This document shows positions 1 to 33,319 of a stretch of 33,319 nt of DNA, piece after piece. A program made the translations under genes and the position numbers. Below the pieces are notes generated by a model that saw only the letters and a list, made by a program, of their open reading frames with translations, was not told the DNA's origin and did no database searches. The stretch covers positions 1 through 33,319 of the forward strand of contig JBDKUO010000001.1 in the NCBI GenBank assembly GCA_039679645.1. The letters are read 5' to 3'. Origin of the DNA: Armatimonadota bacterium. Lineage in GTDB: Bacteria > Armatimonadota > UBA5829. The first letter of the stretch is position 1. The number at the start of each line of letters is the position of its first letter.

Positions 1-135
1 TACTGGCTGCTGATATGGCCGAACATGGCGGTCCAGCGCGCGATAGCCTTTGGAGTGGCTGTCGGGGCGCTGGCGATGGGACTAAGAATATGGCTGAACC
101 TTGAGAGAGGCAGTTACTTCGACAGGCAGTTATAA
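1..135 (+). CDS. C-terminal end of a membrane protein (partial)
   Basis: Frame 1 is open from the window edge to a TAA at 133-135 and gives the last 44 residues of a protein. The tail is hydrophobic (alanine, leucine and glycine rich, likely the end of a last membrane helix) and finishes with a short polar segment. The stop codon directly abuts the ATG of the next gene, which points to one operon with the two following membrane-protein genes. No family can be named from this fragment. Confidence 0.6.
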   Translation, partial: YWLLIWPNMAVQRAIAFGVAVGALAMGLRIWLNLERGSYFDRQL

Positions 136-990
136 ATGAATATATTCGCAAAACTACAAAACATAGACAGGCGCATTTTGTATCTGTTGGTGGCGCTGGT
201 GATAATAATTCCGCTGGTGCGCAGACCGGCAAAGCACCCGCACACTATATTTAAAGAAGTGCAAAACGCCTATAACACGGTTCAGGCAGTGCCAAACGAC
301 AAGCTCGTGATATTGTCCAGCTATTTCGATGCCGGAACGGTGGCCGAGAACGGCCCTCAGATCGAGGTGATGATGCGCCACCTGTTCAGGAAGGGCACGA
401 AGTTCGCGGTTATAACCTGGGACCCCGTCGGAGCGGAACTTGTCAGCAAGATAGGCAAGAAAATCTCAAAGCAGATGGGCAAGAAATATGGCCGCGACTG
501 GGTCGATCTCGGATACAACCCGGGGCCGGTATACGTGATCATAAGCGGAATGGCTAAGGATTTCCAGAGTGTGATCAAGCAGGACAAATACGGCACGAAG
601 CTCGCCGATATACCGGCGACGAAAAATATCAAGAGCGCCAAGCAGATTGGAGCCGTGGTCGAAACGACGGCAAGCGGAACAGTGCCGACATGGATAGCAT
701 ACTTCAATATGCCCAATAATATCCCGCTGGTCTATTGCCCGACTGCCGTTATGGCTGCGGAGGCTTACCCTTACCTTGATTCGGGACAGTTGAAAGGAAT
801 GCTCAACGGAGTAATAGGCGCGGCGCAGTACGAGACTCTGCTGGGAATGGGAGACAAGCCGACATACTCCTCGGCGGCGTCATGGGCGCTTTCTACGGCT
901 CATATATTCATAATAGTGCTTCTTATAATCGGAAATATCGGATACTTCGCCGCAAACCGTGCGGGGCGAGGAGGTCGGCGAAATGGCTAA
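136..990 (+). CDS. hypothetical membrane-anchored protein, 284 aa
   Basis: I do not recognise the family. The ATG follows the preceding TAA without a gap. A hydrophobic segment at about residues 14-29 and another at about 253-274 flank a soluble region of about 220 residues with alternating beta/alpha character, so the protein is probably anchored at both ends with one large domain on one side of the membrane. The tail is arginine/glycine rich and therefore probably cytoplasmic. The gene overlaps the next membrane-protein gene by 8 bases, which suggests translational coupling and perhaps a complex of the two products. Confidence 0.75.
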   Translation: MNIFAKLQNIDRRILYLLVALVIIIPLVRRPAKHPHTIFKEVQNAYNTVQAVPNDKLVILSSYFDAGTVAENGPQIEVMMRHLFRKGTKFAVITWDPVGAELVSKIGKKISKQMGKKYGRDWVDLGYNPGPVYVIISGMAKDFQSVIKQDKYGTKLADIPATKNIKSAKQIGAVVETTASGTVPTWIAYFNMPNNIPLVYCPTAVMAAEAYPYLDSGQLKGMLNGVIGAAQYETLLGMGDKPTYSSAASWALSTAHIFIIVLLIIGNIGYFAANRAGRGGRRNG

Positions 991-1735
991 TTGGCTTTCA
1001 GCCCACACAAGCGCAATTACAATATGGTGCGGCGCAATATCTACGTTCGCTATCTACAGCGTACTCTATGCTGAAAATAAATTCTACAGGTTCTTTGAGC
1101 ACGTGTTTATCGGGCTTGCCTCAGGTTACGGCATGTATGTCACCTGGAACGAAGTCGTCTACCCGAAATGGTGGAAACTGATGGTCAACGACGGTCAGTG
1201 GTATTGGGTATTCGCCGCGGTCCTGGGAAGCATGTTCTACTTTATGTACAGCCGCAAACATGCATGGGTGAGCCGGGTGATCTTCGGGCTGTTCATGGGC
1301 CTTGGCGCGGGAGGCGCGTTCAGAGAGTTTTATCAGATCTACTTCCCGCAGATCGGCGCATCGATGAAACCGATCACAGGCGGCGGCATGACGGTTTGGG
1401 ACACATTGAATATAGTAGTGTTCTATGTGATACTTTTTGCCTCAATGTCATATTTCTTCTTCAGCTTCGATCACAAGAGCAGCGCAATTAAGCACACAGC
1501 GATGGCAGGCAGATGGTTTCTTATGATAGGCTTCGGCGCAATGTTCGGCGCAACCGTCATGGGCAGAATGACGCTCTTTATCGGACGGTTTAATTTCCTA
1601 GTCAATGACTGGGCGCCGCAGGCGCGCAGCGATTGGTCAAGCGGGATTTTCAGGGCGTTGGTAAGCCTGTTTGCCCTCGTGCTGATTGTAATGATTGTTC
1701 GCGCAGTCCGCAGGCCGAAGGCCAAACACGAATAG
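983..1735 (+). CDS. hypothetical polytopic membrane protein, 250 aa
   Basis: I do not recognise the family. The ATG at 983 is preferred over an upstream in-frame GTG at 959 because a near-perfect Shine-Dalgarno GAGGAGGT lies at 968-975 with a 7-base spacer, inside the end of the preceding gene. About seven hydrophobic helices can be drawn through the protein, with a basic C-terminus (RRPKAKHE), so it is an integral inner-membrane protein. The tight 8-base overlap with its upstream neighbour suggests the two membrane proteins work together. Nothing indicates a substrate. Confidence 0.75.
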   Translation: MANWLSAHTSAITIWCGAISTFAIYSVLYAENKFYRFFEHVFIGLASGYGMYVTWNEVVYPKWWKLMVNDGQWYWVFAAVLGSMFYFMYSRKHAWVSRVIFGLFMGLGAGGAFREFYQIYFPQIGASMKPITGGGMTVWDTLNIVVFYVILFASMSYFFFSFDHKSSAIKHTAMAGRWFLMIGFGAMFGATVMGRMTLFIGRFNFLVNDWAPQARSDWSSGIFRALVSLFALVLIVMIVRAVRRPKAKHE

Positions 1736-1737
1736 GC

Positions 1738-2424
1738 ATGTCTATCTTTGCGATATCCGATCTGCATCTGTCTTTGGGCAAAGAAAAGCCCATGGACGTA
1801 TTTGGGGATGCATGGAAGGACCACGCAGCCAAAATCGCGGATAACTGGGACAAAATGGTGAGCGATGACGATACTGTGCTGCTGGCGGGGGACCTGTCAT
1901 GGGCGCTGAAGTTCGAAGAAGCGGCTCCCGATATCGAATATATTGCCGGGCGTCCCGGCAAAAAAATACTTATCCGCGGAAACCACGATTACTGGTGGCG
2001 GCGCGAGTCGACCAACCGAATTCAAAAGATTCTGCCTGAATCCATCACACTCCTTATGGGAAGAGGAATTATAATCGGCGACATCGGCATAACCGGAACT
2101 CGCGGCTGGAGGATCGAAGAAGGGCAAACCGGCATCGAAGCCGGCGATCAGCGTGTAATGGACCGCGAACTGGCTTATCTGAAACGCGGGCTCGGCGAAA
2201 TCCCGGACAATGTCACCAAAAAGATCGTAATGCTCCATTATCCTCCGTTCGATGCAGACCTCAAACCCAACACTTTCGTACAGGTCCTGCAAGATCATCA
2301 AGTGGACATACTGGTCTACGGTCACATCCACTCAGGCGCATTCCTGGAAGGTGATATAGGCGGGATTCAGTATCATCTGGCGGCTGTAGACCACACAAAT
2401 TTTCGACCTCTGCTTATTGCGTAA
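1738..2424 (+). CDS. calcineurin-like metallophosphoesterase, 228 aa
   Basis: All signature metal-binding motifs of the calcineurin-like phosphoesterase superfamily appear in order: DLH at 8-10, GD at 51-52, GNHD at 81-84, H167 in HYPP, and GHIH at 195-198. These residues normally hold a two-metal centre that hydrolyses phosphomono- or phosphodiesters. There is no signal peptide or membrane segment, so the enzyme is probably cytoplasmic. The chosen ATG begins the first beta strand (MSIFAISD) only 2 bases after the previous stop. The substrate cannot be told from sequence. Confidence 0.9.
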   Translation: MSIFAISDLHLSLGKEKPMDVFGDAWKDHAAKIADNWDKMVSDDDTVLLAGDLSWALKFEEAAPDIEYIAGRPGKKILIRGNHDYWWRRESTNRIQKILPESITLLMGRGIIIGDIGITGTRGWRIEEGQTGIEAGDQRVMDRELAYLKRGLGEIPDNVTKKIVMLHYPPFDADLKPNTFVQVLQDHQVDILVYGHIHSGAFLEGDIGGIQYHLAAVDHTNFRPLLIA

Positions 2425-2509
2425 ACGGCTATGGGAGGATTGACTGAGCATGCTGTAGAACATGCTACAAAATGCATCTGAGGTAGGAAACTTTTTTTAG
2501 GAGCACGCA

Positions 2510-3412
2510 ATGACAGACATTACTCTCATTACTTGCACGCTGTGCATTCTCACTGCAACACTATGCTTAGCCGCCCAATCACAGGCGTCAGATAGTTGCG
2601 CCGGTAAATCCTCGTATATCATTCAGTCACACCGGGGAGCGGGCAATCTCGCTCCTGAAAACACACTTCAATCGTTTGAGCTTGCCTGGAAAATAGGCAC
2701 CATACCTGAAGCCGATGTGCGGTCCACAAGCGACGGGGTCATCGTGGCGTTTCACGACAATAACCTTGAAAGGCTTGCCCCATCTGCAGACCCGGCGATT
2801 CGACCCAAGAGCGTCAATGACCTGCCTTGGGATGTGGTCTCAAAACTTGATGTGGGCTCATATAAGGGTGAACAATACAAGGGGGAGCGCATACCACGCA
2901 TAAGCGATGTGCTGGACCGGATGAAAGGTCATAAAGAGCGCTTGCTGTATCTGGATGTTAAGAAAGTTCCGCTGGATAAGCTTGCAGCTCTCGCTCGGGA
3001 AAGAGGCGTGGACGAGCAGGTGATCCTGGCTTCATCTCACTATAATGAGATCCGCGAATGGAAAAGACTGCTTCCAAAATCCCAGACGCTCCTGTGGAAC
3101 GGCGGAGACGAGACTCAACTGCGGCAGCGCATGGCTGAGTTTCAAAAGGCGGATTTCGCCGATATTACCCAGCTCCAGATACATGTCAATGTGCTTGACC
3201 TTAAGGCGGTGGAGCCGTTTGCTCCCTCATGCAAGTTTCTGCGTGAGGTCAAACTGGAGATAAAGCCCAAAGGCATTCTTTTTCAAGTCCTGGTGATAGG
3301 CTCGGACAACCCTGAAGCATACCACAAATTGATGGACCTCGGCGTGGAGTCATTTGCATCAGATGACCCGATGGTGACTCTGAAGGTAATGGGCGAGTAT
3401 AATAAGAGTTAG
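2510..3412 (+). CDS. secreted glycerophosphodiester phosphodiesterase, 300 aa
   Basis: This belongs to the GDPD family (TIM barrel), which hydrolyses glycerophosphodiesters to glycerol 3-phosphate and an alcohol. H41 lies in HRGAG, followed by APENT, then E67/D69 and a second histidine H82 in FHD, which match the family's two catalytic histidines and metal ligands. An N-terminal hydrophobic stretch followed by SQA suggests Sec export with cleavage near residue 26, so it should act outside the cytoplasmic membrane. A Shine-Dalgarno AGGAG at 2499-2503 supports the start. The length is normal for the family. It may act in lipid or teichoic-acid-type polymer turnover. Confidence 0.9.
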   Translation: MTDITLITCTLCILTATLCLAAQSQASDSCAGKSSYIIQSHRGAGNLAPENTLQSFELAWKIGTIPEADVRSTSDGVIVAFHDNNLERLAPSADPAIRPKSVNDLPWDVVSKLDVGSYKGEQYKGERIPRISDVLDRMKGHKERLLYLDVKKVPLDKLAALARERGVDEQVILASSHYNEIREWKRLLPKSQTLLWNGGDETQLRQRMAEFQKADFADITQLQIHVNVLDLKAVEPFAPSCKFLREVKLEIKPKGILFQVLVIGSDNPEAYHKLMDLGVESFASDDPMVTLKVMGEYNKS

Positions 3413-3507
3413 ACTGATGCCTAATGCGAATTCAGGCCTGCGCCTGCTCACGGTTTCGGCTGCAATCGCGCCCATACGTCGCTTGATGCTTGAAAGGAAT
3501 AGTTGTT

Positions 3508-4542
3508 ATGCGTTCTCTTAGACTTCACGGCCCGAAAGACCTTAGATTGCACGATGAACCCAAACCACAGCCCGGGCAGGGGGAAGTGCAGATACAGATC
3601 AAATCAGTCGGAATTTGCGCATCTGACCTGCATTATTATCGTGAGGCGAGGATCGGCACCACAACCATAACCGATCCCATAGTGATGGGGCATGAAGCCT
3701 CGGGCGTCATTACAGCGCTTGGAGAGGGAGTCGAATCTCTGAAAGTCGGAGACAGGGTCGCCATCGAACCAGCAAAGCCTTGCGGTCAGTGCGAATACTG
3801 CAAGTCAGGCCACTTTAATGTCTGCCGTGGAGTTCAGTTCTTTGGAACCCCGCCGGTAGACGGATGCCTGCGCGATTACATAACCTGGCCCGCGGAGCTG
3901 GCTCTAAAGGTCCCTGATTTGATTTCTTTTGACGAGGCAGCTATGGTAGAGCCTTTGGCTGTTGGTGTATATGCGGTTGATCTTGCATCGATCTCAGCGG
4001 GTGATACGATTGCAATATTTGGTGTGGGGGCGATAGGCCTATCAGTGCTGCAAGCGGCGAAGGTTGCCGGAGTAGGAAGAATAATTGTGACCGACCCGGT
4101 GCCGGCAAGGCGAGAGCTTGCGATTGAGCTGGGCGCTGATGCTGCTCTTGACCCACATTCACAGGATGTAGAGAAAGAGCTTGCTGGTCTGACCGGCAGC
4201 AGGGGCGTAGACATTGCCTTTGAGTGCGCAGGCGTGCCGGAGACGCTTGTTGACGCAGGCAATGTGGTCCATCCGCTGGGAAAGATAGTTGTAGTCGGCA
4301 TACCGGACGAGGATGCGTATTCATTTGAGGCTTCCAATGCCAGGCGCAAACAGCTTTCCGTAATTTTTGTCCGTCGCAGTAATCTCACCGCCGAGAGGTC
4401 AATCGATCTGATATCCAGTGGAAAAATGAATGTGACTTGCTATGGTCGGCACCATTTTCCCCTTGAAAAAACCGCCCAAGCGATGGATGCGGCAATCGCA
4501 AAATCAGACGGTGTCATCAGGGCAATTGTGCAAATTAACTAG
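3508..4542 (+). CDS. zinc-dependent sorbitol/threonine-type dehydrogenase, 344 aa
   Basis: A medium-chain dehydrogenase/reductase that oxidises a secondary alcohol, probably a polyol or sugar alcohol, with NAD(P). Catalytic-zinc ligands are C37, H62-E63 (GHE) and probably E148 (VEPL). Structural-zinc cysteines are C92, C95, C98 and C106. The Rossmann motif GVGAIG starts at residue 172. The ATG at 3508 with AAGGA about 9 bases upstream is preferred over an in-frame TTG at 3490. The closest family type by eye is sorbitol/xylitol dehydrogenase, but the substrate is not certain. The GntR/FCD gene that follows could be its regulator. Confidence 0.9.
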   Translation: MRSLRLHGPKDLRLHDEPKPQPGQGEVQIQIKSVGICASDLHYYREARIGTTTITDPIVMGHEASGVITALGEGVESLKVGDRVAIEPAKPCGQCEYCKSGHFNVCRGVQFFGTPPVDGCLRDYITWPAELALKVPDLISFDEAAMVEPLAVGVYAVDLASISAGDTIAIFGVGAIGLSVLQAAKVAGVGRIIVTDPVPARRELAIELGADAALDPHSQDVEKELAGLTGSRGVDIAFECAGVPETLVDAGNVVHPLGKIVVVGIPDEDAYSFEASNARRKQLSVIFVRRSNLTAERSIDLISSGKMNVTCYGRHHFPLEKTAQAMDAAIAKSDGVIRAIVQIN

Positions 4543-4592
4543 GTCGCACACTAATCAAACATAATATAACACTATCGTTGTTGGTTATATGC

Positions 4593-4621
4593 TTGACAAG
4601 TCGCGAGATTGCAGCAATAAT
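4593..4621 (+). promoter_or_regulatory. sigma-70 type promoter for the GntR gene
   Basis: TTGACA at 4593-4598, a 17-base spacer, then AATAAT at 4616-4621. This is a consensus -35 with a near-consensus -10, placed 37 bases before the ATG at 4659. Confidence 0.65.
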
Positions 4622-4637
4622 ACATAGGATAATACAT
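4617..4637 (+). repeat. direct repeat ATAATACAT x2, candidate operator
   Basis: ATAATACAT occurs at 4617-4625 and again at 4629-4637, a 12-base repeat distance. The first copy overlaps the -10 element and the second covers the expected transcription start, a placement suited to repression. An autoregulatory GntR site is the obvious guess, though GntR operators are usually inverted rather than direct repeats. Confidence 0.4.
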
Positions 4638-4658
4638 TAGCAACGGTGGAAATTTATA

Positions 4659-5321
4659 ATGAGTATAGCGCAACACACTATCGAAAACAAACAGACAACC
4701 TCGGAATACGCCTATCTCAGACTGCGCGGCATGATAGAATCCGGCGAGCTTAAGCCTGGAGTGAGGCTTATACACCGCGATCTGGCTAAACGGCTGGATA
4801 CGAGCAATATCCCCATAATCTTGGCAATAAGCAGGCTTGAACGTGATGGTTTGGTGGTATCCGCGCCCAACCAAGGCGCTCAGGTGGTGGATTGGACTTA
4901 CGAAGAGATGGAATGCGCAATAATTATCCGTTCACATCTGGAGCAAATGGCTGTGCAGTATTGTGCCAAGCGAGCAAGCGAAAAGCAACGCGCAAAGCTC
5001 ACTGATTTAGCACACAAGTACAGCGAATACTCCGCCACAAACGATGTTGCCGGTTGTCTGGAAGCTGATGCCGCCCTGCACTCTTTAATAGTTGAATGCT
5101 CAGGTGTAAAGCTGCTTGCTCGAATGCTAAACAACTCCCGCGTCATAACAAATACCATACGTAATATTTGCTGGCTCACTCCTGATATAAGTCGTTCCAA
5201 TATTCATGATGGGCTTGTGGAAGCCATCGTTGCAGGTGACGCGGAACTTGCCAAAGCTAAAGCAAGAGAGCATATCGACGATCTGCTGGCAAAATTTGTT
5301 TCGCGCTGCAAACGTTCTTAG
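4659..5321 (+). CDS. GntR-family transcriptional regulator, FCD (FadR) subfamily, 220 aa
   Basis: The N-terminal winged helix-turn-helix (about residues 15-75) has the GntR pattern of a helix, 'SGELKPG', a recognition region and a beta wing. The C-terminal all-helical FCD domain (about 85-215) shows the D...H and later H...H positions that bind a metal or ligand in this subfamily. Such proteins repress sugar- or organic-acid catabolic genes until an effector binds. It has its own promoter and follows a polyol-dehydrogenase gene, a likely target. The recognition helix (TSNIPIILAISRLE) is less canonical than usual. Confidence 0.87.
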   Translation: MSIAQHTIENKQTTSEYAYLRLRGMIESGELKPGVRLIHRDLAKRLDTSNIPIILAISRLERDGLVVSAPNQGAQVVDWTYEEMECAIIIRSHLEQMAVQYCAKRASEKQRAKLTDLAHKYSEYSATNDVAGCLEADAALHSLIVECSGVKLLARMLNNSRVITNTIRNICWLTPDISRSNIHDGLVEAIVAGDAELAKAKAREHIDDLLAKFVSRCKRS

Positions 5322-5340
5322 ATATTCTTCTCACAACTCC

Positions 5341-5369
5341 TTGACAAACTGCCATTGCCAATGCATAAT
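5341..5369 (+). promoter_or_regulatory. sigma-70 type promoter for the prepilin-like gene
   Basis: TTGACA at 5341-5346, exactly 17 bases, then CATAAT at 5364-5369. It lies 20 bases after the GntR stop and about 80 bases before the ATG at 5451, so the prepilin-like gene can be transcribed separately with a leader of about 75 bases. Confidence 0.65.
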
Positions 5370-5450
5370 GACAATACCAACACTGCTGTAGCAAAATACA
5401 CAGCACATAATATTTGTAATTTGTGTGGATGTATTAATAAGGTGGTTGCA

Positions 5451-6191
5451 ATGGGAAAAAGAGGGTTTACATTAATCGAACTGCTGGTTGTTATAGCAAT
5501 TATTGCCATACTGGCAGCGATATTGTTTCCTGTCTTTGTCAGCGCAAAAGACAGTGCAAGGCAGACAACTTGTCTTAAGCATGGTGGGCAGCTCGGAATG
5601 GCCTTGAATATCTATATGGATGACCATGACGGTAAGTTTCCACTTTGCTGGGTTTTCATACCAGGCCAAAGCACGCTTACATGGGCGCATGCTCTAAAAG
5701 ATTGCACTAAGAGCCTGGATGTGTTTACCTGCCCGTCTGTTCCCAACAGGCGATTCACCGGAAGTACTGTCATAGGATACAACTCAGATGCAGACAGGAT
5801 GACCGGAGGTTGGGGCTATAACACCAGCGACGGTGGAGGCGGCAGAGCAAATGGTGTTGGCCGCGGCAGGAACAGCAACATGTCTTCTCCTGATCCTTAC
5901 CGTATGTCAGACCTGACGGCGCCAGCCAGGCATATTGCGTTTGGTGACAGCAAGAAAAGTGATGATCCAGATATTGCATCACTATTTCCCGGCTATACAG
6001 GCAGAAATGCTTTCTGCGATGTTATCAAGGCAACGACTGCCGGTGACTTTTGGGTCCCTCCGGATTTCAGGCACAACGGAGGAGCGATTTTCATCTTTTG
6101 TGACGGCCACGCAAAGTGGTACGATAAGAAATATATCAATAATTGGCAGGCTAATGGCCATTATTGGTATGTCGATAATAGAAACCATTAA
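5451..6191 (+). CDS. prepilin-like protein with H-x9-DG C-terminal motif (DUF1559 type), 246 aa
   Basis: The class III signal sequence is clear: basic MGKRG, cleavage before F6, glutamate at mature position 5 (E10), then a long hydrophobic helix. The C-terminal half contains H208 followed nine residues later by D218-G219, the H-x9-DG signature of a pseudopilin-like family abundant in Planctomycetes, Lentisphaerae and Armatimonadota. The ATG at 5451, just before MGKRG, is preferred over earlier in-frame starts because it puts the leader at the N-terminus, and AAGGTGG lies just upstream. It is probably processed by a prepilin peptidase. The role is unknown, and the pilus assembly genes lie 24 kb away in this window. 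Confidence 0.9.
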   Translation: MGKRGFTLIELLVVIAIIAILAAILFPVFVSAKDSARQTTCLKHGGQLGMALNIYMDDHDGKFPLCWVFIPGQSTLTWAHALKDCTKSLDVFTCPSVPNRRFTGSTVIGYNSDADRMTGGWGYNTSDGGGGRANGVGRGRNSNMSSPDPYRMSDLTAPARHIAFGDSKKSDDPDIASLFPGYTGRNAFCDVIKATTAGDFWVPPDFRHNGGAIFIFCDGHAKWYDKKYINNWQANGHYWYVDNRNH

Positions 6192-6203
6192 GCCCTTGCG
6201 ATA

Positions 6204-6722
6204 TTACAATACCTTATCCACGCGCCATTGTCGTCCGACTTTGACCATTTCGAGACAGTAGCCGCGCGTCGGTTCGCCGTCGTTATATGTTATGGAAACG
6301 TCGAAACTAAGCTTATTTTTGCCAGCGGGTTTGGGGCCGCTGATTTCGAATGAGCCGCCGTCGGATGCGATCTCGCTGTAATATTCATCCGATATTGCCA
6401 TCATGTCCATGCCTCGCGACTGAAGGTCTTCTTCAACATGCGGTGTCGACAGCTTGCGCGCTTCCTTGACCTTTCGCTGGCTCATAGCCGAAAACCATTC
6501 CTGCGCAACATCCTTGGGCGGAACGGTGCGCATAGAGTGTAAAATCATTGCAACAACTATAAGAACAACTACGCCTGCCGCTGCGATGATCATGTTTCTT
6601 GACGGTCGCCATGCTACCTGGCTGTCATAGTCATAGTTGTCGCCGCGGATCGTGCGTGTACCGCAGGCGATGCATACCTTCTGGTCTTCATGCAGTTCGG
6701 CGCCGCATTTTTTGCATTTCAA
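6204..6722 (-). CDS. zinc-ribbon single-pass membrane protein, 172 aa
   Basis: Residues 1-22 form a zinc ribbon (C3, C6, C17, C20). A membrane helix follows at about 43-62. The extracytoplasmic domain (about 70-172) resembles small NTF2/cystatin-like folds (DUF4878 style) by its pattern of a helical first half and beta strands ending in 'GRQWRVDKV'. It starts 12 bases after the galactokinase-like gene, so it is the last gene of that operon. The function is unknown. The cytoplasmic ribbon may bind a partner or a nucleic acid. Confidence 0.8.
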   Translation of the reverse strand: MKCKKCGAELHEDQKVCIACGTRTIRGDNYDYDSQVAWRPSRNMIIAAAGVVVLIVVAMILHSMRTVPPKDVAQEWFSAMSQRKVKEARKLSTPHVEEDLQSRGMDMMAISDEYYSEIASDGGSFEISGPKPAGKNKLSFDVSITYNDGEPTRGYCLEMVKVGRQWRVDKVL

Positions 6723-6734
6723 ATCTAGTCACCT

Positions 6735-7898
6735 CTACTCTATTACGCTCGCACCGTCCTCTGCGGTACATATATAGAGGTTCGGAGCGAGAGCTGTCTT
6801 CTTTTCATATTCTACGGCTACAACCGATGTAAATTGTTCCACAAATTCATCTTTTACCAGGCTCACCGAGCATCCGCCGAACCCGGCGCCTGCCATTCTG
6901 TTGCACAGCGAGCCGGGCGCGCTGCGGCAGACTTCGGCCATTGCGTCCAGCTCTGCGCAGCTCACTTCATACAGGTCGCGGGCAGAGTCGTGCGATGCGT
7001 TCATCAGCTTGCCGAACCCCTCGAAATCACCTTTCTCAAGCACAATGCGGCTTTCCAATACGCGCTCGTTTTCGTATATTACATGCTCAGCGCGCTTTCT
7101 GACCACTTCCGGCAGCTTGTCCTTATGCGCCTGGAAATCGGCGGATGTCACATCTCTTAGCTGAGTCACATTTGGAACCCACTGTGCGAAGAGTTTTGCC
7201 GCTTCTTCGCACTGACTCCGCCGCAGGTCATACTCACTGTCGACCAGGCCGCGGCGCTTCATAGTGTCGCAGACCACTATCTTTACCCTGGACGTATCCA
7301 ATGGAAACTGATCATATTCCAGAGTGCGGCAGTCGATAAAGAGCGCATGGTCTTTTTTGCCAAGCCGTGAGATGAACTGGTCCATAATGCCGGTGTTGAC
7401 GCCGACGAACTTGTTTTCAGCTTTCTGTCCGATCAGGGCCATCTCCGGCCCGCCTAACTCGAACCCGAGCAGGCTTTGGAACAGAAACCCGGTCGCCATC
7501 TCAATAGCAGCCGAACTGGACATCCCCGAGCCTATCGGGACGTTGCCGTGCATAACGATATTCGCGCCACGCAGCTCAATTCCCGCTTCCTGAAGAAAGA
7601 GTACAACCCCTCGCACGTAGTTGCTCCACGTATTTACATCATCATGGGTAATGTCATCGAGTGAAAACTCCGACTTGGCTTCAAAGTTCTGAGAGTATAC
7701 TGAAACTGTCCTGTCATCCCGAAGCCGCCCGGCTGCGATCACATCTAGGTTTACCGCCACAGGCAGCACGAACCCGCCGTTATAGTCGGTATGAATTCCC
7801 ATCAGATCGACCCTGCCCGGAGCCTTTACAATCGTCATGGGTGAAGAACAGAACAATCTATCGAAATCAGCCTTTATCTTGTTTAGCCTGGTAGACAT
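6735..7898 (-). CDS. galK: galactokinase-family GHMP kinase, 387 aa
   Basis: A GHMP-fold sugar-1-kinase with the galactokinase architecture: the N-terminal sugar-binding signature GRVDLMGIHTDYNGG (28-42), the phosphate-binding loop PIGSGMSSSAA (121-131), the catalytic aspartate D173 in MDQF, and a C-terminal GAGFGGC motif. Family members phosphorylate galactose at C1. The usual glutamate of the GEHTDY signature is isoleucine here (I35), so the sugar may differ. The ATG at 7898 is chosen over a TTG at 7901. The gene overlaps the end of the upstream radical SAM gene by 32 bases. Confidence 0.85.
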   Translation of the reverse strand: MSTRLNKIKADFDRLFCSSPMTIVKAPGRVDLMGIHTDYNGGFVLPVAVNLDVIAAGRLRDDRTVSVYSQNFEAKSEFSLDDITHDDVNTWSNYVRGVVLFLQEAGIELRGANIVMHGNVPIGSGMSSSAAIEMATGFLFQSLLGFELGGPEMALIGQKAENKFVGVNTGIMDQFISRLGKKDHALFIDCRTLEYDQFPLDTSRVKIVVCDTMKRRGLVDSEYDLRRSQCEEAAKLFAQWVPNVTQLRDVTSADFQAHKDKLPEVVRKRAEHVIYENERVLESRIVLEKGDFEGFGKLMNASHDSARDLYEVSCAELDAMAEVCRSAPGSLCNRMAGAGFGGCSVSLVKDEFVEQFTSVVAVEYEKKTALAPNLYICTAEDGASVIE

Positions 7899-9399
7899 CA
7901 ATCAACTTTTTTGGCGAGGTCATCTTCGCCGCGCGCAGCGCGCGCGCCCTTTCAGCCAGCGCCTTAACCCTTTCCCCAAAATCTTTATTGGCAGCTTCCC
8001 AGCGGCGGATCAGCTTGTGCCCATATGCGCGGTAGAAACACTTCCACGCGCGGTTATAGATCTGCTTTTTGGCCCAGTCCCATTTTCCGCTGAGTATGCT
8101 CAAGTTGATCTTGAAAGTAAACTTGAGCGTTTCCAATCCACAGAGCATTTTAACACACTCTCGCAGACTGTAAAAGCGCTTCATGACTTTGAACGTTTCT
8201 TTTTGGAGTTCGTAAGGGCTCATTTTTACGGGTTGATAGACAACATGCTGGCCGTCATAGAGCTGCCATTCTCGCGTGAGCAGCCGGTCTTCGCTTACCA
8301 TTTTGTCATAATACGGTGTGCCGGGCAGGGGAGTGAGGATCAGAAACTGAGTTGTATCTATATTGTTCTTCAGAGCAAATTTAAGTGTTTCCCGCAGACT
8401 CTGGGCGTCATCATTTTCGGCTCCGAAGACAAACATCCCATGCGTCATAATTCCATATTCGTGCAGGATTCGTATCGACTCGGCAATCTCTTCAACCGAT
8501 TGCCGCTTATTGTATTCTTTAAGTGTGGCAGGGTTTACGGACTCGAAACCTATGTAGAGCATACTGCAGTTCGAGCGCTTCATCAGCTTGAGCAGTTCTT
8601 TGTCTTTGACTACGTCTACACGCGCCTGAGCAGTCCATTTCGGCGTGATTCCTTTAGAGAGCAGGGTGTCGAGGAGCACCTTCGTGCGCTCGCGGTCTGC
8701 TGTAAAGTTGTCGTCATAGTAAAATACGCTTTTGGGTCCAAGCTGCTCTATCTCTTCGACTACACTTGCGATGCTGCGTTCGCGATATCCTCTGCCGAAC
8801 ATCTTGGTGACTGAGCAGAAACTGCAGTCGAACGGACACCCGCGCGAGGTCGCAATCGGGGTAATCCTAATCTTCTCATGTCCTTTAATGAGCGAGAGGT
8901 CCGGGAATGGCAGCGCGTCCAGGTCGCTGACAAGCGGCCTTGCCGGGTTATGCCTGATCTCATTGCCTACTTTATATGACAGACCTGCCACGGATGCCAA
9001 GCCAGAGCCGTTATCGAGAGCGTCTACAAGCTCGATCATCGCATACTCGCCCTCGCCCCTGACGCAGTAGTCGGCGTGCTGCAGGGCTTCCTCGGCGAGG
9101 AAAGTCACATGCGAACCGCCGACGACAACCGGAATTCCGGCCTCTTTCGCCAACTGGGCAATTTTGTAGCCTTCGGGGGCAGTGGATGTGGTAGTGGATA
9201 TGCCAATCATGTCCGATGTGAGCAGATCGGTGTAGTCCACATCCTGAATGTCCTGGCAGTATATGGACACGTCAATGCCTTTGTTTTTGAGCATTGCACC
9301 CATCAGAGGCAGGCCAAGCCTCGGCAGCGCTATGCCCGAGTAGACATGATAGCCCGGCGGCTTTGGCTCGACAAACGTGACTTTTTTTATTTTTGACAA
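7867..9399 (-). CDS. B12-binding-domain radical SAM enzyme, 510 aa
   Basis: The N-terminal Rossmann-like cobalamin-binding domain spans about residues 5-150 but lacks the DxHxxG histidine motif. The radical SAM domain (about 175-400) carries the [4Fe-4S] ligands C188, C192 and C195 in CPFDCSFC. A helical C-terminal extension runs from about 400 to 510. This layout is that of class B radical SAM methyltransferases and relatives such as the hopanoid methylases and BchE-type cyclases. The substrate cannot be inferred. The start is TTG at 9399 with AAGGGAG 9 bases upstream. It is the first gene of an operon with the kinase and zinc-ribbon genes. Confidence 0.88.
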   Translation of the reverse strand: MSKIKKVTFVEPKPPGYHVYSGIALPRLGLPLMGAMLKNKGIDVSIYCQDIQDVDYTDLLTSDMIGISTTTSTAPEGYKIAQLAKEAGIPVVVGGSHVTFLAEEALQHADYCVRGEGEYAMIELVDALDNGSGLASVAGLSYKVGNEIRHNPARPLVSDLDALPFPDLSLIKGHEKIRITPIATSRGCPFDCSFCSVTKMFGRGYRERSIASVVEEIEQLGPKSVFYYDDNFTADRERTKVLLDTLLSKGITPKWTAQARVDVVKDKELLKLMKRSNCSMLYIGFESVNPATLKEYNKRQSVEEIAESIRILHEYGIMTHGMFVFGAENDDAQSLRETLKFALKNNIDTTQFLILTPLPGTPYYDKMVSEDRLLTREWQLYDGQHVVYQPVKMSPYELQKETFKVMKRFYSLRECVKMLCGLETLKFTFKINLSILSGKWDWAKKQIYNRAWKCFYRAYGHKLIRRWEAANKDFGERVKALAERARALRAAKMTSPKKLIDVYQAKQDKG

Positions 9400-9505
9400 C
9401 TTTGCGGTCTCCCTTCGCGAGATACGATCACTCGCTCAAACTATCCCCATGTGCACTGCGAAGGAAACCACACTGTTTTGACCCGAAAAACCTTGGATAT
9501 CCACT

Positions 9506-9522
9506 CGCGGATAGTCTCCGCG
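9506..9522. other. short inverted repeat CGCGGA/TCCGCG in divergent gap
   Basis: A 6-base perfect stem (9506-9511 and 9517-9522) with a 5-base loop sits in the 238-base gap between the divergent radical SAM and dedA genes. It could be an operator or a leader hairpin. Nothing else in the gap looks coding. Confidence 0.3.
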
Positions 9523-9603
9523 GTGTAGAGCATAGGGAGCGCGGCTCATTAGAGAGCTGTCATCATGTTATACCCAAGCGTCGATATACACAAGAAGAAA
9601 TGG

Positions 9604-9609
9604 TATAAT
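9604..9609 (+). promoter_or_regulatory. -10 element TATAAT upstream of dedA
   Basis: A consensus TATAAT lies 28 bases before the TTG start at 9638. No good -35 is present at the right distance, so the call rests on the -10 only. Confidence 0.4.
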
Positions 9610-9637
9610 TTATCAATCAACTTTACGGGGGCATTTC

Positions 9638-10282
9638 TTGCAGTCAATACTCCACGCGGTCACATACTGGACAACCACAAATATCGAAGCTCTGGGTTAC
9701 TACGGCATTATGATAATGATGGGTATCGAGAGCGCCTGTATTCCTCTACCCAGCGAGGTTATAATGCCCTTCGGCGGATATCTTGTCTACAAAGACCCGT
9801 CGCGGTTCAGTATTTGGGGCATGGGAATGGCCGGTGCGCTCGGATGTGTGCTGGGTTCGATGATCGCATACTGGGCCGGTAAGTTCGGCGGCAGACCGTT
9901 TATCGAGAAGTATGGCCGCTATATACTCGTCCGTCACAAAGACCTCGATAAAGCCGACGCATGGTTTGGCCGATACGGCGACGCAGCTATCTTCTTCAGC
10001 CGCCTGATGCCTGTTGTGCGCACATTTATTTCATTTCCTGCCGGGATATCGGGCATGAAATTCTGGCGGTTTATCCTCTACACATTCCTCGGCTCACTTC
10101 CATGGTGCATCGCTCTAGCCTGGGTAGGCAAGGCCCTCGGGCCTCAGTGGGATACCAAGCTCAAACCCTACTTCCACAAAGCAGACACTGCAATTCTGGC
10201 TGTCATAGTGATCCTTATCGCTCTGTATGTCTATCATCATATTAAGAGCGAAAAGGACTATTGCAAAAAGACGCAGCTTTAG
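9638..10282 (+). CDS. DedA-family membrane protein, 214 aa
   Basis: DedA/VTT-domain proteins are inner-membrane proteins involved in undecaprenyl-phosphate or phospholipid recycling and envelope homeostasis. Family features seen here: the reentrant segment ESACIPLPSE (about 30-39), the glycine-rich helix with YWAGKFGG (about 78-85), and FSRLMPVVRTFISFPAG with its two functionally important arginines. Five or so hydrophobic segments and a length of about 200-220 residues fit the family. The start is probably TTG at 9638, with GGGGGC 6 bases upstream. The C-terminus is short and basic. Confidence 0.9.
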   Translation: MQSILHAVTYWTTTNIEALGYYGIMIMMGIESACIPLPSEVIMPFGGYLVYKDPSRFSIWGMGMAGALGCVLGSMIAYWAGKFGGRPFIEKYGRYILVRHKDLDKADAWFGRYGDAAIFFSRLMPVVRTFISFPAGISGMKFWRFILYTFLGSLPWCIALAWVGKALGPQWDTKLKPYFHKADTAILAVIVILIALYVYHHIKSEKDYCKKTQL

Positions 10283-10404
10283 CCCGCATCAGCTCCGATA
10301 AAAAAAGTGTTTCCTTCCTAATCATAATGCCATCTTGAAACGTCATGTTTTTATAGAGAGATCTGCAAAGACGTGAATATATTATCTCAGCAGATGGAGG
10401 GAAA

Positions 10405-12069
10405 ATGATAGGAAAGCGCTTTGTATTTGTGCTGATTGCGTTAATGTTGTGTGTGTCCGTGTGTGCAGCATTTGCCGGTACGCCGGCAACACCCCGCAAA
10501 GATTTGCCGATTTCGTTGAAACCGGTGTCAGCCCAGAAAAACTCGCTGTCAATATCTGTGGACCCGCGGATCGAGCTGCTGTCTATTGTGCAGTACTTGA
10601 GTGATTACAAAGAAATAGCAAATCCTGCTCTGGTAACCCGTCTGAACCACACATACCGAAAGGATGTTAACAACTGGTTTTCCAAATATAAGAGTCATCC
10701 CGTGATGGAAATGTTTAATCAGATGGCCAAGAATGGTTTTGCTTATGATGCTCCGCCGCATGCCGTGTTATATCAAAATACAGATCTGACTCTTAACAAT
10801 GTAATATACAAAGATGATCCGATGGACGTTCATCGTGCCGGGGGCAAGGAACAGATGGTTGCTTTCGCAAAGGCATTGAGATCATTTGCGGTGGAATCCG
10901 GCTTTCCTGAGTTTTACAAGAGTCACATCCCATTCTATGAACAGATCACCGGTGAAACGATAAAAAATGTCAAGGATGAGAACGTTATAGAGCAACTGGA
11001 GCAATATACCGGAGAGAAGAAAGCAAGTTATACAGTAGTAATTTCACCGCTTTTGGGCGGCGGAAGTTTTGGGCCTCAGGTCGAGCGAAAGAAGGGCTGC
11101 AAAGAAGTATATTGCATCATGGGGTCATGGCAGGAGAAAGACGGCATTCCGCAATTCGGTTCTACCGAGTACTTTCATAATCTGCAGTGGCATGAGTTCG
11201 GCCACTCATTCACCAATCCCCTAGCTAATAAATATCAAAGCCTGTGGGAGAAGCATTCGGACCTGTTTCGCCCTATGGAGGAGAAGATGAAAAGCCAGGC
11301 TTACGGCCAATGGAGCACAGTCGTTTATGAGAGCGTGCTGCGTGCTATGACAACCAGATTAGCCTATCGCTGTGACGGCAAGGACGCGGGAGACAGAGAA
11401 CTGCGGGGTCATACGGGAAATGGTTTTGTGTTTACCAAGGCTCTGGCGAATAAACTTGAGCAATACGAAGCAAACAGGACAAAATACCCTACTCTCGATT
11501 CGTTCTTCCCGGAACTGCTGAAAGTGTTTGACGGTTTTTCACAGGCTTCTGTAAAAGATGCTGTCGGCGGTGGTGATCTGATTCTCAACGATATGTATAA
11601 GAGTGCCGGGATTCTTGTCTATGATCTTCCTGATAATGCTTCTCGAGATGATGCTGTCAGCTATGTCAAGAAAGTACATGACAGATTCTTCGGCAGCCTG
11701 GAGATGATTGATGCGACTAAGCTGGACGAGGCAACTCTCAAGGAAAAGCTCAAAGGGGATTTTATTCTGTATACAACCATAGGATCCAGACTGTTTAATG
11801 CTGCAACCCAGCCCTTGAATATACAAATAAATGATGGGATACTGAACTGGAACGGTGTAAATGAACCGGTCAGCGGTCTGAGAATAATCCTCATAGGAAA
11901 GAACCCCTATGGTGACGGCAAATGTGAAATATATGCCGGAGGGTCAAATTCATCGCTGGTCGGCATTAACGGTTGTTTTCACGGGCCGTGTTCGTATCAC
12001 ATCTTTAAGGGTGACAAGCTGCTCAAGGAAGGTCATTACAACGCGAAGTTTGAGATGAGCAATCCCTGA
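10405..12069 (+). CDS. secreted HExxH (DUF4932-type) putative metallopeptidase, 554 aa
   Basis: A signal peptide (about residues 1-24, ending AFA-G) is followed by a large domain with the zinc-metallopeptidase motif H263-E264-F-G-H267. A possible third ligand is E309, in a helix about 40 residues later (YESVLRA). The general pattern agrees with DUF4932 proteins, secreted proteins with a gluzincin-like core. The extra C-terminal region (about 420-554) is unassigned. A strong Shine-Dalgarno GGAGGG at 10396-10401 fixes the start. The substrate is unknown. It precedes another secreted protein on the same strand. Confidence 0.82.
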   Translation: MIGKRFVFVLIALMLCVSVCAAFAGTPATPRKDLPISLKPVSAQKNSLSISVDPRIELLSIVQYLSDYKEIANPALVTRLNHTYRKDVNNWFSKYKSHPVMEMFNQMAKNGFAYDAPPHAVLYQNTDLTLNNVIYKDDPMDVHRAGGKEQMVAFAKALRSFAVESGFPEFYKSHIPFYEQITGETIKNVKDENVIEQLEQYTGEKKASYTVVISPLLGGGSFGPQVERKKGCKEVYCIMGSWQEKDGIPQFGSTEYFHNLQWHEFGHSFTNPLANKYQSLWEKHSDLFRPMEEKMKSQAYGQWSTVVYESVLRAMTTRLAYRCDGKDAGDRELRGHTGNGFVFTKALANKLEQYEANRTKYPTLDSFFPELLKVFDGFSQASVKDAVGGGDLILNDMYKSAGILVYDLPDNASRDDAVSYVKKVHDRFFGSLEMIDATKLDEATLKEKLKGDFILYTTIGSRLFNAATQPLNIQINDGILNWNGVNEPVSGLRIILIGKNPYGDGKCEIYAGGSNSSLVGINGCFHGPCSYHIFKGDKLLKEGHYNAKFEMSNP

Positions 12070-12177
12070 AGTCGTCGGTTTGTAAGGCCGGACATCGAGG
12101 GCATGGGCATGTTCCCCGATTACTGGCTCGACGACCCTGACCCTGTAGCTGCAATAGCGGCATATTGTTCTTTGAAA
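12070..12177 (+). other. in-frame extension after the metallopeptidase stop (possible coding remnant)
   Basis: The frame of the preceding gene stays open for 36 codons past its TGA (12067-12069) to a TAA at 12175-12177. The residues look protein-like, with an acidic/aromatic stretch MGMFPDYWLDDPDP that includes an ATG at 12103. It could be a decayed gene end, a small peptide or chance. No Shine-Dalgarno precedes the ATG. Confidence 0.25.
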
Positions 12178-12251
12178 TAAAATGAATATCTCTAAACAAG
12201 CAGCCTTTAATACTCGTCATGCATTTATAGCCAACAGATAGAGGATAATTT

Positions 12252-13046
12252 ATGAAATCAAAGACCTGTAAGGCAGTTATTGCACTTTTGGCTGCGGCTG
12301 TTTTTCTTATAGCTGGGGCAGGGCAGTCGACGGTTCTTAAAACGGGAGAGATGAAAACTGAGAAGCAATCGGTCGAGGTTGGACAGGCTAAATCAGCCGA
12401 TATAAGTCTCAGCCTTGAGACAGGCAGTTTGAAACTGCATGGCGGCGCAGCGAATCTTATGGATGCTGTGTTTACTTACAATGTGCCCGAGTGGAAACCG
12501 GCAGTTAGCTATGAAGTGAAGGACGGAGTAGGGAAACTCTCAGTAACGGAGCCTAAGACAGATGGCCGGGTCAAGGGCAAAGCAAAAAACGAATGGGATA
12601 TCGGACTCAAGAATGGCTTTCCGCTTGATTTGGAAGTGAACCTTACAACCGGAAGTGGGGAGATTGACCTGGGTGGCTTATGCTTGTCATCTTTTGAGTT
12701 GAATCAGGTTACTGGTAATGCGAATGTGAGGCTTTGCGATCATCCGAATGTTGCTAATCTCGATTTGAACTGTGTAACTGGGAGTATTGACGCTGATATG
12801 TCTGGCAAATGGCAGCATAATATGCAGGGTTCGATAAGTGTTGTAACAGGTGGCGTTAGTATTCGACTGCCACGAGATATTGGTGTGCGCGTGAGTGTGT
12901 CAAAGGTAACCGGCAATGTTGATACCGGCGGGCTGATTAAGCAGAACGGCTATTATATAAATGAGGCATATGGCAAATCGGATGTTACGCTGAGTCTTGA
13001 TGCAAGTGTTGTGACTGGTAATATAACACTAATCCAAAGTAAGTAG
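12252..13046 (+). CDS. secreted beta-repeat protein, DUF4097/toastrack-like, 264 aa
   Basis: A signal peptide (about 1-25) is followed by short beta strands with recurring VTGN/VTGS/TTGS turns (for example near residues 128, 154, 175, 198, 220 and 256). This regular pattern is typical of DUF4097/DUF2154-type 'toastrack' beta-solenoid proteins, whose roles include envelope-stress sensing and adhesion. It is the last gene before a strong terminator. A Shine-Dalgarno-like AGAGGAT precedes the ATG by 5-6 bases. The precise function is unknown. Confidence 0.72.
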   Translation: MKSKTCKAVIALLAAAVFLIAGAGQSTVLKTGEMKTEKQSVEVGQAKSADISLSLETGSLKLHGGAANLMDAVFTYNVPEWKPAVSYEVKDGVGKLSVTEPKTDGRVKGKAKNEWDIGLKNGFPLDLEVNLTTGSGEIDLGGLCLSSFELNQVTGNANVRLCDHPNVANLDLNCVTGSIDADMSGKWQHNMQGSISVVTGGVSIRLPRDIGVRVSVSKVTGNVDTGGLIKQNGYYINEAYGKSDVTLSLDASVVTGNITLIQSK

Positions 13047-13053
13047 ATAGGAA

Positions 13054-13085
13054 AAACAGCCGGGGCATCCTGCCACCGGCTGTTT
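13054..13085. terminator. bidirectional intrinsic terminator hairpin
   Basis: AAACAGCCGG (13054-13063) pairs perfectly with CCGGCTGTTT (13076-13085). The loop itself contains GGCA/TGCC, which extends the helix to about 14 pairs with one bulge. A/T-rich ends lie on both sides, so it can terminate the rightward beta-repeat gene and the leftward mraZ gene, which converge here. Confidence 0.85.
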
Positions 13086-13108
13086 CGTATTGCTGCTTGG
13101 CGCGGATA

Positions 13109-13543
13109 TCACGGGGTTTCGGCTTCCCTGCCCAGTTCCGCGATAACATCATCAGTCAGGCTGGCATTGAACTCGTCCCATCTAGACTTGCCCCATATCT
13201 CGACTTTGTCGGTCAGCCCGACTACCCAAACCGTATCACCGTTTTTAATGCCTGCATGGTTCATCAGAATCGACGATATCGCCACACGTCCCTGTTTGTC
13301 CGGCACACATTCGCTTGCCGCGCCCAGAAAATATCTTTCGAGTTTGACGCCGCGATCGTCCAAAAAGGACTTGGGCATAAGTTTTTGCTGGACCTGAGTC
13401 CATGTGTGCTCAGGAAACACCCACAAACAGCCGTGCAGACCTCTTGTCATTACAAAGCGCTCCCCCAGCTTTTGCCGGAAGCGCGCGGGAATGACAGTTC
13501 GACCCTTGTCATCGACCGTATGCTCATATGCACCTGAAAACAA
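13109..13543 (-). CDS. mraZ: transcriptional regulator MraZ, 144 aa
   Basis: MraZ is a ring-forming DNA-binding protein with two SpoVT/AbrB-like domains that usually controls the division/cell-wall cluster. Both halves show the family signature: YEHTVDDKGRTVIPARFR near the N-terminus and the second copy CVPDKQGRVAISS about residue 80. I place the start at TTG 13543 (giving MFSGAYEH, the usual MraZ beginning) because GGGG lies 6 bases upstream. An in-frame TTG at 13555 would add four residues and has no ribosome site. The usual partner mraW (rsmH) and the dcw genes are not adjacent. It follows a CxxC protein gene by 36 bases. Confidence 0.93.
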   Translation of the reverse strand: MFSGAYEHTVDDKGRTVIPARFRQKLGERFVMTRGLHGCLWVFPEHTWTQVQQKLMPKSFLDDRGVKLERYFLGAASECVPDKQGRVAISSILMNHAGIKNGDTVWVVGLTDKVEIWGKSRWDEFNASLTDDVIAELGREAETP

Positions 13544-13579
13544 ATGTAGCCCCAAATATACAATAAGAAATATGAAATG

Positions 13580-14203
13580 CTAAATGTTGAATACGCGATA
13601 GCGTATTGGTTGTTTGCGCGATGGTCGTCTCACCAGTTGGGCATGTTCTATCATCCTGAAATCACGCTTATCGGCGGACAACAGCGACTTTATAAACTCT
13701 TTATTACTGGCTTTATTGCCGGTTGCGGAGGCCTCGGCTGTGCAGCTCGCACAGTAGCTTCTGGATAAGAGCACGGAGCCATCGTCATCGGAGAAGTTCA
13801 CGACTATTGTAGGAAATGGTTCCACCTTACCGCAGATGTTGCATTTTGGGACGGCAAGCAGTTTGCTTCCCGTGTGCTCAGCAAGCTCTTTTATGATTCG
13901 GCAACTGAGTTCATCAAACGATCTCTGCGTGACCACAAACGCATAATTCTCTTTTAAGATATCTTCGATCTCATCGAGCATGCTTTCATTACATTCATGC
14001 GCCTGCACAACATAGCTCGCGAGCCTGCCCTTTGAGAGCTGCCTGATCATAAGCTCGGGTTCCAACTCTGAAAAGAGTCTGTCGATCTCACGCTCTTCAT
14101 TGTTGGAGCGTGTCTCAACCAGATACACAGCCCTCATCCCATTTGGTTTGGGATCAACGCAAATTTCCCGAACTGTCTCCACTGCCCCCACTTTTCCAGG
14201 CAT
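13580..14203 (-). CDS. hypothetical CxxC...CxxC protein co-operonic with mraZ, 207 aa
   Basis: I do not recognise the family. Residues 1-115 look like a mixed alpha/beta domain. C121, C124, C151 and C154 form a probable zinc site (CNIC and CASC, 26 residues apart), and the tail is basic (RRPSRKQPIRYR), which would suit nucleic-acid binding. No signal peptide or membrane segment. The ATG at 14203 has AAGGGAG as Shine-Dalgarno. A strong promoter with MraZ-box-like repeats precedes it, and mraZ follows 36 bases after its stop, so the two probably form one transcript. Confidence 0.72.
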   Translation of the reverse strand: MPGKVGAVETVREICVDPKPNGMRAVYLVETRSNNEEREIDRLFSELEPELMIRQLSKGRLASYVVQAHECNESMLDEIEDILKENYAFVVTQRSFDELSCRIIKELAEHTGSKLLAVPKCNICGKVEPFPTIVVNFSDDDGSVLLSRSYCASCTAEASATGNKASNKEFIKSLLSADKRDFRMIEHAQLVRRPSRKQPIRYRVFNI

Positions 14204-14226
14204 TTCAAGGCTCCCTTGGTATCAGT

Positions 14227-14266
14227 ATACCCTATTATACCACTATCTACCACTTTATACCCCAAA
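14227..14266 (-). promoter_or_regulatory. four 10-bp direct repeats resembling MraZ boxes
   Basis: Read on the minus strand from 14266 down, the repeats are TTTGGGGTAT, AAAGTGGTAG, ATAGTGGTAT and AATAGGGTAT, one helical turn apart. They begin right after the -10 element and cover the start point. Known MraZ sites are tandem repeats at 10-bp spacing (TGGGN with 5-bp spacers in E. coli, AAAGTG[T/G]N3 in mycoplasmas), and the second repeat fits the latter form exactly. The position implies repression of the CxxC-protein/mraZ operon by its own MraZ. Confidence 0.6.
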
Positions 14267-14295
14267 ATTATATTGCAAGACCGGCATGCAGTCAA
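14267..14295 (-). promoter_or_regulatory. sigma-70 type promoter of the CxxC-protein/mraZ operon
   Basis: On the minus strand TTGACT (14295-14290) is followed after 17 bases by TATAAT (14272-14267). A consensus -10 with a five-of-six -35 makes this one of the best promoters in the window. The leader to the ATG at 14203 is about 57 bases and contains the 10-bp repeats. Confidence 0.75.
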
Positions 14296-14345
14296 TACCT
14301 GCTATGAAAATCGAATGAGAAGATGCAGAGGGTAGGGGAATGCTT

Positions 14346-14369
14346 GCCCCGCGCGAGGGTACGCGGGGC
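14346..14369 (-). terminator. GC-rich hairpin just after the fused polymerase gene
   Basis: GCCCCGCG (14346-14353) pairs with CGCGGGGC (14362-14369) around an 8-base loop, starting 11 bases after the polymerase stop codon. No T-run follows on the minus strand, so it may be a transcript-end stabiliser or a weak terminator rather than a classical intrinsic one. Confidence 0.45.
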
Positions 14370-14379
14370 CGGAGTATAC

Positions 14380-17300
14380 CTATCGGGTTTGAAGTCCGAT
14401 AAAAAGCTTGCTGTCTATATCTACCAGCGGGTCAGTCTCGTTGTGGGCGGCTGCATTTGCAAAGACCACGCCCGGCTTTTCGGACCGCATTGCCCGCACA
14501 ATAACGCCATAGCCCTGGGCGGAACTATACTCGCGTGCGCCGTAAGCCATATATAGCGGCTGTGTAGAAATATGCGCCAGTCTTCGCCGCATGTCAACGG
14601 CAAGTGCGCAGATCTCATCCGATTTCAGACCGTCTCTGAACCCGCCTGAAATATAAACATCGCTGCCCGCGGCATCTATTGCCGGACCGTAGGGTCCTAT
14701 GAGCTTTCGGATGCTTTCTGCTGAACTGCGTGCACCGCTTTTTGCCGAGAGAAGCTGAGGGCCTATATCGCTTGAGTCGAAGTCGGTGCCAGACTCGATA
14801 ATTTCATTCATCTCATCCACACCCGACTCTCTTTCCATACTAGCTCCTGCAAATGGGCTCAGCGATGCTCCAGATAACTTGCACATTTCAAATCCCAGTT
14901 GCATAAGCTGCTGGGAGGCCGATATAGCGGCATCTACTCCGTCGCGCTCGAGTAGATTACTGAGCGCACTTATCAGCTTTTCTCTTGTTAGGAAGCCTTG
15001 GGTGCAGTCTATTTCATCTCCGATAATTGTTTCGATCTTGACCAAACCCTCTGCACTCCGGCTGAGCTGGGCAAGTCCCCACATGGCTTCATTAGCAGGG
15101 CTGATCCATCTTATCAAAGAGTGATCACGTCTCAAGTGACCAGATATGGACATCAGTTTGCCTGCCTCATGCTGAGCTTCATTCGTAAGCGGAAGAAAGA
15201 CAGCAGCCTGATCGCCGTCAAAGTCACTGTTTAATAGCATGCATGCGATTTGATGCAGCCGGATCGATCTGCCCGGCACACGGACGGGGTGAAAAGCAAG
15301 CAGACAGGTTGGCATGAACGTTGGGGCTCGATTCAGGATAATCCATGAATCCGCCATGATCTTGTCCAGTGTTTGTATCGCCTCGTTTTCTTGCAGGCTA
15401 TCAAAAGGCTTGCCGGTTTTTTGCTCTACAATAGGTCCGAAGAGTGCCCGAGACATTTCATCTGGGATTCCGACCTGATCAGCACTCAGGTTGGAAGAAG
15501 GCGACAGGACTGTTCTGCCGCTGAAAAGCACCTGGTTGAAAAAGTTCACCTGCTTGTGAGATATGAGCGCGTCGAAATAGTCATCTATAGCAGTCTCCAA
15601 ATCAGCTTTCAGCTTAATTTTGAGGCTTTCGGGAGCCTTGGTTGCCAGCAAGCGCTTCATTCTGTCATTGATATCGGCGAGTGCTTTATACTCAGCGATA
15701 TCTGTAACACCGACTTCAGTCAGTTCATGCCCAGCCGACCATGGGTGCCTGACTGCGCATGCGAGTTTGAGCTTGTCACCCTCGACGCCAGTTTTCTTGA
15801 ACTCAACACTGTCGCCTGTGAACTCAGCGCTGATACCGATCGCATTTAGATGTTTCTTGAGCCTGTCGAACATAGGAGTGGTCGGCCCGGGCAATTCGAC
15901 AGCATGCTCTGCTACCCGTTTTGCTAGCGTGTAGCTGTCTTCGCGCTCCACAGACCGCAAGTTATATGTCTCAGCGATGTTTGCATATGCTCCGACATCC
16001 CGCATGGCGTAATATTCATATTCGCCCTGCAGGTTGAGTGGCTCGCCCGGACTGACTGCATAATGAATCTTGTGCGCAGAAATATGAACGGTCCGACCCC
16101 AGTAGACCCATCCCACAGTGCTGCGCCGCGAAAGTCTATCCCCATCCTTGCCCATGGTGAGGGTTTCCATGCCGTCATCAGGCAGCCCTGCTTTTGCAAG
16201 GCGCTCTTTCAGCTCTACTTCAGACGGTCCATTAAATGGCGGCGCAACAGCGCACTTGCCTTCAGCGTGCGCGATCCTGCCGAGAAGAGCCTCTCGGATC
16301 TGCCCGAAATTGAGGCGTTTGTCGATCCCGCAGAAGCTGAAGACCAGCTCGACAGGCGTGCCGTCAGGCATATGCGGCATCTCGTCATCCGGCAAAATTT
16401 TGCCGATCACACCTTTCGCGCCGTGTCGGTTGCTGAACTTGTCCCCAATCTCGACAGGTATATCGTAGTGCATTCTTCGAGAGGCTGACTCGCTGATTAT
16501 GATGCTGTCTTCATATGTTTCGGGTCCCCAAAACACAAATGCAGTGAGCAGGTTATAGCCGCACCAGAAATCGGGCACATCAGGCTCATTGTCGGTGCGC
16601 ACGATGGCCGGCTCCGGGTTGATTGGTGGAATCCACTGCCGCATCATGTTGGCTCCCATCAACTGGTGGACCGGATTGTTGTGTTCAAGCAGCGGGACTG
16701 TGGATGCCGTGAGTTGCAGCATAGCACTTGGGCTATCGTCGAACACTTCGATTTTTCCGTTCTCGATATGTGCTCCCAGCGCTATACTGAAGACATGGCC
16801 GATGTTGGGACCTTCGGGAGTCTCAAATGGGCAGACTCGTCCAAACTGACTCGGCGTGACGACATCCTCAATGTCCTTAATGATAATGCGCCTTAGATGG
16901 GTTATAGCTGCGAGCCGGTTTGTGGTATCTTGGGCTTGACCTGTCGCCCAGTGATCGCAGTCACCATCTGCAGATGTTATAAGACTGCGGACCCAGATAT
17001 CCAGAGGCAGTATAGTGCGTATGAAATCCTCATCCGGCGGAGGCGTATCGTGTCCGGCTTCGCCAATACGCTCCTCTATGTAATCGTATAGCTGCTCGCC
17101 GACGCATTTTACCTCGGCTCTGTCCAGGTGAGCGGATGTTGCAACCGGCACCACCACTCGGGGCTTACCATCAACCATAAAGACGCCCTCGCTATTCGGG
17201 CTGAGTATGTCATATATCACATCAAACTCATTGTCGGCTGCTATTGAGACCGTTACCCGGCAGGTGTAGTCATCTACATGCTCGGTAATGTATCCGGCCA

Positions 17301-17394
17301 GGGGTAGCTTTGCAGCAAGCAGTTCCGGCAGTTTTTGACTTACAAAGCGCTCATAGGACGCCTTATGCCACGGTGCTGTGTATGAACTTTGCAT
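14380..17394 (-). CDS. single-chain minimal RNA polymerase: fused beta and beta' subunits, 1004 aa
   Basis: A two-barrel RNA polymerase in one short chain. Beta part (about 1-525): VDGKPRVVV; the rifampicin-pocket-like ITHLRR (164-169); FGRVCPFETPEGPNIG (184-199); GANMMRQ (247-253); YEDSIIISE with E295/D296; GDKFSNRHGAKG (317-328) with active-site lysines K319 and K327; TVGWVYW; and a beta-like C-terminus MFDRLKKHLNAIGI. Beta' part (about 545-1004): clamp helices INDRMKRLL, SGRTV, NRAPT (R689), catalytic NSDFDGDQ (722-729; D724, D726, D728), SGARSSAESIRKL (886-898), FRDGL, and a possible trigger helix with PG...H984. Missing: beta flap, beta' N-terminus with zinc finger, jaw. E. coli beta plus beta' total about 2750 residues. 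The start ATG overlaps the sigma stop (TGATG) with a GGAGG site. It is predicted to be catalytically competent and is not a normal rpoB/rpoC. Confidence 0.93.
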   Translation of the reverse strand: MQSSYTAPWHKASYERFVSQKLPELLAAKLPLAGYITEHVDDYTCRVTVSIAADNEFDVIYDILSPNSEGVFMVDGKPRVVVPVATSAHLDRAEVKCVGEQLYDYIEERIGEAGHDTPPPDEDFIRTILPLDIWVRSLITSADGDCDHWATGQAQDTTNRLAAITHLRRIIIKDIEDVVTPSQFGRVCPFETPEGPNIGHVFSIALGAHIENGKIEVFDDSPSAMLQLTASTVPLLEHNNPVHQLMGANMMRQWIPPINPEPAIVRTDNEPDVPDFWCGYNLLTAFVFWGPETYEDSIIISESASRRMHYDIPVEIGDKFSNRHGAKGVIGKILPDDEMPHMPDGTPVELVFSFCGIDKRLNFGQIREALLGRIAHAEGKCAVAPPFNGPSEVELKERLAKAGLPDDGMETLTMGKDGDRLSRRSTVGWVYWGRTVHISAHKIHYAVSPGEPLNLQGEYEYYAMRDVGAYANIAETYNLRSVEREDSYTLAKRVAEHAVELPGPTTPMFDRLKKHLNAIGISAEFTGDSVEFKKTGVEGDKLKLACAVRHPWSAGHELTEVGVTDIAEYKALADINDRMKRLLATKAPESLKIKLKADLETAIDDYFDALISHKQVNFFNQVLFSGRTVLSPSSNLSADQVGIPDEMSRALFGPIVEQKTGKPFDSLQENEAIQTLDKIMADSWIILNRAPTFMPTCLLAFHPVRVPGRSIRLHQIACMLLNSDFDGDQAAVFLPLTNEAQHEAGKLMSISGHLRRDHSLIRWISPANEAMWGLAQLSRSAEGLVKIETIIGDEIDCTQGFLTREKLISALSNLLERDGVDAAISASQQLMQLGFEMCKLSGASLSPFAGASMERESGVDEMNEIIESGTDFDSSDIGPQLLSAKSGARSSAESIRKLIGPYGPAIDAAGSDVYISGGFRDGLKSDEICALAVDMRRRLAHISTQPLYMAYGAREYSSAQGYGVIVRAMRSEKPGVVFANAAAHNETDPLVDIDSKLFIGLQTR

Positions 17395-17990
17395 CAGAGT
17401 TCCTCCCATTCGGAGCAGATCTTGTCCCATTGCAGGGCAAGACGTTTGCGTGCATTATGAAGGCGTGATTTGATCGTTCCTTCGGGTATGCCTAGAGTCT
17501 CGGCTGCCTCACTGATTCCCATATCCGACTCGTGCACAAGCCGGATCACTTCGCGCTTTTCTTCTGGTAGATCATCGACCAACTGTCTGGCCATTGCCAG
17601 CCGCTCTGCAATCTCCAAAGCCTCTTCAGGTCCAATCGTTGCTTCATCCACCATCCACTCTGGGACCGAAGGACCCTCTTGCTCGTCGGTCGAGAATCGT
17701 CCTTCCAGCGGCACTTCTCTTTTTCGTCTCAGTGATCGCAGGTGATTAAGCGCTTGGTTTGTGGCGATTCTAAGCAGCCATGAAATGCACACGCCAGTCT
17801 GGTCCCACTGGTCTGCATGCATCCACACTCTCAGGAATGTCTCTTGCAGGATATCCTCTGTCGCATCGGGATTGCGAAGGATTCTTCCAATGTGAAGCCG
17901 AATGCGCTCACGATGACGCTCGAAAAAAGTCTCGAACGCATCTGTGTCTTGTCCTTGTATCGCCTGCAGAAGATCCCTGTCGGATCGCAT
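17394..17990 (-). CDS. ECF-type sigma-70 family factor, 198 aa
   Basis: Region 2 (about 17-88) has the ECF pattern with ATEDILQETFLRVW (43-56) and WLLRIATNQALNHLR (71-85). Region 4 (about 130-184) has LPEEKREVIRL and the helix-turn-helix ISEAAETLGIPEGTIKSRL (159-177). Regions 1 and 3 are absent, as in ECF factors. The ATG at 17990 is chosen because GGAGGG lies 7 bases upstream. An ATG at 18005 lacks a ribosome site. Its TGA shares one base with the ATG of the fused polymerase, so the two proteins are made in a coupled way, the strongest hint that this sigma serves that polymerase. No anti-sigma gene is recognised nearby. Confidence 0.92.
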   Translation of the reverse strand: MRSDRDLLQAIQGQDTDAFETFFERHRERIRLHIGRILRNPDATEDILQETFLRVWMHADQWDQTGVCISWLLRIATNQALNHLRSLRRKREVPLEGRFSTDEQEGPSVPEWMVDEATIGPEEALEIAERLAMARQLVDDLPEEKREVIRLVHESDMGISEAAETLGIPEGTIKSRLHNARKRLALQWDKICSEWEEL

Positions 17991-18073
17991 CAAAACGCCC
18001 TCCATAACTCAAGACACCGCGCACTTGATAAAGGTTCATCGGTGAAATCACATTCCCGAGTCTGTCCTCATAC

Positions 18074-18101
18074 TGTATAATACTTGTATGAATAATGACA
18101 A
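18074..18101 (-). promoter_or_regulatory. candidate promoter of the sigma/polymerase operon
   Basis: On the minus strand TTGTCA (18101-18096), 16 bases, then TATACA (18079-18074). The -10 shares four bases with the opposite-strand TATAAT (18076-18081), so the divergent promoters would be mutually exclusive. The -10 match is only moderate. Confidence 0.35.
18076..18081 (+). promoter_or_regulatory. -10 element TATAAT, leaderless transcript predicted
   Basis: A consensus TATAAT ends 6 bases before the ATG at 18088, so transcription would begin at or beside the A of the start codon. No Shine-Dalgarno is present. The -35 region is weak. Confidence 0.5.
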
Positions 18102-18867
18102 CAGTGTACCTATGCGCCCGAGCCTGTCCAGAGCGATTCGCAAAGGCTTTATTGATGCATACGATCACCTGGGCTATGTGGTGCTTGTAACGTTTATAAC
18201 CTTTATGCTTGTGGCTTTGGTCGCAGGTCTTATGTCATTCATCTGGCGTTCCCCAAACGCGCTGAATATAGTAAAGGCATTATCAATACTGCCTGCCCTT
18301 TTTGTAGCTTATTTGTGTGCGGTGGGTGTGTATTATTTCGCTGGTATGGTCGTTTATCGAGAGCACCCTGTTTTGCTGGATACCCTGGCCGGAATCCGCA
18401 GGCTAATCAAACCAGCACTAAAGATGTGTGTGATTGATACTCTCGTGACCGCTATTCTGGTAGTCGACTTTGTTTTCTTCTTTATAATGATCGGCAGCAA
18501 ACGCAATATGATATTTGCCGTGCCTGCAATTTTGATCGGATACGCCACCATAACCTGGCTGAATATGATGATCTACCACCTGCCGCTGCTTTCTTCCCAG
18601 TTTTTGTTGGAGTCGAATACGAGTATAAAAGTGATTCTGCGCAAGTCATTCCTGCTGATGGCCGATAATCCCGGCTTTACAGTAAGTCTCTTTCTTGTTA
18701 TAATCGCCTTTGCAGTGCTCTGCGTAGTCCCCATGTTTATTGGGATCGCGTTCCTGTTTTTGGGAGCCTCCGCGTTCCTCATCACCCATGCCTTGCGCGA
18801 ACTCTTTGTCAAGTACGGCATTGTTGAAGAGGAACCGGAAATCGTGGAGGATAATTACAAATTCTGA
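18088..18867 (+). CDS. polytopic membrane protein, possibly DUF624/YesL-like, 259 aa
   Basis: About six membrane helices follow a 25-residue polar N-terminus, and the tail is acidic (EEEPEIVED). The distribution of helices and the motif 'DNPGFTVSLFL...' with a final helix before 'ALRELFVKYG' recall the DUF624/YesL membrane proteins, which often sit near sugar-uptake genes; this is a tentative match. The gene is divergent from the sigma/polymerase operon with an 82- to 97-base gap and shared promoter DNA. Its stop codon lies inside the left arm of a fold-back repeat, so the last codons may have been remodelled by that element. Confidence 0.75.
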   Translation: MNNDNSVPMRPSLSRAIRKGFIDAYDHLGYVVLVTFITFMLVALVAGLMSFIWRSPNALNIVKALSILPALFVAYLCAVGVYYFAGMVVYREHPVLLDTLAGIRRLIKPALKMCVIDTLVTAILVVDFVFFFIMIGSKRNMIFAVPAILIGYATITWLNMMIYHLPLLSSQFLLESNTSIKVILRKSFLLMADNPGFTVSLFLVIIAFAVLCVVPMFIGIAFLFLGASAFLITHALRELFVKYGIVEEEPEIVEDNYKF

Positions 18868-19088
18868 ATTCTGACGCCTGATGCGGATTAGATTAAGTGT
18901 AAATAGCGCCATTTTTCAGTCGGCGCAGGCCGACTTCGTGTTTTTGTGGCCGTGACTTTAGTCGCTGGGCGGTTAAAACCGCGGCAACAACTACACAAAG
19001 TCCCCCTACGGGGACTAAAATGATAGGTTTAATCCGCATCACGCGTGAATTCTGAGTTTGGACAGCAGATGACTCAGAATTCAGAATT
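18860..19088. repeat. fold-back repeat element with nested inverted repeats
   Basis: Outer arms: 15 bases, AATTCTGAATTCTGA at 18860-18874, with its exact complement at 19074-19088. Inner arms: TGATGCGGATTA at 18879-18890, with its complement at 19030-19041. Inside are three tight hairpins: 18918-18935 (AGTCGGC/GCCGACT), 18969-18982 (GCGGTT/AACCGC) and 18999-19016 (AGTCCCC/GGGGACT). No reading frame. It resembles a MITE or REP-type non-coding mobile element. Confidence 0.7.
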
Positions 19089-19106
19089 CCCGAAGAGGGT
19101 TTGTTT

Positions 19107-20042
19107 ATGTTTGATGTAACTTGTTTGGGCATATTGGTAGCAGACGTTGTGGGCAAGCCGGTGGAGCACCTTCCCGAGAGAGGAAAGCTGACCCTGGTAG
19201 ACCGCATGGAGCTTCACGGCGGCGGCTGCGCGAACAATACCGGCGTCGGTTTGGCCAAGATAGGCATCAAGACTGCTGTTATCGGCAAAGTCGGCAGCGA
19301 CGGCTTCGGTGATTTTATGGTGAGTTCTCTAACAGGCAGCGGTGTGGACGCGAGTGGCGTGGTCCGGGATGATAGCGTCGCCACATCAGCGACCATGGTT
19401 ATGGTCCACGGCGACGGCGAGCGCAGTTTCATACATTACATAGGCGCCAACGCCACCCTTTCTGAAGACGATGTGAACTGGGATGTGGTGAAGAACTCCA
19501 GAATATTGCATGTGGCGGGATCGTTCCTGATGCCCGGTTTCGACGGCCGGCCCACTGCTAATGTGCTCAAAAAAGCCAAGCAGCTAGGGGTCACGACCGC
19601 TCTTGACACCGCGTGGGATTCCAAGGGCCAGTGGATGAGTCTGCTTGAGCCTTGTTTGGAATACATCGATTATGCTGTGCCGAGTATAGAAGAGGCGCGC
19701 ATGGTCACAGGCAAACAAGACCCTGCAGATGTGGCAAAAGTATTGATGGACAAGGGAGTAGGGACCGTCGCTCTCAAGATGGGCAGCGAGGGATGCTATA
19801 TAAAGAGCGCAGATGCGGAACTGCGCATTCCGATATATAGAGTGAATGCGGTCGACGCAAATGGCGCGGGCGATGCATTCGCGGCGGGGTTCCTTGCGGG
19901 TCTGGCGAACGGATGGGACCTCGAGCGCACCGGCAAGTTTGGAAACGCGACTGGTGCGTTCTGTGTTACTGCTCTTGGGGCAACGACCGGGATTAAAGAT
20001 CAGGCGACAATAGAAAAGTTTATCGCCGAGCAGGAAGCCTGA
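19107..20042 (+). CDS. PfkB-family carbohydrate kinase, 311 aa
   Basis: A ribokinase-fold kinase that transfers phosphate from ATP to a sugar or nucleoside alcohol. The N-terminal signature GGGCANNTGVGLAKIG (38-53) and the C-terminal DANGAGDAFAAGF (250-262) are clear. D256 is the expected catalytic base and GAGD forms the anion hole. The usual DT of the second signature is DA here. The ATG at 19107 is chosen over a TTG at 19101 because AGAGGG lies 7 bases before it. The substrate is not evident. The next gene starts 3 bases after its stop, so it forms an operon with the tautomerase and acetyltransferase genes. Confidence 0.9.
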   Translation: MFDVTCLGILVADVVGKPVEHLPERGKLTLVDRMELHGGGCANNTGVGLAKIGIKTAVIGKVGSDGFGDFMVSSLTGSGVDASGVVRDDSVATSATMVMVHGDGERSFIHYIGANATLSEDDVNWDVVKNSRILHVAGSFLMPGFDGRPTANVLKKAKQLGVTTALDTAWDSKGQWMSLLEPCLEYIDYAVPSIEEARMVTGKQDPADVAKVLMDKGVGTVALKMGSEGCYIKSADAELRIPIYRVNAVDANGAGDAFAAGFLAGLANGWDLERTGKFGNATGAFCVTALGATTGIKDQATIEKFIAEQEA

Positions 20043-20045
20043 GCT

Positions 20046-20279
20046 ATGCCGATTGTAACGATAAAGATCGCAAAAGGGCGAAACATCGAGACAAAGCGCA
20101 AACTGGCCCGTGCGATTACGGATGCGGTCGTATCGACACTCGATGTAAAGCCTGAATGGGTGAACGTGCTTATAGAAGAACTCGACCGGCAGAATTGGGC
20201 CACCAGCGGTAAGTTACATGCGGACATGTTTGGGGAAGGATGTGGTATGCAGGGAGTTGGAGAAAATAAAGATATATGA
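20046..20279 (+). CDS. 4-oxalocrotonate tautomerase-family protein, 77 aa
   Basis: A small tautomerase-fold protein. The catalytic Pro2, which becomes N-terminal once Met is removed, is present (MPIVTIKI), followed by the family pattern of an arginine-rich first helix (KRKLARAITDAV) and 'PEWVNVLIEEL'. Such enzymes assemble as hexamers and interconvert enol and keto acids. The gene is a little longer than the common 62-residue forms, with a glycine-rich tail. It overlaps the next gene by 4 bases (ATGA), indicating coupling. Confidence 0.9.
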   Translation: MPIVTIKIAKGRNIETKRKLARAITDAVVSTLDVKPEWVNVLIEELDRQNWATSGKLHADMFGEGCGMQGVGENKDI

Positions 20280-20749
20280 GCGCAGCAGGATCGCGTGTAA
20301 TGGTTGATGTAGAACTTAAAGAGGTCACTAAGGAGTCTTGGCCGGAGGTCATGAACCTCGCGTTCAAGTTGGAGCAGGGCGGTTTGGTAGCCCCCAACTT
20401 TTATAAAGTCCGTGAGTTTAAGGCTGAGCCTACATTTGTTCAGCTTGCGGTTTTCTATGGTGATGAGGTAGTCGGCTTTGCGATGTACGGCCTGGACCCG
20501 GATGACGGCAATTACTGGATTTACAGGTTGATGATAGATGTCGACCGCCAGAGATGCGGCTTCGGCAAAGCGGCATTGTTAAAACTTATAGATTTGATGA
20601 GCAAGCTGCCCGATTGCAATGAGATATACGTCGGATATCGCCCGGAAAACTTTGTCGCGCACGCTCTGTATATGAGCATAGGTTTCCAGCGGACCGGTCA
20701 GATGCTCCAGGGTGAGTATATCGCATGTCTGGATTTGAAGAACAAGTAG
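20276..20749 (+). CDS. GNAT acetyltransferase, diamine/spermidine (BltD)-like, 157 aa
   Basis: The acetyl-CoA binding motif A is seen as RLMIDVDRQRCGFGKAAL (Q/RxxGxG/A pattern), preceded by 'EVVGFAMYGL' and followed by 'PENFVAHALYMSIGFQRTG', the usual GNAT motif B. The order and wording of these blocks resemble B. subtilis BltD spermine/spermidine acetyltransferase, so a polyamine or small amine is a plausible substrate; this is inference from pattern memory only. It is the last gene of the kinase/tautomerase operon. Confidence 0.87.
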   Translation: MSAAGSRVMVDVELKEVTKESWPEVMNLAFKLEQGGLVAPNFYKVREFKAEPTFVQLAVFYGDEVVGFAMYGLDPDDGNYWIYRLMIDVDRQRCGFGKAALLKLIDLMSKLPDCNEIYVGYRPENFVAHALYMSIGFQRTGQMLQGEYIACLDLKNK

Positions 20750-20788
20750 CCAAGGCAATCTTGTGTCTGTGAGACTGGTCAGAGAATA

Positions 20789-21118
20789 ATGAGCACATCC
20801 AGTACAGATAGCATAATAGATAGCATTGTAGATCGAATCATTGAGGCTGCAAGCCCGGAGCGTATTGTGCTTTTCGGCAGCAGGGCGCGCGGCACTTTTC
20901 GTGATGACAGCGACTATGACGTACTGGTGATAAAAGAGTCTGACGAGCCCAGGTTCAGACGTTCCGCGCCACTATATACGAAACTAGCGGACCTTTCGGT
21001 TGAGGTGGAAGTAGTTGTTTATACACCCGAAGAGGTTTCTGAATGGAGCCAGGTGCCGCAGGCGTTCGTGACGACTGCTTTGCGCGAGGGAAAGGTCATC
21101 TATGAAAGAGCGGCATGA
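20789..21118 (+). CDS. minimal nucleotidyltransferase (MNT domain), 109 aa
   Basis: The Pol-beta-type nucleotidyltransferase motif GSRARGTFRDDSDYD fits GS-x10-DxD exactly, giving two metal-binding aspartates, with a later conserved 'VEVEVVVYT' strand holding the third carboxylate. MNT proteins paired with HEPN proteins often act as antitoxins that AMPylate the partner. The gene overlaps the following HEPN gene by 17 bases, the classic two-gene arrangement. Confidence 0.9.
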   Translation: MSTSSTDSIIDSIVDRIIEAASPERIVLFGSRARGTFRDDSDYDVLVIKESDEPRFRRSAPLYTKLADLSVEVEVVVYTPEEVSEWSQVPQAFVTTALREGKVIYERAA

Positions 21119-21482
21119 TTTGGTCCAGTCTCTGCTGCGAAAAGCAGATAGTGACATCTTGGCTGCGGAAGCAACACTCAATGCAGGTGCTCTTGATGCT
21201 ACGGCATTTCATGCTCAACAAGCTGCTGAGAAGTTGCTAAAGGCATATTTAACTAGTGTAGACATAGACTATCCATTCACTCATAACCTTGCGAGGCTTG
21301 TGGAGCTTTGTGCACGAGAAAACACTGATTTTGATGTGTTGAGGCCAATTGTCGAGATATTAATCCCGTATGCAGTTGAACTTCGTTACGATGGTGATTT
21401 CTGGCCCGATAAAGCCACGGCGGAAGAAGCCTTGTCGCTTGCGCATCAAGTCAAGGATTTTGTAATGGCAAGGCTCGCATAA
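21102..21482 (+). CDS. HEPN-domain protein, partner of the nucleotidyltransferase, 126 aa
   Basis: An all-helical HEPN domain with 'KADSDILAAEATL', the FHAQQAAEKLLKAYL core (36-50) and 'FTHNLARLVELC', as in the HEPN family of Pfam PF05168. The R-x4-6-H ribonuclease motif of toxic HEPN proteins (HepT type) is not found; the corresponding region reads 'ELRYDGDFWPD'. The pair may therefore have a role other than RNA cleavage, such as ligand-dependent nucleotidyl transfer. The ATG at 21102 lies inside the upstream gene with AAAGG before it. Confidence 0.88.
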   Translation: MKERHDLVQSLLRKADSDILAAEATLNAGALDATAFHAQQAAEKLLKAYLTSVDIDYPFTHNLARLVELCARENTDFDVLRPIVEILIPYAVELRYDGDFWPDKATAEEALSLAHQVKDFVMARLA

Positions 21483-21510
21483 TTTGTGCTTACGGTTTGG
21501 CAAGTATCAA

Positions 21511-21545
21511 CAACTCCATAAACCACAACTCATAACAAAATAAAA
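21511..21545 (+). repeat. degenerate heptamer repeats before alaS
   Basis: CAACTCC, ATAAACC, ACAACTC and ATAACAA follow in register at 7-base steps, a poorly conserved series related to AACTCAT. The gap holds no other recognisable signal. Confidence 0.35.
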
Positions 21546-21560
21546 CTGGACATAAAACTC

Positions 21561-24209
21561 ATGCTTAGTAGTGAACTTAGAACCAAATACCTGAAATTCT
21601 TCGAGAGCAAAGGCCATCTGATCCACCCCAGCGATTCGCTTGTGCCGGACGACGCCAGCCTGCTCTATACATCCGCCGGGATGGTGCAGTTCAAGCCCTA
21701 TTTCGTGGGCGAACGAGTGCCTCCGGCGACGAAGATCACCACATCCCAGAAGTGCATGCGCACGGACGATATAGACGAAGTCGGCGATGCCTTTCACCAC
21801 ACCTTCTTCGAGATGCTCGGCAACTTCAGCTTCGGAGATTATTTCAAGCGCGACGCTATCCACTGGGCATGGGAGTTTTTGACCGAGGTGTTGAAGATAA
21901 ATCCCGAACGCCTTTGGACCAGCATTTATATCGATGATGATGAAGCCGCCGATGTGTGGATCAAAGAGATCGGCTTTTCGGCGAATAGGGTCGTGAGGCT
22001 TGGCGAGGATAAGAACTATTGGCCCGCCGATGCTCCCAGCAAAGGCCCGAATGGGCCTTGTGGGCCTTGTAATGAGATATTCTTTGATACCAAACCCGAA
22101 CTCGGCCCGCCAGAGGATCCGGCATGGTCAATAGCGCACGACTCCAGCCGATTTGTCGAGATTTGGAACCTGGTTTTCCAGCAGTTCGATAGGCAGGAAG
22201 ACGGCACCATGAAGCCGCTTCCTACGAAGAATATCGATACCGGGATGGGGTTTGAGCGTACTATTACTGTGCTCAGTGGGATGCCCAGCGATTATGAGAC
22301 CGATCTCTTCCTGCCGATCATTCGGGAAATCGAAAAAATATCCGGCGCCAAATACGGCTCGGATGAAGATACCGACAGAGCTATCCGAGTGGTTGCCGAT
22401 CATATCAGATCAGCTGTTTTCACCATTGCAGACGGTGTGATGCCGTCCAATGTCGGCCGTGGCTACGTTCTGCGCAGGTTGATTAGGAACGCGGTCGTTA
22501 AGGGCCGAAGCCTTGGACTTACCAAGAGCTTCCTGGAGCCGATAGTGCCGATAGTCGTCGAGATAATGGGTGATGTATATCGCGAGATCGCCGACAGGCA
22601 GGGTTACATCAAAAAAGTGATCGGCAGCGAGGAAGAAAAATTCCGCCATACTCTCGACAGCGGCATGCAGCGCCTTGAGGACCAGATCGAGTTGGCGGCT
22701 TCTACCAGTGAGAAGACTCTCGACGGCGAGGCAGCGTTTACTTTATATGACACCTATGGTTTCCCGCTTGAGCTGACTAAAGAGATCGCGGCTGCAAAGG
22801 GCGTCTCTGTGGATATTGACGGTTTCGAGTCCGCGATGGAGGAGCAGCGCAGGCGCGCCAAAGAGTCGAGCGACTTTGCGACCCAGCTCTTCGGCGGCGG
22901 CAGCACTGTCATAATCGAGCTTGAAAAGACTATCGATGCCACCAAATTCGTCGGCTATGAGCAGACTGCAGGCGACGCCAATGTGCTTGCTATTATTAAG
23001 GGCGGCGAACTGGTCACATCGGCAGGCGAGGGTGACGAGGTCGAGCTTGTGCTGGACGAGACGCCGTTTTATGCGGAGATGGGCGGTCAGGTCGGCGACA
23101 CAGGTTCGATAGTCAACAATGGCGCATCACTCGATGTGGTCGATACGATCAAGGCTTCACACTTCTTTTTTCACAAGGGCAAGATGCAGTCCGGGACTAT
23201 CTCGGTCGGCGATTCTGTGCAATGCAAAGTGAACAAGAAGCGCCGCATGTCGATTGCTCGAAACCATACGGCCACTCACCTCCTGCACACGGCTTTGCAC
23301 GAAGTCCTTGGTGAGCACGCTCTGCAGAAGGGGTCTCTGGTCGACCCGGACAGACTGCGGTTCGACTTTTCGCACTTCCAGGCGGTCACGCGCGATGAGA
23401 TGCGCCGGATCGAAAACCGCGTCAACGAGTTCATTCTCGAAGACGTGCAGACCAACGTCACTATCTCCAATATAGACGAGGCCCGAAAGATGGGCGCAAC
23501 GGCCCTCTTTGGCGAGAAATACGGCAATGAGGTCCGCGTGGTCAAGATGGGCGATGTCTCGATAGAGCTTTGCGGCGGCACGCACCTCCAGCACACCGGT
23601 CAGGTCGGTCTCTTTAAGCTGATGAGCGAGTCGAGTGTAGGCGCGGGTCTTCGCCGAATTGAGGCCGTGACTGGTGAGGCAGCCGTCCATTACGTCAATG
23701 ACTTAGAGGACCAGCTTCGAGAGACGGCTGAGGTGCTTGGTTCATCTTTGTCGGATACGGTTTCGGCAGCCGAGCGCGCCGTGCAGGCCGCCAAAGACGC
23801 TCAGCGCGAGATAGATATTCTCAAAAGCCAGGGAGCTGCCGAACAGGCAGGCGAACTGGTCGATTCGGCGCAGGAAGCGGGCGGGGTCAAATTTGTAACC
23901 GCATCTGTTTCGACAGTCGATGTGCCGACACTCCAAAAGCTCGCCGATGGTGTCGCCGATAAGCTCAAGTCCGGCGTAGTCGTGCTGGCGGGAGTTGCCG
24001 ACGGTAAGGTCCTTTTTGTCGGCAAAGTCACATCCGATCTTGTCTCTAAAGGCTTCCATGCCGGTAACACTCTCCGCGAAGTCGCAAAAGTCGCGGGCGG
24101 CGGCGGTGGCGGCAGACCTGAGTTTGCCCAGGCAGGCGGCAAGGATGCGAGTAAGGTCGACCAGGCTCTGGCAAAGGCGGTAGAGATTATCAAGGCACAG
24201 GCAAGTTGA
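21561..24209 (+). CDS. alaS: alanyl-tRNA synthetase, 882 aa
   Basis: A full-length class II synthetase that charges tRNA-Ala. The N-terminal catalytic core begins with the family-typical 'YLKFFESKGH' and 'YTSAGMVQFKPYF', followed by 'DEVGDAFHHTFFEMLGNFSFGDYF'. The editing domain has the zinc ligands H569, H573, C671 and H675 in HTATH and CGGTH, so Ser/Gly-mischarged tRNA can be cleared. The C-Ala domain ends with the usual glycine-rich GGGGGGRPEFAQAGGKD. The length is standard. No T-box leader is seen in the 78-base gap upstream, which instead holds degenerate heptamer repeats. Confidence 0.98.
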   Translation: MLSSELRTKYLKFFESKGHLIHPSDSLVPDDASLLYTSAGMVQFKPYFVGERVPPATKITTSQKCMRTDDIDEVGDAFHHTFFEMLGNFSFGDYFKRDAIHWAWEFLTEVLKINPERLWTSIYIDDDEAADVWIKEIGFSANRVVRLGEDKNYWPADAPSKGPNGPCGPCNEIFFDTKPELGPPEDPAWSIAHDSSRFVEIWNLVFQQFDRQEDGTMKPLPTKNIDTGMGFERTITVLSGMPSDYETDLFLPIIREIEKISGAKYGSDEDTDRAIRVVADHIRSAVFTIADGVMPSNVGRGYVLRRLIRNAVVKGRSLGLTKSFLEPIVPIVVEIMGDVYREIADRQGYIKKVIGSEEEKFRHTLDSGMQRLEDQIELAASTSEKTLDGEAAFTLYDTYGFPLELTKEIAAAKGVSVDIDGFESAMEEQRRRAKESSDFATQLFGGGSTVIIELEKTIDATKFVGYEQTAGDANVLAIIKGGELVTSAGEGDEVELVLDETPFYAEMGGQVGDTGSIVNNGASLDVVDTIKASHFFFHKGKMQSGTISVGDSVQCKVNKKRRMSIARNHTATHLLHTALHEVLGEHALQKGSLVDPDRLRFDFSHFQAVTRDEMRRIENRVNEFILEDVQTNVTISNIDEARKMGATALFGEKYGNEVRVVKMGDVSIELCGGTHLQHTGQVGLFKLMSESSVGAGLRRIEAVTGEAAVHYVNDLEDQLRETAEVLGSSLSDTVSAAERAVQAAKDAQREIDILKSQGAAEQAGELVDSAQEAGGVKFVTASVSTVDVPTLQKLADGVADKLKSGVVVLAGVADGKVLFVGKVTSDLVSKGFHAGNTLREVAKVAGGGGGGRPEFAQAGGKDASKVDQALAKAVEIIKAQAS

Positions 24210-26428
24210 TTTTTAACACACCAAATAACCTCTCCCCCGGTCAGTCGCACGTAATCCCCCCTCCGTGTCGGAGGGGGCTAGGGGGCGGTAAGCTGCGTTT
24301 TGCCTATAGCATATTGCTGATTTTCCTAACGCTGTTTCTTGCTGCGTCTGCAAACGCTGCGCCAATCTCACAAGGGGTGAGTAAGCAGGGCAAGGTTGTA
24401 GTCGTAGTAGCAAATCGCCTTATTCTAGATGACCTGGACAACTCTTCGCTGCCGGCAATCACAAAGATGGTCCGAAACGGCGCGATTGGGCTTGTCAGCC
24501 CGAACTGCGTCGGGCCAAAGAGTGAAATTTCATGCATGGTCACCGCAGGGGCAGGCACAAGCTGCCGGGGTGGGACCTTTGTCCGCGACTTTTATGATTC
24601 GCTTGAAACAACAGAATACGGCGAGAACGCACAAGAAGCATATACCGGTCAAACAGGTTATAAGGCAGGCCCCCATTCGGCAGTCTTTCTGGGTCTGGGC
24701 CCGGCATTGCGTGCAAATATCGATCTCGCCAAACCTGCCAGACTGGGAGCCTTGGGCGATGCTCTTCACGAGTCCGGCAAGAAAACGTGCGTTATAGGAA
24801 ACTCGGATATTCTTCCGGATCAGATAAATCGATCAGCCGCTGTCCTGGCGATGGACTCACGCGGCCAAATAGATATCGGACGTCTGAGTTCCTCTTTACC
24901 GGCAAATGCCGACTTTACGATCATAGACTTTGGTTCAACTACCCATCTGGATGACCTTAAGGACCGCATGACCGATAAGGCTCTGGCTCTGCACAAAGCC
25001 GAAGCCATGCGCGATCTGGATAAACTCATCGGCAAGTTGATGCGTGAAAATATCACTCTCGTGCTCGTTTCATTCAGCTTGCCTACGGGAGACTCCTGGG
25101 ACAGACTCACCCCGATTGTGATCTATGGACCTAAATATAAAGGTGTATTGACTTCTCCGACAACCCGCACCCCTGGCCTTGTCGCCGCAAGTGATTTCGC
25201 GCCTACCATTCTCGATATGTCCGGCATACCCGCGCCGTCGGATATCATAGGCCGCCCATCAAAGAGCGTATCCGCTAAGGATAAGCTTGCCGTAGTGCAT
25301 GAGCTGGACACCCGTGTAAAGGCGCAGCAGGATATAGTTCGGCCTGTTGTGTATGTAGTGGCGGCTGTTGTGGGTCTGTCTTTTGTGGCCGCTATTGTGC
25401 TTTTGGGTTTTTCTCTTCGAGCGCCGAGAAGAGTATATGCGTTGATCAGGGTCGGCCTCGTTGCAGCCTGTGCAGCGGCGGTCGCCATGATGCTTGCCGT
25501 GCTTGCTCCGGCAGGCGCGGCGGGGTATATTGTGGGGACTTTTGTGTTCTGGGCGATGATTGTGGCAGTCAGCTTTGCTTTAGGCTGGTTATGGGACCGA
25601 ACAACCGGTATTCGAGCCGCTCCTATGCTTGCTGTCTATGCAATCAGCATAGCTGTGATCATAGTTGACACCTTCACGGGCTGCAGGTTATGCAAGTTTG
25701 CTCTTCCCAGTTCATATCAGCTCAGCGGTCTGCGTTTCTATGGAATCGGCAATGAATACGCGAGCATACTGATATCCATGTCCGCGCTTTGTGCTGTTTT
25801 TAGCGGTAAGATTGTTCGCAGATGGCTTGCTCCAGCCCTGGGAGCTTTGATAATACTGACACTGGGCATGGGCAGAACCGGCGCCAACTACGGCGCGACG
25901 TTTGCCGCCGCCGTCACATTCGGGCTGATCAGTTTTGGTGTCAGCAGGGCCAGGTTCGGGCTTCGGCATGTGATCATGATGTTTGTCGGTGGTTTCGCTC
26001 TTATGGCGGTCCTCGCCGTTACGGATTTTCATGCATTCGGATCAGCAGCGGCGCACGCCGGTCGGATGGCGAGCCTTGCGCAGCGAGTTGGGGGAGACTA
26101 CGTGCTTACCCTGATAGAGCGAAAAGTTCTCTTGAACCTCAGGATCATTGTCCGTCCCGAAGCCATGGTTGCTTATGCCGTGCTTATCCCGATATTTCTG
26201 TTTTGGACATATCGAGTGCCCGCTAAACTCAAGGATGAAATTTTTCGCGATAGACAGATCGTCGCCAGCCTGAAAGGTTTCCTGATCGGTATATTGGCTG
26301 CATTTGTCTTGAATGATTCGGGCATAGTCATGGCGGTGCTTATGTTCGGCATGCTCTCTTCCCTGGTTCTCTATACTATGATGGAGATCGTCGGCAGCGG
26401 TAAAGCCGGGGAGTCTGACAATGCCTAG
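24206..26428 (+). CDS. large membrane protein with N-terminal alkaline-phosphatase-like domain, about 740 aa
   Basis: A hydrophobic export segment at about residues 31-51 precedes an extracytoplasmic domain (about 55-360) whose pattern ('KVVVVVANRLILDDL', 'GLVSPNCVGPKSE', a 'DFAPTILDMSGIPAP' block near its end) resembles the alkaline phosphatase superfamily. About ten membrane helices follow, including a conserved-looking 'GIGNEYAS'. The substrate is unknown and an envelope role is likely. The start is uncertain: a TTG at 24206 overlaps the alaS stop, and the first 30 codons run through a palindromic repeat (24257-24277), so the true start may be an unusual codon near 24290-24314. It overlaps ruvX by 8 bases. 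Confidence 0.78.
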   Translation: MIFNTPNNLSPGQSHVIPPPCRRGLGGGKLRFAYSILLIFLTLFLAASANAAPISQGVSKQGKVVVVVANRLILDDLDNSSLPAITKMVRNGAIGLVSPNCVGPKSEISCMVTAGAGTSCRGGTFVRDFYDSLETTEYGENAQEAYTGQTGYKAGPHSAVFLGLGPALRANIDLAKPARLGALGDALHESGKKTCVIGNSDILPDQINRSAAVLAMDSRGQIDIGRLSSSLPANADFTIIDFGSTTHLDDLKDRMTDKALALHKAEAMRDLDKLIGKLMRENITLVLVSFSLPTGDSWDRLTPIVIYGPKYKGVLTSPTTRTPGLVAASDFAPTILDMSGIPAPSDIIGRPSKSVSAKDKLAVVHELDTRVKAQQDIVRPVVYVVAAVVGLSFVAAIVLLGFSLRAPRRVYALIRVGLVAACAAAVAMMLAVLAPAGAAGYIVGTFVFWAMIVAVSFALGWLWDRTTGIRAAPMLAVYAISIAVIIVDTFTGCRLCKFALPSSYQLSGLRFYGIGNEYASILISMSALCAVFSGKIVRRWLAPALGALIILTLGMGRTGANYGATFAAAVTFGLISFGVSRARFGLRHVIMMFVGGFALMAVLAVTDFHAFGSAAAHAGRMASLAQRVGGDYVLTLIERKVLLNLRIIVRPEAMVAYAVLIPIFLFWTYRVPAKLKDEIFRDRQIVASLKGFLIGILAAFVLNDSGIVMAVLMFGMLSSLVLYTMMEIVGSGKAGESDNA
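24257..24277. repeat. GC-rich palindromic repeat, 9-bp stem, within the gene start region
   Basis: CCCCCTCCG (24257-24265) pairs perfectly with CGGAGGGGG (24269-24277) around TGT, and GCTAGGGGGCGG follows. It looks like a dispersed REP-type palindrome rather than coding DNA, although the frame of the membrane-protein gene remains open across it. Confidence 0.55.
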
Positions 26429-26852
26429 AATAGCGGCTCTGGATGTGGGTGATGCGACGGTCGGCGTAGCGGTAAGCGATGAGCTTTGCATTACTGCGAA
26501 CCCTGTGACCACTATCAGGCGTAGTAAAAGTATAAAAACCGACCTTCGTGCCGTGGAAGAACTGCTCAATGAACTGGGAGCCTCCAGGGTTGTTGTAGGG
26601 CTGCCGTTGGATCTAAAGGGCGAGGAAGGAATTCAAGCTGCGAAAGTTAAAGACTTCACGGACCGTCTCACAAGGCGTATCAGGATACCTGTTGTTCTGT
26701 GGGATGAGTCACTGAGCACTGTTGACGCCGAGTCTTCTCTCATCCAGATGGATATCTCGCGCAAAAAGCGAAAAAAAGTAATCGATCAGATGGCCGCAGC
26801 CGTCATATTACGCAGTTACCTTGAAAGTGGAGAGTGGAGGGTGGAGAGCTAA
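26421..26852 (+). CDS. ruvX: RuvX/YqgF-type Holliday junction resolvase or pre-16S rRNA nuclease, 143 aa
   Basis: An RNase H-fold nuclease of the YqgF family, which matures 16S rRNA 5' ends and is annotated as a Holliday junction resolvase. 'AALDVGDATVGVAVSD' carries the first catalytic Asp. 'VVVGLPLDLKGEEG' and 'VLWDESLSTVDAE' supply the Glu/Asp positions, and 'KKVIDQMAAAVIL' the last Asp. The size is normal. The final codons (GEWRVES) lie within degenerate 7-base repeats. It precedes mltG, a common bacterial neighbour. Confidence 0.93.
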   Translation: MPRIAALDVGDATVGVAVSDELCITANPVTTIRRSKSIKTDLRAVEELLNELGASRVVVGLPLDLKGEEGIQAAKVKDFTDRLTRRIRIPVVLWDESLSTVDAESSLIQMDISRKKRKKVIDQMAAAVILRSYLESGEWRVES

Positions 26853-26906
26853 GACCAGGAAAGCAGTCTTGAACGCTTAACTCATAACTCATAACACACA
26901 ACGCAT
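26823..26906 (+). repeat. two runs of heptanucleotide repeats around the ruvX-mltG junction
   Basis: The first run (about 26824-26851) reads AAAGTGG, AGAGTGG, AGGGTGG, AGAGCTA and includes the end of ruvX. The second (26879-26906) reads AACTCAT, AACTCAT, AACACAC, AACGCAT, and the last unit supplies the first two bases of the mltG ATG. No Shine-Dalgarno is visible before mltG. Confidence 0.6.
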
Positions 26907-27960
26907 GAAAAGTATTTTCACTCAGACAAAACCTTATATACTCGTCCTGGTCGCAGCGCTGGTTATAACCGGCCTGTGGCTGTTCGCCTGCTTGCGACCC
27001 ATCTCGAGCGATGCATCTGCCGTCCGAGTGGTCGTAGCAAAAGGGTATACTGCCAGGGACATCGGCAACTCTCTGGACGAGCAGGGTCTGATCAGAAGCC
27101 CGTTTGTATTCATGCTGGCTTGCAAGGCAGGCGGTGCGACGGAGAAACTCAAGCCCGGTGTCTATGAACTGAGCCGGACAATGAGCGTGCCGGAGATAAT
27201 AAACCATCTCGTCAGCGGCAAGACACTCGAAAGCTGGGTCACAATGCCGGAGGGTTTCACAGCTCGCCAGATGGCCGACCTGCTTCAGAGTAAACGACTG
27301 GTAAGTGGGGACTCATTTGTGAGACTGGTCTTGAACCAGACTTACCAGTTCCCGGACTATTCATTTGTTTATGGCAGTTCTCTCGAAGGCTATCTATTTC
27401 CTGACACCTACCTGATTGCCAGGGGCACGGACGCGCAGGGAATCACAAGAAAAATGCTGGATACATTCGATCAAAAGGTCATAAAACCCAATAGATCTGA
27501 GATCGAGCAGGTCATACGCAATAGATTTGGACTGGGCAAACAATCATTTGCCGAGGGTCTGAACAAACTCTTGATCGTGGCCTCCATGATCGAGCGTGAA
27601 GCGAAGGTTTCCAAAGACAGATCGCTCATATCGGCAGTGCTGTGGAACCGTCTTGCAAAGGGTATGAGGTTGGAAGTGGATGCAACCGTGACGTATTCGC
27701 CCGGCGAGAGCACAGACAATAAAGACAAAATATACTACGGCGATCTGCATAAAGACTCGCCGTACAATACCTATACCCATGCCGGTCTGCCTGCCGGTCC
27801 GATATGCAATCCGGGGCTGGCTTCTATCAAGGCGGCAATGCATCCGGCGAATGTTGATTATTTGTACTACGTTGCCCGGCCCGACGGCAGTCACCATTTC
27901 AGCCGGACCTTTGAAGAACACGTCGCCGCCAAAAACGCGATAAAAGACGGTGGCCGGTAA
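26905..27960 (+). CDS. mltG: endolytic murein transglycosylase MltG (YceG-like), 351 aa
   Basis: An inner-membrane lytic transglycosylase that cuts nascent peptidoglycan and ends glycan strands. A single N-terminal membrane helix (about 11-29) is followed by a LysM-like region and the catalytic domain. The catalytic glutamate is E230 in 'VASMIEREAK'. The later hallmarks MRLEVDATVTY, 'YNTYTHAGLPAGPICNPG' and 'DYLYYVARPDGSHHFS' are all present. The length is normal. The ATG at 26905 is the end of a row of heptamer repeats. It is followed 1 base later by yqeG. Confidence 0.97.
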   Translation: MKSIFTQTKPYILVLVAALVITGLWLFACLRPISSDASAVRVVVAKGYTARDIGNSLDEQGLIRSPFVFMLACKAGGATEKLKPGVYELSRTMSVPEIINHLVSGKTLESWVTMPEGFTARQMADLLQSKRLVSGDSFVRLVLNQTYQFPDYSFVYGSSLEGYLFPDTYLIARGTDAQGITRKMLDTFDQKVIKPNRSEIEQVIRNRFGLGKQSFAEGLNKLLIVASMIEREAKVSKDRSLISAVLWNRLAKGMRLEVDATVTYSPGESTDNKDKIYYGDLHKDSPYNTYTHAGLPAGPICNPGLASIKAAMHPANVDYLYYVARPDGSHHFSRTFEEHVAAKNAIKDGGR

Positions 27961-27961
27961 T

Positions 27962-28519
27962 ATGGGTGAGCTTCTTGAGCTGTTTCGTCCCGACCAGTAC
28001 GTGCGGAATGTGAGTGAGATCGACCTTGCAGCGCTAAAGCAGGACGGCTTCAGAGCGCTGATGCTCGATCTGGATAACACGCTTCTGCCCTGGGCAAGCT
28101 CACAGGTCCCGGAGTCAAGCAGGCGGTGGATCGAGTCCGCTAAGGCTGTAGGGATGGGGCTTTGTATTGTCTCCAATACGCACAATCCAAAACGGTTGAA
28201 CGCCGTTGCTCGCGAGCTTGGGATATCTTGTGTGTTCAGGGCATTAAAGCCCAGACCGCACTGTTTTGAGCGCGCATTAAAGATGTTGGGCTGCAAAGCC
28301 GAAAATTGCGTCGTAGTGGGCGATCAACTGCTAACGGATATACTGGGCGGCAACTGGGCTTGCATGCATACTATTCTTGTGGAGCCTATGCACCCCAAAG
28401 AATTTATCGGCACAAAGCTGAGCCGTCTGATCGAACGGTGGATTATGCGGCGCTTGCGCAGGCCTGCCGCTGGAACAAATGACGGTCTGTACAAGTCAGA
28501 AAAACAGGATACCAAGTGA
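27962..28519 (+). CDS. yqeG: YqeG-type HAD phosphatase (subfamily IIIA), 185 aa
   Basis: All four HAD motifs are visible: DLDNT (36-40, with nucleophile D36 and acid/base D38), 'IVSNTH', the lysine in 'ALKPRP', and 'VVGDQLLTDILG'. YqeG proteins are cytoplasmic phosphatases of unclear in vivo substrate, often next to aroE. A related start GTG at 27950 exists, but the ATG at 27962 matches the usual family N-terminus (LLxLFRPDQYV). The next gene overlaps its stop (GTGA). Confidence 0.92.
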   Translation: MGELLELFRPDQYVRNVSEIDLAALKQDGFRALMLDLDNTLLPWASSQVPESSRRWIESAKAVGMGLCIVSNTHNPKRLNAVARELGISCVFRALKPRPHCFERALKMLGCKAENCVVVGDQLLTDILGGNWACMHTILVEPMHPKEFIGTKLSRLIERWIMRRLRRPAAGTNDGLYKSEKQDTK

Positions 28520-29367
28520 ACATGCTCGGCAAAACACGTGTTTTGGGTGTATTCGGACACCCCATAGCCCACAGCCTTTCGCCCGTAATGCAAAACGCTG
28601 CGATCGAAGCTTTGGGAATAGATTACGTGTATGTGCCTTTTCATGTGCTGCCAAACGATCTAGAAAAAGCGGTCCATGGAATCAGGGCGCTGAATATTGC
28701 GGGGGTAAATGTCACGATCCCTCACAAAGAGAATATCATCGCATATCTCGACGAAGTGAGCGAGCGGTCGATGAGAATTCGTTCCGTAAATACGGTCATC
28801 AATAAAGATGGGCATCTTGTTGGTGATACCACCGATGGTCGCGGTTTTCTTAAGTCGGCTCAAGCCGAGTGGGGGAAACTGGACGGCAAAAAAGTCCTGC
28901 TTCTTGGAGCAGGCGGATCGGCTAAGGCTGTAAGTTTCGCGCTTGCCGAGATCGGCTGCGAGATAGTGATAGCTAACCGGACTTTTGGCAGGGCCCGGGA
29001 GCTTGTTGAGGGTTTGAACACGGTCTTCGGAAGAGACGCAGCGAGGGCCATTGGGATGCAAAGGGAAGCTCTGGCGGATGAAGCGCAAAGCGCCGATCTG
29101 CTGGTCAACACCACGTCAGTCGGCATGAGCCCGGATATAGACTCAACTCCGATACCCGGCGACCTGCTGCATTCAAATCTATTGGTTTATGATCTTGTAT
29201 ATAATCCTTCGACCTCTCGGCTTGTCAGACAGGCGCGTGAGCGTGGAGCGCGCGCTGTCAATGGTCTGGGGATGTTGGTCCATCAGGGTGCGCTTTCGCT
29301 TGAGATGTGGACCGGACGGCAGGCGCCGGTAGATGTGATGGAAGAAGCGGCTGCTGTTGTGTTATAA
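28516..29367 (+). CDS. aroE: shikimate dehydrogenase, 283 aa
   Basis: Reduces 3-dehydroshikimate to shikimate with NADPH in aromatic amino acid synthesis. Substrate-binding residues are seen in 'GHPIAHSLSPVMQNAA', 'NVTIPHKE' (catalytic Lys) and 'VGDTTDGRGF' (catalytic Asp). The NADP site is GAGGSAKAV followed by 'NRT'. The ending 'GLGMLVHQGALS' is typical. I chose GTG at 28516, which overlaps the yqeG stop and has AGGA 6 bases upstream; an ATG at 28522 is the alternative. Confidence 0.96.
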   Translation: MNMLGKTRVLGVFGHPIAHSLSPVMQNAAIEALGIDYVYVPFHVLPNDLEKAVHGIRALNIAGVNVTIPHKENIIAYLDEVSERSMRIRSVNTVINKDGHLVGDTTDGRGFLKSAQAEWGKLDGKKVLLLGAGGSAKAVSFALAEIGCEIVIANRTFGRARELVEGLNTVFGRDAARAIGMQREALADEAQSADLLVNTTSVGMSPDIDSTPIPGDLLHSNLLVYDLVYNPSTSRLVRQARERGARAVNGLGMLVHQGALSLEMWTGRQAPVDVMEEAAAVVL

Positions 29368-29412
29368 TTTTTGGGTGTCGCGGATATGCGCGACCGCGTT
29401 GAGGTGCAGGCA

Positions 29413-31197
29413 ATGGCTAGAAAAGAATTAGGTGAGGCGCTTGTCGCCAAGGGTGTGATTACCGCTGAGCAGCTTAAAGAAGCAAGAGACGTTCAGCGGA
29501 GCGCGCCCGGCGATATCGGCCGCATAATAATAGACCTTGGGTTTGCGGATGCAAAGGCTGTCACGGAGGTTCGCGCCGAGACTCTGGGCATTCCGTTTGT
29601 AGACTTGGTAACGCAGAAAATCGACCAGAGCGCGGTAAACGCCGTCCCTGAGCATGTCTCCAAGCGGCACAAGGTTCTGCCTATAGGCAAAAACGGCAAC
29701 AAACTGATCCTGGCGGTAGTGAACCCCAATGATCCGTATGCAAAACAGGATATTCAGCTTGCCAGCGGCGCTCAGCAAATAGTTATGGCTCTTGCCACTG
29801 AGGACGACCTGATGGATGCGATAGACCGCGTATACAGCGGCGGCAGCGCAGGAACTGAAGTCGTGCCCAATGTCGATCCCGGAGCAGTGGCGATTCCGGG
29901 GGGTGCAAACGGCGGCGGATCAAGTCTGAATTTGTCTGCCGATATCAGGCAGGCAATTGCCGGTTTCGGAGCGCGTGAAGAGATCTCCGACGAAGACACC
30001 GAGAGCATCGCCAAAGTCTCTGAAGAAGCGCCTATTATCCGAATTGCATACACCATCGTGCAGCGAGCGATAGCCGACGGCGCCAGTGACATCCATGTCG
30101 AGCCGGACAAGCGCGGAGTGCGCGTGCGATACCGAATTGACGGTGTTTTGCACGAAGTCATGCCTCTGCCTAAGTATATCGACAAGCCTCTGATTTCCAG
30201 ATTTAAGATCATGTCCGATATGAACATCGCCGAGAGGCGTATTCCTCAGGACGGACGTATTCCGATCCGCTGGGACAACAAAGACTACGACCTTCGTGTT
30301 TCTTGTCTGCCGACCGTCCACGGCGAGAAGATCGTTATGAGAATTCTCGATAAGAGTAACGTTCTTATCGGTCTCAACAGGCTGGGTTTCAGTCCCGAAG
30401 TGCAGTCCCAGCTCGAAGAAATTGTAGTTCAGCCAAACGGTATGTTCCTGACCACAGGGCCTACAGGTTCCGGTAAGACCACCACGCTTTACTCAGTCCT
30501 TCACAAGCTCAACTCAGTCGAAAAGAACATCATCACCATCGAAGACCCTGTAGAATACCAGTTAAGCGGTATCTCGCAGGTCCAGGTCCATAAGAAGGCC
30601 GGTCTGACCTTTGCGTCCGCTATGAGGTCATTCCTCCGCCAGGACCCGGATATCATCATGGTCGGTGAAATGAGAGACCTCGAAACCGCTGAAATCGGTG
30701 TAGAGGCGTCGCTCACCGGTCACTTTGTTCTTTCGACACTGCACACCAATGACGCTCCGAGTGCGGTTATTCGACTTGTAGATATGGGCGTCGAGCCTTA
30801 TCTGATTTCAGCGACCGTCATCGCCTGCCTTGCGCAGAGGCTTGCCCGAAAGGTTTGCCAGAAGTGCAAGGTTCCCTACCAGGTCCCCGCCAGCGAATTG
30901 CGGCGGTTCGGGTTTAAGGCTTCGGACCCCAATCAGCCGGTCACGCTCTATAAGGGTGAGGGCTGTGAAGTATGCAAGCACACAGGTTATAAAGGCCGAA
31001 TCGGTATCTACGAGCTTATGAGGATCAACGACGAGATTCGGGAGCTTATGGTCCGCCGTTCTCCTCTTGCCGACCTCAGAGAGGCTGCAAAGGCCAACGG
31101 TATGCATGAACTCAGAGAAGACGGTCTGGACAAAGTTCTTCAGGGCGTTACGACACCCGATGAGGTCATGAGAGTCGTCTTCACAGCCGGGCAATAG
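29413..31197 (+). CDS. pilB: type IV pilus assembly ATPase PilB / GspE family, 594 aa
   Basis: The hexameric motor that drives pilus extension from the cytoplasmic face. An N-terminal MshEN-type domain (about 1-150) precedes the ATPase domain with Walker A GPTGSGKT (349-356, K355), the Asp box 'IITIEDPVEYQL', Walker B 'DPDIIMVGEMRD' and the His box 'STLHTND'. A zinc-binding loop is formed by C482, C485, C518 and C521. The ATG at 29413 with GAGG 8 bases upstream is preferred over earlier starts at 29371 and 29386. It begins a pil cluster. Confidence 0.96.
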   Translation: MARKELGEALVAKGVITAEQLKEARDVQRSAPGDIGRIIIDLGFADAKAVTEVRAETLGIPFVDLVTQKIDQSAVNAVPEHVSKRHKVLPIGKNGNKLILAVVNPNDPYAKQDIQLASGAQQIVMALATEDDLMDAIDRVYSGGSAGTEVVPNVDPGAVAIPGGANGGGSSLNLSADIRQAIAGFGAREEISDEDTESIAKVSEEAPIIRIAYTIVQRAIADGASDIHVEPDKRGVRVRYRIDGVLHEVMPLPKYIDKPLISRFKIMSDMNIAERRIPQDGRIPIRWDNKDYDLRVSCLPTVHGEKIVMRILDKSNVLIGLNRLGFSPEVQSQLEEIVVQPNGMFLTTGPTGSGKTTTLYSVLHKLNSVEKNIITIEDPVEYQLSGISQVQVHKKAGLTFASAMRSFLRQDPDIIMVGEMRDLETAEIGVEASLTGHFVLSTLHTNDAPSAVIRLVDMGVEPYLISATVIACLAQRLARKVCQKCKVPYQVPASELRRFGFKASDPNQPVTLYKGEGCEVCKHTGYKGRIGIYELMRINDEIRELMVRRSPLADLREAAKANGMHELREDGLDKVLQGVTTPDEVMRVVFTAGQ

Positions 31198-31223
31198 TGT
31201 CCGGCGGTAAATATCTACTTTTT

Positions 31224-31251
31224 GAAGAGTGAAAAGTAGAAAGCCGAAAGT
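31224..31251 (+). repeat. heptamer repeats between pilB and pilT
   Basis: GAAGAGT, GAAAAGT, AGAAAGC and CGAAAGT occur at 7-base steps with consensus near GAAAAGT, just upstream of the pilT ribosome site. Confidence 0.45.
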
Positions 31252-31266
31252 ATTAGGAGCGAGAAA

Positions 31267-32400
31267 TTGGCCGAAAAGGCTGAACAAGCAGTCACATATG
31301 ACGCCATACACATCGACGACCTACTGCGCGATATGATCGAGCGAAACGCATCCGATCTGCACATATGCGTCGATGTGCCTCCGGTTGTTCGCGTTGACGG
31401 TCAGTTGATGCCGCTGAACTATCCGAAGATGGCTTCTACCGATACTCAACGCCTGATGTATGACATACTCTCCGATGAGCAGATTCGGCGTTTTGAAGAG
31501 GATTGGGAACTCGACTTTTCATACACTGTGCACTCAATTGCACGGTTCAGGGTCAACATTTTCAGGGACAAGGGCGCTATAGCAGCCGCATTCAGGCTGA
31601 TCCCTGCCAGGATACCGACGATTCGCGAACTCGGGCTGCCGCTGGTGCTGGAGGGGCTTACAAGAAAGCCCAGAGGCCTTGTATTGGTTACAGGCCCGAC
31701 AGGCTCGGGCAAGTCCACGACGCTCGCGGCTATGATAAATCAGATCAATAACGAGCGCAGCGCGCATATTATCAGTATCGAGGACCCTATCGAGTATCTT
31801 CACGCACACAAATTCAGCATTATTAACCAGCGCGAGTTGGGTCAGGATACAAAAGAGTTTTCGCATGCGCTGCGGTCGGCTTTGAGGGAAGACCCGGACG
31901 TGATCCTCGTCGGCGAGATGCGCGACCTGGATACAATGACCAACGCGATTCAAGCTGCCGAAACGGGTCATCTTGTGTTGGCGACCCTGCATACCAGTAG
32001 CGCGGCGCAGACAGTGGACCGCATAGTCGATTCATTTCCGGCGACGGGTCAGGAGCAGATACGCCTGATGCTCTCAAACAGCATAGAGGCTGTGTTGTGC
32101 CAGCAGCTCCTGCCTCGAGCGGGTCAGCCGGGCCGCATTTGCGCAATGGAGGTAATGATCGCCACTCCCGCGATAAGAAATCTTATCCGTGAGGCTAAGA
32201 CTCATCAGATCGCCTCTATTATTCAAACCAGCGCAAGCGCAGGCATGATGACTATGGACCAGCACCTGCGCGAGCTTTATCAGCAGGGCTTAATAACTAT
32301 GGATGAAGCCATGAAAGTAGCCGCGAACCCGGACGAACTGAAGAGTATGGTAAGTATGAATACTACCAGTAATGGCTCCAACTCATTGAATTTTAGGTAA
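31267..32400 (+). CDS. pilT: twitching motility ATPase PilT, 377 aa
   Basis: The retraction motor of type IV pili. The N-terminal PAS-like domain starts with 'IDDLLRDMIERNASDLHI'. The core has Walker A GPTGSGKST (143-151, K149), 'ISIEDPIEYLH', Walker B 'DPDVILVGEMRD', the His box 'ATLHTSSAAQT', and the PilT-specific 'AIRNLIREAKTHQI' (AIRNLIRE-type motif). The TTG start is backed by AGGAG at 31255-31259 with a 7-base spacer. The C-terminus is short and serine/asparagine rich. Confidence 0.97.
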   Translation: MAEKAEQAVTYDAIHIDDLLRDMIERNASDLHICVDVPPVVRVDGQLMPLNYPKMASTDTQRLMYDILSDEQIRRFEEDWELDFSYTVHSIARFRVNIFRDKGAIAAAFRLIPARIPTIRELGLPLVLEGLTRKPRGLVLVTGPTGSGKSTTLAAMINQINNERSAHIISIEDPIEYLHAHKFSIINQRELGQDTKEFSHALRSALREDPDVILVGEMRDLDTMTNAIQAAETGHLVLATLHTSSAAQTVDRIVDSFPATGQEQIRLMLSNSIEAVLCQQLLPRAGQPGRICAMEVMIATPAIRNLIREAKTHQIASIIQTSASAGMMTMDQHLRELYQQGLITMDEAMKVAANPDELKSMVSMNTTSNGSNSLNFR

Positions 32401-32402
32401 CA

Positions 32403-32439
32403 GGTATCGGGTGCCGGGTTTCGGCGCCCATCACCCGAT
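32403..32439 (+). repeat. heptamer repeats with hairpin between pilT and pilC
   Basis: GGTATCG, GGTGCCG and GGTTTCG follow one another at 7-base steps (32403-32423). In addition ATCGGGTG (32406-32413) pairs with CACCCGAT (32432-32439), an 8-bp stem with an 18-base loop. No T-run follows, so it is more likely a processing or stability element in the pil transcript than a terminator. Confidence 0.45.
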
Positions 32440-32453
32440 TGGGGGTTGCAAAA

Positions 32454-33319
32454 ATGCCAAATTATGCATATACGATAAGAGATGCCGTAGGGACAATGAT
32501 CCCGGGGACCTCTGAAGCCGAAAACGAAGATATTCTGCGTAAAAGGCTTACCGAGCAGGGCTTTACAGTCGTCGAGATCAAACAGACCAAGAGCACTCAG
32601 AAGAAAATCGGCGGTATGGGCGGCGTCAAAAAGTCCGAGCTTTCGATCATGTGTCGGCAGTTCTCTACAATGATCGACGCCGGTGTAAACCTTGTGCGCT
32701 GTCTTAACGTGCTTACCGATCAGGCGACCAATCCAAAGCTCAAAGCTATTTTGACGGACGTCACGAACGAGGTCGAGGGCGGCCAGACTCTAACCAGGGC
32801 GCTGGAGAAGTATCCTACCGTATTCGACAGGCTCTTTATCGGTCTTGTAAACGCCGGCGAGGTCGGTGGAGCGCTCGAAGAAAGCCTTCAGAGACTCTCG
32901 CAGTTCCTGGAAAGCGATGTCGAACTGCGGCGTAAGATCAAATCGGCTCTGACCTATCCTGTTATGATTCTTTGCTTTGCCGGCCTGGTAGTTATCGGCT
33001 TGATGACTTTCGTTTTGCCGAAGTTCATGAGCATGTTCGTCGACCTGGGTATTAAAGATTTACCCCCACTCACCGCTGCCGTAAAGGCTTGCAGCGACTT
33101 CATGATTTCCAAGTGGTACTTCATGATCTTGATTGTCGTGGGCTTTGTGATTGCCATCAGGCTCTTCGGCAGGACAAAAATCGGCAGACGCACTCTGGAT
33201 ACCGTTAAGCTCAAGCTGCCGGTATTTGGAAGTTTGAACCACAAAGTGGCTCTGGCCAGGTTTGCTCGAACGCTTGCCACGCTGCTTTCCAGTGGTGTTG
33301 CCATTTTGCAGGCCATGGA
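32454..33319 (+). CDS. pilC: type IV pilus inner-membrane platform protein PilC (partial, 5' part)
   Basis: The frame opens at ATG 32454 with GGGGG 8 bases upstream and runs off the window after 288 codons. Two GspF-type repeats can be recognised: the first with 'ELSIMCRQFSTMIDAGVNLVRCL' split by 'FIGLVNAGEVGGALEESLQRLSQFLE', then a membrane helix ('MILCFAGLVVIGLMTFVLPKF'), and the start of the second ('LARFARTLATLLSSGVAILQA'). PilC anchors the PilB/PilT motors in the inner membrane. The gene order pilB-pilT-pilC is standard. Confidence 0.95.
   Translation, partial: MPNYAYTIRDAVGTMIPGTSEAENEDILRKRLTEQGFTVVEIKQTKSTQKKIGGMGGVKKSELSIMCRQFSTMIDAGVNLVRCLNVLTDQATNPKLKAILTDVTNEVEGGQTLTRALEKYPTVFDRLFIGLVNAGEVGGALEESLQRLSQFLESDVELRRKIKSALTYPVMILCFAGLVVIGLMTFVLPKFMSMFVDLGIKDLPPLTAAVKACSDFMISKWYFMILIVVGFVIAIRLFGRTKIGRRTLDTVKLKLPVFGSLNHKVALARFARTLATLLSSGVAILQAM

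Follow-up and report, generated by a model that had tools for sequence, protein, structure and literature searches.

A gene pair encoding an ECF sigma factor and a single-chain beta-beta' RNA polymerase as a putative accessory transcription system

To our knowledge, all sigma-dependent transcription described so far uses a five-subunit core RNA polymerase. A simpler design is known from YonO of the Bacillus phage SP-beta and from YonO-like proteins, single chains of about 100-110 kDa with two double-psi barrels and a DxDGD motif but no trigger loop, which are accessory to the host enzyme (PMC5467207). YonO has few residues in common with cellular RNA polymerases, a split before LUCA has been proposed, and no sigma partner has been reported, while YonO-like genes are reported in bacterial chromosomes too (PMC5467207). 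Reduced two-barrel polymerases also operate beside the host enzyme in the jumbo phages phiKZ and AR9 (PMC7598289, PMC7824862), and no sigma factor was found in these group 1 phages (PMC7824862).

The window analyzed here (the whole stretch of 33,319 nucleotides from an Armatimonadota genome) contains two genes that a first-pass annotation had read as an ECF sigma factor coupled to a miniature polymerase, working beside the housekeeping enzyme on a private promoter set and flanked by no phage or plasmid genes. It had named as fatal to this reading the absence of normal rpoB and rpoC from the genome, an assembly join at the beta/beta' boundary, loss of the active-site residues in all relatives, or a sigma neighbor that is not conserved. 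The observation was confirmed and the interpretation is supported, as each of these outcomes was checked and none held.

Architecture of the gene pair and of the polymerase chain

The polymerase gene (14380..17394, minus strand), identified by Pfam, by hhalign to RpoB and RpoC and by an AF2 model, encodes 1004 residues, or 1016 from an alternative in-frame ATG upstream at 17430. The sigma gene (17394..18005, minus strand) encodes 203 residues from its first ATG and 198 from an internal ATG at 17990. Their junction is GGGAGGAACTCTGATG, with base 17394 common to the sigma TGA and the polymerase ATG (TGATG); both this overlap and the length of the chain are as originally annotated. A ribosome-binding site of the polymerase gene, GGGAGGAA (17400..17407, minus strand), was assigned from sequence inside the sigma 3' end, and a GGAG-type site resembling it is present at nearly all other loci. 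The sigma frame comprises regions 2 and 4 only (PF04542, Sigma70_r2, 52.0 bits; PF08281, r4_2, 50.3 bits; both above cut-off), and its protein scores 92.1 bits with TIGR02937 (sigma70-ECF, cut-off 42.9). Contig 44 of this genome carries a normal rpoB and rpoC together. Among the scanned neighbors of the module we saw neither phage or mobile-element genes, in agreement with the annotation, nor an anti-sigma gene; no conserved third gene was found across the module loci, and a search for a defense-system role with PADLOC gave no match for the polymerase.

All predicted beta and beta' hallmarks (TPEGPNIG, YEDS, GDKFSNRHGAKG, NRAPT, NSDFDGDQ and SGARSSAESIR) were found in the chain, in which Pfam Rpb2_3, Rpb2_6 and Rpb1_2 score above cut-off. 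By hhalign the chain is significantly similar to RpoB (E 1e-71, 32% identity) and to RpoC (E 2e-50, 27% identity); about 917 residues align colinearly, first with bacterial beta (31-147 and 442-1341) and then with beta' (242-801). The chain alone was well modeled by AF2 (pLDDT 93.9, pTM 0.91) with an input that included RpoB and RpoC fragments; a six-row input gave a pLDDT of 47. The model matched RpoB with a VIA Z of 25.8 over 509 residues at 2.8 A, and Foldseek also matched beta' chains. Both barrels thus sit in one chain, as Pfam, hhalign and the model all indicate.

Retained in the chain are the active site, bridge helix and beta' clamp coiled coil, along with segments of the Rif cluster and switch region. 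Position S531 (rifampicin resistance) is variable in the family, an observation from which we draw no conclusion. The retained landmarks, all on the minus strand, include TPEGPNIG (16798..16821, residues 192-199, in the region of E. coli beta P564-N568), GDKFSNRHGAKG (16411..16446, residues 317-328, with the equivalents of beta K1065 and K1073), the DFDGD catalytic motif (15211..15225, residues 724-728, beta' D460, D462 and D464) and the bridge helix (14524..14622, residues 925-957, helical in the model and alignable with E. coli beta' as far as 801). The clamp coiled coil (15565..15696, residues 567-610), which in the canonical enzyme is the dock of sigma region 2, aligns to E. coli beta' 269-309 and is modeled as two antiparallel helices; the equivalents of R275, E295 and R297, which we take to be sigma-70 contacts in E. 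coli, are not conserved in it. Lost are the flap, lobe, Zn ribbon, zipper, rudder, trigger loop and jaw: nothing in the chain corresponds to beta' 1-241, to beta' 802-1328 or, bar a lone aligned residue, to beta 848-1057, and the landmark residues of flap, trigger loop and zinc ribbon are unaligned (M932, R933 and H936 in the case of the trigger loop). In fact, only about 17 residues separate the bridge helix from a family-conserved C-terminal motif, VFANAAAHNETDPLVDIDSKLFIGL (14392..14472, minus strand), which weakly resembles beta' 1329-1354, an hhalign match that is insignificant on its own.

The catalytic triad D724, D726 and D728 is invariant in 18 of 18 sequences, as are the RHG (and RHG..K) motif and the equivalents of E565, R529, R687 and R352; among the basic residues of the beta barrel, K327 (K1073) is invariant and K319 (K1065) is K in 16 sequences and R in two. 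One could still suppose that the chain does no catalysis and serves as a decoy, i.e. an anti-sigma made from RNA polymerase that titrates the sigma via the coiled coil. The retention of this element and an apparently autoregulated promoter (described below) would fit, and two subclades do deviate at secondary active-site residues (two copies at beta ED, A-Y; two at beta' R425 and K1065). However, a decoy would have no need of DxDGD, RHG, K1073 and R529 without exception, nor of a two-barrel fold of 1000 residues kept by purifying selection, and we regard this explanation as improbable.

Distribution and co-inheritance

The module occurs in 19 genomes from two phyla, namely in 17 of the 291 from the phylum of the window and in two of the 301 that sampled a Chloroflexi phylum; none was found in samples of three further phyla (0 of 294, 0 of 244 and 0 of 396), although sampling cannot prove absence. 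The polymerase gene is full-length and open, with the fusion intact, in 17 copies, one of them in a chromosome assembled as one contig of 7.6 Mb (G077). In the remaining two, the gene is either split across two contigs or carries an in-frame stop (G003). A chance or assembly join at the beta/beta' boundary is excluded, because 19 genomes hold the gene, in one case within a single contig. Both genes evolve under purifying selection (dN/dS 0.11, 0.18 and 0.14 for polymerase pairs, n = 3; 0.10 for a sigma pair). The possibility of an assembly artefact or a decaying pseudogene, for which the stop in G003 and the small size of the window's contig (33 kb) might speak, is refuted by the open copies, by dN/dS values of 0.10-0.18 and by the separate rpoBC, leaving it practically no room.

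A sigma gene of the same clade lies directly upstream of the polymerase gene in 19 of 19 loci, overlapping it by 1, 4 or 14 nt in 17 and separated from it by a 2-nt gap in two. In a search of eight genomes the partner sigmas were mutually closest (180-205 bits, with no other ECF sigma exceeding 82 bits), and the partner sigma was missing from the two of these genomes that have no module. Sigma and polymerase distances correlate (mirror-tree r 0.91; 0 of 2000 permutations).

The distribution is patchy and horizontal transfer was noted. Together with a single chain of about 1000 residues, two barrels and no trigger loop, as described for YonO (PMC5467207), this would also be expected of a YonO-kind phage polymerase left behind by a prophage or another element. 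Such an origin is hard to reconcile with the ~30% identity to RpoB and RpoC over some 900 residues, since next to no such identity is reported for YonO; a chain with the E values given above fails the YonO criterion of no similarity to cellular enzymes beyond a few residues (PMC5467207). Nor do the scanned neighbors include phage genes, and relatives of the module are missing from the viral, phage and plasmid scans: the specific C-terminal third of the chain found none in IMG/VR, a viral scan with the full chain found no encoded relative, a viral scan with query A1 matched only longer phage polymerases, and no phage or plasmid record covered 80% of the query. We therefore give a phage remnant very little credence. 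The module is most likely a horizontally spread, sigma-dependent, one-chain polymerase, its transcription activity and sigma binding being inferred.

Promoter of the pair and the search for other targets

An ECF-type promoter, GAACC-N15-GTGTC (18013..18037, minus strand; -35 block 18037-18033, -10 block 18017-18013), lies upstream of the sigma gene. The pair looks autoregulated, because GAAC-N15/16-GTGTC precedes the sigma gene in all 19 loci (shuffled mean 0.064, maximum 2); regulation by the sigma itself is an inference from this sequence pattern. Of the "private promoter set" claimed earlier, a private promoter before the pair itself thus stands, while no wider set with that consensus emerged. 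The strict promoter (searched as GAACC-N14/15-GTGTC) showed no clear genome-wide over-representation in 10 of 11 genomes. For example, G000 had 12 matches against 14 for the reversed control, and in G000 and G004 no match apart from the module's own site resembles a real promoter. G055 had 24 versus 3, yet the majority of these sites fall within long open reading frames, and a single repeat located at contig ends accounts for four of them. With no clear excess of the strict promoter and no convincing other site in G000 or G004, a regulon beyond the module itself remains undocumented.

The spacing of the conserved promoter is that of ordinary ECF promoters, and regions 2 and 4 of the sigma are ordinary as well. 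The sigma might therefore (its region 2.2 being ordinary-looking) bind the host core and use it to switch the operon on, with the mini polymerase as an output that has another role, e.g. synthesis without sigma on RNA or on DNA that is damaged or single-stranded. The absence from the chain of the flap, the holder of sigma region 4 in known holoenzymes, is in line with this alternative and counts, like the lack of biochemistry and the unconserved contact positions of the coiled coil, against a direct sigma-chain partnership. On the other hand, obligate pairing in 19 of 19 loci, tight co-variation and retention of the clamp coiled coil in spite of the loss of most non-catalytic domains would be unexpected if sigma and chain never touch, and we consider use of the host core unlikely, albeit the most serious of the alternatives.

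Proposed function and comparison with known systems

Overall, we conclude that the two genes probably constitute a self-contained accessory transcription system in which the ECF sigma directs the mini polymerase to GAACC-N15-GTGTC; activity and sigma binding are inferred, and the direct observations are that the operon exists and is co-inherited in 19 genomes, that the catalytic residues do not vary, that selection is purifying, that the promoter is conserved, and which domains the chain has kept or lost. The sigma would recruit the chain to such promoters, its own first, resulting in positive autoregulation. The chain is predicted to polymerize RNA from DNA and to work without alpha or omega, with sigma region 2 docking on the retained coiled coil. 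As the flap is absent, region 4 would have to be held by DNA, the linker or a new contact, and as the trigger loop is missing, lower fidelity and no transcript cleavage would be expected, as for YonO. A bolder version, which we put forward only tentatively, is an orthogonal, self-sufficient and horizontally spreading unit, a sigma-dependent single chain derived by reduction of the bacterial enzyme, which dispenses with flap, trigger loop, alpha and omega at initiation. Sigma would be held mainly via the clamp coiled coil, and in the simplest form the main transcript would be that of the unit's own operon.

Beside the normal polymerase, some bacteria thus seem to have another transcription system, one that is self-switching and of which we found no earlier description in the literature searched (coverage was incomplete). 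If this is true, the natural minimum for promoter-specific transcription would be the catalytic barrels, the bridge helix, a sigma-2 dock and little else, bacteria would have a cellular analogue of an orthogonal polymerase, and synthetic biology would gain a ready-made tool whose promoter is known. The chain would also allow the roles of flap, trigger loop, alpha and omega to be tested directly.

Among known systems, the cellular RpoB-RpoC core has the same catalytic residues and the same fold in both halves, in about 2750 residues versus 1004. The chain scores far under NCBIfam cut-offs (171.6 vs 896; 100.6 vs 963.5) and does not meet those of the canonical RpoB and RpoC equivalogs (TIGR02013, 167.9 vs 801; TIGR02386, 100.6 vs 963.5). 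The rpoB-rpoC fusions of Helicobacter and Wolbachia (PRK09603, PRK14844) also join beta and beta' in this order, but they are full-length housekeeping enzymes (2839-2890 profile positions), whereas the chain stands beside a normal pair and falls short of the fusion profiles (162.4 bits vs 5372; 164.6 vs 4632). The reduced polymerases of phiKZ and AR9 consist of several polypeptides and are not chromosomal two-gene modules. Like other ECF sigmas, that of the module has only regions 2 and 4, and a promoter motif of the GAAC/GTGTC type precedes its own gene; it differs in forming a distinct clade with a polymerase as neighbor. With the DxDGD triad and two basic residues of the beta barrel, the chain meets the traits of the two-double-psi-barrel superfamily, RNA synthesis itself being inferred. 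It shares the one-chain, accessory design of YonO but, unlike YonO, is plainly reduced from bacterial beta-beta' and has an ECF sigma as its obligate partner, behind a promoter that is conserved.

Gene pair and its distribution

The module lies on the minus strand, where an ECF sigma gene (18005-17394) is followed by a polymerase gene of 1004 codons (17394-14380), the last base of the sigma TGA being the first base of the polymerase ATG and the ribosome-binding site of the latter, GGGAGGAA, falling inside the sigma 3' end. Pfam recognizes Rpb2 domains 3 and 6 together with Rpb1 domain 2 in a single frame, all over cut-off; the other frame contains sigma regions 2 and 4. The polymerase gene is probably the last of the operon, as a sigma-70-type promoter-like sequence (TTGACT-17-TATAAT, 14295-14267; consensus match only) precedes the next downstream gene. 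The housekeeping enzyme that the first-pass annotation had placed beside the chain is indeed encoded in the same genome, by an ordinary, adjacent rpoB/rpoC pair on contig 44.

A profile of the C-terminal third of the chain separates the mini-polymerase family (E < 1e-17 for every piece, < 1e-40 for each genome's best match) from ordinary RpoC (E > 1e-13). Searched with this profile, the window's phylum yielded family members in 17 of 291 genomes, including three of the five of the window's genus. A sample of 301 genomes from the phylum to which a Chloroflexi record belongs yielded 2, and scans of 294, 244 and 396 genomes in three other phyla yielded none. One copy of the module resides in a single-contig genome of 7.6 Mb. 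In the sister species G003 the polymerase halves are interrupted by an in-frame TAA (extracted stretch L023, 1925-1930) and otherwise intact, as are the sigma gene and promoter; the TAA is either a sequencing error or the mark of a recent pseudogene. Three IMG/VR phage contigs (L112, L113, L114) encode single chains of some 2090-2100 aa (located at about 3.6-10.1 kb) in which the beta motif GDK..RH and the beta' motif DFDGD occur together, apparently a larger and different type of one-chain RNA polymerase.

In the tree a long branch separates the family, which forms a fully supported clade, from bacterial RpoB/RpoC. The two Chloroflexi-phylum copies are nested within this clade, and G003 and the window's genome, whose RpoC proteins are 88% identical, have mini polymerases only 47% identical, a between-family level. 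From these observations, the module is either horizontally mobile or ancient with much loss.

Among the neighbours scanned at the loci no integrase, transposase or phage gene occurs; they are ordinary genes, in keeping with the original remark that nothing phage-like flanks the pair. Downstream of the module, adjoining mraZ, is a gene for a 207-aa protein of unknown family with CxxC pairs (13580-14203, minus), and on its other flank a divergent gene for a 259-aa membrane protein, also of unknown family (18088-18867, plus); both are retained in the sister genome G004 and not in other loci. A nucleotidyltransferase (MNT) and HEPN gene pair (20789-21482, plus), 2.8 kb from the module, is likely a toxin-antitoxin or defence pair.

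Retained and lost parts of the chain

Profile comparison aligned the chain colinearly with E. coli beta 31-147 and 442-1341 (main block E 9.5e-72) and beta' 242-801 (E 2.3e-50). On the beta side it keeps the Rif-cluster segment, TPEGPN, ED, GDK..RHG..K and the C-terminus, having lost the lobe and the flap with its insert (a few residues stand in for E. coli 826-1057). On the beta' side the clamp coiled coil (beta' 269-309), dock, DxDGD, F-loop and bridge helix are kept, and the zipper, Zn ribbon, rudder, trigger loop and jaw are lost; a C-terminal motif shows weak similarity to beta' 1329-1354. An AF2 model (pLDDT 93.9, pTM 0.91) contains the coiled coil (567-584/589-610) and bridge helix (925-957), and the solved structures similar to it include RNA polymerase beta (VIA Z 25.8, 509 residues, 2.8 A) and beta' chains. 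Its input comprised 17 rows from the family as well as fragments of RpoB and RpoC; these canonical rows boost the confidence and cover the homologous parts only.

The expectation of a preserved active site was borne out: the equivalents of beta' D460, D462, D464, N458, R352 and P427, and of beta K1073, R1069, H1070, E565, R529 and R687, are invariant in 18 sequences. The beta K1065 equivalent is K or R, and departures occur in two subclades, at beta E813/D814 or beta' R425. Three polymerase pairs gave dN/dS values of 0.11, 0.18 and 0.14, and the sigma pair gave 0.10. Judged from sequence, selection acts on the module, whose active site is preserved.

Partner sigma, promoter and possible targets

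A sigma gene of the same kind stands directly upstream of the polymerase gene in all 19 loci, upholding the predicted conservation of this neighbour; in 17 loci the two genes share 1, 4 or 14 nt, and in the remaining two a gap of 2 nt lies between them. Beyond the sigma gene, the loci have no recurrent neighbour. The window's sigma scores 180-205 bits against partner sigmas of other families, the top non-partner ECF in eight genomes reaching only 82 bits, and two module-free genomes of the window's genus lack a partner-type sigma. Pairwise distances of sigma and polymerase correlate (r = 0.91, above all 2000 permutations). The pairing is obligate.

Upstream of the sigma gene, 12-32 nt 5' of its chosen start, every one of the 19 loci has GAAC-N16-GTGTC (N15 in two), whereas shuffled upstream regions gave a mean of 0.064 loci with the motif and a maximum of 2. 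Sister loci are not independent, yet the motif is common to the most distant loci, in two phyla. It has the layout expected of an ECF promoter and, being ahead of the sigma's own gene, implies a putative positive autoregulation of the pair. Of the private promoter set suggested earlier, this own promoter is supported; a wider set is not, since the strict motif shows no genome-wide excess (12 matches in the window's genome vs 14 for the reversed control) and no other strict-motif site in G000 (the genome searched as the window's own) or G004 resembles a real promoter.

Isolated sites in other genomes, of which two examples follow, are leads only. In G233, a near-perfect promoter copy (contig 122 at 63268; L261 1069-1107), 48 kb from that genome's module, lies 14 nt before a gene for a 229-aa membrane protein, a candidate second target. 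In G055, the motif (contig 267 at 1381; L249 1082-1128) stands 22 nt before a possible target, a gene with a good ribosome-binding site encoding a cysteine-rich, ferredoxin-like membrane protein. Four G055 contig ends (L238, L239, L246, L248) carry near-identical GAACC...GTGTC sequences, a repeat that pushes up the motif count of this genome.

Proposed function and relation to YonO

In known holoenzymes sigma region 2 docks on the clamp coiled coil and sigma region 4 on the flap. The sigma-binding role of the flap is also described in PMC7824862. The chain keeps the dock for region 2 and has lost that for region 4. Its coiled coil does not conserve the sigma-70 contact positions at the tip, which fits a private partner yet also weakens the docking argument. 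We consider it probable, though well short of settled, that the sigma would recruit the chain to GAACC-N15-GTGTC promoters, beginning with its own, and that transcription by the chain would need no alpha, omega, flap or trigger loop; its activity, its contact with the sigma, the placement of sigma region 4 and the set of targets have yet to be demonstrated. No earlier description of such a module was found in the literature searched, which did not cover two relevant works.

By analogy with YonO, the chain should be less accurate and incapable of RNA cleavage. The two may differ in origin: YonO has been proposed to be older than LUCA (PMC5467207), whereas the chain, being nearer to bacterial profiles than to archaeal ones, looks like a product of reduction of the bacterial enzyme.
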